Shown: piece after piece, positions 1-64,000 of the stretch
Numbering within the stretch: position 1 is the stretch's first letter
Layout: every line of letters begins with the position of its first letter
NCBI RefSeq assembly: GCF_900009135.1
Contig: NZ_LT797701.1
Location: 828,630-892,629, forward strand
Origin: Planktothrix sp. PCC 11201
GTDB lineage: Bacteria > Cyanobacteriota > Cyanobacteriia > Cyanobacteriales > Microcoleaceae
DNA: 64,000 nucleotides
Direction: 5' to 3'
Notes under the pieces: generated by a model
What the model saw: the letters and a program-made list of their open reading frames with translations, nothing else
Told to the model about the DNA's origin: nothing
Databases searched by the model: none
Position numbers and translations under genes: made by a program

Positions 1-1
1 C

Positions 2-1825
2 TCTCGTTCTTCAGGAAAAGCATCGGCGAGTCAAGGATTTTTTAATTTAGATACATTAATTCAATATCAATATTCCCTATCCATTGGCGGTGAAGTTGTT
101 ACACCCAAAGAATGGGAACAACTTGTTAATGCTAAAACACCTCTGATTCAATTTCGGGGTCAGTGGATGGAATTAGGAACACAGAAAATGCAGCAGATGC
201 TGGAATTTTGGCAAAAACACACCGAAGAACAACCGGAAATCAAGCTGTTAGATTTCGTCAAAATGTCGGCTTCCTTAGAAGATGAATTAGAAATCGAACA
301 TGACTCAATGATATCTGATTTGATGGGGAAATTGCAAGATAAAAGTCAACTTACGATGGTGGGTGATATTCCCCTATTGCAAGGAACGTTAAGGGATTAT
401 CAAAAACGGGGAGTATCCTGGTTACAATACTTAGAAAATTTAGGGTTGAATGGCTGTTTAGCGGATGATATGGGATTAGGAAAATCCGTTCAGGTGATTG
501 CTCGATTAGTTCAGGAAAAAGAAACAACAGATTCTACTTTACCCACGTTATTAATAGCACCCACTTCAGTCATTGGGAATTGGCAAAAAGAGATTGAAAA
601 GTTTGCACCCCATTTGCAAGCTATTATACATCATGGTAGCGGTCGAATTCAAGAGCTAGAAGCCTTTAAATCGACTTGTCTTAACTGTGATGTTGTGATC
701 ACGTCTTTTACCTTAGTTCGTCAAGATGAAAAATTATTCAATCATTTTGAATGGCGACGAATTGTTGTTGATGAAGCTCAAAATATTAAAAATCCTAAAA
801 CCGCTCAAACTCGTGCAATCTTAAAACTTTCGGCGCAATATCGATTAGCTTTAACGGGAACTCCCGTTGAAAATCGTCTCCTAGATCTATGGTCAATCTT
901 TAATTTTTTGAATCCCGGTTATTTGGGAAAAGAAGCTCAATTTCGCAAATCCTTTGAAATTCCTATTCAAAAAGATAATGACCGGATGAAATCTGCAACT
1001 TTAAAGAAATTGGTAGAGCCGTTAATTTTGAGACGAGTGAAGACTGACCCTTTAATTATTAATGATTTACCTGATAAAGTGGAGCAAAAAGTGTATTGTA
1101 ACTTAACCAAAGAGCAAGCATCTCTGTATGAAGCGTTAGTGAAAGATGTGGCTGAAAAAATTAATGAAGTTGAAGGGATTAAACGAAAAGGATTAATTTT
1201 ATCGACGCTGATGAAGTTAAAACAAATTTGTAACCATCCGGCTCAGTTTTTACAGGATGGAAGTGAATTTTCGGCGGCGCGATCGCAGAAATTACAACGA
1301 TTAGCAGATATGGCAGAAGAAGCTATTTCCGAAGGAGAAAGTTTATTAGTTTTTAGCCAGTTTACAGAAGTTTGTGATGGTTTAGAACGACATTTTAAAC
1401 ATCATTATCATTATAATACCTATTATATTCATGGGGGTACAAATCGCACGAAACGCGAACAAATGATTACTCAATTCCAAAATCCTGAAACCGAACCTTC
1501 TGTCTTTATTCTCTCTTTGAAAGCCGGAGGTGTGGGAATTACTTTAACCAAAGCAAATCATGTATTTCACTTTGATCGCTGGTGGAATCCGGCGGTGGAG
1601 GATCAAGCAACGGATCGAGCTTTTCGGATTGGTCAAACTAAAAATGTATTTGTTCATAAATTTGTGGCTTTGGGAACTTTAGAAGAAAAAATTGACCAGA
1701 TGATAGAAGATAAGAAAAAACTTTCTTCTCAGGTTATTGGTAGTGATGAATCCTGGTTAACGGAATTAGATAATGAAGCGTTTAAACAGCTTATTCAATT
1801 GAATAAGGTCGCTTTATTGGAGTAG
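2..1825 (+). CDS. SNF2-family DEAD/DEAH helicase, 5' end outside window
   Basis: The frame is open from the window edge through the first in-frame ATG (167), so the start lies upstream and this is the C-terminal part of a larger protein. Seen in order after residue 1 of the ATG at 167: Walker A in DDMGLGKS (about residue 100), Walker B box VVDEAQN, motif III LTGTPVENRL, then the helicase C half with IHGGTN, LSLKAGGVGITL and the arginine motif DRAFRIGQ. These are the SNF2/Rad54 ATPase motifs. Family knowledge: such proteins are dsDNA translocases that remodel protein-DNA or polymerase complexes; the bacterial role is often unknown. A SWIM protein starts 36 bp downstream, so the two probably form an operon. 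Confident on family, not on role. Confidence 0.95.
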   Translation, partial: SRSSGKASASQGFFNLDTLIQYQYSLSIGGEVVTPKEWEQLVNAKTPLIQFRGQWMELGTQKMQQMLEFWQKHTEEQPEIKLLDFVKMSASLEDELEIEHDSMISDLMGKLQDKSQLTMVGDIPLLQGTLRDYQKRGVSWLQYLENLGLNGCLADDMGLGKSVQVIARLVQEKETTDSTLPTLLIAPTSVIGNWQKEIEKFAPHLQAIIHHGSGRIQELEAFKSTCLNCDVVITSFTLVRQDEKLFNHFEWRRIVVDEAQNIKNPKTAQTRAILKLSAQYRLALTGTPVENRLLDLWSIFNFLNPGYLGKEAQFRKSFEIPIQKDNDRMKSATLKKLVEPLILRRVKTDPLIINDLPDKVEQKVYCNLTKEQASLYEALVKDVAEKINEVEGIKRKGLILSTLMKLKQICNHPAQFLQDGSEFSAARSQKLQRLADMAEEAISEGESLLVFSQFTEVCDGLERHFKHHYHYNTYYIHGGTNRTKREQMITQFQNPETEPSVFILSLKAGGVGITLTKANHVFHFDRWWNPAVEDQATDRAFRIGQTKNVFVHKFVALGTLEEKIDQMIEDKKKLSSQVIGSDESWLTELDNEAFKQLIQLNKVALLE

Positions 1826-1861
1826 TTAATTTTGTCGTATTTAAAAGGAGTATGATCTATT

Positions 1862-2701
1862 ATGGCTCAATTTAGTCGGACTTGGTGGGGAAAACAATTT
1901 ATTGAAGCATTAGAAGCTTTTAGCGACCCGGCACGCTTGGGTCGAGGACGTTCTTATGCAAGGAATGGTAAGATTCTCAAGTCGAGTATTGATCAGAATC
2001 GAATTACGGCAACGGTTAAAGGTTCAATTAATCCCTACTTTGGGGTTTATAAGGAACCTCGATATGATACGACTATTGAAATTACACCGATTAGTTCTAG
2101 TGATTGGTCGAAAGCGATTCAACATTTGTCTTCAAAAGCAAGTTTTGTATCTAAGTTATTAATGAATGAAGTTCCTGATAATATTGAGGATGTGTTTTCA
2201 GAGTTAGGTTTACATTTACTTCCCCAAAGCGAAAAAGATTTTAAAACGACTTGTTCTTGTCCAGATTGGTCAAATCCTTGTAAACATATTGCGGGGGTTT
2301 ATTATTTAGTAGCATCCCAATTAGATGATGATCCTTTTTTGCTTTTTCAATTGAGGGGTTTATCTAAAGATGTCCTCAAAGCTGAGTTATCTCAATCTCC
2401 TTTAGGGAAGATTTTATCTCAAGAATTGACAACCCAGGAAGTTTCTGTACAACCTTCAACATCTTTCTATACAACTGTTGAAACAGAAGGCGTACCAGAG
2501 AAAATGAGTGCGCGAGAGTTTTGGTTAGGAACCCATCGACTTCCTCAAGTGGTTGAAGAACCATCTTCTGTGAGTTTACCTGCTATTTTAATTAAAAAAC
2601 AAGGAGATTTTCCGGCTTTTTGGAAGAAAGAACATTCTTTTATTCAGGTTATGGAGGAGTTTTATGAACGAGTTAAAACTAAAAATAAGAACTTGATTTA
2701 G
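1862..2701 (+). CDS. SWIM zinc-finger protein, partner of the SNF2 helicase
   Basis: 279 residues. A SWIM motif (CxCx(n)CxH) is visible as C131, C133, C140 and H142 in the segment CSCPDWSNPCKH, followed by a hydrophobic helix. This zinc fold binds DNA or protein. The rest has no domain I can name; the N-terminal WWGKQFIEAL segment is typical of cyanobacterial SWIM proteins found beside SNF2 helicases. An AGGAG-like site lies about 8 nt before the ATG. Co-orientation and the 36-bp gap indicate an operon with the helicase, so it probably acts as its accessory factor (inference). Confidence 0.9.
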   Translation: MAQFSRTWWGKQFIEALEAFSDPARLGRGRSYARNGKILKSSIDQNRITATVKGSINPYFGVYKEPRYDTTIEITPISSSDWSKAIQHLSSKASFVSKLLMNEVPDNIEDVFSELGLHLLPQSEKDFKTTCSCPDWSNPCKHIAGVYYLVASQLDDDPFLLFQLRGLSKDVLKAELSQSPLGKILSQELTTQEVSVQPSTSFYTTVETEGVPEKMSAREFWLGTHRLPQVVEEPSSVSLPAILIKKQGDFPAFWKKEHSFIQVMEEFYERVKTKNKNLI

Positions 2702-2719
2702 CTTAGAAACGAAAAACTT

Positions 2720-3067
2720 TTAGCCCACAGCATAGTCGCTCATTTCCCGCATGAAAGGAGGATAAAAACCTAACACAATATCTTGTTTTGGTACGCCCAA
2801 ATCGACTAAATCTGCCGCAATATCATGTTCCGTTGAATTGTAAAAAATCCAGATTTTCTCATGCCGAATATCCAGATGTATTATACAATGATGTACCCAG
2901 CGCTTATGCTGCCAACCTAGATGCACAATTTGATAATGATTTCGCTGCGTATCAAAAATAGTCTCCACCTCAAAATCCCCATAAGCGGGCTTAAATTCTG
3001 CGTAACCCATCAACAATTGCTGCACAATTTGCTGATAATTCGTTAATTTATCCGTTACTCCTTCCAT
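2720..3067 (-). CDS. xisI: XisI-like protein
   Basis: 115 residues, the usual length of the XisI family (fdxN element excision controlling factor). Conserved features seen: the start TDKLTNYQQIVQQLL, the central block YQIVHLGWQ followed by RWVHHCIIHLDI, and the tail DIVLGFYPPFMREMSDYAVG. In Anabaena XisI acts with XisH and the recombinase XisF on the fdxN element, but xisH/xisI pairs are widespread in cyanobacteria without such an element and their general role is unclear. Its ATG overlaps the stop codon of an xisH remnant, so the pair was once translationally coupled. With xisH broken this copy may be non-functional. Confidence 0.9.
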   Translation of the reverse strand: MEGVTDKLTNYQQIVQQLLMGYAEFKPAYGDFEVETIFDTQRNHYQIVHLGWQHKRWVHHCIIHLDIRHEKIWIFYNSTEHDIAADLVDLGVPKQDIVLGFYPPFMREMSDYAVG

Positions 3068-3177
3068 CGTGAAATTTGCTCCAATTCAATATCGTAAACC
3101 ATTATTTTTACGGAATTTTCTTGCAGCATTGAGGCGGGAAAATCAAGTTGAAAGAAGTTGTTATAGACAGGACTCAT
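3055..3177 (-). pseudogene. xisH: xisH remnant (C-terminal fragment)
   Basis: Minus-strand translation upstream of xisI gives about 40 residues containing VYNNFFQLDFPASMLQ then VKIMVYDIELEQISRW and a stop at 3055-3057. This resembles the last part of XisH, where an 'IKLLVYD...IxxW' strand ends the protein. The fragment overlaps the xisI start by 13 nt, the usual xisH-xisI arrangement. Upstream, the frame is closed by a stop within the palindrome at 3172-3207, and no N-terminal part was found. The gene is therefore truncated. The identification rests on a short match from memory plus gene order. Confidence 0.6.
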
Positions 3178-3207
3178 TAGTACGCTATATGTAGCGTACT
3201 AATGAGT
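3172..3207. repeat. Perfect inverted repeat, 16-bp arms
   Basis: ACTCATTAGTACGCTA and its exact reverse complement are separated by 4 nt. The structure sits at the breakpoint of the xisH remnant and could be the end of a small palindromic repeat that disrupted the gene. A related core (ACGCTATATATAGC) recurs near 3410. Confidence 0.85.
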
Positions 3208-3617
3208 TAGCGATGCCGACAGGCGGCGGTACTGCCATCGCCACAGCATTTGGTATTTTAAATTTAATTATGACCACCTACTTAGGACATTCTTGAAAGC
3301 TAAAAGCTGCTCACAGTAAGTATTTACCTATTGCCTATTGCCCATTGCCTATTCCCTATTGCCTCTTGCTATATTATCATTGGTATGCGATCGCCTACTT
3401 TTGACACGCTATATATAGCCTGCTTGCGTAAGTTCTGTATAGTGAGCTTGCTAAATCCTCCGTGAGGACACTACCCTAAAATTCTATGTGGGATAATGGA
3501 AAAAGATGTCCTAAAATTAACGCGGAGAAAGTATTCAATGAAGATCCTTTTGAAAAACTTCCACCTGGTCTTCAGTTCAGGTGAAGCTATAATTTTCTTA
3601 AGGGCACAGAGGTACAA
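3208..3617. other. Non-coding stretch with short tandem repeats
   Basis: About 410 bp without a credible gene. It contains a degenerate heptamer run of the TTGCCTA/TTGCCCA type (about 3324-3370), a HIP1 octamer near 3388, and palindromic fragments near 3410-3440. The only open frame (3496-3690) overlaps the antitoxin gene in another frame and looks spurious. The region probably holds the toxin-antitoxin promoter, but no clear -35/-10 pair was found. Confidence 0.6.
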
Positions 3618-3623
3618 TTGGCT

Positions 3624-3824
3624 ATGTCAAATCTTGAGCAAATTGAAACAGCAATTCTTTCATTGCCATCCAGTGAGTTTGATCAGTTAAGGTTGTGGTT
3701 CCTTGATTTAGACTACGAACGCTGGGATAAACAGATAGAGCAAGATATTGAAGACGGTAAATTAGAGGCACTTGCTCAGGAAGCGCTCGCTGAGTTTGAG
3801 GCGGGTCATTGCCGAGAAATTTGA
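3624..3824 (+). CDS. Type II antitoxin-like small protein
   Basis: 66 residues starting at the ATG of MSNLEQIETAILSLPSSEF. A TTG two codons earlier is possible but less likely. The acidic, helical sequence with LDLDYERWDKQIEQDIEDGKL resembles the small cyanobacterial antitoxins encoded ahead of ParE/RelE-like toxins. Its TGA overlaps the ATG of the next gene in TGATG, which implies coupled translation. Function is inferred from size, composition and pairing; the DNA-binding fold is not recognisable by eye. Confidence 0.7.
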   Translation: MSNLEQIETAILSLPSSEFDQLRLWFLDLDYERWDKQIEQDIEDGKLEALAQEALAEFEAGHCREI

Positions 3825-4084
3825 TGCACTATACAACCCGGAAGTTTTGGCAATACTACGACACATTATCTGAAAGTGTTCAACGAACGGCAGATGAGTG
3901 TTACGAGTTGCTTAGAGTTGACCCCGCCCATCCATCTTTGCATTTCAAGAAGTTGGGCAAGAAGTATTGGTCAGTTCGGGCAGGGTTAAGTTATCGAGCT
4001 TTGGGTGTTGAAGTCGAGAATGGTATTTCTTGGTTCTGGATTGGAACCCATGCAGAATATGACAAGTTGATTGGCAAGTTATAG
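3824..4084 (+). CDS. ParE/RelE-like toxin
   Basis: 86 residues from the ATG in TGATG; a TTG at 3809 would add five residues inside the antitoxin gene. The sequence has the RelE/ParE fold pattern: an N-terminal helix (TRKFWQYYDTLSESVQ), then LHFKKLGKKYWSVRAGLSYRAL and a C-terminal WFWIGTHAEYDKLI strand-helix. Family members cleave mRNA at the ribosome or poison gyrase; which applies cannot be told here. It forms an overlapping pair with the upstream antitoxin-like gene. Confidence 0.8.
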   Translation: MHYTTRKFWQYYDTLSESVQRTADECYELLRVDPAHPSLHFKKLGKKYWSVRAGLSYRALGVEVENGISWFWIGTHAEYDKLIGKL

Positions 4085-4179
4085 CATGGCATAACTATTC
4101 AAATGCGGCGGACAGCCCAACAATAAGTTAGTTATTAAGGACAATTGCCATACCCTAGTAGTGAGCCCTTCACGCCTCT

Positions 4180-4206
4180 TTAGGATGCGCTTAAGCGCAA
4201 CAACGG
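4180..4206 (-). repeat. Dispersed repeat supplying a gene's 3' end
   Basis: On the minus strand CCGTTGTTGCGCTTAAGCGC matches the repeats at 10743 and 54412. Here it encodes the last residues (LLRLSAS) and stop of the WD40 kinase just after the final blade's IKIW motif. Confidence 0.7.
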
Positions 4207-6153
4207 ACGCCATATTTTAATTGTTCCGTCTTGACTCCCGCTAACTATTGTTTGATTATCGGGACTAATGGCAATGGAATAAACAATACCCCTATGTCCG
4301 GTTAATGTACAAATTTCTTCTCCTGTTTCTATCTCCCATAGTTTAATGGTTTGGTCTTCACTCCCACTGACTAATATTTTATTGTCTGAAGTAATAGCAA
4401 CAGAATGTACACTTCCTGTATGCCCTTCTAAAGTTCTAATTAGATTTCCCGTTGCAGGTTGCCACAATATAATCGTATTATCTTCACTTCCACTTGCTAA
4501 AATTTGACTATCAGAACTAAAAGCAAGTGACAAAAAACGATAAGAAGTTTCAGGAATTTCAAGCTCACGGGTGGTTTGGCCAGTATTTATATGAGCAATA
4601 ATAATACTGCCTTTCGGATGTTCATAGGCAAAGAAAGGGCTATTAGGAGCAAAAGTAACTGCATTAATTCTTAATCCAACTGCAACTTTGTGTCCTCCAG
4701 GATCTATAATTTGGTTAGTATCTATATTTTTAATCATAACCCAAACAAGATACGATTTTCTATGATAAATACAAGGAATGGCAACAATATTTTTATCGGG
4801 ATGAATAGCTATACAGTGACGTTTCGACTTCCATTGATCAATAATAGATAGTTCTTCTCCTGTTTCTAAATTCCATAGTCGCACTGTTCCATCACAACTT
4901 CCACTAACAATCATTTTACCATCATAATTAATAGCAATTGATCTGACTTCTCCAGTATGTCCTATTAACGTTTTCTCTAATTCTCCTGTTTCTAAATTCC
5001 AAATTTTTATGGTTTGGTCTTCACTACAACTCACAATATTTTTACCATCAGGAGTAATAGCAACTCCATAAATTACCCAAGTATGACCAATTAATGTTTT
5101 AACACATTCCCACTTTTGAGCTTGATTTTTCAAAGGTAGTGCAAGGGTCTCGCTTTCTAATATCTCTAAATTATTATTGTCTAATATATCTAAATTATCA
5201 ATTGCTAATTCTTCCCTAAAATTAGATAAAGAATTGTTTAAATCCGTTAAAATATCCCTCGCTGACTGATAGCGTCGTTTAATGGCACTTTCAATCATTT
5301 TATCCAAAATCAACCCTAATTCCTCACTGACTGGATGTTTTAAATGTTCTCGCCAAACCCAAATACCCTCCTCATCATCAAACAAATCTATCGGTTCCAC
5401 TTGGGTTAATAAATGCAGACAAGTCACGCCCAAACTATAAATATCACTGGCAAAAATACCCTTTCCCTTCGCTTGTTCGGGGGCAATATAATCAGAAGTC
5501 CCAATAATTGTTCCGGTGACGGTAAATGCGGTTTTTTGGGTAAATTTAGCTGAACCAAAATCGACTAAAACAAACTTTCCGTTAGGACGACGAATAATAT
5601 TAGCGGGTTTAATATCCCTGTGAATCACATTTTTATGATGGATAAAATCTAATAAAGGAAGTAAACAGATTAAAAGATATTGAATCTGAGTTGAATTAAA
5701 TGCTCCTTCCTGCACTAGAATTTTGGCTAAATTTTCCCCTTCGATGAATTCTTGGATTAAATATTGTTGTTGATTAATCGTAATATAAGCTAAAAGCTCA
5801 GGAATGTGAGGGTGTTTCCCTAATTCATCTAACCTAATAGCCTCCTGTGCAAATAATTCCGATGCTTTTTGCCAGGTATCAGCATCTTGAGATTGGGGAA
5901 AAAATTGTTTGATGACACAGCGCGGTTTAGACGGTTTATCCTCATCCACGGCTAAAAATGTTTTACCAAATCCCCCTTGTCCAATGATATCTATAGCTTG
6001 ATATCGGTCTTTTAACCACAGTTGATTCCCACAGGTTAAACAAAATTGACTTTGAGCGGGATTATAGGGTTTAGCACATTGGGGATTCAAACAATAGGCC
6101 TTGACACTCTCACCGTTAGGCGGCTGTAACGGGAGATTCTTGCTTAATGACAC
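4180..6153 (-). CDS. Ser/Thr protein kinase with zinc ribbon and WD40 repeats
   Basis: 657 residues. Order: a four-cysteine ribbon (C21, C26, C38, C41); a Pkn2-type kinase domain (about 50-320) with glycine loop GQGGFGKT, HRDIKPANII, DFGSAKF and a GTSDYIAPEQ activation segment; a linker; then about six WD40 blades (about 350-650) with GHT...D...IKIW motifs. Family knowledge: soluble cyanobacterial kinases whose propeller binds partners. Catalytic residues look intact. The start is odd: the GTG overlaps the tnpB stop region by 10 bp, and the first 17-18 codons lie in the right end of the tnpB element. Homologues normally begin just before YCLNP, so the native start was probably lost and replaced. 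Expression may now depend on tnpB transcription. Confidence 0.93.
   Translation of the reverse strand: MSLSKNLPLQPPNGESVKAYCLNPQCAKPYNPAQSQFCLTCGNQLWLKDRYQAIDIIGQGGFGKTFLAVDEDKPSKPRCVIKQFFPQSQDADTWQKASELFAQEAIRLDELGKHPHIPELLAYITINQQQYLIQEFIEGENLAKILVQEGAFNSTQIQYLLICLLPLLDFIHHKNVIHRDIKPANIIRRPNGKFVLVDFGSAKFTQKTAFTVTGTIIGTSDYIAPEQAKGKGIFASDIYSLGVTCLHLLTQVEPIDLFDDEEGIWVWREHLKHPVSEELGLILDKMIESAIKRRYQSARDILTDLNNSLSNFREELAIDNLDILDNNNLEILESETLALPLKNQAQKWECVKTLIGHTWVIYGVAITPDGKNIVSCSEDQTIKIWNLETGELEKTLIGHTGEVRSIAINYDGKMIVSGSCDGTVRLWNLETGEELSIIDQWKSKRHCIAIHPDKNIVAIPCIYHRKSYLVWVMIKNIDTNQIIDPGGHKVAVGLRINAVTFAPNSPFFAYEHPKGSIIIAHINTGQTTRELEIPETSYRFLSLAFSSDSQILASGSEDNTIILWQPATGNLIRTLEGHTGSVHSVAITSDNKILVSGSEDQTIKLWEIETGEEICTLTGHRGIVYSIAISPDNQTIVSGSQDGTIKIWRPLLRLSAS
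6101..6136 (-). repeat. Right-end hairpin of the tnpB element
   Basis: On the minus strand GAGA-CCGTTA arms surround an 8-nt loop (CAGCCGCC in tnpB orientation), with one bulged base on the tip side, followed by GAGAGTGTCAA. The stem CCGTTA/TAACGG extends by TCTC/GAGA. A subterminal hairpin ending in GTGTCAA is, to my knowledge, a frequent right end of cyanobacterial tnpB elements. In this family the same DNA forms the 3' part of the TnpB guide (omega) RNA, with the guide starting just outside at 6100. Confidence 0.65.
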
Positions 6154-7385
6154 TTAACTAGCTCAAACAGTGTTAACTGTTCAAACCCCGCCAGTACGTC
6201 TGACCCGATTAAGGGTACTTCACAAGCATTTTCACTCACGGTATGTCCTACCGCAATTAAGCCTCTATTTCTAATTACTTTGGCACTAGCTATGTCTCTT
6301 TGTTCTGTATGACCACAATACTGACAATTATGCACTCTTTCACTTAACTGCTTTTTGCCAGTATGTTTTCCACAATTAGGACATTCTTGAGATGTACCAT
6401 TTTTATCTACTTTTAGATAAAATCCATCTCTTTTCCAGCAGACATAAGGTAACACCTGATTCATAAATCCACCTATCCCTGAGTCTAAAGATGGCTTTCT
6501 CACAATCCCACGACTCCAAGATGTGTAATTGATGTCCTCTATGAATATATTTTCTCCTAAGTCACACAGATTATGAGCTAGTTTAAAGTGCCAATTTTTC
6601 CTTGTATTAGATACTTTTTCATGTAATCTTCCGATTTTGTTTTGCAATTTTAACCAATTGTTTGACCCCTTATTTTTATGTTTTAAGCGTCTTTGTAGCG
6701 ATTTCAGCTGACTCTGTGCCTTTAACAAAAACTTCGGTGCTTTGATTAATTCGCCTGTACTTGTTGCCAGAAATGATTCAATACCCGCATCTAGTCCTAA
6801 ACTGGTCTTGCCTATTGGTATATCAGGACATACCTCTTGTGACTGAAACACAATTAGTAAATAATATCCACTCGCTTTTTTTACAATCCGAGCTTGCTTC
6901 GGCACAAAACCTGTGGGATATTCCCTTGATTGTCTAATCTTTAACCAGCCTAATTGTGGTAGTTTTACCTTGCCTATTGCTAAACAATTTTTTAACATAG
7001 CCGGAAAAACAAAACTACGCATTTTCTTTTTATATCGTGGAAAACCACGACCTTGAGATTTCATATCAGTAAAGGCTTTATCTAATGTTTTCAACGTTTG
7101 TTGTAACACTTGAGCATTAACTGACTTTAAATCCTGATTTTTTTGTTTGGCTATGGTTAAATTCTTGGCTTGTACATTGTAATTGGGGTAAGGCTGGTCA
7201 GCCGGTATAATGAACTCTGACACAAGCGAACAACTATTAATAGGTGATTTTCTACTGCGTAACCAGTGCTTACGTTCAGCCAAGGCGTAGTTATAAACAG
7301 ATCGGCAGACATCTAAGATATGCTCTATCTCTAACTCTTGCCGTCTGTTTAAATCTAACCTGAACTGATAAGTAAGATTAATCAC
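6144..7385 (-). CDS. tnpB: TnpB RNA-guided nuclease (IS200/IS605 OrfB)
   Basis: 413 residues, normal for TnpB. RuvC-I is at GLDAGIESF (D199), RuvC-II at IFIEDINY (E283) and RuvC-III at QRDIASAK (D364). A zinc ribbon lies between II and III (C335, C338, C354, C357). All key residues are present. Family knowledge: TnpB uses an omegaRNA made from the element's right end to cut DNA beside a transposon-adjacent motif, helping the element persist; it is the ancestor of Cas12. The start is a GTG, about 38 nt from a good promoter. The 3' end overlaps the downstream kinase by 10 bp. Likely active. Confidence 0.95.
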   Translation of the reverse strand: MINLTYQFRLDLNRRQELEIEHILDVCRSVYNYALAERKHWLRSRKSPINSCSLVSEFIIPADQPYPNYNVQAKNLTIAKQKNQDLKSVNAQVLQQTLKTLDKAFTDMKSQGRGFPRYKKKMRSFVFPAMLKNCLAIGKVKLPQLGWLKIRQSREYPTGFVPKQARIVKKASGYYLLIVFQSQEVCPDIPIGKTSLGLDAGIESFLATSTGELIKAPKFLLKAQSQLKSLQRRLKHKNKGSNNWLKLQNKIGRLHEKVSNTRKNWHFKLAHNLCDLGENIFIEDINYTSWSRGIVRKPSLDSGIGGFMNQVLPYVCWKRDGFYLKVDKNGTSQECPNCGKHTGKKQLSERVHNCQYCGHTEQRDIASAKVIRNRGLIAVGHTVSENACEVPLIGSDVLAGFEQLTLFELVKCH

Positions 7386-7422
7386 TGGCTTTCATGGATT
7401 TTTTTGTGACATTTATGTATTT

Positions 7423-7451
7423 ATAATAAACTTACTAATTAATCATGTCAA
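7423..7451 (-). promoter_or_regulatory. Predicted sigma70 promoter of tnpB
   Basis: On the minus strand TTGACA (7446-7451) and TATTAT (7423-7428) are spaced by exactly 17 bp. The -10 box ends about 38 nt before the GTG of tnpB. Read-through could also serve the downstream kinase. Confidence 0.65.
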
Positions 7452-7760
7452 GTAATTATCATAAAAATTGACTCAATATCAAGCTAATATGGTTTTGTTA
7501 GTATTAAGTATTCATCTTAACTACAACTTAAACGCTATGTGTAAAACTACTACTCTCCTAAAGAATAAGGTATGGCTTCGCCATGTTTCTATCTGTAATC
7601 GCCCCTTGATTATCTTTCTCTCTTTCTTTGTGTCTTAGTACCTTTGTGGTTATTTTAACACAACAATAGCTGGCAGTGACTCAAAAATAGCCATTGCCAG
7701 TCTAAAGTGTGTACATTCAAATTTAGTCTCAGGATTTAGTTAAAAACAATATCCCTGGGA
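7452..7760. other. Non-coding region between tnpB promoter and cyAbrB
   Basis: No open frame of note. Seen: an ATGGC-TTC-GCCAT mini-hairpin near 7573-7585; a dispersed repeat whose reverse complement reads AACCACAAAGG...AAGACAC (about 7625-7655), also present near 57770; and a CTGGCA/TGCCAG imperfect hairpin (about 7670-7705) that may end cyAbrB transcription. The left end of the tnpB element must lie in or near this stretch. Confidence 0.5.
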
Positions 7761-8162
7761 TTATTCTTCGTCGTCTCCAGCTTCAACTTGTTTGAGGTGA
7801 ATATGCTTACGTCCGAGGGAAATTTCAAACTCATCACCAGCCGTTAAATCCATTTGTTTTGTATAGGCTGCACCAATCAACAAGTTTCCATTTGATTGCA
7901 CACTAATTCTATAACTAGCGGAGCGTCCACCCCGGCCATTTCCTTGTTGTTTGCCATCTAACTCAATTCCCTCAGCATCAATTAGAGCATTGAGGAACTT
8001 CATCATATTGACGCGCTCAACACCATTCTTCGTCAGGGTGTAGTAACCACATTCTCTAGCCTTTTCTTCTTTGCTCAGATGTTCAAGTCCTTTGACTTTA
8101 TCGAGTAAGGCTTCTCCGGTTAGAGGCTGAGGTTGGGGATCAGAACTTTTCTTTTTAACCAT
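7761..8162 (-). CDS. cyAbrB-type transcriptional regulator
   Basis: 133 residues, matching the cyanobacterial AbrB-like family. Seen: PLTGEALLDKVKGL, CGYYTLTKNGVERVNMMKF, then the C-terminal SYRISVQSNGNLLIG and GDEFEISLGRKHIHL, the family's AbrB-type DNA-binding region. Family knowledge: cyAbrB proteins bind DNA with low sequence specificity and control nitrogen, carbon and hydrogenase genes. The MMKFLNALIDAEG block suggests the cyAbrB1 group rather than cyAbrB2, but that rests on memory. Single gene, divergent from the Rrf2 gene. Confidence 0.92.
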   Translation of the reverse strand: MVKKKSSDPQPQPLTGEALLDKVKGLEHLSKEEKARECGYYTLTKNGVERVNMMKFLNALIDAEGIELDGKQQGNGRGGRSASYRISVQSNGNLLIGAAYTKQMDLTAGDEFEISLGRKHIHLKQVEAGDDEE

Positions 8163-8630
8163 TAACTGTGCCTGTAAATGTTTTACAAAAGGTCTTGACT
8201 TTTATCGTGGGTGGGTGATAGATCACCCAGATTGTTTAGCTAGATCCTTGCTTGAGAAACTATATTACACTAATTAAGGAAATTATTCACCTATTTTTTA
8301 AATTTTTTATTAGATCTAATTCCGGTCAAGGAGTTGAGTGGAAGGGTGGGACATCCAACAACTCAGGATCGGGTTCAGCTATCAGCTTTTTAGCAATAGT
8401 ATCAATCCCCATCCCATCAACTCTAACCACCTTTAAACCCAAAACTCACCTGTCCAGACTGATGAGAAGTTATCAACTCCAGACTAAACTCTTGAGGGGA
8501 GGATATTGCCGTGGTATGGGTGAGAGTTGTAGCGAATTCCGTTTAAGTATGCTCAACTTGGTAGAATTACCTCAAGACCATCTTTGTCCTTTGAAACTCC
8601 ATTGCCAAGTTATCTATTTTATTACCCAGA
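8163..8630. other. Divergent intergenic region cyAbrB-rrf2
   Basis: 468 bp carrying the promoters of both neighbours. A plus-strand open frame here (8252-8659) overlaps the Rrf2 start and has no protein-like character. A 38-codon minus-strand frame (8326-8442, TTG start) encodes DTIAKKLIAEPDPELLDVPP, which looks somewhat protein-like but is not recognised. A short inverted repeat GTGGGTGATAGATCACCCAG lies just upstream of cyAbrB (about 8210-8230) and may be an operator or part of its leader. Confidence 0.5.
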
Positions 8631-9074
8631 ATGAAGTTAACTACACGGGGACACTATAGCGTTAAAGCCTTGCTTGATCTATCCTTACAACGGGGGATAG
8701 GGCCGACTTCTGTGCAGGCGATCGCACGGCGCCAAAATATTCCTGCACCCTATCTGGAAAAACTCCTGATCGAGATGCGACGATCGGGGTTAGTTGAATC
8801 AGTTCGGGGTGCTCAAGGAGGCTATCAATTAGCCAAATCTCCAGCCCAAATCTCCCTGGGACAAATATTAGAAGCAGTGGGAGAAACTATTGAACCTTTA
8901 CCCCGCCATCAAGCGGATATTGAACAAGCAGAAGACTGGGTAACTTTTACCCTATGGAATCGGTTACATCAAAAGCTGAAAGAAGCACTCTATGGGATTT
9001 CCCTCGAAGATCTCTATTATGATGCTCGCAGTTGGCAAGCCGCCCAGGGGGAAGAAACAAGTTTTGTGGTTTAG
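8631..9074 (+). CDS. Rrf2-family transcriptional regulator
   Basis: 147 residues. The N-terminal winged helix-turn-helix is clear: MKLTTRGHYSVKALLDL, the recognition region IPAPYLEKLLIEMRRSGLV and the wing SVRGAQGGYQLAKSP. Family members such as IscR and NsrR usually bind an Fe-S cluster through three cysteines; this protein has no cysteine at all, so it must sense something else or act without a cofactor. Single gene, divergent from cyAbrB, with cbiB following 63 bp downstream. Confidence 0.92.
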   Translation: MKLTTRGHYSVKALLDLSLQRGIGPTSVQAIARRQNIPAPYLEKLLIEMRRSGLVESVRGAQGGYQLAKSPAQISLGQILEAVGETIEPLPRHQADIEQAEDWVTFTLWNRLHQKLKEALYGISLEDLYYDARSWQAAQGEETSFVV

Positions 9075-9137
9075 GGAATTTTGCACCACGGAAGTTGAGT
9101 TCAGGATTGATTGTCCTTTTCTATTTATCGATTTTCC

Positions 9138-10136
9138 ATGACGGATTTTAATTCCCTGATCATTTTATTGATTGCTGCTGTCGGTGATTATCTGATTGGA
9201 GATCCCAAAAGTTGGTTACATCCGGTACAGGTGATGGGGTGGGTAATTACTTACTATACTCAAATTTTCTTTAAATACTTGAATCAACCGAGAATTTTGC
9301 GGGTGGCGGGGGTATTTCTGACCCTAATTGTGGTATTGGGGAGTGCCTTGACAGTGACGTTAATTAGAGATGGGGTACAGGTGCTAGTTGTCAAATTTTC
9401 GGGGCCTGAAATTTTGAGCATTGCAGTAGAAAGTATTCTCTTGGCCAGTTGTTTTGCGGGTCGCAGTTTAAGGGATTCCGCCGAGGATGTTCTCTATTGG
9501 ATTGATCAAGGAGATTTAGTCACGGCTCGTCAACGATTAAGTCGTTATGTAGGTCGAGATACCGAAACCCTATCGGAGTCAGAAATCCTTAGAGCGGTTT
9601 TAGAAACCGTGACAGAAAATGCTACTGATGGTGTGATGGCTCCTTTATTTTATGCCTTAATTGGTGCGGTATTGCCGGGGGTCGGTAGTGTCCCTCTGAC
9701 TTTTGCCTACAAAGCCGCTAGTACCCTCGATTCTATGGTGGGTTATCGAGAAGCACCTTATGGGGATATCGGATGGTTTAGTGCCAAATTAGAGGATATT
9801 TTAACCTGGCTTCCCTGTCGATTAACGGTGAGCATGATTGCCATATTATCAGGAAAACCTAGTTATGTTTTCAGCATTTGTCAACGGGATGCTGTTTTTG
9901 ATCCGAGTCCCAATGCCGGATGGAGTGAATGTGCTTATGCTGCCGCTTTGGGGGTACAACTGGGGGGAGAAAATTCCTATCGGGGGGTGATTAAACAGAA
10001 ACCTTTCTTGGGAGATCCCCAACAACCGATTACATCTACTACCATTAAAAAAGCATTGCAACTGACTCGATACAGTTTTTTAATTACGTTAGGATTATTT
10101 ACAGGGGGATTTATCCTTTTGAACGGTGCGAACTAA
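9138..10136 (+). CDS. cbiB: Adenosylcobinamide-phosphate synthase CbiB/CobD
   Basis: 332 residues from the ATG of MTDFNSLIILL; a TTG at 9111 would add nine residues and is less likely. Hallmarks: GDYLIGDPKSWLHPVQVMGW near the N-terminus, RDTETLSESEILRAVLETVTEN, GVMAPLFYALIG, and the AYKAASTLDSMVGYR segment. This integral membrane enzyme joins aminopropanol phosphate to adenosylcobyric acid in cobalamin synthesis. Several hydrophobic helices fit. No cobalamin riboswitch was seen in the 63-bp upstream gap. Confidence 0.95.
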   Translation: MTDFNSLIILLIAAVGDYLIGDPKSWLHPVQVMGWVITYYTQIFFKYLNQPRILRVAGVFLTLIVVLGSALTVTLIRDGVQVLVVKFSGPEILSIAVESILLASCFAGRSLRDSAEDVLYWIDQGDLVTARQRLSRYVGRDTETLSESEILRAVLETVTENATDGVMAPLFYALIGAVLPGVGSVPLTFAYKAASTLDSMVGYREAPYGDIGWFSAKLEDILTWLPCRLTVSMIAILSGKPSYVFSICQRDAVFDPSPNAGWSECAYAAALGVQLGGENSYRGVIKQKPFLGDPQQPITSTTIKKALQLTRYSFLITLGLFTGGFILLNGAN

Positions 10137-10183
10137 TCCCGAATATCTTAAAAAAACTCAAGATTGTTAATTTTTAATCTAAA

Positions 10184-10723
10184 ATGACAAAAATTGTTGA
10201 AATTCTGTCTGCGGCTGAAATCCGGCGAACGCTCACCCGGATGGCTTCCCAAATTGTGGAAAAACATGGGGATTTAGATAATTTAGTCTTACTCGGAATC
10301 TACACCAGGGGGGTGCTGTTAGCGGAACTTTTGGCTCATCAAATTGAAGTCTTGGAACAGGTACGGGTTCCAGTGGGGGCGTTAGATATTACGTTTTATC
10401 GGGATGATTTAGACCAAGTGGGAATGCGAACCCCAGAAAAAACTAAAATTCCCTTTGACTTGACGGGGAAAACGGTGGTTGTGGTGGATGATGTGATTTA
10501 TAAAGGTAGAACGATTCGGGCGGCTCTGAATGCGGTAATCGATTATGGACGTCCTGAAACTATTGGGTTAGCGGTTCTGGTGGATCGAGGTCATCGTCAA
10601 CTGCCGATTCATCCTGATTTTACGGGTAAAAAACTCCCCACCGCCAAGGAAGAACAGGTGAAGGTCTATTTAGAAGATCTGGATGGACGGGATGCAGTCG
10701 AATTATTATCTCCGATTTCTTAG
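10184..10723 (+). CDS. pyrR: Bifunctional pyrimidine regulator / uracil phosphoribosyltransferase PyrR
   Basis: 179 residues, the standard size. The PRPP-binding loop is [18 protein letters not shown]; the other signatures are [17 protein letters not shown], the RDDL segment, and [18 protein letters not shown] near the C-terminus. The enzyme makes UMP from uracil and PRPP; in some bacteria it also binds pyr mRNA leaders. No pyr genes or attenuator are adjacent, so the enzymatic role is more likely. A bidirectional terminator follows at once. Confidence 0.96.
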
Positions 10724-10734
10724 AAAAAATCTTT

Positions 10735-10799
10735 GAAAAAACCGTTGTTGCGCTTCAGCACTCTTAGTCAGGGCTTGAGCCGCAACAACAAACTTTTTT
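10735..10799. terminator. Bidirectional terminator on a dispersed repeat
   Basis: GTTGTTGCG (10744-10752) pairs perfectly with CGCAACAAC (10781-10789). An A-run flanks it on the left and a T-run (10794-10799) on the right, so it can stop both pyrR (+) and the convergent cyclase gene (-). The core CCGTTGTTGCGCTTCAGC also occurs near 4200 and 54412. Confidence 0.75.
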
Positions 10800-10807
10800 C
10801 AGGATGC

Positions 10808-12136
10808 TTAGGTTTGTTTTCCCTTTAATAAATAGGTGGTCATTTGTCCTTTACCTTTAACGTCAATGATTCCTCGCTTTTCAAGTCGATAGTTTTGTTT
10901 TAATACTAAGTAGGTGGTTTCTGTAACTTGAATTTCATCGGCAATTCCATGGGACTCCATTCGACTGGCAATATTAACCGTATCTCCCCATAAATCATAA
11001 ATAAATTTCTTAATTCCAATGACTCCAGCCACAACTGGGCCAGTGGCAATCCCAATTCTAATATGAAAATTTTGTTGGGTTTTGAGATTGAATTCTCTCA
11101 AGGTTTTTTGCATATCTAATGCCATATTGGCGATCGCTTCTGCATAATCATCGTGGGGAATGGGTAAACCCGAAACCACCATATAAGAATCGCCGATAGT
11201 TTTAATTTTTTCTAACCCATGGAGTTCGGCTAAATGATCAAATTCAGAAAAGATTTGATTCAGTAAATCAACTAATTGCGGCGGATCAAAACGTCCTGAA
11301 AGTTCAGTAAAACCGACAATATCACCAAATAAAACCCCGGCATCGGTGAAACTATCAGCAATGGTACTGGGTTGCAGTTTTAACCGTTGGGCAATGGAAT
11401 GGGGTAGAATATTTAGGAGTAAACTTTCTGAGCGTTCCTGTTCTTCTTTGACTTGAGTATAGGCTCGTTCTAGGGCTTTACGAGAATTAAATTCCGATCG
11501 AGCTAAACGGTCATACAAATACACCGAAAAATTACAAATTAAACAAATCCAAAACAGATAAAGAAATAGGAAATCGGCTGTCATCCAATCGGCGGGAAGC
11601 TCAACTTTTAGATTGAGTAAAATTTGACTTCCCTGATAATAAACAAACACCCCTAATTGCGAAATTAAATGCAACGGCCAATACACCGGAATTAAGGTGG
11701 CTTGGGAAAAAAACATCAGGGGCCATTCAATGATTGAAGCCCGGGCGACTCCACTTAAGGTTTCTCGAATTTGGGGGGTAATGGTCACCAACCAAGAAAA
11801 TAGCAGAAACATTGAGGCTGGATGTTGATGACCCAGGGGAGTTCTCAGAATCAATAAACCGATAATTAAACCGCCCTCGACGACAATTTGTGTCGCTAAC
11901 CAAGAGGGTTGAAAATGCTCAGGATTAAAGAAAAAGTTGTTGATTTCTGAAACACTAAAGGTAAAATAGGAAACCAGGGCTAGGCTAAACCCTAAATTTA
12001 AGCGTTTTTGAATGAAATGCTTTCGCCAACTATCATAAGTCGGAGCCTGAGATAAAACAAAACCGGAAGAAAAGATCTTCAATTTTGTGCGAATAAATGC
12101 ACCAAGTTCTGATAGTCTTGATTCAGTTGTAGTCAT
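10808..12136 (-). CDS. Membrane-bound class III adenylate cyclase
   Basis: 442 residues. The N-terminal half (about 35-215) has roughly six hydrophobic segments; a short coiled linker (ALERAYTQVKEEQERSESLL) leads to the catalytic domain. Metal-binding aspartates are seen in LFGDIVGFT and IGDSYMV. The substrate-selecting positions appear as lysine in LEKIKTIGD and aspartate in LWGDTVNIASR, the pattern of ATP-using rather than GTP-using cyclases. It should therefore make cAMP; the sensed signal is unknown. Convergent with pyrR. Confidence 0.93.
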   Translation of the reverse strand: MTTTESRLSELGAFIRTKLKIFSSGFVLSQAPTYDSWRKHFIQKRLNLGFSLALVSYFTFSVSEINNFFFNPEHFQPSWLATQIVVEGGLIIGLLILRTPLGHQHPASMFLLFSWLVTITPQIRETLSGVARASIIEWPLMFFSQATLIPVYWPLHLISQLGVFVYYQGSQILLNLKVELPADWMTADFLFLYLFWICLICNFSVYLYDRLARSEFNSRKALERAYTQVKEEQERSESLLLNILPHSIAQRLKLQPSTIADSFTDAGVLFGDIVGFTELSGRFDPPQLVDLLNQIFSEFDHLAELHGLEKIKTIGDSYMVVSGLPIPHDDYAEAIANMALDMQKTLREFNLKTQQNFHIRIGIATGPVVAGVIGIKKFIYDLWGDTVNIASRMESHGIADEIQVTETTYLVLKQNYRLEKRGIIDVKGKGQMTTYLLKGKQT

Positions 12137-12225
12137 GGGTTACTTGGGTTTCCTGAAGGGGGTTCATACAATCTTATGAGGATCAATTATTTTCCAATTA
12201 CCTGGAATTGAATTTGATAATAACT

Positions 12226-13602
12226 GTGAATAATAATCCACGCCAAGTTGCATTTTTAGCACTCCGAGACATTAACCGACGGGGGGGACTCGCAGATGTG
12301 GTTTTAGACCAATGGCTTCGTGAATCTGAGCTATCAGAGATTAACCGACGCTTAACCACAGAATTAGTCTATGGTTGTGTGCGTAGACGGCGATCGCTTG
12401 ATAGTTTAATCGATTACTTAGCCCCGAAAAAATCCCATCAACAGCACCCGGATATTCGTACTATACTACATCTCGGTTTTTATCAAATTTGCTATCTGAA
12501 TCAAGTTCCCAATTCGGCGGCGGTCGATACGAGCGTTGAATTAGTTAAACACAATAAATTAACCCATTTTAGTGGATTTGTCAATGGTATCTTGAGACAA
12601 TATATTCGAGAATCGGAAAAATGTCCGGTAGAAACTGCTAATTCTTTTAACTCTGTTTTTACGCCCTTTAAATTACCCAAAAATCCCATAGAAAGATTGG
12701 GAATTATCTATAGCTTTCCTGACTGGCTAATTCAATTTTGGTTAGATACTTTAGGATTAGCAGAAACCGAACAGCTTTGCACTTGGTTTAATCAATCTCC
12801 CGCCATTGATTTAAGAATTAATCCCTTACAAACAACTTTAGAAACCGTAGAATTAGAATTTCAATCTCGGGGAATTTCCGTGAGTCGAATTGCGGGTTTA
12901 CCTCTAGGATTAAGATTAACTGGTAGTATCGGATCAATTAAAGATTTACCCGGTTATAATCAAGGTTGGTGGTCAATTCAAGATAGTAGTGCCCAATGGG
13001 TTAGCTATTTATTAGATCCCCAACCCGGAGAAACTATTATTGATGCCTGTGCCGCCCCCGGGGGAAAAACCACCCATATTGCCGAATTAATGCAAGATCA
13101 AGGTCAAGTTTTAGCCTTTGATTCTATGAAATCCCGACTCAAGAAAATCAAGCAAAATTTAACTCGATTACAACTTAATTCGATTCAAATTAAAGCGGGC
13201 GACGCTCGGAAATTAGAGGGCTATTTCGAGAGCGCAGATCGACTATTATTAGATGCTCCTTGTTCGGGTTTGGGAACCTTACATCGACGGGCGGATGGAC
13301 GATGGCGACATGATCCTAAAAATATCCAAGACCTGTCTCAATTGCAATTAGAACTCTTAGAAACCACTCAAAATTGGGTTAAACCGGGTGGCTGTTTAGT
13401 CTATGCTACCTGCACTCTCCATCCTCAAGAAAATGAAACCATAATTCAAAAGTTTTTAAGTCAACATTCTAACTGGAAAATTCAAACTCCGCCGGAAAGT
13501 TTGGGTTTAACTCCTGAATCTGAAGGCTGGATTAAAATTTGGCCCCATAGACAGAATATGGATGGATTTTTTATGGTAAAATTAATTAAAAATCAAACTT
13601 AA
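12226..13602 (+). CDS. rsmB: 16S rRNA m5C967 methyltransferase RsmB
   Basis: About 458 residues from the GTG of (M)NNNPRQVAFLALRDI; an upstream TTG at 12208 is an alternative. The N-terminal NusB-like domain carries RRLTTELVYGCVRRRRSLD. The SAM-binding motif is DACAAPGGKTTHIAELM, and the two cysteine motifs of RNA m5C methyltransferases are LLLDAPCSGLGTLHR and YATCTLHPQENE. It methylates cytosine 967 of 16S rRNA. It is followed 14 bp later by the DHH-CBS-nucleotidyltransferase gene, so both RNA-modifying genes probably share a transcript. Confidence 0.95.
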   Translation: MNNNPRQVAFLALRDINRRGGLADVVLDQWLRESELSEINRRLTTELVYGCVRRRRSLDSLIDYLAPKKSHQQHPDIRTILHLGFYQICYLNQVPNSAAVDTSVELVKHNKLTHFSGFVNGILRQYIRESEKCPVETANSFNSVFTPFKLPKNPIERLGIIYSFPDWLIQFWLDTLGLAETEQLCTWFNQSPAIDLRINPLQTTLETVELEFQSRGISVSRIAGLPLGLRLTGSIGSIKDLPGYNQGWWSIQDSSAQWVSYLLDPQPGETIIDACAAPGGKTTHIAELMQDQGQVLAFDSMKSRLKKIKQNLTRLQLNSIQIKAGDARKLEGYFESADRLLLDAPCSGLGTLHRRADGRWRHDPKNIQDLSQLQLELLETTQNWVKPGGCLVYATCTLHPQENETIIQKFLSQHSNWKIQTPPESLGLTPESEGWIKIWPHRQNMDGFFMVKLIKNQT

Positions 13603-13616
13603 TTATTATTAACTTT

Positions 13617-16367
13617 ATGCACCTAATTTTATGCCATACAACTGTTGATTTTGATGCCTTGGGGGCGGCGGTGGGATTAACTCGAATTTACCCAGGAAGT
13701 CGGATTGTATTGGCGGGGGGAAGTCATCCAGCGGTGAGGGATTTTTTAGCCTTATATCGAGATGAATTTGCTTTAATTGAACGCCGATCTGTCAATCCCA
13801 ATAAAATTCATTCCATTAGTGTGGTTGATACCCAAAGTTGCGATCGCTTAGGAAAAAGTGCCGAATGGTTGAAGTTAGCCAATTTATCCGCTATTAGAAT
13901 ATACGATCATCATCCTGATATCATATCTGATATTCCCGCCACAGAAACCTATATTGAAGAAGTGGGGGCAACTACTACATTAATTGTAGAACTGTTAAGA
14001 AATCAACGCCAAAAAACAGTTTTAACCACCGCAGAAGCGACGGTAATGGCATTAGGAATCCATTTAGATACGGGTTCCCTAACCTTCCCCCATTCCACCG
14101 CCAGAGACGCCATAGCCCTCGCTTGGTTAATGGAGCAAGGTGCTAATTTACCCGTGATTGCCGAGTATGTAGAACCCGGTTTACCCCAAAAATTACAAGA
14201 GTTATTAAGTTTAGCATTAGAACAGTTACAAAAATCAACAATTAGAGGTTATACCGTCGCTTGGATTATATTTAAAACCGATGAATATGTGCCGGGGTTA
14301 TCAACTTTGGCATCGGAATTAATTGATTTAACCGAAAGTGATGCTTTACTCTTAGCTAATCAATATGGCCGGGGAGAAGGAGATCGGTTAAGTATTATTG
14401 GACGGTCTCGAATTGAAAAAACCAACTTAAATGAACTATTTAAACCCTACGGGGGTGGGGGTCATACCCGGGCGGCTTCCGTGGTTTTAAAAGAAGGCAA
14501 TTTTATCGAGATTTTGGAACAGTTAGTTGAACAATTAAAAGCACAAATTCCCCACCCACCAACAGCCCTAGAATTGATGTCTTCTCCCGTGAGAACCATT
14601 CGCCCCGATACCTCCGTAGAAGAAGCCCATCGGATTTTATTACGTTATGATCATTCCGGTCTTTCGGTAGTAGATGAACAGGATCAATTAGTGGGAATTA
14701 TTTCCCGTCGAGACTTAGATATTGCCCTGCACCATGGCTTTAGTCACGCCCCGGTTAAGGGCTACATGACCCCCCAATTAAAAACCATTACTCCCGAAAC
14801 CACTTTACCCGAAATTGAAGCCTTGATGGTTACCTATGATATTGGTAGATTACCCGTTTTACAAGATAAAAATTTAGTCGGAATTGTGACCCGAACCGAT
14901 GTTTTAAGGTTACTCCATCAACAACAACGGCCTCAAAAATCAGTGTTTAAAGGATGTATTCCTGGGTTGACTTGTACCAGTGTGGAAGAATTATTAGAAG
15001 AAAAATTAGCCACCTCCCTATTAGCCTTACTGAATCGTCTATCATTGTTGGCAGAAAAACGGGGCTGGCAAGTCTATTTAGTCGGGGGTGCAGTGCGAGA
15101 TTTATTGTTAGCAGAATCGGAAACAACGGTATTACTTAATGATATTGATATTGTGGTGGATGGATGTTATAAAAATGCCAATTTTAACCCAGATATTTTA
15201 TCACCTGTTTCTCCGGCGGTGGAATTAGCACAGGATTTACAAAAACATTATCCCGCAGCAAGATTAGATGTTCATGGGCAATTTCAAACCGCCGCTTTAT
15301 TATGGCATAATGACCCAATTTTAGATTCTCTTTGGATTGATATTGCCACAGCGAGAACGGAATTTTATCCCTATCCGGCGGCAAATCCTCAAGTAGAAGC
15401 GAGTTCCATTCGTCAGGATTTATATAGACGGGATTTTACGATTAATGCCTTAGCATTACGGTTAACTTCTCCCAAGGTAGGGGAATTATTGGACTTTTTT
15501 GGGGGAGTATCGGATTTAGAATCTGGAAAAATTCGGGTTTTACACCCCAATAGTTTTATTGAAGATCCGACTCGAATTTATCGGGCGGTGCGGTTTGCAG
15601 TGCGTTTAGGATTTGAAATTGAAGCTCAAACACAAGAGTATATTGGTTATGCGATTAGTAGTGGAATTTATGAGAAACAACGGGAAGAAAGTAATAAATC
15701 CTTTGACCAAAATCGTCGGGTTCCTGCTTTAGAAACACGGTTAAAAAGTGAGTTAAAATATATTTTACAATCTCCCTATTGGAAACGGTCACTGCAACTT
15801 TTAGGGGAGTTAAAAGCATTGCGGTGTATTCATCCTACTTTAGAGTTAAGTCCGCATTTATGGCGACAAATTCGATCTGTAGATCGCTGTTTACAACGCT
15901 TCGATCCCCAAAAAACTTTAAACCATTGGGAGGTTCGTTTGGAGGTATTAGTAGCCTATTTATCCCCAGAATATCGGGAAAAAGTTGCCCAGAATCTTCA
16001 GCTACAGGCGGGAACTATTGAACGGTTAAACAGTTTAGAATTAGCTAAAAGTCAGATGATTGAAAACATATATAAATTTGAAAATAATAGTCAGTTTTTC
16101 TGGTTATTTAAACCTTATAGTTTATCAATTTTAATTTTAATCGCGGTGCAATCTCCTCGGGAAGTCAGAAAGCGAATTTGGCAATATTTAACCCAATGGC
16201 TAGAGGTTAAACCCCCCTTAAATGGTCATGATTTAAAAGCCATGGGATATAAACCTAGTCATCAATTTAAGCAAATTTTGGATGATTTATTAACGCTGAC
16301 GTTAGATGGTGAAATTGGCGATCGCGCTTCTGCGGAAGCATTTTTACAAGGGAATTATCCGCTATAA
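13617..16367 (+). CDS. DHH phosphoesterase-CBS-tRNA nucleotidyltransferase fusion
   Basis: 916 residues in three parts. First, a DHH/DHHA1 phosphoesterase (about 1-320) with VDFDALGAA, VVDTQSC, IYDHHPD and the GGGGHTRAAS tail motif. Second, two CBS motifs (about 320-440) with VVDEQDQLVGIISRRDLD and VLQDKNLVGIVTRTDVL. Third, a class II nucleotidyltransferase (about 470-900) with LVGGAVRDLLL and the catalytic NDIDIVVDG, then YRRDFTINALAL and EDPTRIYRAVRFA. This architecture is known in Aquifex and cyanobacteria, where related enzymes add A (or CCA) to tRNA 3' ends. Which nucleotides this one adds cannot be read by eye. All catalytic motifs look intact. Confidence 0.93.
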   Translation: MHLILCHTTVDFDALGAAVGLTRIYPGSRIVLAGGSHPAVRDFLALYRDEFALIERRSVNPNKIHSISVVDTQSCDRLGKSAEWLKLANLSAIRIYDHHPDIISDIPATETYIEEVGATTTLIVELLRNQRQKTVLTTAEATVMALGIHLDTGSLTFPHSTARDAIALAWLMEQGANLPVIAEYVEPGLPQKLQELLSLALEQLQKSTIRGYTVAWIIFKTDEYVPGLSTLASELIDLTESDALLLANQYGRGEGDRLSIIGRSRIEKTNLNELFKPYGGGGHTRAASVVLKEGNFIEILEQLVEQLKAQIPHPPTALELMSSPVRTIRPDTSVEEAHRILLRYDHSGLSVVDEQDQLVGIISRRDLDIALHHGFSHAPVKGYMTPQLKTITPETTLPEIEALMVTYDIGRLPVLQDKNLVGIVTRTDVLRLLHQQQRPQKSVFKGCIPGLTCTSVEELLEEKLATSLLALLNRLSLLAEKRGWQVYLVGGAVRDLLLAESETTVLLNDIDIVVDGCYKNANFNPDILSPVSPAVELAQDLQKHYPAARLDVHGQFQTAALLWHNDPILDSLWIDIATARTEFYPYPAANPQVEASSIRQDLYRRDFTINALALRLTSPKVGELLDFFGGVSDLESGKIRVLHPNSFIEDPTRIYRAVRFAVRLGFEIEAQTQEYIGYAISSGIYEKQREESNKSFDQNRRVPALETRLKSELKYILQSPYWKRSLQLLGELKALRCIHPTLELSPHLWRQIRSVDRCLQRFDPQKTLNHWEVRLEVLVAYLSPEYREKVAQNLQLQAGTIERLNSLELAKSQMIENIYKFENNSQFFWLFKPYSLSILILIAVQSPREVRKRIWQYLTQWLEVKPPLNGHDLKAMGYKPSHQFKQILDDLLTLTLDGEIGDRASAEAFLQGNYPL

Positions 16368-16501
16368 TAAAAACTTCATATAACTAAAAAATAATTGCGG
16401 TTTAATTCTCGTTTTCTTGGGCTTTAATTTTTTCATAAAGACTATCAAAGGAATGCACAAATAAAATTTTATTAGTTTAAAGGGGCAAGACATGATCTGA
16501 C

Positions 16502-18526
16502 TTATCTTTGTTTTAAAACAATTAAAGTAATATCATCATAAACCTTATGTTTACCAATATGCGATCGCACATCATCAATCACGGCTTTCCGAATTTCTCC
16601 GGCTGTTAAATGCCAATGTTTTTTCACAATTTCACAGAGTCTTTCTAAAGAATAAAATTTACCTTGATTATTTTCAGCTTCCGTAATGCCATCAGTATAT
16701 AAAACAACACCATCCCTGGGATTTAATTTAATATTAATAGAACCAATAAAATCTGTAATATCCGCTTCTAAACCAATAGGAAATCCTAAATCTATGGTAT
16801 CAATGGTTTCCACTAGGGGATAACATTCTGGATCGAATTTTGGATCACAGTCTAATGGCGATCGCACTAAAATCATTTCCTCATGTTGACCACAAATACT
16901 TAGAAATCCATTATAATAATCTATCAAAGAAAATGTCAAATTTTTATCGGATTTCATCCGTTGAACATTATCATAAATCACTCGATTTAGGGTGGTTAAA
17001 AAAATAATTGGATCTGTTTCATTACAGGTAATTAAAGTTCTGACTGCCGTTTGTACCATTAACATTAAAACCCCCGATTCTAACCCATGTCCGGTCACAT
17101 CTCCAATGCCAATTTTTACCATGCCATTACTATGTTGTAAAACATCATAATAATCTCCTCCAACTTCATCCGCAGGTTCCATATAACCCGCAATATCTAA
17201 ATGAACAATTTCTGAAAGTTCTCCTTCATTGGGTAAAATCATTGTTTGTAACTGACGAGTCACTTGTAACTCCGCACTCATCCGAATATTTTCTGAGGTT
17301 AATTGTTGGTTGAGGGAGGTAATTTCCTGATTAGCTTTCACCAAAGCAAAAGCCATATTATTAAAGGATTTAGCGACTTCTGCTAGTTCATCTTGATTGT
17401 CCAGATGTAGGGTTTCATTCATTTCTCCCGCGATCATTTTTTGAGAAGCAATACTCAAACTATTAACCGTTTGCATCACGGATCGATAAAATCCAATAAA
17501 GATATAAATTACCATTAATAATGAAATCAGAACTAGGATAGATAAAAAGATTTGTTTGTGCAGAAATCCGTTAATTCGGTGCTGTAATAAAACATCTAAT
17601 TCATCAATGGTTTTATCCCATAAAATCCAACTTTGTTCTATATTAGCTTCCGCTTCTGTGAAATATTGTTTCATGGGGCGGGTGTCTCCAGTTCTAATTA
17701 CATCACTCAGTCCATCAGTGAGATTTTTAAGATTATCAGTGAGCAAATTCAAGTCCTGGGTTAATTTGGGTCGAAGATTACCCCCAGAGTCATGATTAAA
17801 AGAGACTTCAAATGTTCGTTTGAGTTTTTCATTATAGTCATTTAAAAGTCCTGAAATAGTTGTGATTTCCCAATATTCTTTTTGAGTTAGCTCCTGTTGT
17901 TGACGTTGACTAATATCTTGACTAATTAACCGAATATCTGCTAAAATCTTATTGATTTCTGGTAATTTCAAAAGAGTGGCATCCATTAAATAATAAGTAT
18001 CTAAATCCGGGTCAAGAATTAAGTTGGATTCGTCACCTACTTGAAATCTAAGTTGATTGATTTGCTCTAAAATAACATAATAATAAACTTTTTGAGTCTG
18101 TAAACTCCAGATATTATGATTGTCTTGTAACGTTCTCCAACTATCTTTAATTTCTTGAAAAAGTTCTGTTGTTGATAATATTTCTCCTGTTTTTTGATCA
18201 ATTTCGTCTAAAATTTTAATCTGCTCTTGAATCTCTACTTTAATTTTTTCTAACTGAGTTTTATCTTCAGGACTCAAATTAAGATTAGCCATTAACAATT
18301 GAGCTTGATAAACTTTAGGATAGAGTTGGCGCAGGGGACGGAGATAGATATTCCCTAACTTTTCCTGAGCAGCAAAATCAATCAGACTTTGGACTTCCGA
18401 AACCAGAAGATATATCATCAAACTCAAAGGAATGATAAAAATACAACTAATTAAAAGAAATTTTTGGGGATATTTGAGTTTGTTAATGAGGGAAATAGCG
18501 GGTTGAAAAAAGCTGATTATTTTCAT
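16502..18526 (-). CDS. HAMP-linked PP2C (SpoIIE/RsbU-type) serine phosphatase
   Basis: 674 residues. A transmembrane helix (about 22-47), a helical periplasmic sensor region, a second helix (about 325-348), HAMP (NQDELAEVAKSFNNMA) and a coiled coil lead to the SpoIIE phosphatase domain. Metal-site motifs are VGGDYYDVL, GIGDVTGHGLESG and VVLYTDGITEAEN. Such phosphatases dephosphorylate anti-sigma-factor antagonists in partner-switching systems. Downstream on the same strand (16402-16476) a short frame ending in LFVHSFDSLYEKIKAQENEN may be the remnant of a following small gene. It lies 15 bp after the AAA-GGDEF gene, so an operon is likely. Confidence 0.93.
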   Translation of the reverse strand: MKIISFFQPAISLINKLKYPQKFLLISCIFIIPLSLMIYLLVSEVQSLIDFAAQEKLGNIYLRPLRQLYPKVYQAQLLMANLNLSPEDKTQLEKIKVEIQEQIKILDEIDQKTGEILSTTELFQEIKDSWRTLQDNHNIWSLQTQKVYYYVILEQINQLRFQVGDESNLILDPDLDTYYLMDATLLKLPEINKILADIRLISQDISQRQQQELTQKEYWEITTISGLLNDYNEKLKRTFEVSFNHDSGGNLRPKLTQDLNLLTDNLKNLTDGLSDVIRTGDTRPMKQYFTEAEANIEQSWILWDKTIDELDVLLQHRINGFLHKQIFLSILVLISLLMVIYIFIGFYRSVMQTVNSLSIASQKMIAGEMNETLHLDNQDELAEVAKSFNNMAFALVKANQEITSLNQQLTSENIRMSAELQVTRQLQTMILPNEGELSEIVHLDIAGYMEPADEVGGDYYDVLQHSNGMVKIGIGDVTGHGLESGVLMLMVQTAVRTLITCNETDPIIFLTTLNRVIYDNVQRMKSDKNLTFSLIDYYNGFLSICGQHEEMILVRSPLDCDPKFDPECYPLVETIDTIDLGFPIGLEADITDFIGSINIKLNPRDGVVLYTDGITEAENNQGKFYSLERLCEIVKKHWHLTAGEIRKAVIDDVRSHIGKHKVYDDITLIVLKQR

Positions 18527-18541
18527 GAATCTTAGATTAAA

Positions 18542-20191
18542 TTAATATTGAAATCGTAGAAATGAACTCAATTTAACTTGATCTTTACCATTTTTTTTCG
18601 CTTCATATAGAGCTTCATCAGTTGCTGAAAATAAAGTTTTAATATCCATCGCATCTACACCAGGAATCGCAGTAGCAACTCCTAAACTAATGGTAATAAT
18701 TGGTACCCGACGGTTTGGCAATTGATCAGTGTTAAAAGGTAGAGCTAAGGTCTTGATATTCTTACGAACAGATTCCGCAATGTACATTGCACCTTTGGCA
18801 TCGGTTTGAGGGAGAACAATCACAAATTCTTCACCCCCATAACGAGCAACTAAATCAGCCGGACGTTGAACTCCATCACGAATAGCCTGCGCTACGGCCC
18901 GTAAACATTGATCTCCGGCTTGATGACCATAGGTGTCATTATAAATTTTAAAATGATCAATATCACATAAAATCAAAGACAATGGGGCAATTTCCCGCAT
19001 CATTCGTTTCCACTCAATGTCTACGGAGCGATCAAATTGTCTGCGGTTAAAAACTTGTGTCAGGGTGTCAATATAAACTAGGGATTTTAAGAGTCTATTT
19101 TCTTCCTGTAGCTGTTTTAAATTAATCGGAGCATTAGGGTTTTCACTAAGAATTTGGGTGCTAAAATAGAGATGATAGAGTTCACAGGATAGTGTACAGT
19201 AGTTTTCCTTCAAATTAACAATGCCTAAACTATATAATTGATAGGCAATAATTGGTTCCAGTTGTATACCTATTTTAGAGGTAGCAACCCGTTGCATGGC
19301 GATCACAAGTTCGGGTTTGTTATGTAGAAACAGCCAAAGAGATTGTAGGTGTTCTTTGTAAATTCCCTCTAGGGTCGGAGCTTTTTTTAATAAGTCTTCT
19401 AGGCTGATTAAATTATTGGCTAGATGATAAATAGCAAGATGCACTAAATAGGGATGTCCCCCGACTAAACAGGTTAATTTTTGAATTTGAGTATCGCTTA
19501 AACTTAGGTGATAACGTTCAGCTAGATTTTGAACTTGAGTAACTGTAAATGGGGGAAGTTCAATGGATAATCCAATATTAAAAGGAGATTGATGAATATT
19601 TAAAGATATATAAACTTCTGTCGATTGAACCAAAAATAAGTGTAGATTTTTCCAGGCTAGGTTATGTCGGGATTGTTCATACCAAAATCGAATTAAAGGC
19701 AGAAAATTTTGACTAATATTTGTATATTCAAATACAATATTTAACTCATTAAAGACTAGGAATAGTGGGCAATTAATTTGTGGGAAAATATAGATTTCAA
19801 AATAGAGCGTACAACTCACTTTACTTCCCATATCTTCATCCCAATAATCGTCTAATTTGGGATCAATTTCTAATTTTCGAGCCACATTAATACACAGCCA
19901 CCGAAGAAATTTATCCGTATTTTTAAAAATTTCTTGATCAACTTGCAAGAAATCAATCAAAACGGTACGGTATCCCAAGGTTTCTGCATAATCTATTAAC
20001 CTTAACATTAAGGAACTTTTTCCCATTTTTCTAGCGGCTTTGACTCGCAATAAGCTCCCAGATTTTTCAAGTTCCGTATAGGCTAATTCTTCGCTAGGAG
20101 AGCGATTAATATAGAAGGGAGAATTTAAGGCGAGAGGGCGGTCAGGAAATATTAATGTATTTTTTGGTAACATTTTGTTTTGTAAAGGCAT
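18542..20191 (-). CDS. AAA-like ATPase domain fused to GGDEF diguanylate cyclase
   Basis: 549 residues. The N-terminal AAA-like domain (about 1-350) shows YINRSPSEELAYTEL, LLRVKAARKMGKSSLMLRLI (Walker A) and FLVFNELNIVF (Walker B-like, with N instead of D). The C-terminal GGDEF domain (about 375-545) has LCDIDHFKIYNDTYGH and RYGGEEFVIVLP. An inhibitory I-site RPAD lies exactly five residues before GGEEF, so feedback by c-di-GMP is expected. It should make c-di-GMP under control of the ATPase-like module. Transcribed ahead of the SpoIIE phosphatase. Confidence 0.93.
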   Translation of the reverse strand: MPLQNKMLPKNTLIFPDRPLALNSPFYINRSPSEELAYTELEKSGSLLRVKAARKMGKSSLMLRLIDYAETLGYRTVLIDFLQVDQEIFKNTDKFLRWLCINVARKLEIDPKLDDYWDEDMGSKVSCTLYFEIYIFPQINCPLFLVFNELNIVFEYTNISQNFLPLIRFWYEQSRHNLAWKNLHLFLVQSTEVYISLNIHQSPFNIGLSIELPPFTVTQVQNLAERYHLSLSDTQIQKLTCLVGGHPYLVHLAIYHLANNLISLEDLLKKAPTLEGIYKEHLQSLWLFLHNKPELVIAMQRVATSKIGIQLEPIIAYQLYSLGIVNLKENYCTLSCELYHLYFSTQILSENPNAPINLKQLQEENRLLKSLVYIDTLTQVFNRRQFDRSVDIEWKRMMREIAPLSLILCDIDHFKIYNDTYGHQAGDQCLRAVAQAIRDGVQRPADLVARYGGEEFVIVLPQTDAKGAMYIAESVRKNIKTLALPFNTDQLPNRRVPIITISLGVATAIPGVDAMDIKTLFSATDEALYEAKKNGKDQVKLSSFLRFQY

Positions 20192-20396
20192 AAACTATTA
20201 CATGGGTTGAGATTAAATCTGGAAATCAAATTAGGTTTAAAAAAAGGATGCTAATTAAAATATAGACTTTAATTAGTATAGATCCTTAATTCTTGAAATT
20301 CAATAGATTTCCCAAAATACCAATCAATAGAAAGCCCGCACGCCGATGATGGGCTAAATCAAAACTAATGTTACAAAAAATACAATTTCTACACAT

Positions 20397-20440
20397 TACC
20401 CCCTGTAGAGACGTTGCATGCAACGTCTCTACAGGGGGTA
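20397..20440. repeat. Perfect 44-bp palindrome
   Basis: Two 22-nt arms are exact reverse complements with no loop, centred on GCATGC; the inner arm reads TGTAGAGACGTTGCA. It lies 30 bp past the fumC stop and could act as terminator. The TGTAGAGACGTTGC core is, from memory, a dispersed repeat in many cyanobacterial genomes. Confidence 0.9.
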
Positions 20441-20469
20441 GAGGGATAATAATCAGCTAAAATCACAAC

Positions 20470-21873
20470 TTAGACATCAGGATAAGCCATTTTATAGGGA
20501 TTGACAATCTGGTCAAATTCTTCACTGGAAATGTACCCTAATTCCAAACAAACTTCTTTTAAAGTTAGATCTTTTTCCAGGGCAATATGGGCAACTTCGG
20601 CGGCATGATCATAGCCAATTTTTGGAGCTAAAGCTGTTACTAACATTAAGGATTGTTCAACATAGCTGTTAATTTTATTTCGATTAACTTTTAATCCAGT
20701 TAATAAGAAATCTGTAAAATTATGACAACTATCAGATAAAATAGCTACCGATTGAATGAAGTTAAAAATGATCATCGGTTTGAACACATTTAACTCAAAA
20801 TGCCCTTGGGAACCAGCAATAGTAATAGCAGTATCATAACCTATTACCTGGGCGGCTACCATGGTCATCGCTTCGCATTGGGTTGGGTTAACTTTCCCGG
20901 GCATAATTGATGAACCGGGTTCATTTTCAGGTAAGATTAATTCCCCTAAACCACAACGGGGGCCACTGCCTAAAAATCGAATATCATTGGCAATTTTCAT
21001 CAACGAACAGGCTAGGGTTTTTAACGCACCACTGGCCATAACTAGACCATCATGGGCGGCCATGGCTGCGAATTTATTGGGAGCAGAAATAAAGGGTAAT
21101 CCGGTTAATTGACTAATCTGATTGGAGACTTTTTCTGCAAATCCTTTCGGGGTATTTAATCCCGTTCCCACGGCGGTTCCGCCAATGGCTAATTCATATA
21201 AATCGGGTAAAATAAGTTCAAGACGCTTTAAATCTGCATCGAGTTGAGCCACATAACCGGAAAATTCTTGACCTAAAGTTAAGGGAACGGCATCTTGTAA
21301 ATGGGTTCTGCCAATTTTCACAATATCGGCAAATTCATCGACTTTTTTTTGTAACTCATCCCGCATTTTTTTGACACTGGGAATTAACCGTTGGGTCACC
21401 GCCATCGCCGCCGCAATGTGCATTGCCGTCGGAAAAGTATCATTAGAAGATTGGGACATATTAACATGATCATTGGGATGAATCGGGGTTTTACTCCCTA
21501 AAATTCCGCCGAAAATTTCAATCCCTCGATTAGCAATTACCTCATTAATATTCATATTAGACTGGGTGCCACTTCCGGTCATCCAAACCCGCAAAGGGAA
21601 GTGATCATCCAGTTTGCCATCAATCACTTCATCGGCGGCTTGAACGATTAATTGAGCCTTGTCTGCGGGGAGTTTTCCTAATTCTTGATTGGTGATAGCC
21701 GCGGCTTTTTTCAGAATGCCAAAGGCGGTGATCACTTCTTTGGGCATTAAGTCATTGCCTATATTAAAATAATAGATAGAACGTTGAGTTTGAGCCCCCC
21801 AATAGCGATCGCTTTTCACCTCAATTTCTCCCATACTATCGCGTTCTTTGCGGGTCGGTTGTTCTGTTGTCAT
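20470..21873 (-). CDS. fumC: Class II fumarate hydratase FumC
   Basis: 467 residues from the ATG of [19 protein letters not shown]; an upstream in-frame start at 21900 would add nine untypical residues. The fumarase/aspartase signature [16 protein letters not shown] is present; the G after P favours fumarase over aspartase. Other landmarks: [28 protein letters not shown] and [19 protein letters not shown], which hold active-site residues. It interconverts fumarate and malate in the cytosol. Single gene. Confidence 0.96.
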
Positions 21874-21936
21874 GTTCAGAGTTCTCCCAATTCTAGGCAA
21901 TTCACTATATTACTCGATTATAAATCTTAAAACCGA

Positions 21937-21973
21937 CTCCCCCAACCTCTTTTCAATGTGAGGGACGGGGGAG
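21937..21973. repeat. Hairpin downstream of smpB
   Basis: CTCCCCC (21937-21943) and GGGGGAG (21967-21973) pair perfectly around a 23-nt loop. On the minus strand a TCGGTTTT stretch follows, so it may be a weak smpB terminator. Confidence 0.45.
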
Positions 21974-22062
21974 AATTTAAGATTAACAATTTCTCTTTCC
22001 TAAACCTGGGGTAGAGAGATTACCTGTTTTTCACCTAAGACCAAAACTGCCTAAAACCCAAT

Positions 22063-22530
22063 TTAATACCGTTTCATTGCCCTTTCCATCGCCCGTTTAT
22101 CATCTTTTTGACGAATATCATCCCGTTTATCATGGAGTTTTTTGCCTCGGCCAACGGCAATATCAACTTTCACCCGTCCTCCCTTGAGGTACATTTTTAG
22201 GGGAACTAATGTTAACCCCTTTTGTTCGACCTGTCCCAATAGTTTATTAATTTGTTCTTTATGCAGCAATAATTTGCGGGTGCGCCGAGGATCATGGTTA
22301 AAATAAACACTGGCCTTCTCAAAGGGTGAGATATGGGCATTTAATAGCCAGGCTTCACCCCCCCGAATTAAGGCATAGGCATCTTGCAGGTTGACTTTAC
22401 CCGCCCGAATCGATTTGACTTCCGTTCCCTCAAGGGCGATGCCCGCCTGATAGGTCTCTAAAATCTCGTAAAGATAGCGGGCTTTGCGGTTGTCGCTGAC
22501 AATTTTATATCCTTCGCTGTTTTTAGTCAT
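22063..22530 (-). CDS. smpB: SsrA-binding protein SmpB
   Basis: 155 residues. Hallmarks: NRKARYLYEILETYQAGIAL near the start, EGTEVKSIRAGKVNLQDAY, the INKLLGQVEQKGLTLVPLKM block, and the basic tail GRGKKLHDKRDDIRQKDDKR that becomes helical on the ribosome. SmpB delivers tmRNA to stalled ribosomes for trans-translation. No tmRNA gene was seen in the window. Divergent from the lipoprotein gene. Confidence 0.96.
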   Translation of the reverse strand: MTKNSEGYKIVSDNRKARYLYEILETYQAGIALEGTEVKSIRAGKVNLQDAYALIRGGEAWLLNAHISPFEKASVYFNHDPRRTRKLLLHKEQINKLLGQVEQKGLTLVPLKMYLKGGRVKVDIAVGRGKKLHDKRDDIRQKDDKRAMERAMKRY

Positions 22531-22746
22531 GTTTTCAATTTAGCAAATTATTGGGTTGAACATCTAAGGGTTATGATTAATTATAGCAATTTGCGACTTT
22601 TTTTAACCGAAATGAATAGAAAATAAGTTAATTAAATCAACTAATATATTCCTTGCGCTAGAGGGTAAAATAATTGATTTCTTTTAAACTGAGTGAGCAA
22701 TAAAGGCAAATTCAATTAATTTAATCAAAGTTTAGGAATCATCAAA

Positions 22747-23226
22747 ATGCAGAAATTAATTCAAGCTCTAAGGTCTATATCCTTCAAAAATATTTTAGGT
22801 GTTTTTTTTGCCGGATTATTAATGTTGATCAGTACCGCTTGTAGTAATAATCCTCCCACGGCTGAGTCATCGGCAGAGGGCAGTCCCAATCAAGCTAAGG
22901 GATTAACCAGTGAACTTCCTAGCCCCGTTAAATCTAAGCAAAAAGCGGATATGTACGCCTATAACAACACTGACCAAGATATCGTGGAACGGGTCAAAGA
23001 TGTATCGGAAAAAGTTAGTAAATCTGCCAGTGAAATGGCAGGGGATTTGATGAAAGGAAGCCAAAAGAACATTCAGAAGGCCGAAGATAACACCAAACAA
23101 GCCCTAAATCAAGCCCAGAAGGCGGCGGAAAAAACCTCAACGGATATTAAACGCCAGGCTTCTAAAGGCGCTGGAGAAGTCAAAGATAAAGCCGGAGATT
23201 TTCAACGGCAGATCCAAAAATCCTGA
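22747..23226 (+). CDS. Putative lipoprotein with amphipathic LEA-like repeats
   Basis: 159 residues. A basic N-terminus and hydrophobic helix (LGVFFAGLLMLI) end at STAC, a weak lipobox that predicts lipidation at C32. The rest is polar and helical with repeated A/K/Q/E segments (QALNQAQKAAEKTSTDI, GAGEVKDKAGDF) like those of LEA-type stress proteins. Function not recognised; a periplasmic or thylakoid-facing anchored stress protein is a guess. A terminator follows at 23339. Confidence 0.75.
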   Translation: MQKLIQALRSISFKNILGVFFAGLLMLISTACSNNPPTAESSAEGSPNQAKGLTSELPSPVKSKQKADMYAYNNTDQDIVERVKDVSEKVSKSASEMAGDLMKGSQKNIQKAEDNTKQALNQAQKAAEKTSTDIKRQASKGAGEVKDKAGDFQRQIQKS

Positions 23227-23338
23227 TCAATTGGCTAAATTATCGACTTAGTTGCCATATCTATCTAAAGGCAGATGTGTCCACAAATCCCATAGAGTTA
23301 GATTGTAACAACTATCGCACGTTCTCAATTCGCGCTTT

Positions 23339-23367
23339 CCCCAGTCAACCAAAAGCTGGGGATTTTT
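23339..23367 (+). terminator. Rho-independent terminator
   Basis: CCCCAG (23339-23344) and CTGGGG (23356-23361) flank an 11-nt loop, and TTTTT follows at 23363-23367. It would end the lipoprotein transcript about 110 nt after its stop. Confidence 0.7.
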
Positions 23368-23429
23368 CATCACTTTTTCTCGTTTCCTATTCCCTATTCC
23401 CCCTTCCCTGCTATAGTTGTTTGAAGCGT

Positions 23430-26400
23430 TCAGTCCCCAAAATTTTGATTAATTGGGATTAGGATAGTGAATTCTGCTCCTTCTCCGGGTTTGGAATTGC
23501 AACTCATCTGACCCTGATGACGTTCAACAACAATTGAGTAACTAATCGATAGACCCAAACCCGTCCCACTACCGACGGGTTTTGTGGTGAAAAAGGGATC
23601 AAAAATTCGTTGTAGCACTTCTGAATTCATTCCTAAACCATTATCTGCAATCGAAATTTTAACCTGATTATCTTGTGTTTTATGGGTGGAAATGGTAATC
23701 ATGGGGGGATAATCAGCCTGATTCATCAGATGGCGACGATGTTCTAAGGCATCAATAGCATTACTAATAATATTCATAAAAACTTGATTCAGTTGCGAAA
23801 CATAACAGTTCACTTTTGGCAGTTGACCATAGTTTTTAATCACTTCAATTTCCGTACTGTGGGTAGAGCCTCGGAATCTAGTTTGTAAAATCATTAAGGT
23901 GCTATCAATCCCTTCATGAATATCAACAGGTTTCATTTCTGCTTCATCCAAACGGGAGAAGTTTCGCAAACTCAAAACAATATTCCGAATTCGTTCGGCT
24001 CCGACTTTCATGGAAACTAATAGTTTTTGTAAATCTGTGACCAAAAAGTCTAAATCAATCTCGGAAATGGTTTCTGTAATTAAAGGTTGAGGTTGAGGAT
24101 ATTCCTGTTGATAGACTTGAATCAGTCGGAGTAAATCTCGAACATATTCACTGGCGGGGGTAAGATTTCCATAAATAAAACTCACGGGATTATTAATTTC
24201 ATGGGCGACTCCGGCTACCATTTGTCCTAGAGAGGACATTTTTTCGCTTTGAATTAATTGGGCTTGGGTATGTTTTAGTTGGTTTAAAGTTTGTTCTAAA
24301 CGTAAATTTTTCTCGTTGAGTTGTTGGGTACGTTCTTGAACTTTATTTTCCACGGAGGCATATAACAGGGCATTTTCTAAAGATACCGCCGCTTGGGAAG
24401 ATAGTAGACTTAAAACTTCAATTCGTTCTGAAGTAAAGGCTCCGGCTGTTAGGTTGTTTTCTAAATATAAAATTCCTAAAATTTTGCCCTGGCTAATAAT
24501 CGGAGTACATAAAATAGATTTAATTTTATGCTTATTAATATAGGGATCATGAGTAAATTGCCCTTCTAAAGTAGCATTCATTAAAACCACATCTTGACCC
24601 GTTCTTTCCACATAATAAATAACAGTTAAAGGTAAATTAGAGCCATTTTCAACATTGATTTTAGGATGAACAATAACTTCTTCGTTATCCGTTGAAGCCT
24701 CCGCTTCAATTACTAATTTATCATCGTTGTATAAAATTAAAAATCCTTTTTGCGCCCCGGCATTTTCAATTACAATTTTCATTAAATTGGCTAATAATTT
24801 CTCTAAAACAATTTCTCGCGAGATGGCTTGAGAAGCCTTAATGACCGTGCTTAAATCTAACAGTGCTAAACTACTACCATGGGAGGTACTGAGAGTAATT
24901 GATTCCGCTTCAAATAAGGAGGGTTTAAGATTGGCTAAATATTTGAGTTGAGGATATTGGGTTTCTAACTGTTCGACTTTACGAACTGCACCCCAGCGTT
25001 GATAGCTATAATAGGCTTCTCGCAGGTGAATATTGGCATATTTGGGTTTATGATGATTCATCCAAAATTTAGCCGTGAGTTCGTGACTGAGGGCAACATT
25101 TTGAATAAATCCGGCTTCCTGTGTCGTTGATATTGCTTGTTCATATAAATCAATAGCTTCAAAGGAACGTTGAGAAATCCGAGCCAATTCTGCTTCGACT
25201 AAAAGATATTTAGATAGGAAATTGCTGGGACAGTTATCTGACCAAGTTTTAATTTTTTCCTGATTATTTTTAATCTTTTCTAAAAACTGCTGTTGTTGCG
25301 ATTCTGAAACTCTTTCTAAATTTGCAATTAAAATTAAAGAGGAATAAAAATAATATTCTGTGACGGGAATTAACCCTAGAATAAATTGGAGTAATTCTTC
25401 GACTTCTAAGGTAAGTTTTAAGGCTGATTCTACCTCACCATATAGGTATAGAACTTGCAGTTTATAAATTTTGTAAAGACATAGAGAATAGAATTTCTGA
25501 TTTTGTTGGCTACTCTCCAGATAATCAGCTTCTGTGATTTCTGGAGCGTCAAAAGATAAGAAATCCGGGGTTTCACCGATTAAATTCAGCAGAATTCCTC
25601 GGAGTCCTGTTAAGGTATCAATCACTAGATGATTGTCAGTTTTATAGGCGAATTTTAAATAGTTTTTAACTTCAATTAAAAACTTAGGCAAGTTTACACC
25701 CTGCGCCATTAAATTTAGAGATTGATTATTTAATAAATAACCAGCATATTGCAAATCTCCTGAGTCTAAAGCGGATTGATAACCTTCATGACCTAAAGCA
25801 TTTGAATTCTTAATCGGTTCTAACCAATAGTTGAGACAACTAATTAAGGATGCAGATACTTTATAGACGGGATAATTCCACTTTTTATTCAGTTTTAAAG
25901 CCAATTGACCTAACTCATAGGCGGTTTGATATTGATTAAAAATGGTAGCAACTAGAATCCCATAGGTCGCATAGAAAAATCCAGATTCTGGAGAATATCC
26001 CGATTTGATCGCAACTTTTACACCCTTGAGAATCACCACTGTCCATAAACTAGGATTACTGACATAGGCGGAGGGGGCTAAATTATGGAGAATTTTTAAG
26101 GTGATTTTTTTCTCGGGTTCAACAATTGGGTTTTGCTCCAAGAACGTCGATAGATTATTAATATTGATCAATTTTTGCAGGGACTCTAATTCCTGGGGAA
26201 TGACCGTTTGTAGATTTTCCGTGGGTAAATCCAAGCCAAATAAAGCTAAGGCTTTAATGCCAGCATTAATAGAGGCTTCATATTTTAATTGTAAGGTATA
26301 TTGAATTAAAAGTAGATTATAAACTTCGGCTTTTTCTAAAGTAGATTGAGACTGTTTTAAAATTAATTGAATTAGGGTTTCACTTTCGGCAAAATTTCCA

Positions 26401-28829
26401 TTCAGATATTCTATCTCGGCTAGTTCTCGATACAATCCAAAGGTTAAAGAATAATGTTCACCCCAACTATTATCGGGTAGAACTCCAATTCCGGCGATTA
26501 AATATTCCCGGGCAGCACCATAGGCGGTGGCATCCTTAGCTTTTTTTCCCGCTTCTAAGTTTAAACTGGCTAATTGTAGTTGTTCTTGTTCATCGGTAAT
26601 TAAAGATCGACCCACATTCAGGTGATCGACTAAATCAAATACTTTTTCTAACCAATATTGGGGCGGTGTATTAGCTAATAGTAACCGACCGATAGTTAGG
26701 TGAACCGATTGTTTTTGAGAGTCTGCAATTAAGGAATAAGCAGCTTGTTGAACGCGGTCATGGAGAAATCGATAATTCAGAACTAGATAGGGATTAATTT
26801 GTTCCGGTTCCAAATTATCGGCATCTAGTAGGGGTTTAATTAAACCTTCTTTTAAAGCGGGTAATAAATCTTGGAAGGTATCAACGGATTCCTTACTATA
26901 AATTAAGGATAAGGTATTTAAGTCAAATTGATTCCCCACACAGGCAACTAATTGTAAAACCTGTTGAGTTTTCTGGGGGAGTTTTTGGAGCTTACCAATC
27001 ATCAATTCAACGACATTATCCGTGATATCTAAGGCTTTAATTTCGGCAACATTCCATTGCCAAGCAATTTTTTCCGAGTTAAAATTTAGGAGTTTTTCTT
27101 GATATAAAGTTTTGAGAAATTCATTCACAAAAAAAGGATTTCCCTCCGTTTTTTTGATCACTAATTCGGCTAAAGGGAGAACGGTATGGCGATCGCTATG
27201 AAGGGTATCTGCCACAAGTTCTGTCACCTGTGCCAAATTTAAGGCGGTGAGATGAATTTCATGAATTAATCCTTCCGAACCCGCTTCTGGGGTAAAAGAT
27301 TCGGATTTTAACCCTTCTAACATCATCATTAAAGGATGGGTGGGACTGACTTCGTTATCCCGATAGGCTCCAATTAAAAATAAATATTGGGTAGCATCAT
27401 CCGTTAACATTAATTTGATTAATTTCAGGGTGGCAGAGTCAGCCCACTGTAAATCATCAAGAAAAATAACTAAGGGATGTTCTGGTTGACAAAACAGACG
27501 AATAAAGTTCTGAAAGACCAAATTAAACCGATTTTGAGATTCGGCTGCACCCAATTCTAATACCGCCGGTTGCGGGCCGATAATTAGTTCAATTTCGGGA
27601 ATTACATCAATAATAATTTGTCCATTCGGCCCCAAAACTCTTAATAATTTTTCTCGCCATTGATCTAACTTCTCTTGACTTTCACTCAAGAGTAATCTGG
27701 CTAATTCAGACAAGGCATTTACCAAAGCAGAATAGGGAATACCGCGTTGAAATTGGTCAAATTTCCCGCTAATAAAATAACCTTTTTTTTCAACAATTGA
27801 TTTACAAATTTCTTGGACTAATACGGATTTTCCAATCCCCGAATATCCGGCAATTAGCATAATTTCGGTTTTGCCTTGACTCACCCGGTCAAAGGCTTGA
27901 ATTAGGGTATCAATCTCATTTTCTCGGCCATAGAGCTTTTGGGGAATCTTAAACTGATCGGAAATATCCTGCATTCCCAAGGCAAATTCGCTAACAGTTC
28001 CTGTGGCTTGAACTTGTTTAAAACTATCTTCTAAATCAGCTATTAATCCCCAGGCACTCTGATAGCGTTCTTCGGGGGTTTTAGATAGTAATTTCAGGAC
28101 AATTCGAGAAATAATTGGGGGAATTTCTGGGTTGATTTCATGGGGAGGAATCGGTTGTTTTGCCAGGTGGGCGTGAACTAACTCCATCGGATCGGTGGTG
28201 GGAAACGGAACCTGTTGGGTTAATAATTCATAGAACGTTGCTCCCAAGGAATAAAAATCCGTTCGATAGTCTACGGATCGGTTCATTCTTCCGGTTTGTT
28301 CGGGAGAAATATAGGGGAGGGTTCCTTCTAAATTTTGCGGGGGATGGAGCCGTAAAGATTCCTGAGTTAATCCACTAGAAATACTAAAATCAATTAATTT
28401 AACCTGTCCGGTGGCGGGATTAAAAACAATATTAGACGGGTTAATATCTTTGTGAATGAGGTTAGCTGCATGAATTTCTCGTAATCCTTGGGCAATTTTA
28501 ATCCCGAGGGTTAAAAATCCTAATAGAGTAAATTTCTGAGTAGCTAACAAGATTTTTAACGATTCTCCGCCAAAATCTTCTAAGGTCATGACTAAAGTAT
28601 TTTGGTAGGTTTGAAGTTCATAAACTTTAATCACACTGTTCAAATTAAAGTTGCGCAGGATTTTATATTCTCGCTCATATTTTTGAATATCAGATTGGGG
28701 CGGAAATTCCCCCTGTAGCACTTTTAAAATCACGGGAGAACGATCCTGTTCCCGGATGGCTCGGTAAACAACGGAGTTAACACTTTCGTAGATTTGTGCT
28801 AAGATCTGATATCCTGGCAAGGCAATCAT
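23430..28829 (-). CDS. Giant Ser/Thr kinase-AAA ATPase-GAF-histidine kinase
   Basis: About 1799 residues from the ATG of [12 protein letters not shown], chosen because an AGGAAAC site sits 5-6 nt before it; an upstream GTG is possible. Order: Ser/Thr kinase domain (about 1-270), AAA/NACHT-like ATPase with [15 protein letters not shown] and [12 protein letters not shown] (about 300-560), a long helical repeat region (about 600-1290), GAF (about 1330-1490), coiled coil, HisKA with the phosphoacceptor in [13 protein letters not shown], and a HATPase ending NGLGMN...[11 protein letters not shown]. The kinase catalytic loop reads HKDINPSN and the magnesium motif DFS instead of DFG, a common variant here. 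Architecture matches known filamentous-cyanobacterial and Nostoc signalling kinases; ligand unknown. Confidence 0.93.
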
Positions 28830-29021
28830 GTTTGTTTCCTTCTGCACTGATTTAGGCTGAGTTGGTTAAGCTTTGGTGATCAATCAGAATGTTAATATAC
28901 CTAAAAAATAATTATTGATACAACCTGAAAATATAGATTTCGTTATTAATTTAAGGTACTGAACCCAGATCAGTCTGATCGGTTAACGGTTGCTCTCAGA
29001 GAGAACTAGAAATATAGGATA

Positions 29022-29063
29022 ACACGGCAAGGGGAAAACGAGTATGGCTTTCCTTTGCCGTGT
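29022..29063. repeat. Imperfect hairpin upstream of the giant kinase
   Basis: ACACGGCAA (29022-29030) pairs with TTGCCGTGT (29055-29063), and the stem continues with mismatches through GGGGAAA/TTTCCT. It lies between two minus-strand genes and may terminate the membrane-protein transcript; no T-run of note follows on the minus strand. Confidence 0.45.
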
Positions 29064-29117
29064 AAAAACAGCCTTTCTTGATATTAGGACTTACCCAAGG
29101 ACAAAATAATTGTATTG

Positions 29118-29903
29118 TTACTCATTATTAGATAGCTTCGCCCAGGTTATTCCTCTATGCTTGAGGGTTGTGTACAGAATACAGGCTGCCAGTATTGATA
29201 AAAGAACGATGGATGAGCCGATGGTTCCATAACCGAGGCCACCTTTTTCGTGAGATTTGGTCAGAAAATCTCCCAAGGTTGCACCAAAGGGTCGGGTGAG
29301 AACAAAGGCAATCCAAAACAACGCAACTTTGGAGATGTCGGTAAAATAATTCGCTGCTAACACCAAGCCAATCAAACTACCAATTAAGAGTGCCCCTCCG
29401 GCAAAGCCGAGACCGGAACTATCGGCAAGAAAATCCCCCAAAGCCGTACCTAAAGTATTTGAAATGAGAATAGCAGTCCAATACAATATTTCAACTTTAA
29501 GGGTATTGATATTGTTAACGGATAGAGTGCCAAAACTAAATTTCCAGAACGCAAAAATAGCTAAGAGAATGGTAATTAAAATTAGAGATCCCGTGGCGTA
29601 GCCGAGCCCTAACGTCCGATCCATGTAATCTGATATCGTTGTACCAGCGGTGCTAGTTGAAAGGATGACCGTCCAATACAATAATGGGTTATAGCTTTTC
29701 GATACTAATTGAATCACAAGAGTGACTAAAAATATCCCAATCAAGATCAAAGAACTAGCCGCATAGCCCACATTAAGTGTCATGGATAAAAGATCACCTG
29801 CTGTTTCTCCCAAAGTCGTTGCACATATTTTCATAATCCAAAAGAGTGCAGTGATATGGGGGATTTTACCCATGCCTGTCCCGACTTGCTGTTGAGCAAC
29901 CAT
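29118..29903 (-). CDS. Eight-helix membrane protein of the COG4705 type, built of four repeats
   Basis: 261 residues from the ATG of MVAQQQVGTG; a TTG at 29924 adds seven. Four tandem units, each of two transmembrane helices, start with FW or YW: FWIMKICATTLGETAGDLLS, YWTVILSTSTAGTTISDYM, YWTAILISNTLGTALGDFLA and FWIAFVLTRPFGATLGDFLT. Each ends in a GLGYA-type glycine turn. The conserved G...GD motif in every helix pair suggests a pore or substrate site. I recall this pattern as an uncharacterised membrane family (COG4705). No function is claimed. Confidence 0.8.
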   Translation of the reverse strand: MVAQQQVGTGMGKIPHITALFWIMKICATTLGETAGDLLSMTLNVGYAASSLILIGIFLVTLVIQLVSKSYNPLLYWTVILSTSTAGTTISDYMDRTLGLGYATGSLILITILLAIFAFWKFSFGTLSVNNINTLKVEILYWTAILISNTLGTALGDFLADSSGLGFAGGALLIGSLIGLVLAANYFTDISKVALFWIAFVLTRPFGATLGDFLTKSHEKGGLGYGTIGSSIVLLSILAACILYTTLKHRGITWAKLSNNE

Positions 29904-30060
29904 ACTATTAATAAATAATCTCAATTGTTAATCTTATTATTCTGTCATATTCATTGTGAAGCGGGCTGTTTTCTAAGTAAACTCTTACCTGAATTGTTTC
30001 CGACTTAATCAGGGATTAAAATTCTTTAATCTGGATCACTTTTCCCTGAATTCTAAATAG

Positions 30061-30108
30061 AAAAAACACCTGGGAGTCTGGCCGAGTTTCGACCCCAAGT
30101 GCTTTTTC
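30061..30108 (-). terminator. secA terminator
   Basis: On the minus strand GCACTTGGG pairs through G-C, A-U and G-U pairs with CCCAGGTGT, flanked by an A-run before and six T after (30061-30066). It lies about 110 nt past the secA stop. Confidence 0.7.
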
Positions 30109-30217
30109 TTTATTAATCTCACTCCTCACACTCCTCAAATATACACGATTATTTGGGGATGTCAAGGAAAAACTGAAAAATAAAATTTCCAGCCAGGATC
30201 AAAAACACTTCAAATCC

Positions 30218-33001
30218 TTAGACAACAGACGGTTGAGGCTGGAATTGGAACATGGAATAGATGACGTTTCGGCGAATATCGGTCATCATATCTAAGAACA
30301 ATTCATATCCCTCGCTCTTATATTCAATTAAGGGATCTTTTTGTCCATAACTCCGTAAACCGACGGACTCCCGCAGCGCGTCCATTTGTTGTAAATGTTC
30401 CCGCCATAAGGTATCAATTTGTTGGAGAATGAAGAAGCGCTCCGCTTCGCGCATTAACCCGGCTCGAATTTGATTGACTTGGTTTTCCTTGAGATCATAG
30501 GCATTGCGTAACTGTTCATGCAGGAAGGTTTTAATTTCATCTACGGATAAATCCATCAATTGTTCGGCGGTCAAATCCGCTAAAAGATAAACAAATTCCT
30601 TGGCTTTCACCACCAAATTTTCTAAATCCCATTCTTCCGAAGGTAAGTCAGGATTAATATAGGCTTCCACGATATCATCCATGGTTTGTTCGCCGTATTT
30701 AATCACTTGTTCTTTCAAATCTTGCCCTTCCAAAACCCGTCGCCGTTCAGCATAAATTGCCCGCCGTTGGTTGTTCATTACCTCGTCATATTCAAATACC
30801 TGTTTACGGATATCGTAATAGTAGGTTTCAACTTTTCGTTGGGCATTTTCCAGCGATCGGGTTAATAATTTAGACTCAATGGGCATATCTTCATCCACAT
30901 TAAAAGCATCCATTAATCCGGCAACTCGATCGCCCCCAAAAATCCGTAATAAATTATCCTGTAAACTCAGGAAAAACCGCGTGGAACCCGGATCACCCTG
31001 TCGTCCAGCCCGTCCTCGCAATTGATTATCAATCCGGCGGGACTCATGGCGTTCGGTTCCGATCACATGGAGTCCACCATATTCCACCACCTCGTTATGT
31101 TCCCGTTTAGTGAAGTTTTCGTACTCATGAACGATCAAGTTATAGACCTCGCGCAATTTTTGAATCACCGGGTCAGTGGTGGGAGCTTTTTCCGAAGCCA
31201 CCGCTAATAAATCCTCCGCCTGTAACTCGGGTAAACTGCGTTCTCCATGAACTCCCACGGCAAAATCAACCGCATCTTTTAGTTTTTGTTCGGTGGATTT
31301 GGATAATTCGGTGGGGAATAATTGGGTCGAAACTTTCCAGGTTTTGGATTTTTTACTCTGATCAAATCCCTGGGCGGCGGGGCGACGGCTACCCGATACT
31401 CCAGCAATTACTAATTCCCTTTCATCATCGGGTTTAACAATTTTCGGCATCAAATACTCGCGCATTTTTAGCCGTCCCATAAATTCCGCATTTCCCCCCA
31501 AAATAATATCTGTTCCCCGTCCGGCCATATTCGTAGAAATGGTCACAGCCCCTTTGCGTCCGGCTTGAGCAATAATTTCCGATTCCCGTTCTACGTTTTC
31601 CGGTTTAGCATTTAATAAATTATGGGGAATTTTGCGTTGTTGTAATAAATTCGAGAGAATTTCTGATTTTTCGACACTCGTTGTTCCGACTAAAACCGGG
31701 CGCCCTTCTTTATGTAAATCCGCACATTCTTCAGCAATGGAAGTCCATTTTCCTTCTTCAGTTTTATACACCACATCGGGTAAATCTTCCCGTCCGGTAA
31801 TGCGGTTGGTGGGAATAATCGTAACTTGCAGCTTATAGATGCGCTCAAATTCGGCTTCTTCGGTTTTGGCGGTTCCGGTCATCCCCGATAATTTCGGATA
31901 TAACAGGAAGAAATTCTGATAGGTAATGGTGGCTAAAGTTTGGGTTTCCGGTTGAATATCCACCCGTTCTTTAGCTTCAATGGCTTGGTGTAACCCGTCA
32001 CTCCAACGACGTCCGGGCATCACCCGTCCGGTAAATTCATCCACGATAATGACTTCCCCATTACCGATAATATAGTTGACGTCTTTAATAAATAATTCTT
32101 TGGCTTTTAAGGCATTAAAAACAAAGTGCGCCCAAGGATCATTCGGGTCATATAAATCTTGAACTCCAAATAGTTCTTCCGCCCGGGCAAACCCTTCATC
32201 GGTCATCAAAACATTACGGCCTTTTTCATCGACTTCATAATGTTCTTCTTTTTGCATCATTTGGGCAACTTCTGCCGCCCGCATATATTTTTGGCTGGGA
32301 CGTTCCACCTGACCAGAAATAATTAAAGGAGTGCGGGCTTCATCGACTAACACCGAGTCCACTTCGTCAATAATGCAATAGTTAAACACCCGTTGCACCA
32401 CTTCATCCATGGAGGTCGCCATGTTGTCCCGCAGGTAGTCAAACCCCATTTCACTGTTTGTCCCGTAGGTAATATCACAGTTATAGTTTTTCTGCCGTTG
32501 GTCGGGACTCATTTCTTGCTGAATCAGCCCCACACTCAGCCCCAGGAAGCGATGGATTTGTCCCATCCATTCCGCATCCCGTCGGGCGAGATAATCGTTA
32601 ACGGTGATGACGTGAACCCCCTTTCCAGCCAAGGCGTTCAGGTAGGCCGGAAGGGTGGAAACTAGGGTTTTTCCCTCCCCGGTTTTCATCTCGGCAATTT
32701 GCCCTGTATGGAGAATAATCCCCCCTAGGAGTTGGACGTCAAAGTGTCGCATCCCCAAAACTCTCTTTCCGGCTTCCCTGACAACGGCAAACGCTTCTGG
32801 GAGAATTTCATCCAGGATTAGGTTTTCCTCGTCTCGGTTTTTGGCTTTGGCTAATTTTTCTTTAAATTCTCCTGTCTTGGCCCGCAATTGTTCATCCGAG
32901 AGGCTTTGAATTTCTTCCTCTAAAATGTTGATATCCGTGACAAGAGGCTGATATTTTTTAAGTTTACGCGCATTCGGATCACCTAACAGAGCTTTTAACA
33001 T
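30218..33001 (-). CDS. secA: Preprotein translocase ATPase SecA
   Basis: 927 residues, a normal cyanobacterial length. Seen: Walker A in [36 protein letters not shown], Walker [22 protein letters not shown], motif [19 protein letters not shown] and the helical scaffold region near [17 protein letters not shown]. The usual zinc-binding C-terminal tail is absent, as in other cyanobacteria; it ends in [10 protein letters not shown]. SecA drives Sec-dependent export across plasma and thylakoid membranes. Single gene with its own terminator. Confidence 0.98.
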
Positions 33002-33102
33002 GGCAAGAGCAGGATATGGTTACGAAAATTTATAGTTTTGAATAAATCATTGTTGATTCTAGCATTTCCTGGCTGCATCTGGTTCACCTGACACTGAAGG
33101 CC

Positions 33103-34872
33103 CTAATTTAAGCCGGACTGTACCCGCCATAAACCCGCATAAATACCCGGTGCTTCTAAGAGGTTTTCATGGGTTCCTGACTCAACTAATTTTCCCTGTT
33201 CCATTACATAAATACAGTCGGCATTTCTAACCGTTGAAAGCCGATGGGCGATCGCAATTGTTGTTCGATTTTTGGTAATCTTTTCTAAGGAGCGTTGAAT
33301 GGCGGCTTCGGTTTCATTATCTACGGCCGATGTGGCTTCATCTAAGATTAAGATGGGAGGGTTTTTTAAGACAGCCCGGGCTATAGCAATTCTTTGTCGC
33401 TGTCCCCCGGATAGTTTCTGACCTCGTTCTCCGACAATGGTCTCATATCTATTGGGTAAATCCCGAATAAATTCATCGGCTTCGGCGATTTTTGCGGCTT
33501 CAATAATATCAGTTAAGGACGCATCAAAACTACCATAGGCAATATTTTCGGCAACGGTTCCATGAAACAGAAAAACATCCTGACTGACTAACCCAATAGC
33601 TTTGCGTAAATCCTCTAATTTCAAACGGTTTAATTCGATGCCATCTATCGTAATTACCCCAGCATTAATTTCATATAACCGCAATAATAATTTCACCAAG
33701 GTACTTTTTCCCGACCCCGTAGCACCCACAATGGCAATGGTTTTTCCGGCGGGAATTTTCAGGGATAAATCTTGAATAATCTGATTGCGATTTTGATAGG
33801 AAAAATATACGTTTTTAAATTCTATTTCTCCTCTAACTGAAACGACAGGTAGGGCAATATCCCCCGGATGAATTTCTATCGGAGTATCCAATAAATTCAT
33901 CACCCGGTTAATAGAAGCCATCGCCCGTTGATATTGATCAAAGGTATCTCCCAGGCGGGTTAATGGCCATAATAACCGTTGGGTAATAAATACTAAAACG
34001 CTATAGGTTCCGACGGCTAAAGCCCCAGAAGTGACCTGTAAACCGCCTAATAGTAAAGTAGCAATAAATCCAAATAAAATTAAACTTCTAATTACCGGAA
34101 CATAGGCAGAAGATAGGGTAATTGCTCGGCGATTACTTTGGCGATAGGCTTCACTATGTTCGGTAATTCTTTGGATTTCATACTGTTCGGCGGTAAAACT
34201 TTTAATAGTCGTAATACCACCCAAATTATTTGCCAGTTGTCCATTCAGTAACCCCACTTTTTCCCGGACATCGGCATAACGGGGGGCGAGTAATTTCTGG
34301 AACCAAACCGAACCCCAAACAATAAACGGCATCGGTAACATTGCCCACCAAGCCACAGTTGGTGCTAAAATAAAGAAGGCTGCTCCAATTACAATTACCG
34401 TGGTAATGACTTGGATAATTTCATTCGCCCCCATATCCAAAAACCTTTCTAACTGGTTAATGTCATCATTTAAAATTGACATTAAACCGCCACTACTGCG
34501 TTCTTCAAAATAGGCTAATTCTAAGTTTTGTAAATGTCCATAGGCATCTAATCTGAGATTATGTTGTAAGGTTTGGGCTAAATTTCGCCACAATACTTTA
34601 TAGGCATATTCAAAAACCGATTCTAAACTCCAGATAATTAAGCTCAAAAACGATAACATTAACAATTGATTAAACGCCCCTTGAATCCCCCACTGGGACA
34701 GGAAGGAAACCTGGGGGTTAATTACCACATCAACGGCCCATCCAATTAATACCGGAGGGGCTAAATCAAAGACTTTATTTAAAACCGAATAAACCGTTGC
34801 TAACCCAATCGTTTTTTGATAGGGACGAGCATAAACTAGAAACCGTTTTAAGGGATGATTCAGTTGAGACAA
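33103..34872 (-). CDS. ABC exporter (fused membrane and ATPase domains)
   Basis: 589 residues. Six transmembrane helices (about 20-320) are followed by the ATPase: Walker A VGATGSGKSTLVKLLL, the Q-loop LVSQDVFLFHGTV, signature LSGGQRQRIAIARA, Walker B ILILDEATSAVD and the H-loop IAIAHRLSTVR. This is a homodimeric half-transporter of the MsbA/lipid or multidrug exporter type. The substrate cannot be told; no biosynthetic genes lie next to it. It ends 102 bp before secA starts and may be a separate unit. Confidence 0.95.
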   Translation of the reverse strand: MSQLNHPLKRFLVYARPYQKTIGLATVYSVLNKVFDLAPPVLIGWAVDVVINPQVSFLSQWGIQGAFNQLLMLSFLSLIIWSLESVFEYAYKVLWRNLAQTLQHNLRLDAYGHLQNLELAYFEERSSGGLMSILNDDINQLERFLDMGANEIIQVITTVIVIGAAFFILAPTVAWWAMLPMPFIVWGSVWFQKLLAPRYADVREKVGLLNGQLANNLGGITTIKSFTAEQYEIQRITEHSEAYRQSNRRAITLSSAYVPVIRSLILFGFIATLLLGGLQVTSGALAVGTYSVLVFITQRLLWPLTRLGDTFDQYQRAMASINRVMNLLDTPIEIHPGDIALPVVSVRGEIEFKNVYFSYQNRNQIIQDLSLKIPAGKTIAIVGATGSGKSTLVKLLLRLYEINAGVITIDGIELNRLKLEDLRKAIGLVSQDVFLFHGTVAENIAYGSFDASLTDIIEAAKIAEADEFIRDLPNRYETIVGERGQKLSGGQRQRIAIARAVLKNPPILILDEATSAVDNETEAAIQRSLEKITKNRTTIAIAHRLSTVRNADCIYVMEQGKLVESGTHENLLEAPGIYAGLWRVQSGLN

Positions 34873-34940
34873 GGGACAATCCTAAAATTACGACATCTCT
34901 ATTCTATAGTAATCGGTAATCAATTTATTCCCTATTGCTT

Positions 34941-34973
34941 ATTCGTAATTCTTAATTCGTAATTCTTAATTCC
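34941..34973. repeat. Short tandem repeat ATTCGTAATTCTTA
   Basis: Alternating AATTCGT and AATTCTT units fill the gap between the ABC exporter start and the response-regulator stop. The same AATTACG unit recurs at 38355. Confidence 0.8.
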
Positions 34974-36413
34974 TTAAATCGATTGAGTCACAATCCGATT
35001 TCTCCCTTGTTGTTTGGCTTGATATAAGGCATCATCTGCCAATTTAATTAATAATTGTGAGGAGTTTTTTTCCGTTGGAACTAAAGTTGATATTCCTAAA
35101 CTAAGGGTGAGAAATTCACTGACTTGGGATTGGGAGTGGGGAATATTTAACTCCCGAATGGCGTTCTGAATTTTTGTGGCTATTTGTAAGGCTTCGACTA
35201 AACGGCTTCGGGTCATAATCACCACAAATTCTTCTCCCCCATAACGGGCGAGTAGATTTCCGTGGGATTGAATCACTTGGTTAATAGCTTTAGCGACTTT
35301 TTTAAGACAATCATCTCCTTCTAAATGACCATAGGTATCATTGTAGGCTTTGAAATAATCCACATCAGATAAAATTAAGGAAATTGGTTGCTTATCCTGT
35401 TTATTTCTCAGCCATTCTTGATTTAAAAACTGCTCAAAACAATGACGGTTAGCAATTTGAGTTAACCCATCTAATCTAGCTAAACGAGATAGGTCTATTT
35501 CCATCTGTTTTCGTTCGGTGATATCTCGAATCGCAATAGAAAATCCATCCCCAAGTTTTACGGCAATAAAATGATACCAACCTTGATTATTTTTGCCTTT
35601 ATAAAAAATATCCTCAATCAGAGGGACTCCAGTTTCTACTAAATTAACAAATTTTTGAAATAGATTAATATCTATTTGTTTTAACATTTTTTTTAAAATA
35701 ATTTTACCCTGTAAATTATATCGTTCTCTGCTCAAAAGTTGGCTAATAACCGGATTAATGACTAAACACCGAAAATCCATAATTTCTCCATTTGTGGGTT
35801 CTCTCACCGACTGAAAGGCTGCAATTCCATCCATGGAAGTATTTAAAACACTTTGAATTAAAGCGCGAGATTGATATAAAATTTCCTCGGTTTCTTTGCG
35901 TCGGATAATTTCTGCTTGTAATTCTTGTTCTTTAACTAAACGTTGTTGAATTTCGATTTTTAAGCGATGTTCCTGGGCTTGACGGTATCTAATTTCGGCT
36001 TGTAACTGTTGTTTTTGTCTTTGAATGGTAAACTGAGTTTCAATCCGGGCAATAACTTCTTCGACTTGAAAGGGTTTACTAATATAATCAACCCCCCCTA
36101 CTTCAAAGGCTTTGACTTTATCCCAGACTTCGTTTAAACCACTAATAAAAATAATTGGAATTTCCTCAGTCTGAGGATCACTTTTGAGTTTGTGACACAC
36201 TTCATACCCATCCATATCCGGCATTTTAATATCTAATAAAATTAAATCCGGTGGTGAAGATTGTATGGCTCTTAAGGCTGACGTTCCATTAATCGCTTGA
36301 CGAATTTTATAGCCTTGGTGTTTAAGAATTTCTGATAAAACTCTTAAATTTTCAAGTTTATCGTCTATAATTAAGATTCCACCGTGATATTTTTTTTGGT
36401 CTCTAATATTCAT
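34974..36413 (-). CDS. Response regulator with PAS-like and GGDEF domains
   Basis: 479 residues from the ATG of MNIRDQKKYHGG; that start overlaps the preceding gene by 11 bp, a better fit than the longer frame at 36452. Receiver domain (about 12-130) with IIDDKLENLR and the phosphoacceptor in LILLDIKMPDMDGYE; coiled coil; PAS-like region (about 180-300); GGDEF domain with LSDVDYFKAYNDTYGH and RYGGEEFVVIM. No RxxD I-site precedes GGEEF (HGNL instead), so product inhibition may be absent. It should be a phosphorylation-controlled diguanylate cyclase, translationally coupled to the hybrid kinase upstream, its probable partner. Confidence 0.94.
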   Translation of the reverse strand: MNIRDQKKYHGGILIIDDKLENLRVLSEILKHQGYKIRQAINGTSALRAIQSSPPDLILLDIKMPDMDGYEVCHKLKSDPQTEEIPIIFISGLNEVWDKVKAFEVGGVDYISKPFQVEEVIARIETQFTIQRQKQQLQAEIRYRQAQEHRLKIEIQQRLVKEQELQAEIIRRKETEEILYQSRALIQSVLNTSMDGIAAFQSVREPTNGEIMDFRCLVINPVISQLLSRERYNLQGKIILKKMLKQIDINLFQKFVNLVETGVPLIEDIFYKGKNNQGWYHFIAVKLGDGFSIAIRDITERKQMEIDLSRLARLDGLTQIANRHCFEQFLNQEWLRNKQDKQPISLILSDVDYFKAYNDTYGHLEGDDCLKKVAKAINQVIQSHGNLLARYGGEEFVVIMTRSRLVEALQIATKIQNAIRELNIPHSQSQVSEFLTLSLGISTLVPTEKNSSQLLIKLADDALYQAKQQGRNRIVTQSI

Positions 36414-38340
36414 TAGCTTTGATTTTTTGAATAAGATTAAAAATTTGGTCAATCCTATAATTACAGACTAAATCGGTTAAAGCCTGGGATAGACCTGCCT
36501 GTTCCGAAGGGATTTCTTGAATTAAATCTAAAACTAAATCATAATCTAAATCAATACTCGCTTGATACAGTTCCTCAACCCAAACGGAGGGCATTTTGTT
36601 AAAGCTCTCATGGGTGAGAATAGAATTGGGGGGTTTGAACAGGTTTGGGGCGGGTTCACCTGTATAAATGTACTCAAGACCTAGATATTTTTCCATCATC
36701 TCAAAAATATGAAATTCCCGAAAGGGTTTTCTGATAAAATCATCACAACCCATCGCAAGAACCTGGGCTGTTTGTTCTTCTAAAACACTCGCCGTAACCG
36801 CAATAATCACCGTGGAACTGCCCTGGGAATCACTTTTAATCTGTTTTGTAGCTTCTGAACCACTCATAATCGGCATAATCATATCCATAAAAATTAAATT
36901 CGGTTTCCACCCTTGAAAAATTTCTACAGCTTCCCTTCCATTGGCAGCTTCTTTTAATTGAAATCCCAAGGGTTGAAGCAATTGGATTAATAATTTACGG
37001 TTAGAAATTTTATCATCAACAATTAATATTTTATAGACGGGTTGATCGGCAACTAAACCGATGACTTGCTTGGGATAAAGTTGATGGGATAAATCAATAT
37101 TTTCAATGGATTTAGCTTTAATATCAAAGGTAAAGGTTGTCCCAATACCAACTTTAGAATTAACTTGAATTTCTCCCCCCATCAGTTGGACAAATTTCTG
37201 AGTAATTGATAGACCTAATCCGGTTCCTTCATCGGCTTTTTTTCCCGTTTGGGTCTGTGTAAAGGCTTGAAAAAGCTGATTCATTTCTTCGGGTTCAATT
37301 CCAACTCCCGTATCTTTGACGACAAAAATAAGTCGAATTTGTGGGGATGCAATTGGCTCACAAGCAACACTTAAATCTATGCCACCTTTTGAGGTAAACT
37401 TGAGAGCATTATTGAGTAAATTAATTAAAATCTGACGCAGTTTGATTTGATCCGTACAGATATATTCAGGGACGGTTTCGGCACAGGTGAATTTTAAAAA
37501 TAAGTTCTCATTTTCCGCTTTCAGGGAAAACATATCCTCTAAATCTTGAAACAAATGATACAAATTAAAGTTAGTCTCATTTAAGGTTATTTTGCCCGCT
37601 TCAATTTTAGCTAAATCTAATAGTTGGTTAATTAAATTTAATAAGTGTTCACCACTTTGTAAAATGATCTTCACTTGTTCTTGATGTTCGGGAGAAAGGG
37701 TTGTGCTTCGATTCATTAATTGAGCAAAGCCTAAAATTGCATTCAGGGGCGATCGCAATTCATGACTCATATTTGCTAAAAAGGTACTTTTAGACTGGTT
37801 TGCAACTTCAGCAGCCTGTTTTGCCTGTTCTAATTCTGCGGTTCGTTCAGTAACTTTGTGTTCTAGGGAGATATTTAATTGTTGTAATTCTATATTTAAT
37901 TCTTGTAATTTTTGATTTTGTTCTAAAAGTTGTTGTTCTTGAGTATAGCGTCTTAATGCTTCTTGAACCGTTAAAATTAGGTCGGTTTCATCCCAAGGTT
38001 TGCTAATATAACGATACAAACTTGCTTGATTTACTACGTTACCCACCGATTGAATATCCGCTTGTCCGGTTAACATTATTTTTAACATTTGAGGATAGTT
38101 TTGATGCAATTCAATTAATAACTCATCTCCCTGCAATCCTGACATGATTTGATCGGAAATGACTAATGCGACTTCCAACCCTTCCTGGTATAATTCGGCA
38201 ATCACTTCTAAGGCTTCTTCGCCACTTTCTGCTGATTCTAATTCATAATTTTGAGGTAAATGCCGTTTGAGTTGTTCTTTGAGACTTTCTAAAATAACGG
38301 GTTCGTCATCTACACATAAAATTGCCAATTGTTTATTCAT
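36403..38340 (-). CDS. Receiver-histidine kinase-receiver hybrid
   Basis: 645 residues. An N-terminal receiver (about 3-130) with CVDDEPVILESLKEQL, acceptor in VISDQIMSG and the LTGQAD block; a coiled coil; HisKA with phosphoacceptor in FLANMSHELRSPLNAILG; HATPase with LINLLNNALKFTSKGG and [12 protein letters not shown]; a second receiver with MDMIMPIMSGSEA (about 440-560). No membrane segment, so cytosolic. Its last codons overlap the RR-GGDEF gene. The N-terminal receiver is a paralogue of the single-domain regulator 62 bp upstream, which suggests a phosphorelay. Confidence 0.95.
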   Translation of the reverse strand: MNKQLAILCVDDEPVILESLKEQLKRHLPQNYELESAESGEEALEVIAELYQEGLEVALVISDQIMSGLQGDELLIELHQNYPQMLKIMLTGQADIQSVGNVVNQASLYRYISKPWDETDLILTVQEALRRYTQEQQLLEQNQKLQELNIELQQLNISLEHKVTERTAELEQAKQAAEVANQSKSTFLANMSHELRSPLNAILGFAQLMNRSTTLSPEHQEQVKIILQSGEHLLNLINQLLDLAKIEAGKITLNETNFNLYHLFQDLEDMFSLKAENENLFLKFTCAETVPEYICTDQIKLRQILINLLNNALKFTSKGGIDLSVACEPIASPQIRLIFVVKDTGVGIEPEEMNQLFQAFTQTQTGKKADEGTGLGLSITQKFVQLMGGEIQVNSKVGIGTTFTFDIKAKSIENIDLSHQLYPKQVIGLVADQPVYKILIVDDKISNRKLLIQLLQPLGFQLKEAANGREAVEIFQGWKPNLIFMDMIMPIMSGSEATKQIKSDSQGSSTVIIAVTASVLEEQTAQVLAMGCDDFIRKPFREFHIFEMMEKYLGLEYIYTGEPAPNLFKPPNSILTHESFNKMPSVWVEELYQASIDLDYDLVLDLIQEIPSEQAGLSQALTDLVCNYRIDQIFNLIQKIKANEY

Positions 38341-38354
38341 AAAAAGGGAAGTGA

Positions 38355-38386
38355 GAATTACGAATTACGAATTACGAATTACGAAT
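38355..38386. repeat. Tandem repeat of GAATTAC
   Basis: Four to five direct copies of the heptamer GAATTAC lie between the single-domain regulator and the hybrid kinase start, a typical cyanobacterial short tandemly repeated repetitive sequence. Confidence 0.85.
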
Positions 38387-38401
38387 GGGTAATAACCTGA
38401 C

Positions 38402-38791
38402 TTATCCTAATGCTGATGCAATGGTTTGGGCTAATTCTTCTTCTGTCCAAGGTTTATAAATACAGCGATATAAATTAGCGTATTTTTGAGCCCGTTTGAT
38501 GGCTTCTTCATCCGCTTGTCCAGTTAACATCACTTTGATAATTTTAGGAAAGCGACGATGAACTTCAATTAAAAATTCATCGCCTCGCATTTCTGGCATT
38601 AACCAATCAGAAACAATAATTAAGACTTCAATGGCTTCTTGTTGTAAATCTTCTATAATATCTAAGGCTTCCGGGGCACTTTCTGCCCCTTCATAGATAT
38701 ACTCATTACCAAATTTACGTTTAAGTTGTTCTAGGATACTTTCTAAAATAAACCCTTCATCATCTACACAAATAATTGCTTTTTCTACCAT
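38402..38791 (-). CDS. Single-domain response regulator
   Basis: 129 residues, one receiver domain: CVDDEGFILESILEQLKRKF, acceptor in IIVSDWLMPEMRGDEF, switch LTGQADEEAI and the KPW motif near the end. It strongly resembles the N-terminal receiver of the next gene. There is no output domain, so it probably acts by phosphotransfer or protein contact within the cluster. Confidence 0.94.
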   Translation of the reverse strand: MVEKAIICVDDEGFILESILEQLKRKFGNEYIYEGAESAPEALDIIEDLQQEAIEVLIIVSDWLMPEMRGDEFLIEVHRRFPKIIKVMLTGQADEEAIKRAQKYANLYRCIYKPWTEEELAQTIASALG

Positions 38792-38873
38792 GTTTTTATA
38801 TCCTTGATTTTAATTAAGAGTTTTGGTATTAATTTTCAAACGGGTATCGGCATGGGTCGATTCTAACATAAAC

Positions 38874-38963
38874 AGGACTTACGCAAAACAACCCTATCTA
38901 GTAGGGGCGAACGGCCGTTCGCCCCTACAGATGGTGTATAATTGGGTATTCTGCGTAAGTCCT
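38874..38963. mobile_element. 90-bp MITE-like element
   Basis: Terminal inverted repeats AGGACTTACGCA (38874-38885) and TGCGTAAGTCCT (38952-38963) bound a core with a perfect 28-bp palindrome (38901-38928, arm GTAGGGGCGAACGG). It has no coding capacity. It lies between two signalling genes on the minus strand. A partial copy of the terminal repeat (TTAGGACTTAC) occurs at about 29085. Confidence 0.8.
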
Positions 38964-38969
38964 AATAAA

Positions 38970-41720
38970 TTATGAAACTAGGCCGTTATCAGCTTCAGAT
39001 CGAGGCAAACAGAGGGTAAAAGTTGTAGTTCCAGGTTGGCTTTCAACAGCGATCTCTCCTTGATGTTTACTAATAATTTTTTTAACAATATCTAATCCTA
39101 AACCGCTCCCTTCTCCTAGGGGTTTAGTGGTAAAAAAGGGTTGAAAAATTCGCCCTTGAATTTCAGAGGGAATCCCACAACCAGAATCCGTAATTTTAAT
39201 TATAAACTCGGTTTCTTTTTCCTCAACTAAAATTTTCAGGGTTCCCTGACCATTCATGGCTTGAATACTATTATGAATTAAATTTGTCCAAACCTGCATT
39301 AATTCATCGGGATAACAGTTAAAGGGATGGTTAATTTGATAGATTCGAGTTACTTCTATTCCCCGTTTAAGCTGATTATGATAAAGTTCTAAAACCGTAT
39401 CAATTCCTTCTGTAATTAATACGGATTGCTTTTTTTCACTATTATCATAACGGGCATAATTTTTGAGGGCAAAAACGACTTTAGAAGCTCGTTCTATGGC
39501 CGTAATCATCGTTTGATTATTGCGTTGAAGTCGCGCGAGATTATAAGTTAAATTTAATAACCATTCTTGTTCAGGATGTTGCAGAATGGGTAAAAATGAT
39601 TCTGGATGATCATAAATCCCAATATCCACTAAGATATCCGCCATTTTTCGATAGGATTCGATGTGATAATCTTTTAGTATTTGAGTTAATTGACGTTTAT
39701 ATTCGCGCTGTTGCCGGGTAGAAACTTGTTGAGAATTATTTCGCGATCGCTCTAATAAACTAAAAAACACAAATTGTAGGTCAGGATTGAGTTTTTGAGA
39801 GAGTTTAGGTAGTTCAACTAAAGATTCAATTAGAGCTTGATTATTATTATTGATAGAGGCTTGAATTGCCCCTAATGGCGTATTAATTTCATGGGCGATG
39901 CCTGCTACCAATTGTCCTAAAGCTGCCATTTTTTCCGATTGAATCAGTTGACTTTGAGCCGTTTGTAACTGTTGCAGTGTTTGGGATAATTCCTTGGTTC
40001 GTTCTTTGACTTGACGTTCTAAGGTTTGGTTATATTTAGCTAAAATTTGTTCGGCTTCTTTGCTGGAGGTAATATCAGTAATTGTGCCCACATATCCGGT
40101 AATTTCTCCTTGATTATTGCGTTCAGCTAAGGCTTTTCCATAGACCCAAATACTACTTCCATCCGGTCTAATAAAACGATATTCGCACTGAAAAGTCACC
40201 CCTTCTTGGAGAAATGCTAACCAACTCGAAAGGGTATGATCTCGATCTTCGGGATGAATTGTTTTTGTCCAGCCCATCCCCGTCGCTTCCTCTGGACTAA
40301 GACCGATCATTTCAAAGCTTTGGTCATTGCCATAAATACAATTTCCTTTAATATCTGTGCGAAAAATTCCTACAGGTGCCGCTTTTGCTAAACTGGCATA
40401 ACGCTGTTCACTAATTTGTAAGGATTGATTCAGTTGTTGCATTTGAGTTAAAGTGGTTTGCAATTGCTTGATCATATTATTAAAAGAGCGAGTCAGTTCT
40501 CCTAATTCATCTTGGCGATTGGTTTCTAAGGGTTGATCCCATTGTCCGGCGGCAATATTTTTTGAGGACTGATTCAGTCGAATAATGGGTAATGTCACCC
40601 ATCTCGCGGTTAAAATACCAATAATAATTGCCATCATTAAAGTTAATAAACATAATAATAAAGTAGTACGATTATTGGCTTTAATTTGGTCTAAAAAATC
40701 ATTTTCAGGAACAACTAAAATGATTAACCAGCCCAATTTTTTGTTGTTAGCGAAAGGAATAACATTGAGAAAATGTTTTTCTTGATTAATAGAAAAATCA
40801 AATTTTGTGGGAATAGAAATATCATTAATATTTTTAAATTTTGTTAATAAATGTTCTGTTGCGGCTTTAGTGACTTGATTGTGGCTGGCTGTTGCTAAAA
40901 ACAGTTGATTTTGATCTCCAACTTTTCTAAAGGGTTGCTCTCCCGTGGAACTTGCTAACAAATGACCTTGAGGATCAATAATAAAAACCTGTCCGGTTTT
41001 TCCGATATTTAAGCCTTTAAGAAAAGCAATAATTTGATCTAGTCGGAGGGTTGCTAATAAGATACCTTCGATTTCTTTGTTCTGATTATAGATCGGTTCT
41101 AATGCACTAATTAATAAGCTGGGTTCTAACATAGAAACAAAGACATCACTCCAACTAGATCGACCTTCTCGTAAAACCTTTAAGTAAGTGGGATGCTGAC
41201 GTAAATTATAATCTTTTTTAATTAATTTACCTTGATTTCGATTTCCCTGAGCATCGAGCTTGAAAGTATAGAAATTATTGCCCACCTCATCTCCGACAAC
41301 ATTAACTTGAAGATCCCCATTTATGAGTTTTTGCCCCGACCGTTGTTTATTTTGATTGGTCGCAATGCCAATAAAGGTAATATCGGGATAAAGTTGAACC
41401 TGTCGCCAAAGATATTTTTCCCAAGGATATAAATTATTTGTGTTTAAAAAACCTAATTTAATTTGATTAGAATTAGTTTGGTTGATCTGTTCGGGAGTTT
41501 CTAAGAAAAACTGTAAATTTTCCTGAACCCGTGTACTGACTTGATTGATTAATTGTTGGGCTAAATTTTCAACGTCTTTTTGTCCATTTTTAAAGGAAAA
41601 ATAACCCACTAATCCTACTGTAGCGGTAATTTGTATGACAAACGGTAAGATTAAAACCGTTCTTAAGGGGAGTTTACCGATGGTTTTGGTTAGTAATTGA
41701 TTCGGGGGTGGAAGTAACAT
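38970..41720 (-). CDS. Membrane sensor histidine kinase (Cache-HAMP-PAS)
   Basis: 916 residues. Transmembrane helix 1 (about 20-42), a double-Cache-type periplasmic domain with TGQVFIIDPQGHLLAS (about 45-345), helix 2 (about 352-372), HAMP, coiled coil, PAS (about 440-560), then HisKA with phosphoacceptor in LVAGIAHEINTPLGAI and a long helical insert, and HATPase ending SGLGLDIVKKIISKH. Cache domains sense small extracellular molecules. No receiver is attached, so partners are probably among the neighbouring regulators. Confidence 0.94.
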   Translation of the reverse strand: MLLPPPNQLLTKTIGKLPLRTVLILPFVIQITATVGLVGYFSFKNGQKDVENLAQQLINQVSTRVQENLQFFLETPEQINQTNSNQIKLGFLNTNNLYPWEKYLWRQVQLYPDITFIGIATNQNKQRSGQKLINGDLQVNVVGDEVGNNFYTFKLDAQGNRNQGKLIKKDYNLRQHPTYLKVLREGRSSWSDVFVSMLEPSLLISALEPIYNQNKEIEGILLATLRLDQIIAFLKGLNIGKTGQVFIIDPQGHLLASSTGEQPFRKVGDQNQLFLATASHNQVTKAATEHLLTKFKNINDISIPTKFDFSINQEKHFLNVIPFANNKKLGWLIILVVPENDFLDQIKANNRTTLLLCLLTLMMAIIIGILTARWVTLPIIRLNQSSKNIAAGQWDQPLETNRQDELGELTRSFNNMIKQLQTTLTQMQQLNQSLQISEQRYASLAKAAPVGIFRTDIKGNCIYGNDQSFEMIGLSPEEATGMGWTKTIHPEDRDHTLSSWLAFLQEGVTFQCEYRFIRPDGSSIWVYGKALAERNNQGEITGYVGTITDITSSKEAEQILAKYNQTLERQVKERTKELSQTLQQLQTAQSQLIQSEKMAALGQLVAGIAHEINTPLGAIQASINNNNQALIESLVELPKLSQKLNPDLQFVFFSLLERSRNNSQQVSTRQQREYKRQLTQILKDYHIESYRKMADILVDIGIYDHPESFLPILQHPEQEWLLNLTYNLARLQRNNQTMITAIERASKVVFALKNYARYDNSEKKQSVLITEGIDTVLELYHNQLKRGIEVTRIYQINHPFNCYPDELMQVWTNLIHNSIQAMNGQGTLKILVEEKETEFIIKITDSGCGIPSEIQGRIFQPFFTTKPLGEGSGLGLDIVKKIISKHQGEIAVESQPGTTTFTLCLPRSEADNGLVS

Positions 41721-41805
41721 TATTTTTATAATAACTATTAATAATAGTCAGGGGATACCCATTGGTGTCAACTTAAGCCGAAAATCTGTGATTATAGTCA
41801 AGATT

Positions 41806-41870
41806 AGATCCCCCTAAATCCCCCCTTCGGCAAGCTCAGGGTACGGCATTAAAAAGGGGGAATTGGATCT
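41806..41870. repeat. AGATCC...GGATCT bounded repeat with C-rich/G-rich arms
   Basis: AGATCCCCCTAAATCCCCCC faces AAAAAGGGGG...GGATCT, giving an imperfect hairpin. The 'cccccTAAATcccccCTTAAAAAGGGGG' type repeat is common between cyanobacterial genes (from memory). Confidence 0.65.
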
Positions 41871-41915
41871 CCTCCTAGAATATAGGGTTTAAATACACAA
41901 CAGCTTACTTTTAGT

Positions 41916-42524
41916 TCAGTTTTGACGAGAAGATGGAGCCAGTTCGGGTTCGGGAGATGGCATCATTGTAGGAGAGTTTTGATAGGATTTATTAAAGCTC
42001 ATGGCAACTAATGAAAATCCCAAATAAGCGGGTAAAATAATCGCAGTAATAAAAGCCAAAACCGTTAACCAAGACCCTAAATTATTCGATTTTCCATAGG
42101 TAGAACGATAGGGATCTTGCTTAATTTGATAGGGGTTTTCTTGAGTTTCTAATCCTCTTAAACGTTTAAATCTAACCCGTCGGTCATCTAATTTTTCCAC
42201 TAAAATCCAACCTGTTACCGCTTCTTCCTGACATAACCGTTTAAAAACAGTGGGATTGCGAAATACATCTTGACTGGCGCGGACAATCTTGTATTCCCAT
42301 TCCCTGACTAAAGGTTCAGGAGATTCGGCATTAGAATAGCCGTTAGATTGTACGGATTTTGCGCGCATTTTTTTGATATCTTCTGAGTCGTAGCGAGTCA
42401 ATGTTTCTTCCTCCTCCTGTTCTAATTCTAAATTGATTTGGATGGAACAGAGCCAGTTAGCGAGTAAAACCGCATCAATCCCTAGACTACTGACCATCAG
42501 ACTTAATAGGGCAATTTCGCTCAT
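41916..42524 (-). CDS. Membrane protein with DUF4177-like region
   Basis: 202 residues. A hydrophobic N-terminus (IALLSLMVSSLGIDAVLLANW), a charged stretch, then a region WEYKIVRASQDVFRNPTVF... with GWILVEKLDDRRVRFKR, the pattern of small DUF4177-type domains, and a transmembrane helix near residues 152-175. Function unknown. It starts 2 bp after the ribD stop, so it is co-transcribed with ribD, though no link to riboflavin is evident. Confidence 0.8.
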   Translation of the reverse strand: MSEIALLSLMVSSLGIDAVLLANWLCSIQINLELEQEEEETLTRYDSEDIKKMRAKSVQSNGYSNAESPEPLVREWEYKIVRASQDVFRNPTVFKRLCQEEAVTGWILVEKLDDRRVRFKRLRGLETQENPYQIKQDPYRSTYGKSNNLGSWLTVLAFITAIILPAYLGFSLVAMSFNKSYQNSPTMMPSPEPELAPSSRQN

Positions 42525-42526
42525 AA

Positions 42527-43615
42527 TTAAGCTGGAGATAAATAACCTTCAATCCACAAATCACAACCCACAGAACCCCAAGTCATTCTTTCTAATAAAA
42601 GTGCCTCTGTCATTTGAGTAAAACCCAAATCTCCCACTGGAGAAGGCGCCCCACTGCCCCCGATAATTTTAGGGGCAATAAAGGCTAAAATTTTATGAAT
42701 GCTGCCATCTTTGAGTGCATTGGTGGCTAGAGTTCCCCCACATTCCCACAACACTGATAAAAATTGACGTTCATAGAAATAAGTCATGACTTGGGCGGGT
42801 GTCAAGGGCGACAATTCCGCGACCTCTACCCCCTTATTCCGTAGAAAATGTTGGAAATCTGGATTAACACCCTCCTCTGTTATAACTAAAGTTTTCGCCT
42901 CTTGAGTGTCCCATAAATGGGCTTGTTTGGGTAAATCTAAGGTACGACTCATGACCACCCGCAAGGGGTTGGGTTCCCCGGCATCGTGGGTTGTAAGCAA
43001 GGGATTATCTCGTCGGACGGTATTTCCGCCAACAATTACCGCATCACAGGTGACTCGTAACTGATGAACTTTTTGTCGGGCTTCTGTTCCCGTCACCCAA
43101 TAACTATGACCCGTTGTGGTGGCAATTTTTCCATCTAAGGTCATCGCATATTTCCAAATTCCTAGGGGTTGATGATGCAAAATTTGATGAGTAAATGCTT
43201 CATTTAACTGTTGACAATCGGCCGTTTCTATGCCAACAATTACCTCAATTCCCGCATCTTTTAAGCGTTGAATTCCTGTGCCGGAAACTAAGGGATTGGG
43301 GTCAACCATTCCCACTACCACTTTAGCTACTTTTGCTGCAATTAGAGCTTCTGTGCAGGGGGGAGTCCGACCAAAATGATTACAGGGTTCTAAATTAATA
43401 TATACCGTTGCTCCCCTTGCTTGTTCTCCGGCATTTTTCAAGGCAAAAACTTCGGCGTGGGGTTGACCCGCCCCCGGATGAAACCCTTCTCCAATAATTT
43501 TTCCGTCCTGAACAATCACACAACCGACTAGGGGATTAGGTGCAGTTTTTCCTAATGCTTGACGGGCTAATTTCAAGCAATGCTGCATCATTTGTTGATC
43601 AAAATTTAAGGTCAT
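42527..43615 (-). CDS. ribD: Bifunctional riboflavin deaminase/reductase RibD
   Basis: 362 residues from the ATG of MTLNFDQQMMQHC. The longer frame to 43726 translates heptamer repeats (ITHYPLPITHY) and is not credible. The deaminase zinc motifs are HAEVFAL and LEPCNHFGRTPPCTEAL; the reductase half has MTLDGKIAT, SYWVTG, IVGGNTVRRDNPLLT and a G-rich WECGGTLATNAL. It carries out two steps of riboflavin synthesis after GTP cyclohydrolase II. No FMN riboswitch upstream. Confidence 0.96.
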   Translation of the reverse strand: MTLNFDQQMMQHCLKLARQALGKTAPNPLVGCVIVQDGKIIGEGFHPGAGQPHAEVFALKNAGEQARGATVYINLEPCNHFGRTPPCTEALIAAKVAKVVVGMVDPNPLVSGTGIQRLKDAGIEVIVGIETADCQQLNEAFTHQILHHQPLGIWKYAMTLDGKIATTTGHSYWVTGTEARQKVHQLRVTCDAVIVGGNTVRRDNPLLTTHDAGEPNPLRVVMSRTLDLPKQAHLWDTQEAKTLVITEEGVNPDFQHFLRNKGVEVAELSPLTPAQVMTYFYERQFLSVLWECGGTLATNALKDGSIHKILAFIAPKIIGGSGAPSPVGDLGFTQMTEALLLERMTWGSVGCDLWIEGYLSPA

Positions 43616-43620
43616 AAAAT

Positions 43621-43749
43621 AGGGAAAATAGGTAATGGGTAATGGGTAATGGGTAATGGGTAATAGGTAATGGGTAATAAACTGAGAACTGGTACGGGCG
43701 GGTTCTTTTAGATCTAGGTTAATCACCGCGCATCTCGATGAACCCGCCC
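43621..43749. repeat. TAATGGG heptamer array and GGGCGGGTTC inverted repeat
   Basis: Six to seven near-perfect copies of GGTAATG/TAATGGG (about 43630-43677) precede ribD. Next to them GGGCGGGTTC (43696-43705) and GAACCCGCCC (43740-43749) form a 10-bp inverted repeat. Together they separate ribD from the coiled-coil gene. Confidence 0.8.
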
Positions 43750-43767
43750 CTACAACTGGTGACTGTT

Positions 43768-44340
43768 TTAACTGTCTTCAATTGATGGCAGTTGGGGTAG
43801 GGGTTGGGACTCGGGAAGTTGGGGAGTTGTAGGGGAATACTCGGGGTTTAGGGTTGTGAAGATTGACGTTCCAGACTGGGCTTGATTTTGGGCTTTGGTG
43901 AGTAAATCGACCGTATCCCCTAAAGCCATGGTTAAACTATTGCGAGTTTCCAGATGGGCAGCTTTTTCTGCTTCGAGGGCTTCAATGAGTTGATGAATTT
44001 GTTCCCGGGAGCGATCGCGTTCTAACATCACTTCAATTAATTTTGCCTTAACTTCATCCAAAGTTTTCAACGGGTCAATCTCTTGACGAACGGCGACCCG
44101 TACCTGTAACTCATTGGGTAGGGGAGACAGGCGTTGCCATCGTTCCAACTCCCCCCGCAATTCTCCCACTTGTTCTAAATACCGCCCGGCTTCTTGGCGT
44201 CGTTGTTGGGCTTCAGTATTGTAGCGTTGTCGCCATTGGTCGGAACTTTCGACCGCCGCGTTAAGATCCCGTTGGGTTTGTGCCAACTGTTGTTTTAAGC
44301 GTTTAATTTCATCAAGCCACTGCCGAACATCCTGGGTCAT
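43768..44340 (-). CDS. Coiled-coil protein of unknown function
   Basis: 190 residues from the ATG of MTQDVRQWLDEI; a longer start at 44436 would include an AT-rich leader and is unlikely. Most of the chain is a predicted coiled coil (RLKQQLAQTQRDLNAA, RQEAGRYLEQVGELRGEL, MLERDRSREQIHQLIEAL), with a proline-rich, disordered tail. No catalytic motif. It lies 70 bp after the hybrid kinase stop and may be on the same transcript. Function not recognised. Confidence 0.8.
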   Translation of the reverse strand: MTQDVRQWLDEIKRLKQQLAQTQRDLNAAVESSDQWRQRYNTEAQQRRQEAGRYLEQVGELRGELERWQRLSPLPNELQVRVAVRQEIDPLKTLDEVKAKLIEVMLERDRSREQIHQLIEALEAEKAAHLETRNSLTMALGDTVDLLTKAQNQAQSGTSIFTTLNPEYSPTTPQLPESQPLPQLPSIEDS

Positions 44341-44410
44341 AGAACTGGGAAAAATAAAAAATCGGGCAATTATTGATTTTAGTATTTTATCTAAATCTTG
44401 GTAAAATCTG

Positions 44411-47400
44411 TTAGATCTGATGGAAATACTGTTCAATATAAACTTTTAGAGTTCCTAAATTGTGTTGAATTTTTGCCACCTGTTCTGAACAGAGTGTAAT
44501 ATTTTCCTGTTGTATGGCATTTTCGAGTTGTTCAGCCAATTGAGAAATAATCGTTGCCCCCACATTAGCACTAGAACCCTTGAAGCGATGGGCATATTGT
44601 TGTAGGATCGTGAAGTTTTTGGCTGTGAGCGCAGCTTGAATTTCAATAAAATCCTGTTCACTGCGTTCTATATAAACCTTTAATAGCTTTTGTTGAAACT
44701 CTTTTTTCCCTCCCGAAATTTTTTGTATTCGTTCTATATTTAAGGGAGAATTATTAGGGTTATCCCCTAATGTTTTTGGGGGGGCTAATTCGGAATCGAC
44801 TGAAAGGTTGGTATTCTGATTTTTTTGATCAATAATATAAGTCCATTTCATTAAAACGGCTTCTAATTCTTCCGCTTCGACGGGTTTACTCAGATAATCG
44901 TCCATGCCAACGGCGAGACATTTTTCTCGATCAGTCGTTAAGGCATGGGCCGTGAGAGCGATAATAATAATATGGTGATCGGTTTCTTTTTGTCTGATTT
45001 GTTGAGTTGTGGCATAGCCGTCTAATTGTGGCATCTGACAATCCATAAACACGATATCATATTTTTTTTGGTTCAAAAGTTCTAGGGCCTCCAGACCATT
45101 ATTCGCTAGATCGGCTTCATATCCTAAGAGGTTGAGTTGATTTAAAATCACCTCTTGATTAATCAGATGATCTTCTGCCAAAAGAATCCTTAATGGTGGA
45201 TGAGATGGGGTTAAAATATTTTGATCATTGGAGATTTTGACTGAAGATTGTTGTTGGATATTTGATGCGTTCTGGATGGTCATAGCTTTTAAGATCGCAT
45301 CAAATAAACGAGAAGCTCTTATGGGTTTAGTTAAATAACTATCTATTCCATGATCTAACATTTTTTCAATCAGATCTCGTTGATTTGTCCGGGTCATTAA
45401 GACTAACTTTGTTTGGGATAAATGGCGATCGGAGTTGATGATATCAGCTAGATTAGCTGAGTTAATAGTTAATAACGGTTGATCAAAAATTGCGATCGGG
45501 TAGGGTTCTCCTCGGGTTGCAGCTTGGCGCAATAAAGTTAAGGCCGATTCTCCATCTATGGCTTCATCTAACTGTATTCCCCAGGATTGAGTTAAATAAC
45601 GAATTGATTGGCGAATGGTAATATTGTTATCAGCTACTAATAGCTTTAAATTTCTTAAACTGGCAGGAGCTACTCGATTTTGTTTGGCTTCTCCCAGTAA
45701 AAATTGAGCCGTAAACCAAAATGTTGATCCTTTACCTACTGTACTTTCAACCCCAATATCACCGCTCATTAAATGAACTAATTGTTTGGAAATGACTAAC
45801 CCTAATCCCGTGCCGCCATATTGACGGGTTGTAGAAGCATCAAGTTGGGAAAAACACTGGAAAAGTTTATCCTTGTCTTCTGAAGAAATCCCAATCCCCG
45901 TATCGGAAATTTCAAATCGTAATCGGGTTGTATGGGAGGTACTAGATAGTTGATTCACCCGGACTACCACTTCTCCAGCAGAGGTAAATTTAATTCCATT
46001 TCCTAATAAGTTTAATAGAATTTGACGTAAACGACCCGGATCTCCGCGTAACTGACGGGGTACATTTGTATCAACAATAATAGCCAGTTCTAATCTTTTT
46101 TCTTCCGCCTGAGTTGCCACTAAATCGACAACGGTTTCTAAACAATGTTCTAAATCAAAATCCAAGGTTTCTAGTTTAACTTCTATGGCTTCTAATTTAG
46201 AGAAGTCGAGAATATCATTAATAATAGCTAATAAATGTTCGGCACTCACGCGAATCCCGCGCACAAAATCCTGTTGTTTAGGGGTTAGTTCGGTTTTTAA
46301 TAATAATCCTGCCATGCCCAAAATGCCATTCATCGGTGTGCGGATTTCATGACTCATATTTGCCAGAAATTGGGACTTAATTCGGGCATTTTCTAAAGCG
46401 GCTTCCCGAGCTTCTACTAATTCATCAATTCGATCCGCCGCAATCACCACACCCCCAATTTGTTGATTGGGTTCATACCAAGGATGAATCGCCCAGCGAA
46501 TAATACTTTTTTTGCCATTGATGTCATAAAACACATCTTCAGAATTAGAAATAATTTTCCCCTTTAATCCTTGTTTAAAGGCTTTTTTCCAACTATAGGG
46601 CATTTGAGGAAAAACTTTTCTATCAGATTGCTGAAGGGAAAGCAGTTGTTGTTTTAATCGGACTAAACCAAAATCGGAAAACCATTTATCACTATAGGCA
46701 ATATAACACATTTCTCGGTTAAACATTGCCATGGCAACGGGGGCATGGGTAATAATTTGTCTGAGTTGTTGACTTTCTCTTTCAATAGCATCTTCTACTT
46801 GTTTACGTTCCGTAATATTTCGACCCGTGCCATACATTAATCCAGTCTGGGCAATTCTCACGCAATTCCAAGCAATCCACTTATAGGAATTATCTTGACA
46901 ACGCAGTCGAGCTTCAAAGGAAAAAATGAGAGCTTCTTGGGTATTTTCTTCACTAATGGATTGTTCAACGGAACTTAAATTATCAGGATGAACCAGGGAG
47001 ATAAAGGAGGTTTTTTGCAGTTGTTCAGGAGTAAAGCCAAGAATTTTTTCTACGGAGGGACTCACCCGTTTAAATCGGAGATCTCGATCTACAATAATTA
47101 GTATATCAACGGATAATTCAAAAAAGCGATCGCGTTCTAATTCTAATTGTTTACGAGTAGTAATATCTTCAATCACAGCAATTCCATAGCGTTTTTCTTC
47201 CCTGGGACAATAGGGAAATTCATCTAACCATGATCCTAAAGAAAGCGTCAAGTTAATCCAAACAATTGCTCCATTTTTATGAATATAGCGTTTCTCAATA
47301 GAATAGCTAGGAATTTCTTGATTAATTAATTTTTGAAATAAAAATAAATCTTTATTTTTATCATCGGGGTGGGTAAAATCCGACAACTTATATCTTAATA

Positions 47401-48220
47401 GTTGTTCGCGGGAATAACCGACAATCTCACAAAATTTTTGATTCACTTTTAACCATTGTTTGGAGAGAGAAACATGACCAATTCCAACAGCAGCTTGTTC
47501 AAAGGTATCTCTGAATAGACGTTCTTGGGCATGGGTTTGGGCAATTTGTAAAGCCAACTTTTGGTCTAATTTTTTCATTAAATACAGGGCTAAAATCGAT
47601 CCTAAAATCCCCATCCCTGTCACCGCAAACATGGACAACCATGTCAGTTTAATTTGTTCATTTTGAATTTTTCGGCGTTGTTCGATAAGTTGTTCTTCTT
47701 CTTGAATAAATTGACTAATTTCTTGACGGTTTATCTGCATTTGTTTGCTATTTTGTAGCAGAACTTCGGATAAATTTGTAGAAGGTTTAGGGGATTGAAT
47801 TGTATTTAAGTAAGTTTTTAAAAGTTGGTCAGATTGATTTAGGGTGGTTTCGAGGGTTGTCAGTTTCTGAATCCGGTTAGGATGATTAATGGCTAAATGT
47901 TTAACTTGATTGAGGGAAATATATAAATTTTTAGTGGCTTTTTCGTAGGTATTTAAATGATTGGTTTGACGGGTTAACGCATAATCTTTCACCGCAATTT
48001 CTGCGGTCAAAATCTGTGTCATTAATTCCTGAGCCTGATTGCGAATCAGATAGCTATCGCGGGCTTGGTTTCTAGCTTCTTCGGCTTGGTATTGAAAAAT
48101 CGCTGCGATCGCCAGACCAATGATTAAACTAGATATGGGAATTCCAGTAATCAGACTGGCTCGATGACGTTGAATAAACCTTAGCCACTCTGGTAAGGAA
48201 TTTGTGAAATCCGTATTCAT
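44411..48220 (-). CDS. Large hybrid histidine kinase with PAS, two receivers and Hpt
   Basis: 1269 residues. Membrane helix (about 18-40), helical sensor region, second helix (about 195-215), three PAS domains (about 230-600), HisKA with phosphoacceptor in FLANMSHEIRTPMNGILG, HATPase (GTGLGLVISKQLV), a first receiver (acceptor aspartate in AIFDQPLL, sequence degenerate), a second receiver with VFMDCQMPQLDGYA, and a C-terminal Hpt with YAHRFKGSSANVG. It thus holds a complete phosphorelay. The ATG is preceded by a GGGGGAA ribosome-binding site that lies just outside the right-end hairpin of the IscB element, inserted only 23 bp upstream. Confidence 0.95.
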   Translation of the reverse strand: MNTDFTNSLPEWLRFIQRHRASLITGIPISSLIIGLAIAAIFQYQAEEARNQARDSYLIRNQAQELMTQILTAEIAVKDYALTRQTNHLNTYEKATKNLYISLNQVKHLAINHPNRIQKLTTLETTLNQSDQLLKTYLNTIQSPKPSTNLSEVLLQNSKQMQINRQEISQFIQEEEQLIEQRRKIQNEQIKLTWLSMFAVTGMGILGSILALYLMKKLDQKLALQIAQTHAQERLFRDTFEQAAVGIGHVSLSKQWLKVNQKFCEIVGYSREQLLRYKLSDFTHPDDKNKDLFLFQKLINQEIPSYSIEKRYIHKNGAIVWINLTLSLGSWLDEFPYCPREEKRYGIAVIEDITTRKQLELERDRFFELSVDILIIVDRDLRFKRVSPSVEKILGFTPEQLQKTSFISLVHPDNLSSVEQSISEENTQEALIFSFEARLRCQDNSYKWIAWNCVRIAQTGLMYGTGRNITERKQVEDAIERESQQLRQIITHAPVAMAMFNREMCYIAYSDKWFSDFGLVRLKQQLLSLQQSDRKVFPQMPYSWKKAFKQGLKGKIISNSEDVFYDINGKKSIIRWAIHPWYEPNQQIGGVVIAADRIDELVEAREAALENARIKSQFLANMSHEIRTPMNGILGMAGLLLKTELTPKQQDFVRGIRVSAEHLLAIINDILDFSKLEAIEVKLETLDFDLEHCLETVVDLVATQAEEKRLELAIIVDTNVPRQLRGDPGRLRQILLNLLGNGIKFTSAGEVVVRVNQLSSTSHTTRLRFEISDTGIGISSEDKDKLFQCFSQLDASTTRQYGGTGLGLVISKQLVHLMSGDIGVESTVGKGSTFWFTAQFLLGEAKQNRVAPASLRNLKLLVADNNITIRQSIRYLTQSWGIQLDEAIDGESALTLLRQAATRGEPYPIAIFDQPLLTINSANLADIINSDRHLSQTKLVLMTRTNQRDLIEKMLDHGIDSYLTKPIRASRLFDAILKAMTIQNASNIQQQSSVKISNDQNILTPSHPPLRILLAEDHLINQEVILNQLNLLGYEADLANNGLEALELLNQKKYDIVFMDCQMPQLDGYATTQQIRQKETDHHIIIIALTAHALTTDREKCLAVGMDDYLSKPVEAEELEAVLMKWTYIIDQKNQNTNLSVDSELAPPKTLGDNPNNSPLNIERIQKISGGKKEFQQKLLKVYIERSEQDFIEIQAALTAKNFTILQQYAHRFKGSSANVGATIISQLAEQLENAIQQENITLCSEQVAKIQHNLGTLKVYIEQYFHQI

Positions 48221-48242
48221 CTTTCTTCCCCCTTGGAGACTC

Positions 48243-49804
48243 CCACTGAACCTGTAATCAGGTCAGTGGTGAGAGGAAAAGGGGGTAGAGATTTATGTTG
48301 CATACAAATAACCATCTTTTCTGTGAATAAGTGAACAATATTTGTGACTAATACCTTGTACAAGTGTTTCCTTCAAGGAAATATTGAAACTCCCCGTTGT
48401 CCGAACAGCAACTCGCCCAATATAAGTTCCAATTTTCTTGCCCGAGGTAACAATTGCTCTAACAATATCGCCTGTTTGAAAACCTTTAACAAATTTCAGC
48501 CTGGGAACATATCGAGATGGAAACCCAAACTTGTCAGTCCGGCACATTTGACGAGTGCCATGTCCTGTTGCTTTAATTAACAAAGGTTTACGGGTTAGAA
48601 CTTCCAAAGATTCAACCTGCCCAACACAAGCCGCATCTAACCAGTGGGTTTTAGGAAGATTTAAGCGGGTTCGATTAAACTTAGTTAAACCACCACTGCC
48701 AGTGGAAACAGGTAAACCAGTTTCTTTGAGTCGATTAAACAATGTCCATCGCGTTGAATTAACTGCTGTAGCATCTTGGAGTGGACGTTTAGCTTGAGAA
48801 AGAATCCGCTTCAAAACATCAGGTTTTTTAGCTAGAAATTGCTCAATATTTTTAGTCCCTTTCTTGATATTACACTTTTCACAAGCTAAACATAAATTGC
48901 TGACTCGGTTGGAACCTCCTTTGGCTTTAGGATGAATATGTTCTACCTGAAGGCAAACATTTTCAATCCCACAATAAGCACATTTTCTCTCCCATTTATT
49001 CAGTAGATATTCCCGAACTTCATACCCAGCTAATTCCCCTTGTTGATATTCAACGCCTGAGATTTCAGGATTTTCAAGTTGTTGTAAGTCAAATCTTACT
49101 AACTCCTGATCAATACCTTTAATTGGTGCAAACTTCATCAGTTTCTTAACCCAAGTCCAGGTCGTTTCTACTCGATGTTGAAGACTAGGAGCTAACCATC
49201 CTTTATGTCGGGTGCGATTTAAAAACCTGGCCTGACGATAACGAGTATGACGATTCTTCCGAGAGCGACGTAGTGAGCGACGGGATTCCAAACTAGCTTT
49301 TATCCCTTGACCCCGATGGGTTAATTCCGCACCCCAGAGCAATTTATTACCTTGTACCAAGGCGATACCAGTAGTTTTAGAACCTGGATCTAATTTGATT
49401 TGAATAGGTTCAGGATTAGGATTTTCAACAGTTTTAGTAATAATAATTGTGAAAGGATACTTCCTGTAAACCAATGCTCTACCTTGATTTAAAAGTTTCC
49501 TGGCTACCGATGGGTGGCAAGGACTTAAAGGTTGTTTGCTGGCATCAATAGCTAGAACATAATTTGACATTTCTATCACTCCTATTGCTAGGGTAAAGTT
49601 AGCTTCGCCAAGGTTTTAAGAGCTTTTTAATCCAGTAACACTTCCTTAACCCGATAAAGATGTTTAATCACTAGAGACAGAGCCGGGGACTAGCTTCGCA
49701 TCCACAGGGTGTCATGACTCAAAAAACGTAGTCAGTTAAGACTTAGGCTGGTAAACTATCGACTTCTTTAAAAGCCTCCACTGTACTTGTACTCAAGTCA
49801 GTGG
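48243..49804 (-). mobile_element. IscB element bounded by twin 27-nt hairpins
   Basis: Two near-identical hairpins mark the ends. The right one (48243-48269) reads CCACTGACCTGATTACAGGT then TCAGTGG on the minus strand; the left one (49778-49804) reads CCACTGACTTGAGTACAAGT then ACAGTGG. They agree at 23 of 27 positions. Between them are only the omegaRNA leader and iscB. No tnpA is present, so mobility would need a transposase in trans. Exact tips are not defined. Confidence 0.8.
48293..49570 (-). CDS. iscB: IscB RNA-guided nuclease
   Basis: 425 residues from the ATG of MSNYVLAIDA, which has AGGAG 8 nt upstream; a GTG three codons earlier is the alternative. N-terminal PLMP-type segment (PLSPCHPSVARKLL, residues 14-27); RuvC-I IKLDPGSKTTGIAL (D61); arginine-rich bridge helix (about 92-120); RuvC-II GIDQELVRFDLQ (E156); HNH with C197, C200, E210-H211 and C230, C233; RuvC-III HWLDAACVG (H309, D312). 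All catalytic residues are present. IscB, the ancestor of Cas9, uses an omegaRNA encoded just upstream to cut DNA next to a target-adjacent motif. That RNA is at 49580-49825; a second copy lies at 50290. Confidence 0.96.
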   Translation of the reverse strand: MSNYVLAIDASKQPLSPCHPSVARKLLNQGRALVYRKYPFTIIITKTVENPNPEPIQIKLDPGSKTTGIALVQGNKLLWGAELTHRGQGIKASLESRRSLRRSRKNRHTRYRQARFLNRTRHKGWLAPSLQHRVETTWTWVKKLMKFAPIKGIDQELVRFDLQQLENPEISGVEYQQGELAGYEVREYLLNKWERKCAYCGIENVCLQVEHIHPKAKGGSNRVSNLCLACEKCNIKKGTKNIEQFLAKKPDVLKRILSQAKRPLQDATAVNSTRWTLFNRLKETGLPVSTGSGGLTKFNRTRLNLPKTHWLDAACVGQVESLEVLTRKPLLIKATGHGTRQMCRTDKFGFPSRYVPRLKFVKGFQTGDIVRAIVTSGKKIGTYIGRVAVRTTGSFNISLKETLVQGISHKYCSLIHRKDGYLYAT

Positions 49805-49825
49805 GGGTTGTTTACATCTCCACCT
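49580..49825 (-). ncRNA. IscB omegaRNA (cis copy)
   Basis: The leader of iscB. On the minus strand it runs from a candidate guide (ending near 49805) through the left-end hairpin (49778-49804), an AGTCTTAACTGACT stem region, a TGACT/AGTCA stem, a long variable hairpin, and a conserved 3' block (AAGCTCTTAAAACCTTGGCG onward) that ends at the iscB ribosome-binding site. Position and structure fit known omegaRNAs. The second copy at 50290 supports it: identical blocks and pair-preserving changes. The 5' end is not known exactly. Confidence 0.8.
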
Positions 49826-49828
49826 TAG

Positions 49829-50191
49829 AGCAACCCGTGAACCCAAAACACCGATATCTGAAGGTTTTAAGCCATCAATCCACCCCCAACAACCTCTACA
49901 AAAACACCGATCTGAAGCGAGATCGGTGCATTGGGGGTGTTATGGGTGTTATCTACCCCGCACCATAACAGATCGGGATTCCGCTTTGAGTGTACCCTTG
50001 TGCTAGTTCTCAAATTGTCACAAGAATCAAACTCTCTAACATTTTGATTAATCCGGTTAATATGCAATAAAAATTCTAACCAATAATTAAAAAATTTGCC
50101 GAATGTTGCCATAATAATAGATAAAATCGGCTCGGTATTGCCAGCATTTGATGAGAACATAAATTCATCTAGCGGTTAACTCCTGAATGGG
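49829..50191. other. Region between the two omegaRNA copies
   Basis: Apart from the terminator at 49900 no feature is certain. A minus-strand frame (49867-50160, 97 codons) runs through the terminator hairpin and has no recognisable motif, so it is not called. The segment ACACCGAT-TCTGAA occurs twice (about 49848 and 49904). This is probably host DNA flanking two insertions. Confidence 0.5.
49900..49928 (-). terminator. Rho-independent terminator, leftward
   Basis: CACCGATCT (49905-49913) and AGATCGGTG (49920-49928) pair perfectly around 6 nt; five T follow on the minus strand (49900-49904). It would stop any leftward transcript before the cis omegaRNA, so that RNA must start downstream of 49900 or read through. 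Confidence 0.65.
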
Positions 50192-50219
50192 TTGTCAAGC
50201 TGAATTAAAGTAGTATAAT
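50192..50219 (+). promoter_or_regulatory. Predicted sigma70 promoter for the orphan omegaRNA
   Basis: TTGTCA (50192-50197) and a perfect TATAAT (50214-50219) are spaced by 16 bp on the plus strand. Transcription would start near 50226 and run into the orphan omegaRNA about 80 nt later. Confidence 0.6.
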
Positions 50220-50289
50220 CATAGTATATTTTGAAAAAAATTGATCCGCAATAGTCCAAGTCCTGCTTTTCAGGTAATTGGGTTATCTA

Positions 50290-50546
50290 TTGTTTAATTC
50301 TGGTTTAACCCCGTCAGCACCCCGCACTGAAGTGACGGGGCTTCGTGCCTCTAACTTCAGTTAGTTGACCAGCCTAAGTCTTAACTGACTACGTTTTTTG
50401 AGTCAAGACACCCTGTTGGATGCGAAGCTAGTTCCTGGCTCTGTCGTTAGTAGTTAAACAGTTTTACGAGGGGTAAGACAGTGCTACTAGCCTAACAAGC
50501 TCTTAAAACCTTGGCGAAGCTAACTTTACCCTAGAAATAGGAGTTA
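50290..50546 (+). ncRNA. Orphan IscB omegaRNA (no adjacent iscB)
   Basis: A second copy of the iscB leader, on the opposite strand. Two blocks of 38 nt are identical to the cis copy: one starts ACCAGCCTAAGTCTTAACTG, the other AAGCTCTTAAAACCTTGGCG. The 5' hairpin (50309-50340, stem CCCCGTCA/TGACGGGG) replaces the CCACTG/CAGTGG stem of the cis copy, keeping pairing with a different sequence. The inner stem GTTAGTAGT/GCTACTAGC corresponds to TCTAGTGAT/GTTACTGGA there. The 5' flank, where the guide would be, is unrelated (ATTGTTTAATTCTGGTTTA). No iscB follows; the glycosyltransferase gene does. Confidence 0.8.
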
Positions 50547-50607
50547 GGAGGGCAACCATACCCTCCTCCCTGAAAGGGGAAATATAAAGCCGTCCTATCA
50601 AGGACGG
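50546..50607 (+). repeat. Hairpins at the end of the orphan omegaRNA element
   Basis: AGGAGGG (50546-50552) pairs with CCCTCCT (50561-50567), and CCGTCCT (50590-50596) with AGGACGG (50601-50607), 4-nt loop. They occupy the place where iscB would begin and may be the right end of a non-autonomous IscB-derived element. The start codon of the next gene lies 20 bp on. Confidence 0.65.
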
Positions 50608-50627
50608 GGTTTCTACCCATTTTTCTG

Positions 50628-51842
50628 ATGAATATTGTAATCATCTCCTCTACGTTTCCCTATCCACCCAGTCGAGGCGGAACGGAGATTAGAACCTTTA
50701 ACTTGCTCAAATATCTTCATTCTCGCCATCATGTTACTCTAATCACCCAAAGACATTCGGGGGTTAGTGATCAGGATGTAGAGGAATTGCGTCAGTGGGT
50801 GAGTCAACTGGTGGTTTTTCCCCTCCCTCCCGAACCTCCGACTGGGGCCGTTGCTAAGGTGGGTCGCTTTATTAATTCCCTCGTCCAAAGTACCCCTCCC
50901 AATGTCCTTTATCGATATTCCCAAGAAATGCAAACTTGGATCGATCAAGCCGTTGAACAGGGCAAAGTTGATGTAATTACTTGCGAACATAGTGTTAATG
51001 AAATTTATATTCGACCGTCCTATTTAAAGCAGGTTCATACCGTTGTTAATATTCATAGTTCTGTAGTAGGTTGGACTCGTAATCATTTAGAAATGGGGGC
51101 TTCTCCCCATCCCCAACGCGATCAGATTTATTTACAATTACTCTTAGAACGCTATGAAAAACGTTATGCGGCTAAATTTCATGATTTAGTCGTTACCACC
51201 GCAGATGATGAAAAACAATTCCGTCAATTTCAACCCCAGGGAGAAATTCATGTAGTTGCGAATGGGGTGGATTTAGAATTATTTCCCATGCGATCTTTTG
51301 ATCCGAATAATCATAACTTAGTATTTGTGGGGGCAATGGACGCCTCCCATAATATCGACGCCGCCCGATTTTTCACCCTAGAGGTCTTACCCATCCTGCA
51401 AAATTCCTATCCCGATACCACCTTTACCATCATCGGAGCGCGACCCGTACCGGAGGTTCTACAATTAGCGAACTATCCAGGTGTGATCGTCACCGGAGGA
51501 GTTCCCCAGGTCGTCGATTATTTACATCAGGGGACGGTCTGTGTCACCCCCCTGCGCAGTGGCTACGGAATCAAAAATAAAACCCTCGAAGCCATGGCCG
51601 CCGGGGTGCCGGTGGTGGCCAGCGATCGCGGTTTAGAAGGATTAGCCGTTGATGGGCCGAATGACCCCCATCGGGCTCTGCGGGCAAATACCGTGGCAGA
51701 ATATGTAGAAACCATTAGCCGACTGTTTGAACATCCCCATCTGAGGGAACAATTGTCGCAAAATGGGAGATTATTAATTGAAACTGAATATACTTGGGAA
51801 CGAGCCGGTGAGCTTTATGAACAAGTTTTGCTGCGTCGTTAG
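50628..51842 (+). CDS. GT4-family glycosyltransferase
   Basis: 404 residues. N-terminal GTB start MNIVIISSTFPYPPSRGGTE with the glycine-rich donor-side loop, the central VVANGVDLELFP motif, and the C-terminal donor region GIKNKTLEAMAAGVPVVAS with catalytic E and EGLAV. It probably adds a sugar to a polysaccharide, glycolipid or exported polymer; the acceptor is unknown. It begins 20 bp after the end of the orphan omegaRNA element, which may have brought or displaced its promoter. Followed 25 bp later by a membrane protein gene. Confidence 0.93.
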   Translation: MNIVIISSTFPYPPSRGGTEIRTFNLLKYLHSRHHVTLITQRHSGVSDQDVEELRQWVSQLVVFPLPPEPPTGAVAKVGRFINSLVQSTPPNVLYRYSQEMQTWIDQAVEQGKVDVITCEHSVNEIYIRPSYLKQVHTVVNIHSSVVGWTRNHLEMGASPHPQRDQIYLQLLLERYEKRYAAKFHDLVVTTADDEKQFRQFQPQGEIHVVANGVDLELFPMRSFDPNNHNLVFVGAMDASHNIDAARFFTLEVLPILQNSYPDTTFTIIGARPVPEVLQLANYPGVIVTGGVPQVVDYLHQGTVCVTPLRSGYGIKNKTLEAMAAGVPVVASDRGLEGLAVDGPNDPHRALRANTVAEYVETISRLFEHPHLREQLSQNGRLLIETEYTWERAGELYEQVLLRR

Positions 51843-51867
51843 CCTAATCCCATCCTAATCTGAATCC

Positions 51868-53526
51868 ATGATGAATCCTTTAGGGACAGGTCATCAACCC
51901 TCTCCTCGAAAAAAGAGTCAGCCCCGAAAACCTCAGCCTCAAACGGCTAAAACCCCCGCCAAATCAGGCCAACAGCGTCGTCAAGCTCGACGTTCCCAAA
52001 CGGCTGTTTTACCTGCGGGCAAAAAAACCGCCCCCCAACCTGCGAAATCTAAACCGTCTCAGCCTCTTAGCCGATTTTGGAAAAAATGGATCGCCGATGG
52101 GGTTGCCTTTACTTTACTATTCGGAGGAACCACCTTAATTGGTGGCTGTGCCTGGTTTAGTTATCAATTAATTGTGAATCCTGATATTGGAGTTTGGTTA
52201 AATCAATTGTTACCCAGTTGGACACAAATTCCTCTACAACGCCGAGACTCGATTGTTACCTTAGATGAAATTAATCAGGCTCTCAAAACTGAAGGATTTA
52301 TGGTGGGAAAATCCCTAACTTTACCGACGGTTGATTCTATTTCAAAAACAGCGAATGAGCAAAAATCCACAGTCCCATTTAACTCTTTATTAGTCAATTC
52401 AAATGCTGCGGTTCAACAGTCAAATGATTTATTAATTCCTATTTTAAAAACCCGTGACTCTAGCGTTGCCCATCGCTGCGAAGGGACTTGTCAAGAAATT
52501 GTGCAGGTGCGGGTTTATGAAGCCGTTCAAACCCCCTATCAACGCCAGGGTAGCACTCAGTATTATCGGTTAATGCAGCAACTCGATACCCAGGGGCCAG
52601 CCGAATCCTTTGTGATTGCTTCCCTAATTGGAACCGAATCTAATCAACAGGGTTCTAATAAGCCCTCACCCCTAACTCGACTCACACAATTTAAAGGAAA
52701 AGTTCCTCACGGGGGGGTCTGGTTTAATCTGAATAGTGAGCGAGTCGTGGGAGATAAAACCGTTCCCTATGGACAGATTCTTCATTATAATCCGAGTCGC
52801 CATTATTTAAGTATGATGTTGGAATGGAAAAGTGCCGCCGGACAACAACCCATCTGGCAGGAAGTGACCGGAGGCAAAGATCCAGAATTATTAATTGAAC
52901 AAACAATTGGTTTAGAACCTCAGTTTAGTATTTATCAAGTCCAACCTTTGCAATTTATTCCTAACCCGATTCAATTGACCGCTATTTCTTTAGATGAAAC
53001 CTTTTTAGATGATTATAATTATCGACAGGCTTTAAGATTAGCTCGTAGTGGGTTATGGTCGCCAGCATTGAATTTAATTAAACCGTTGAAAAAAAATATA
53101 GTCTCGGGAAATAGTCCTAATTTGAAATGGTCAACGGCTGTTCAAGCTCAGTTAGATTTAATTGAATTTCATGCTAAAATTACTAAGGCTCAAGCGGTTG
53201 CAGCCTGGGCAAGTCCGAGTCAACAAGTATTAGCCAGTTTGATTGATGGACGCTGGACTGAAGCCTTAGAAACCTTAAAAAATAGTCCAGGAAATCAACA
53301 GGAAATTGCTAATTTATTAAGATCAAATAGCGGACGGATTAAAAATCGTCTGAACGCAGCGTTATTAGAAAATCCTGAACAATTGGAATTAAAAACCTGG
53401 GGAACTTTAATGATTGCGGCGGAAAATGGGAGAAATCGAGCGATTAATTGGTTAGATGAACAACCCAAAACAGAGCAGAAAGACCGCCAAGAAATCCTAG
53501 AGTTATTATTAAAATCTATAGAATAA
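51868..53526 (+). CDS. Single-pass membrane protein of unknown function
   Basis: 552 residues. A basic, proline-rich cytosolic tail (residues 1-70, e.g. PRKKSQPRKPQPQTAKTPAK), one transmembrane helix (about 76-98), and a large extracytoplasmic part. No domain is recognised. The C-terminal part is helical and TPR-like in feel (ALRLARSGLWSPALNLI, ASLIDGRWTEALETL). The size and 25-bp spacing suggest cotranscription with the glycosyltransferase. A second ATG directly follows the first. Confidence 0.85.
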   Translation: MMNPLGTGHQPSPRKKSQPRKPQPQTAKTPAKSGQQRRQARRSQTAVLPAGKKTAPQPAKSKPSQPLSRFWKKWIADGVAFTLLFGGTTLIGGCAWFSYQLIVNPDIGVWLNQLLPSWTQIPLQRRDSIVTLDEINQALKTEGFMVGKSLTLPTVDSISKTANEQKSTVPFNSLLVNSNAAVQQSNDLLIPILKTRDSSVAHRCEGTCQEIVQVRVYEAVQTPYQRQGSTQYYRLMQQLDTQGPAESFVIASLIGTESNQQGSNKPSPLTRLTQFKGKVPHGGVWFNLNSERVVGDKTVPYGQILHYNPSRHYLSMMLEWKSAAGQQPIWQEVTGGKDPELLIEQTIGLEPQFSIYQVQPLQFIPNPIQLTAISLDETFLDDYNYRQALRLARSGLWSPALNLIKPLKKNIVSGNSPNLKWSTAVQAQLDLIEFHAKITKAQAVAAWASPSQQVLASLIDGRWTEALETLKNSPGNQQEIANLLRSNSGRIKNRLNAALLENPEQLELKTWGTLMIAAENGRNRAINWLDEQPKTEQKDRQEILELLLKSIE

Positions 53527-53544
53527 ATTCTCTCTCCTCGGGTC

Positions 53545-54399
53545 ATGTCTTTTAACTTATTTTATAACCTATCTAAATTTATGGGAGAGCCAATTTCATC
53601 CCCATCTCAAGTCGGTTTTTGGGAAACCCAACGAAAGAAAATAGCGTTTTATTTAGAAGATATTAACACCCCCATCGGGAAAATGGTTAATTTAAGTTTA
53701 ACCGGATTAATTTTAATTTCCTTAACAAGTTTTATCGCCCAAACCTATCCTCTTTCTGATTTAGTTCATTCTCGGTTAGAATTGCTAGATTTTGTAATTT
53801 TAATTTGTTTTACAATTGAGTATTTAATTCGATTTTGGGCGGCTGATAATAAAAAAGAATTTATATTCAATCCTTTATCAATTATTGATTTATTTATTAT
53901 TCTACAAGGTTATTTAAGATTTTTAAATATTAGTTATTTGAGGATTTTTCGTTGGTTTAGAATCCTACGATTAATTAGATTTATTGATGTTAAAATCTCA
54001 ATTTTCAGGATTAAAAGCGAAGATGGAGTCATTTTAGCTCGAATTATTTTTACCCTATTAACTATTATTTTTATCTTTTCTGGCTTAATTTATCAAGTCG
54101 AACATCCCGTTAACCCAGAGGTTTTTAAAACCTTTTTAGACGCGGTTTATTTTTCCGTCGTTACCATGACCACCGTAGGGTTTGGGGATGTCACCCCGAT
54201 ATCAGATATGGGAAGATTTTTAACCATTTTAATGATATTAACTGGAATTGCTTTAATTCCTTGGCAATTAGGAGATTTAATTAAACAATTACTCAAAACA
54301 ACTAATCAAATAGAAACTATTTGTTCCGGGTGTGGGTGGTCAATTCATGACAAAGATGCCCACTTCTGTAAACGCTGTGGAACCCAATTAAACCCTTAA
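53545..54399 (+). CDS. Voltage-gated-type potassium channel with C-terminal zinc ribbon
   Basis: 284 residues. Six helices: S1 (about 42-64), S2 (74-93), S3 (109-127), S4 with spaced arginines (LRIFRWFRILRLIRFI), S5, and S6 after the pore. The selectivity filter is TMTTVGFGD, F replacing the common Y. The end carries a four-cysteine ribbon, CSGCGWSIHDKD followed by FCKRCGTQL. It should form a tetrameric K+ channel. The zinc ribbon is an unusual attachment and may bind other proteins or serve as a gating module (inference). It ends 45 bp before the convergent GH31 stop. Confidence 0.92.
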   Translation: MSFNLFYNLSKFMGEPISSPSQVGFWETQRKKIAFYLEDINTPIGKMVNLSLTGLILISLTSFIAQTYPLSDLVHSRLELLDFVILICFTIEYLIRFWAADNKKEFIFNPLSIIDLFIILQGYLRFLNISYLRIFRWFRILRLIRFIDVKISIFRIKSEDGVILARIIFTLLTIIFIFSGLIYQVEHPVNPEVFKTFLDAVYFSVVTMTTVGFGDVTPISDMGRFLTILMILTGIALIPWQLGDLIKQLLKTTNQIETICSGCGWSIHDKDAHFCKRCGTQLNP

Positions 54400-54410
54400 T
54401 TTATATTACC

Positions 54411-54461
54411 CCCGTTGTTGCGCTTCAGCGCATCTTCTAAGGACTAAAACCCAACAACGGG
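54411..54461. terminator. Terminator-like dispersed repeat between convergent genes
   Basis: CCCGTTGTTG (54411-54420) pairs perfectly with CAACAACGGG (54452-54461); an inner GCGC-TTCA-GCGC hairpin is also possible. The left arm carries the CCGTTGTTGCGCTTCAGCGC repeat. The right arm encodes the last residues (EPVVGF region) of the GH31 gene and contains no T-run. Confidence 0.65.
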
Positions 54462-56804
54462 TTCATAACCAAACCTGAATATTTTCCCCCGACCATTATC
54501 TTGAAAACGCTGTTCTCCGACTCCCACAACATCAATAATAATCTCACGATCAGGAGGAATCCATTCTCCTTGACGGGGTTCAATTTCAATAATTAACTCC
54601 TGATTTTCTGGATATACTCGATATTTGATTGTTGAATAAACTCCCTGAATATATTCAAAAGAATCACCATCATCTTCATATAAAATTCCCTCTCCTGTCC
54701 CTGGAAAAACCTTAAAGGTCAAACAATCAATCGGTTTTTCATCCACATATTGCATCACTGGTTGTAAGGGAATAATTGACCCGGCTTTCACATAAAGGGG
54801 CATCCGTTCTAAAGGAGCCTCTGCTAAAATATATTGTGATCCAGCATAGGGTTTTCCCGTCCACCAATCATACCAAATTCCTGTGGGTAAATACACCGCC
54901 CGAGACTCAATTCCTGGGCGATAAATGGGAGCCGCTAAAATTGCCGAACCTAATAAAACTTGATCGGATAAAGTATAGGTTTTGCTATCATTTGGATAGT
55001 GATAAAATAGGGGACGAATAATTGGCGCACCCGTTTGTGTCGCTTCCCAAAATAAGGTATAAAGATAGGGTAAAAGACGATAGCGTAATTCTAAATACTC
55101 CCGACAAATGCGTTCAACCCGTTCTCCAAATGCCCAGGGTTCATGTTGGGAAGTTGACAAAGCAGAATGACCTCGCATCAAGGGATATAAGATTCCCAAT
55201 TGCATCCAACGGGCGAATAATTCCGGTGTAGCATTGCCCCCAAAACCCCCAATATCAGAACCTACAAATCCTACCCCAGATAACCCCATATTACATAACA
55301 TCGGTAGAGACATTTCTAAATGTTCCCAAATCGAATGGTTATCCCCCATCCACACCGATGACCAGCGTTGAATCCCCGCATATCCTGACCGAGTTAAGAC
55401 AAAAGATCGCTGTTTCGGTCGCAATTTTAACAACCCTTGGGCACTAGATTTTGCCATCATTAACCCATATAAATTATGGGCTTCCGCGTGGGTTGTTTGT
55501 TCTTCTATTGGCCCCTGTAAACTCTCTAAAGGAAAGGTAATTTTAGTTCCCTTATCCCCCAAGGGACGGTCATCAATAGCGGGTTCATTCATATCATTCC
55601 AAATGCCCGCCACGCCCATATCCATTAGGGTTTGATGGCATTTTCCCCACCATTGTTGCACCTGGGGATTTAAAAAATCGGGAAACACCGCTTTATCCGG
55701 CCAAACATAACCATGAAACAGTTCTCCGTTAGGTTTTCTAATAAAATAATTCTGTTTTAATCCTTGATCAAAAATAGTATAATTGGCTTCGGGTTCATAT
55801 TTAACTCCTGGGTCAATAATTGTCACGGTTTTAAAGCCATTTTTAGATAGATTTTGAATCAAATTCTCTGGATTTGGAAACCGTTTTTCACTCCAGGTAA
55901 AAACTCGATATCCCTGCATATAATCAATATCTAAATGAATTACATCACAGGGAAGTTTGCGGGTTCTAAATTGTTTTGTTAGTTCTTGAACAACGGTTTC
56001 TGATTCATAACTCCAGCGACATTGATGATAGCCTAATGCCCAACGGGGAGGTAAGGGCATTCGTCCGGTTAGTTGGGTATAGGTATTTAGAATTTGCTCC
56101 GGTTTAGGGCCATAAATAATATAATAATCTAATTCTGGGGCGTGGGTTTCCATCTGCAAAATCCCAGGTTTTTTCACTCCAATATCGAAGCGACTCCAGT
56201 GGGTACTATTTAAAAAAATGCCATAACTTAATTCCGGTCGTAAGGATATAAAGACAGGAATGGCTTGATACATGGCATCAGTTAAGGCATCATACTTGCG
56301 ACAATTCTCCGTCCAATTGGTTTTGATTTCTCCCGTTTTATCTAAAAATCCCGTGCGTTCTCCAAAGCCATAAAAATGTTCTTCCGGTTCAATTTTTTTC
56401 TCAACTGCTGTTAACCCTGGTTGCCATCTAAACCCTAATTCTGCATCGGTGGCAAAGGGTTGATTTTGTAGATCATAACATTGAATTCGGCAAGGGTGAT
56501 GTTGCACGGATATTCTGATTTTTTCAGTAATAATTTCTGTGGTTTCTTCGGTTTGTTGGGTTTTAAAGCGAGTGGGTTGCCATTCACTATCATCTAAGTT
56601 AACCGCCCAAGATCGACGGGGAAGAAAATTACCAGAAGTAGAATAGCGAATTCTAATTAAATTATCAGCTAATATACTAATTTTAACATGGACATTGCCG
56701 CAGTTAAAGAGAAGATGGCGATCGCCTATTTCTACACTTTGCACCGCTTCAATTGTTGACAAATTAGGGTGTAAAGATTGTAATTGTCCGAAATATTGGG
56801 GCAT
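54444..56804 (-). CDS. GH31 alpha-glucosidase-like enzyme
   Basis: 786 residues. An N-terminal galactose mutarotase-like domain (about 1-230, with FYGFGERTGFLDKTG) is followed by the catalytic barrel with LDIDYMQGYRVFTW, the nucleophile motif GIWNDMNEPA and the acid/base motif GSDIGGF, and a C-terminal beta domain. It should hydrolyse alpha-1,4 or alpha-1,6 glucosyl bonds, perhaps of glycogen or maltodextrin. There is no signal peptide, so it is cytosolic. The last six codons lie in the terminator repeat. The SDR gene lies 51 bp upstream on the same strand. Confidence 0.95.
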   Translation of the reverse strand: MPQYFGQLQSLHPNLSTIEAVQSVEIGDRHLLFNCGNVHVKISILADNLIRIRYSTSGNFLPRRSWAVNLDDSEWQPTRFKTQQTEETTEIITEKIRISVQHHPCRIQCYDLQNQPFATDAELGFRWQPGLTAVEKKIEPEEHFYGFGERTGFLDKTGEIKTNWTENCRKYDALTDAMYQAIPVFISLRPELSYGIFLNSTHWSRFDIGVKKPGILQMETHAPELDYYIIYGPKPEQILNTYTQLTGRMPLPPRWALGYHQCRWSYESETVVQELTKQFRTRKLPCDVIHLDIDYMQGYRVFTWSEKRFPNPENLIQNLSKNGFKTVTIIDPGVKYEPEANYTIFDQGLKQNYFIRKPNGELFHGYVWPDKAVFPDFLNPQVQQWWGKCHQTLMDMGVAGIWNDMNEPAIDDRPLGDKGTKITFPLESLQGPIEEQTTHAEAHNLYGLMMAKSSAQGLLKLRPKQRSFVLTRSGYAGIQRWSSVWMGDNHSIWEHLEMSLPMLCNMGLSGVGFVGSDIGGFGGNATPELFARWMQLGILYPLMRGHSALSTSQHEPWAFGERVERICREYLELRYRLLPYLYTLFWEATQTGAPIIRPLFYHYPNDSKTYTLSDQVLLGSAILAAPIYRPGIESRAVYLPTGIWYDWWTGKPYAGSQYILAEAPLERMPLYVKAGSIIPLQPVMQYVDEKPIDCLTFKVFPGTGEGILYEDDGDSFEYIQGVYSTIKYRVYPENQELIIEIEPRQGEWIPPDREIIIDVVGVGEQRFQDNGRGKIFRFGYEPVVGF

Positions 56805-56855
56805 ATAAATAGGATTTTTATTTTAACTCTATATTATCATATCCAATCCAACTAT

Positions 56856-57638
56856 TTATCCTTGTAATAAAGATTGTCCGCCATCGATCCAAACTTCTGT
56901 TCCAGTAATATGACTCGAAGCATCAGAAACTAAAAATAACACCAGTTGTGCAACTTGTTCAGAGGTTCCGGGTTGACCCTGGGTTAAGGGAATCTTACCT
57001 TCAGGAAATTCAACGAGTTCTTGAGTTTTTTCTAAGTATTGTCGTTCAGTATTCTGATCAATTTCGGTAGTAATTGCCCCCGGACAAATGACATTCACTC
57101 TAATTTTATATCTGGCTAATTCTAGGGCGGTCATTTTAGCAAAAGTCACCTGGGCAGCTTTGGTACAAGCGTAGGCTGTGGCTCCAGTATTACTAAACAT
57201 TCGAGTTCCATTTACAGAAGAATTAATTACCACACTTCCCCCTTGTTTCTTCAGATAGGGTAAGGCATATTTTAAGGTGTAAAAAGTTCCATCTAAATTA
57301 ATAGAAATGGTCGCTTTCCATTCCTCGGGGGAAAGTTCCTCTAAAGGAGCCCACACTCCATTAATACCCGCATTAGCAAAAACAATATCAATTTTTCCCC
57401 AAGTTTCTGCTATTTTATCCATGGACTGTTGCACCTGTTCGGGGTAGGAAATATCCGCAGTAGTCATCATCGCTTCTCCACCGGCTTGTTTAATCTGATC
57501 AATCGTTTTTTGACCTTTTTCGGGTGTTCGATCAAGGGTGGCTATTTTTGCCCCTTCTTTTGCTAATAAAAACGCAGTTTCTTTCCCAATTCCCGAACCC
57601 GCTCCCGTAATTACGGCAACTTTATCTTTGAGTAACAT
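56856..57638 (-). CDS. Short-chain dehydrogenase/reductase
   Basis: 260 residues, classical SDR. Cofactor motif TGAGSGIGKETA, NAG motif FANAGINGVWAP, catalytic serine in VVINSSVNG, YACTKAAQ (YxxxK) and the C-terminal LFLVSDASSHITGTEVWIDGG. The acidic D in ATLDRTPEKG after beta-2 favours NAD. The substrate is not evident; the glucose/3-oxoacyl group is similar. Likely co-transcribed with GH31. Confidence 0.94.
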   Translation of the reverse strand: MLLKDKVAVITGAGSGIGKETAFLLAKEGAKIATLDRTPEKGQKTIDQIKQAGGEAMMTTADISYPEQVQQSMDKIAETWGKIDIVFANAGINGVWAPLEELSPEEWKATISINLDGTFYTLKYALPYLKKQGGSVVINSSVNGTRMFSNTGATAYACTKAAQVTFAKMTALELARYKIRVNVICPGAITTEIDQNTERQYLEKTQELVEFPEGKIPLTQGQPGTSEQVAQLVLFLVSDASSHITGTEVWIDGGQSLLQG

Positions 57639-57972
57639 TAACCGACTCCTATTTAATTTTATGACTATCTTAATGTTTGTAATCTTTTTGATTTTTTACG
57701 TCTATCCCAAGAAAGATTTTTGTTTTTTTATGACAGTTTTTAGTTTAGTGAAGGATGGGGGATTTTTGCATAAACCACAAAGGCACAAAGACACGAAAAA
57801 AGATGGGTAAGTTCAGCTTTAAGGTAGAATGAATGGAGTTTAAAAGAATGGGTTTATTATTTTTTATGATTTTCCTGAAATTGAAAATAATGTGCTATAA
57901 TTAACAGCAACGTTGTTCTTGTTTCTCCCGTCATCTTGATCTGATTTCTGAATTTTTTACATTTTTCATGCT
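57639..57972. other. Intergenic region with dispersed AAACCACAAAGGCACAAAG repeat
   Basis: 334 bp with no credible gene; a plus-strand frame overlapping the SDR start is a shadow. The repeat AAACCACAAAGGCACAAAG (about 57771-57796) is shared with the region near 7640. AT-rich sequence before 57973 probably holds the uma2 promoter, though no clear box was found. Confidence 0.55.
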
Positions 57973-58653
57973 ATGATGAGTTTATCTTCGGTTACAGTAT
58001 TGCTCAATTCTACAAGTTCAAAATGGCAGACTGCAACCTGGGATGATTATTTAGCCTATCGAGATCATCCCAGTTTAGAGCGAGTTAAGTTATTTTATCA
58101 AGAAGGTTATTTATTAATTGAAATGGGTGCAGAAGGAATTAATCACGCTAGTATTAGCGATTTATTTACCATGGTTTTTGCATTTTGGTTTACTCGTTTT
58201 CCCGTTGTTAGTTTTAGTTCATTAGGTCGCTGTCAACTGGAAAAAGCAAACCATTGTGCTTTAGCACCGGATCAGGTTTTATATATTGGTGAAAATTCAC
58301 CCCGTTGGCAACAGGGAGAACCTCGTCGGGTTGACTTAAATCGTTGGCGGGTTCCTGATTTAGTGGGGGAAGTTTCTGATACAACATTAGCCACTGATTT
58401 AGATGAAAAAAAACAACTTTATGCAGCATTAGGGATTTCTGAATATTGGGTAACAGATGTTAAAGGAAAACAGGTGATTGCCTTTCGTTTACAAGAAAAT
58501 GGCAAATATGAACAGATAGAATATTCTATAGCTCTTGCGGGTTTACCGATTATACTTTTAGAGCAAACTTTAGAACAATTAACCCAAGTAGAGAATGGTT
58601 TGGCGGCTCTCTGGTTTAATCAACAAATTGCTAATATTAATATTAAGGAATAG
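57973..58653 (+). CDS. Uma2-family (DUF820) endonuclease
   Basis: 226 residues; two ATGs in tandem, the first taken. The PD-(D/E)xK-like core shows PDLVGEVSDTTLATDLDEK then LYAALGISEYWVTD, the usual E-V...DxxEK...EYWxxD pattern of Uma2. These putative nucleases are present in many copies in cyanobacteria and are often linked to mobile DNA; the target is unknown. It ends 5 bp before the MFS start, so it is probably co-transcribed. Confidence 0.92.
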   Translation: MMSLSSVTVLLNSTSSKWQTATWDDYLAYRDHPSLERVKLFYQEGYLLIEMGAEGINHASISDLFTMVFAFWFTRFPVVSFSSLGRCQLEKANHCALAPDQVLYIGENSPRWQQGEPRRVDLNRWRVPDLVGEVSDTTLATDLDEKKQLYAALGISEYWVTDVKGKQVIAFRLQENGKYEQIEYSIALAGLPIILLEQTLEQLTQVENGLAALWFNQQIANINIKE

Positions 58654-58658
58654 ATATT

Positions 58659-59903
58659 TTGAACACTTTTCGCAGCTTTGATCCCAAACGTCAACGCAGT
58701 TTACTGGCTTTATTTATCGCAGGTTTATGTTTCTGGACAGGGATAACCACACTATTACCAACCCTACCATTATATATTGAATCTCTGGGCGGAACCACAC
58801 AACAAATTGGTTGGGTCATGGGGGCTTTTGCCTTGGGTTTATTGCCGTCTCGATTTTGGTTTGGCCCCTTGGCCGATCGCAAAAGTCGCAAATTAGTCTT
58901 ATTAATCGGAACCCTAGTGGGGACTATCGCACCTTTAGGATATCTGTTTGCGGAGTCTATCCCCGTACTACTGAGTTTACGGGCCTTTCATGGGGTGAGT
59001 GTCGCCGCATTTACCATCGGTTACAGTGCCTTAGTTGCCGATATTGCCCCCGTTGAACGCCGGGGAGAAGTAATTGGATATATGAGTTTAGTGGCTCCGA
59101 TTGGGATGGCGATTGGCCCGGCGGTGGGGGGATCAATGCAAGCGATGGTGGGGTATGACCCGATCTTTTTATCGAGTAGCGGATTTGCGTTTTTAGCATT
59201 TTTAGGGATTTGTCAAGTTTGGGAACCCCAACACAATAAATCAACAAAAAAAGTGGTTTCTACTTCTTTATTAGAAAAGGGTTTATGGTTGTTCAAAATG
59301 TTATGGAGTCCCCCTTTAAGGGTTCCCGCTTTTGTGATGTTAATGGTAGGTTTAATCTTTGGAACTTTAGTCACATTTTTGCCTTTAGCGGTGAAGGAAT
59401 CGGGGTTGAATTTTAATGCGGGATTATTTTATAGTACCGCCGCGATCGCTAGTTTTTTAATTAGAATTCCTACGGGTCGAGCTTCTGATCGTTATGGTCG
59501 AGGTTTGTTTATTACTGGGGGATTAATTTGTTATTTTTTAGCGATGTTACTCCTATCAAAAACTATGCACAGTAATATTATTTTATTGGCGGCATTACTC
59601 GAAGGAATGGGGGCGGGGGTTGTGCTTCCGATGATGATCACCTTAATTACTGATCGATGTTTACCGGAACAACGGGGTCAATTTTTCTCCTTATGTTTAA
59701 CCGGATTTGACGTGGGAATTGCCGTTGCTGGCCCTATTTTTGGCATCTTTGCCGAACAATTAGGATATTCAGTTATGTTTGCCTTAGATGCGGGTTTAGC
59801 TTTAATTGCTTTAATTGCTTTCGCTACTTTTTCTAGTAAAACAATTCCCCTTTCTTTCAAATTTGCTTTGGGTCAAGCCAAGGATATTTATAGTTTAAAT
59901 TAA
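58659..59903 (+). CDS. MFS transporter (12 transmembrane helices)
   Basis: 414 residues. TTG start with AAGGA about 10 nt upstream. The MFS signatures are GPLADRKSRKLVLLIG between helices 2 and 3 and GRASDRYGRGLFITG in the second half. About twelve hydrophobic segments. It is a sugar or drug efflux-like carrier; substrate not assigned. It ends 21 bp before lnt. Confidence 0.93.
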   Translation: MNTFRSFDPKRQRSLLALFIAGLCFWTGITTLLPTLPLYIESLGGTTQQIGWVMGAFALGLLPSRFWFGPLADRKSRKLVLLIGTLVGTIAPLGYLFAESIPVLLSLRAFHGVSVAAFTIGYSALVADIAPVERRGEVIGYMSLVAPIGMAIGPAVGGSMQAMVGYDPIFLSSSGFAFLAFLGICQVWEPQHNKSTKKVVSTSLLEKGLWLFKMLWSPPLRVPAFVMLMVGLIFGTLVTFLPLAVKESGLNFNAGLFYSTAAIASFLIRIPTGRASDRYGRGLFITGGLICYFLAMLLLSKTMHSNIILLAALLEGMGAGVVLPMMITLITDRCLPEQRGQFFSLCLTGFDVGIAVAGPIFGIFAEQLGYSVMFALDAGLALIALIAFATFSSKTIPLSFKFALGQAKDIYSLN

Positions 59904-59924
59904 TCCTAGATCGGGTCATCATTT

Positions 59925-61544
59925 ATGAAAAAACAAGAACTGATTGCGCCTTTATTATTAACAGCAATGGCTGGGGTTTTAATGGGTATTGCTGCGGAAC
60001 CCTGGGGACTGTGGGGGTTAGCTTGGGTAGCATTAGTTCCTTTATGGGTTAATGTTTTATCGAATTTTATCCCCCCTAAACCCCCCCTGTTCATGGTGGG
60101 AAGTTTGGCGGTATTTAAAACTCCCTTAATATTAGCTTTAGTTTGGGGAATCGGCTATTACGGAACCGCCTTATTTTGGATTACCGGAATTCATCCGATG
60201 ACCTGGTTAGGAGTTCCCTGGTTAGCCAGTTTAGCCATTACTATATTTTGTTGGAGTTTTCTCACCCTTTGGGGCGGTGCTTTGGTGATAATTTGGACGG
60301 GATTATTTGTGATTTTATCGGATCAATTAGCTCAAAGATTCTCTAAGATTTCCCTAGCCTTAGCCCGAGTTTTAATTGCAACGGTTTTATGGTGTGGGTT
60401 AGAATTTTTGTGGAGTTCTACGGCGTTATGGTGGTCTTCTTTATCCTATACTCAAAGTTTTGGGAATTTAATTATTTTGCACCTAGGTCAAATTTCTGGC
60501 CCCACAACTATTACCGCCACCTTATTAATTGTGAATGGGTTAATAGCAGAAAGTTTTATTTTAAATCGGGATAAATATTATTCTCAGACTCAAGATCAAA
60601 AATCCTATTTATTATTGATTTTAGCGGTATTGTTTTTGATTGCTGCTCATGGATTAGGGTTGATTCTATATAGCATTCCTTCACAAAAAAATCCAGAACA
60701 GGCGTTAAAAGTAGGAATTATTCAAGGAAATATTGCTAATGAAGTTAAATTAAATTATTCGGGATTTCTACAAGCCTTAAATGGCTATACAACCGGATAT
60801 ATTACCTTAGCTAATCAAGGAGTAGACTTGGTACTCACCCCAGAAACCGCCCTACCTTTTTTCTGGACTGACTCGAATCAACGACAAAATAGTTCTTTTT
60901 ATCAAGCCGTTTTACAGCAAAAAGTTCCGGCTATTGTGGGAAGTTTTGCCTTGAAAAAAAATGGATATACGAATAGTTTATTTTCCATGGATGGGGAAGG
61001 AAATATTATTGGTCAATATGATAAAGTTAATTTAGTTCCTTTGGGAGAATTTATCCCCTTTAGTGAAGTTTTAGGCAGATTTATCAGAAAATTATCTCCC
61101 TTAGAAGCTACATTAATTCATGGAAAACCCACTCAACAATTCCAGACCCTTTTCGGTCAAGCCACCGTCGGAATTTGTTATGATTCAGCCTTTGCAGATC
61201 ATTTCCGCCGCCAAACCCTCCAGGGGGGAGAATTTTTGATTACGGCTTCTAATGATGCTTACTATTCCGTCGCAATTTTAGCTCAACATCATGCCCTCGA
61301 TGTGATGCGAGCGATTGAAAATCATCGTTGGACAATTCGGGCTACAAATACAGGATATTCAGCCTTTATTGACCCCCATGGAAGGACTCAGTGGATTTCC
61401 AATCAGAATACCTATCAAGTCTATGCTGATACAATTTATCGCGATCGGACTCAAACCCTTTATGTCCGTTGGGGGGATTGGCTAATGCCTGTATTATTAA
61501 TGGTAGGGACAATCCTATTTTTAGTTAAGATTGACCATTTTTGA
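59925..61544 (+). CDS. lnt: Apolipoprotein N-acyltransferase
   Basis: 539 residues. About six transmembrane helices fill the first 250 residues; then the nitrilase-like domain with catalytic E307 (LTPETALPF), K367 (GQYDKVNLVPLGEFIPF) and C418 (GICYDSAF), followed by a last helix. It adds the third acyl chain to lipoproteins after LspA cleavage; all three catalytic residues are present. Transcribed after the MFS gene. Confidence 0.95.
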   Translation: MKKQELIAPLLLTAMAGVLMGIAAEPWGLWGLAWVALVPLWVNVLSNFIPPKPPLFMVGSLAVFKTPLILALVWGIGYYGTALFWITGIHPMTWLGVPWLASLAITIFCWSFLTLWGGALVIIWTGLFVILSDQLAQRFSKISLALARVLIATVLWCGLEFLWSSTALWWSSLSYTQSFGNLIILHLGQISGPTTITATLLIVNGLIAESFILNRDKYYSQTQDQKSYLLLILAVLFLIAAHGLGLILYSIPSQKNPEQALKVGIIQGNIANEVKLNYSGFLQALNGYTTGYITLANQGVDLVLTPETALPFFWTDSNQRQNSSFYQAVLQQKVPAIVGSFALKKNGYTNSLFSMDGEGNIIGQYDKVNLVPLGEFIPFSEVLGRFIRKLSPLEATLIHGKPTQQFQTLFGQATVGICYDSAFADHFRRQTLQGGEFLITASNDAYYSVAILAQHHALDVMRAIENHRWTIRATNTGYSAFIDPHGRTQWISNQNTYQVYADTIYRDRTQTLYVRWGDWLMPVLLMVGTILFLVKIDHF

Positions 61545-61681
61545 TGAATTTAATTCATACCAATAACTATAGCAACCCGCGCCGAGGTTGTAATATTTTA
61601 ATACTAATATGAAACAATCAGAAATATTACTCGGTGTTCCCTGTTACCTTTTCAGCCTAACAACTCAAATAAGATTGCTAT

Positions 61682-62782
61682 ATGATTAAGTCTGATTCAA
61701 TTCTAATTGTGGATGATGAACCGGATGTCTTCGATGTTTTCGAGGGAATTTTATTCCGAGAAGGATATCAACTCCATTATGCTTCCAATGGATTTGAGGT
61801 ATTTAAATTTTTAGAATCCAGTTTACCGGATCTGATTTTATTAGATGTGATGATGCCCGATATTGATGGTGTGGATATCTGTCGCAAAATCAAACAAATT
61901 CCGGCATGGCAACCAATTCCTATTATTATGATCACGGCACTGAATTCTAAAGAAACCTTAGCTCAATGTTTAGAAGCTGGGGCAGAAGATTTTATTGGAA
62001 AACCGGTTAGTGCCTTAGAAGTTAGAGCTAGAGTTCGTTCAATGCTCCGACTCAAAAAACAGCATGATGAGTTAGAAAAGTCTCAACAAAAACTAGAACA
62101 ATTGCTGCAATTACGCGAAGATATGACCTATACTATTATTCACGATCTGAGAAATCCCATATTTGTAATTTCATTAACTTGTGAACTTCTAAACTTAACT
62201 AATTTAACAGAAAAACAATCCCAAAAAATCAATCAAATTGCCACTTCAGGACAGCAGTTAAACAAACTAATTGATTCCTTACTACTGATGGCAAAACTCG
62301 AATCAGGGAAGGAATTACTGAATCCTAAACCGGTAAATTTATCTCTGATGGTTGAAGCCGTTGTTGATGAGTTTGAAGCTCAAGTTATTAAAAAGAAAAT
62401 TAAAATTAATACTATAATTCCCCAGGTACAAAGGTTTGTGATTGCTGATTATGATTTAATTAAGCGAGTATTAGAAAATTTACTGGATAATGGGATTAAA
62501 TTTTCCCCTTCCAATAGTGAAATTTTAATAGAAGTTGAATATCCAATTGATCAAAATACTGTTAAGGTTCACTTTCAAGATTCAGGAAATGGTGTAAAAG
62601 ATGAACTCAAACAAAGCATTTTTAAAAAATATGAAACGGGTCAACGCTTTGAAGGTGTGGCTCAAACTGGGTTAGGACTAGCATTTTGCAAAATGGTGAT
62701 TGATGCCCATCATGGCTGTCTTTCAATTACCGATAATCAACCAAAAGGATCGATTTTTACCATTGAACTAAAAGCGAAATAA
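61682..62782 (+). CDS. Receiver-histidine kinase (REC-HisKA-HATPase)
   Basis: 366 residues. Receiver (about 4-125) with IVDDEPDVFDVFEG, acceptor in LILLDVMMPDIDGVD and FIGKPVSALE; a coiled coil; HisKA with phosphoacceptor in TIIHDLRNPIFVIS; HATPase with LDNGIKFSP and TGLGLAFCKMVIDA. Cytosolic. Such kinases sense another regulator's state through the receiver. 63 bp before the CBS-PAS gene. Confidence 0.93.
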   Translation: MIKSDSILIVDDEPDVFDVFEGILFREGYQLHYASNGFEVFKFLESSLPDLILLDVMMPDIDGVDICRKIKQIPAWQPIPIIMITALNSKETLAQCLEAGAEDFIGKPVSALEVRARVRSMLRLKKQHDELEKSQQKLEQLLQLREDMTYTIIHDLRNPIFVISLTCELLNLTNLTEKQSQKINQIATSGQQLNKLIDSLLLMAKLESGKELLNPKPVNLSLMVEAVVDEFEAQVIKKKIKINTIIPQVQRFVIADYDLIKRVLENLLDNGIKFSPSNSEILIEVEYPIDQNTVKVHFQDSGNGVKDELKQSIFKKYETGQRFEGVAQTGLGLAFCKMVIDAHHGCLSITDNQPKGSIFTIELKAK

Positions 62783-62845
62783 TCAGTTAAAAGTAATCAG
62801 TTAACAGTTATCGGTTTACTACCTATTACCCAAAATCTTAATTTT

Positions 62846-64000
62846 ATGTCTAATAATTCTGATAATTATTTTGTTTCTCCTTTACAGAAGGCTATCACGA
62901 CCGATCCTTTGACTGTGACCCCAGAAACCATATTAATTGATGCGATCGCAATTTTTAACCAATCTCAAACCACCTGTTTATTAACTCCTAATTCCTTGGC
63001 AATCAGTCAGGGTAAAACCTGTATAATTATTACTGTAGATCATCGACCTGTGGGAATATTAACCCATCGAGATATTGTGCGTTTAATTGCTCGACGAGTT
63101 GATCTACAAAATTTGACCGTAGGCGCAGTCATGACCCAACCGGTGATTACCCTTCAAGAGACAGAATTTACCCATTTAAGTACAACTTTAAACCTATTAC
63201 AACAGCATAATATTCGTCATTTACCCCTGGTAAATACCCAGGGTAAATTAGTCGGTTTACTCAGCCATCGAGATTTAAAAAATTCCCTAGAACCGACGGA
63301 TTTATTGAAACTAAGAACCATTGAGGAGGTGATGAATTCAACCGTTGTACAAGCACCCGCTACAATTTCTTTATTAAAATTAGCGGAATTAATGAATTCT
63401 GCTCTGGTTAGTTGTGTCGTTTTAGTTGAGGAAAGAATTGACAATCAAGAACGATTTAAAATTCCGGTGGGTCTGATGACGGAAGGAGATATTCTCAAGT
63501 TTCAAGCCTTAGATTTAGATTGGAATTTAGAGGCTCAAACCGTCATGACTACCCCCCTATTTTGCCTCAAACCCAATGATACATTATTAGCGGCTCATCT
63601 GTTAATGCAGCAATACAATATTCATCGAATCCCGATTGTGGGCGATCGCGGGGAACTGCTTGGTATTATTACTCCAACGAGTATTTTACAAGCCATTAAC
63701 CCGATTGATTTATTAGAATTAGTAGATTTATTACGACAAAAAATTAATCATTTAGAAGCAGAAAAAGTGCAATTACTTCAAATTCAAAATACCAAACTTG
63801 AAGAAAAAATTCAGGGACGCACAGAGGCTTTAAAACGCGCAAATCAACGACTACAAGCGGAGATCCAAGAACGAAGTTTGATTGAATCAAAAATAGCGTT
63901 ACAGGCTTCCCTTTTAGAGCAGGTCAAAAATGCTATTATTGCGACAGATTTAGAGGGAACTATCATTTATTGGAATCACTATGCTCAAACTTTGTATCAG
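62846..64000 (+). CDS. CBS-domain and PAS sensor protein, 3' end outside window
   Basis: The frame is open from the ATG at 62846 to the window edge, 385 codons. Two CBS pairs (about residues 1-135 and 140-290) show TTDPLTVTPETILIDA, VGILTHRDIV, GLLSHRDLK, MTTPLFCLKPNDTLLAAHLL and LGIITPTSI. A coiled coil (about 300-360: ALKRANQRLQAEIQE) leads to the beginning of a PAS domain (NAIIATDLEGTIIYWN). The usual continuation is further PAS domains and a histidine kinase or GGDEF output; that part is not in view. CBS pairs bind adenosyl nucleotides. Confidence 0.9.
   Translation, partial: MSNNSDNYFVSPLQKAITTDPLTVTPETILIDAIAIFNQSQTTCLLTPNSLAISQGKTCIIITVDHRPVGILTHRDIVRLIARRVDLQNLTVGAVMTQPVITLQETEFTHLSTTLNLLQQHNIRHLPLVNTQGKLVGLLSHRDLKNSLEPTDLLKLRTIEEVMNSTVVQAPATISLLKLAELMNSALVSCVVLVEERIDNQERFKIPVGLMTEGDILKFQALDLDWNLEAQTVMTTPLFCLKPNDTLLAAHLLMQQYNIHRIPIVGDRGELLGIITPTSILQAINPIDLLELVDLLRQKINHLEAEKVQLLQIQNTKLEEKIQGRTEALKRANQRLQAEIQERSLIESKIALQASLLEQVKNAIIATDLEGTIIYWNHYAQTLYQ

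Follow-up and report, generated by a model that had tools for sequence, protein, structure and literature searches.

A 315-nt mobile element that carries a full-length omegaRNA scaffold and no nuclease gene lies flush with the start codon of a glycosyltransferase gene, close to an intact iscB locus, in a 64,000-nt stretch of the genome of Planktothrix sp. PCC 11201 (here called the window). The boundaries of the element, its element-free sites and right junction, the families of copies to which it belongs, the ends that it shares with other elements, and the bias of such elements toward start codons could all be demonstrated. With moderate confidence, we consider it to be a non-autonomous OMEGA transposon, comprising an omegaRNA and two transposon ends, that uses IscB in trans. 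Transcription and processing of the RNA, its loading into IscB, cutting, and homing are steps that we infer. The features of the locus, in window positions, are as follows.

50192..50219, + strand: promoter-like site of the host gene (TTGTCA-16-TATAAT), from the consensus match and a -10 kept in relatives.
50297..50312, + strand: predicted 16-nt guide, located in the host DNA to the left of the element, from the differences in left DNA between sites.
50313..50627, + strand: type A guide-only (non-autonomous) OMEGA transposon, 315 nt, from element-free flanks and the limits of similarity between copies.
50313..50529, + strand: HEARO/omegaRNA scaffold, full length (RF02033, 152.3 bits).
50320..50340, + strand: left-end hairpin (CCCCG...CGGGG), read from the sequence; the left end is common to GTCAGCACCCC-type copies.
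50590..50607, + strand: right-end hairpin of IS200/IS605 type, with a 7-pair stem, from its similarity to the end of TnpB loci.
50628..50631, + strand: ATGA, the insertion target, predicted target-adjacent motif, and glycosyltransferase start codon, from the right junction, the mapped ends, and the start-codon test.
50628..51842, + strand: host glycosyltransferase gene (Pfam Glyco_trans_1_4, 84 bits).

The Rfam model for HEARO/omegaRNA (RF02033) matched positions 50313-50529(+) over its whole length (model 1-211 of 211), with a score of 152.3 bits against a gathering score of 83 and an E value of 4.4e-32. No HNH/RuvC open reading frame adjoins this scaffold; the next frame, starting at 50628, encodes the glycosyltransferase. 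The orphan copy is an omegaRNA, but it is incomplete as an IscB element. An earlier note on the same DNA had described, next to an intact IscB locus, an omegaRNA that lacks iscB, and the RF02033 matches at both loci, together with the glycosyltransferase frame next to the orphan, bear this out. Both of the 38-nt blocks of exact identity that it had pointed to were recovered (50368-50405 equals 49715-49752(-), and 50497-50534 equals 49588-49625(-)). Its placement of the copy from 50290 onward was only partly right, because similarity between copies begins at 50313 and positions 50290-50312 are flank that holds the guide region. The unit also does not end at 50607 but spans 50313-50627, with 50590-50607 as its 3' terminal hairpin. 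Elsewhere in the window, a Cyano-1 RNA (RF01701) was found at 30058-30135 (-), scoring 47.2 bits (gathering score, 41).

The neighboring locus has the following features.

48221..49815, - strand: iscB element, 1595 nt, bounded by an ATGA (48217-48220) whose ATG opens a histidine-kinase-like gene.
48293..49579, - strand: intact iscB, 428 aa (NCBIfam guided_IscB, 465 bits against a cutoff of 175; Pfam RRXRR and HNH).
49593..49815, - strand: omegaRNA of the intact iscB (RF02033, 149.4 bits, E value 2.2e-31, model 1-211).

The product of this iscB matches solved IscBs with E values down to 3.2e-41. The orphan had been read as a copy of the neighbor's leader, and the core is indeed common to both (88% over element positions 50-217), but the terminal hairpins are unlike. 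Among the 12 iscB-linked omegaRNA cores compared, that of the neighbor is closest to type A (0.880 for the window copy and 0.884 for the type A mean), followed by cores at 0.837 and 0.783. The neighboring element was typed as "other," with hairpins that differ from those of type A at both ends. Derivation of the orphan from this IscB element by deletion can be dismissed, because the two differ in their terminal hairpins and right ends.

In order to find copies in the genus, positions 49840-50900 were used as the search query; many copies begin at 50313 and end near 50631. Both flanks were found without the element in four genomes (G003, G004, G005, and G006), and the right flank alone aligned in G007 and G009. 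In the element-free genomes the right junction lies exactly before ATGAATATT. The last ∼15 nt of the left flank are diverged there, so that the left junction was placed from the remaining copies, and the empty-site target of the window copy matches the relatives poorly. The proposal that this is a non-autonomous mobile element was upheld by the element-free flanks in relatives, the boundaries between copies, and the mapped ends; defined ends with subterminal hairpins and element-free sites are what is found in non-autonomous IS200/IS605 elements. The same 315-nt form recurs at other sites in other species (G002 and G004) with 95 to 97% identity. This recurrence argues against reading the copy as a leftover from the decay, in place, of a formerly complete iscB element; so do the full-length scaffold and the presence of both ends, and no iscB remnant was noticed when the sequence between scaffold and right end was read. 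Degraded copies do occur in the genus, but the leftover reading was already disfavored, and we regard it as very improbable.

Ten genomes of the genus contained 115 HEARO matches (0 to 41 each), 89 of them above the Rfam cutoff. Five matches at contig edges were left out, and one of the remaining 110 had no mappable end. Ends were mapped by comparing copies from different sites in pairs, and 76 of the 109 fell at NTGA (66 ATGA, 9 GTGA, and 1 CTGA), for which the estimated chance in a six-base window is ∼5%. The other 33 lie away from NTGA; in many of these copies a contig end or an internal deletion truncates the element, and some have a different end point. The ATGA or GTGA at 75 of the 109 mapped ends is the target-adjacent motif predicted from the junctions for the resident IscB. 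For the IsrB relative DtIsrB, the measured motif is NTGA (PMC9581776).

Left flanks differ between insertion sites, orthologous ones excepted, which places the predicted guide 5' of the scaffold. The IscB guide has a length of ∼16 to 17 nt and lies at the omegaRNA 5' end (PMC9640706). Among the loci fetched, the 16-nt guide of an element other than the window copy recurs exactly, followed by ATGA, at an element-free locus of another genome for two sites, and two further sites showed guide matches of 15/16 and 14/16 at an element-free locus. Because left flank and ATGA recur at element-free loci, joining guide and ATGA re-creates the predicted target. A search of the genome of the window copy for the guide followed by RTGA, allowing up to 3 mismatches, returned the locus itself (without the motif) and one two-mismatch site, compared with one hit for a backward control. 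The two-mismatch site (C18:19090) was rejected as a second guide target and attributed to chance, since its ATG opens a frame of only 4 codons and the control was equal. The earlier suggestion that the orphan could reprogram the neighboring IscB in trans is thus retained in part: the closeness of the neighbor's omegaRNA core is consistent with such service, but the target that the guide matches is the empty site of the element itself, so that IscB would be reprogrammed only to that insertion site.

After the CTGA case was dropped and 6 same-site duplicates were removed from the 75 ATGA or GTGA cases, 69 distinct sites remained. A site was counted as start-like if, with the flanks joined, its ATG began a frame of 60 codons or more that was preceded by an in-frame stop. 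By this measure 39 of the 60 distinct ATGA sites have an ATG that opens a gene, compared with 158 of 783 noncoding ATGA (20%) in 464 kb of the same genomes (P = 6e-14); against a lenient, upper-bound baseline of 311/936 the difference was still significant (P = 5e-7). In the same frame test, none of the 60 ATGA sites showed an open frame interrupted by the element. The genes downstream of the 69 sites were sense at 48, antisense at 5, both at 2, and none at 14, whereas 1229 baseline ATGA gave 457 sense, 214 antisense, 38 both, and 520 none (48:5 versus 457:214; P = 1e-4).

This placement, with the sense bias of downstream genes and a Shine-Dalgarno-like run before the ATG in one subfamily (18/23), is also what might be seen if the element were a leader co-opted by the host, serving the downstream gene either as a cis-acting 5' untranslated region or as a guide through which bound IscB regulates it. 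However, the same gene is expressed in relatives from element-free sites, and sites are mostly not shared between species, which speaks against a conserved regulatory role. Thus, co-option seems unlikely.

The promoter-like site TTGTCA-16-TATAAT that had been noticed upstream was located at 50192-50219, with 11 of 12 consensus matches; the upstream region holds 5 promoter-like sites, compared with 1.3 (standard deviation, 1.1) in shuffles. In the four element-free relatives that aligned, the -10 is TATAAT in two and TATACT in two, and for the -35 only TTGTAA was found, in two of the four. Because the -10 recurs in all four, we assign the promoter-like site to the host gene. Any RNA that bears the guide must begin beyond the element, since the guide is itself outside it. 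The idea of a guide-RNA gene in its own right thus gave way to another: guide and omegaRNA more likely form the 5' leader of the glycosyltransferase mRNA, judging from the position of this putative promoter. A start codon is a place with an assured upstream promoter, which in our view might account for the start-codon bias.

The right end of the element is 89 to 90% identical over 52 to 53 nt to an end at three TnpB loci of the same genome (L047, L048, and L049). The TnpB proteins of L047 and L048 score above the NF040570 cutoff, and that of L049 is a 224-aa piece that scores below it. The flank at L047 is TCAT, the reverse complement of ATGA. At all three loci, the 5' end of the TnpB locus corresponds, in reverse complement, to the right end of the omegaRNA element, and nuclease gene and guide are oppositely oriented between the matching ends. 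Matching ends were also detected at 3 of the 33 Y1_Tnp loci in the genus (L193, L196, and L202), where TnpA is of the IS200/IS605 type (NF033573) and the flanks are not RTGA, and at none of the 6 Y1_Tnp loci in the genome of the window copy. At L196, the TnpA (NF033573) lies beside an 82%-identical end, and at L193 the matching end is ∼0.8 kb from an intact tnpA. A 54-nt left-end fragment at L046 (100% identity) was considered as another copy and rejected as a remnant; it abuts a tnpB (NF040570), and the rest of the element is absent.

The element thus has ends in common with TnpA- and TnpB-bearing elements, and these shared ends support IS200/IS605 as its probable transposase class. We infer that TnpA, acting in trans, may be the mobilizer. 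IscB is a nuclease and not a transposase, and the suggestion that the intact IscB keeps the orphan mobile was abandoned in favor of an IS200/IS605-type TnpA, to which the matching ends point.

Guide-only copies are common well beyond the window. The genus has 29 RRXRR matches, of which 9 are of IscB length, 7 are of 308 to 372 aa, and 13 are partial, and an RRXRR match lies directly downstream of 15 of the 115 HEARO matches. Across 61 genomes of the family there were at least 651 HEARO matches compared with 265 RRXRR matches, with HEARO in the majority in 44. Typing of the 76 mapped copies by right end gave 23 guide-only and no long copies for type A, 16 and 6 for type B, 7 and 1 for type C, and 18 and 5 for "other." One copy classed as "other" in this typing (G004:C19:84560) resembles type A by eye. 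The right end of the neighboring iscB element (48221-48240, -), like that of its subfamily, terminates in a Shine-Dalgarno-like run (for example, AAGGGGG or GGAGG) ∼7 nt before the ATG of the ATGA. Such a run precedes the ATG in the 18 of 23 "other" copies mentioned above but in 0 of 53 copies of types A, B, and C, and an "other"-type transposon end may provide a ribosome-binding site to the gene downstream of an insertion.

The family search also detected 15 matches in other genera that are unbroken to the type A right end. Twenty loci were fetched from one second genus; ATGA marks the end of 15 and ATGG that of one (L333), and 4 fall short of a type A end. These counts are not independent evidence for the motif, because the query held ATGA and the loci were chosen mostly for reaching the end. 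At 15 loci these are guide-only relatives of type A with 73 to 84% identity; the ATG opens at least 60 codons at 9 of the 15 ATGA-ending loci, and the left-end motif is present in 1 of the 20.

Some sites are occupied differently in different genomes. One site before a hexapeptide-repeat-like gene holds a 369-aa RRXRR element in G000 (L006, on contig C28) and a guide-only HEARO in G001 and G002 (L064/L161). At another (L112, L134, and L145), two omegaRNA subfamilies occupy a single site in different species with identical junctions. Same-site turnover, counted at 2 sites (the second in G004/G007 versus G008), was rejected as evidence of RNA-guided re-insertion because 1.1 chance coincidences are expected (probability of two or more, 0.31), an expectation that takes ∼10,000 noncoding ATGA per genome with the start-codon bias and covers HEARO matches only.

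It is possible, though we think it rather doubtful, that such elements are passive miniatures, i.e., deletion derivatives whose ends suffice for TnpA and whose omegaRNA is unused cargo. Elements persist in G001, which has 3 HEARO matches and no RRXRR protein, and in the draft assembly of G004, which has 41 HEARO matches and no full-length RRXRR protein. Internally deleted copies exist as well, for example, among matches below 83 bits. However, passive cargo is harder to reconcile with the 89 of 115 genus matches that still reach the Rfam cutoff or with a type A scaffold kept in two genera without iscB. The pairs of the scaffold also covary: over 54 distinct guide-only copies, two-sided changes were found in 31 of 64 predicted pairs, and covariation cells numbered 355, compared with a mean of 136 and a maximum of 154 in 200 shuffles (which ignore relatedness) and with 21 to 67 in slid structures. 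This covariation may have been inherited from iscB-bearing ancestors and predate the loss of iscB. Slower scaffold evolution was not found within the 19 type A copies compared (core, 0.051 to 0.066; spacer, 0.070; right hairpin, 0.071). Because variation in the core is about equal to that in the spacer, as it might be in passive cargo, selection on the RNA after iscB loss is not demonstrated for type A. These caveats on covariation, the even variation, and the persistence in G001 and G004 are the reasons why our confidence in the use of IscB in trans is only moderate and why passive cargo retains some weight.

If the element does use IscB in trans, an IS200/IS605-type TnpA, also in trans, would have put it exactly 5' of the ATGA that is the glycosyltransferase start codon. 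Transcription from the promoter of the host gene would pass guide, scaffold, and right end before it reaches the glycosyltransferase gene, and IscB from the neighboring locus would load the guide-omegaRNA. The loaded IscB would cut the element-free allele, in which the guide target is followed by ATGA, and would spare the occupied locus because GTCA follows the guide there. Repair after the cut would copy the element back.

More tentatively, these elements might form a long-lived guide-RNA-only lineage that parasitizes two proteins encoded elsewhere, using TnpA for movement and IscB for retention, and acts through start codons as a minimal, nuclease-free gene drive. Targeting of ATGA would bring the element to start codons, where a host promoter would transcribe the guide and the start codon would double as target-adjacent motif. 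If this is true, one IscB serves many unlinked, site-specific guides per cell, much like one Cas9 with many crRNAs. Such an arrangement would be intermediate between a nuclease that has a single guide and a guide array. The excess of omegaRNAs over iscB genes would be accounted for as well, and the placement at start codons would have a reason. A span of 2.5 kb takes in the element, the partner IscB, and the predicted target, so that use of the guide in trans is directly testable.

Like other IscB/OMEGA elements (RF02033, NF040563), the element has a complete scaffold, a 5' guide from the left flank, and a predicted motif on the 3' side; it differs from them in having no nuclease gene and in belonging to a subfamily whose ends have no mapped iscB-bearing member. 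In a Limnospira study, HEARO RNAs were treated as intron remnants left after mobility (PMC8400943). Among open-licence papers, a cross-genus guide-only lineage, start-codon placement, and guide supply by a host promoter were not found.

Standalone omegaRNAs and the ATGA/GTGA junctions of HEARO are already in print. Standalone omegaRNAs without an adjacent iscB were reportedly described by Altae-Tran et al. in 2021. There, as here, omegaRNA loci exceed iscB in an IscB-bearing genome, but the present case is a bounded transposon with element-free sites and shared insertion sequence ends, in a guide-only lineage found in two genera and placed at start codons. HEARO integration at ATGA/GTGA is said to have been noted by Weinberg et al. 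in 2009; the junction is the same, to which the start-codon bias and the proposed use of host promoters are added here. Non-autonomous IS200/IS605 derivatives of the PATE/MITE type keep both ends, have lost their genes, and presumably move by TnpA in trans; unlike these, the window element retains a whole guide-RNA scaffold.

The closest parallel to the proposed homing is the model of TnpB-mediated retention, in which cutting of the element-free allele is proposed to keep the transposon (PMC8612924, PMC11870625). The cut proposed here would likewise fall on the element-free allele, but the nuclease would act in trans and would be IscB rather than TnpB.
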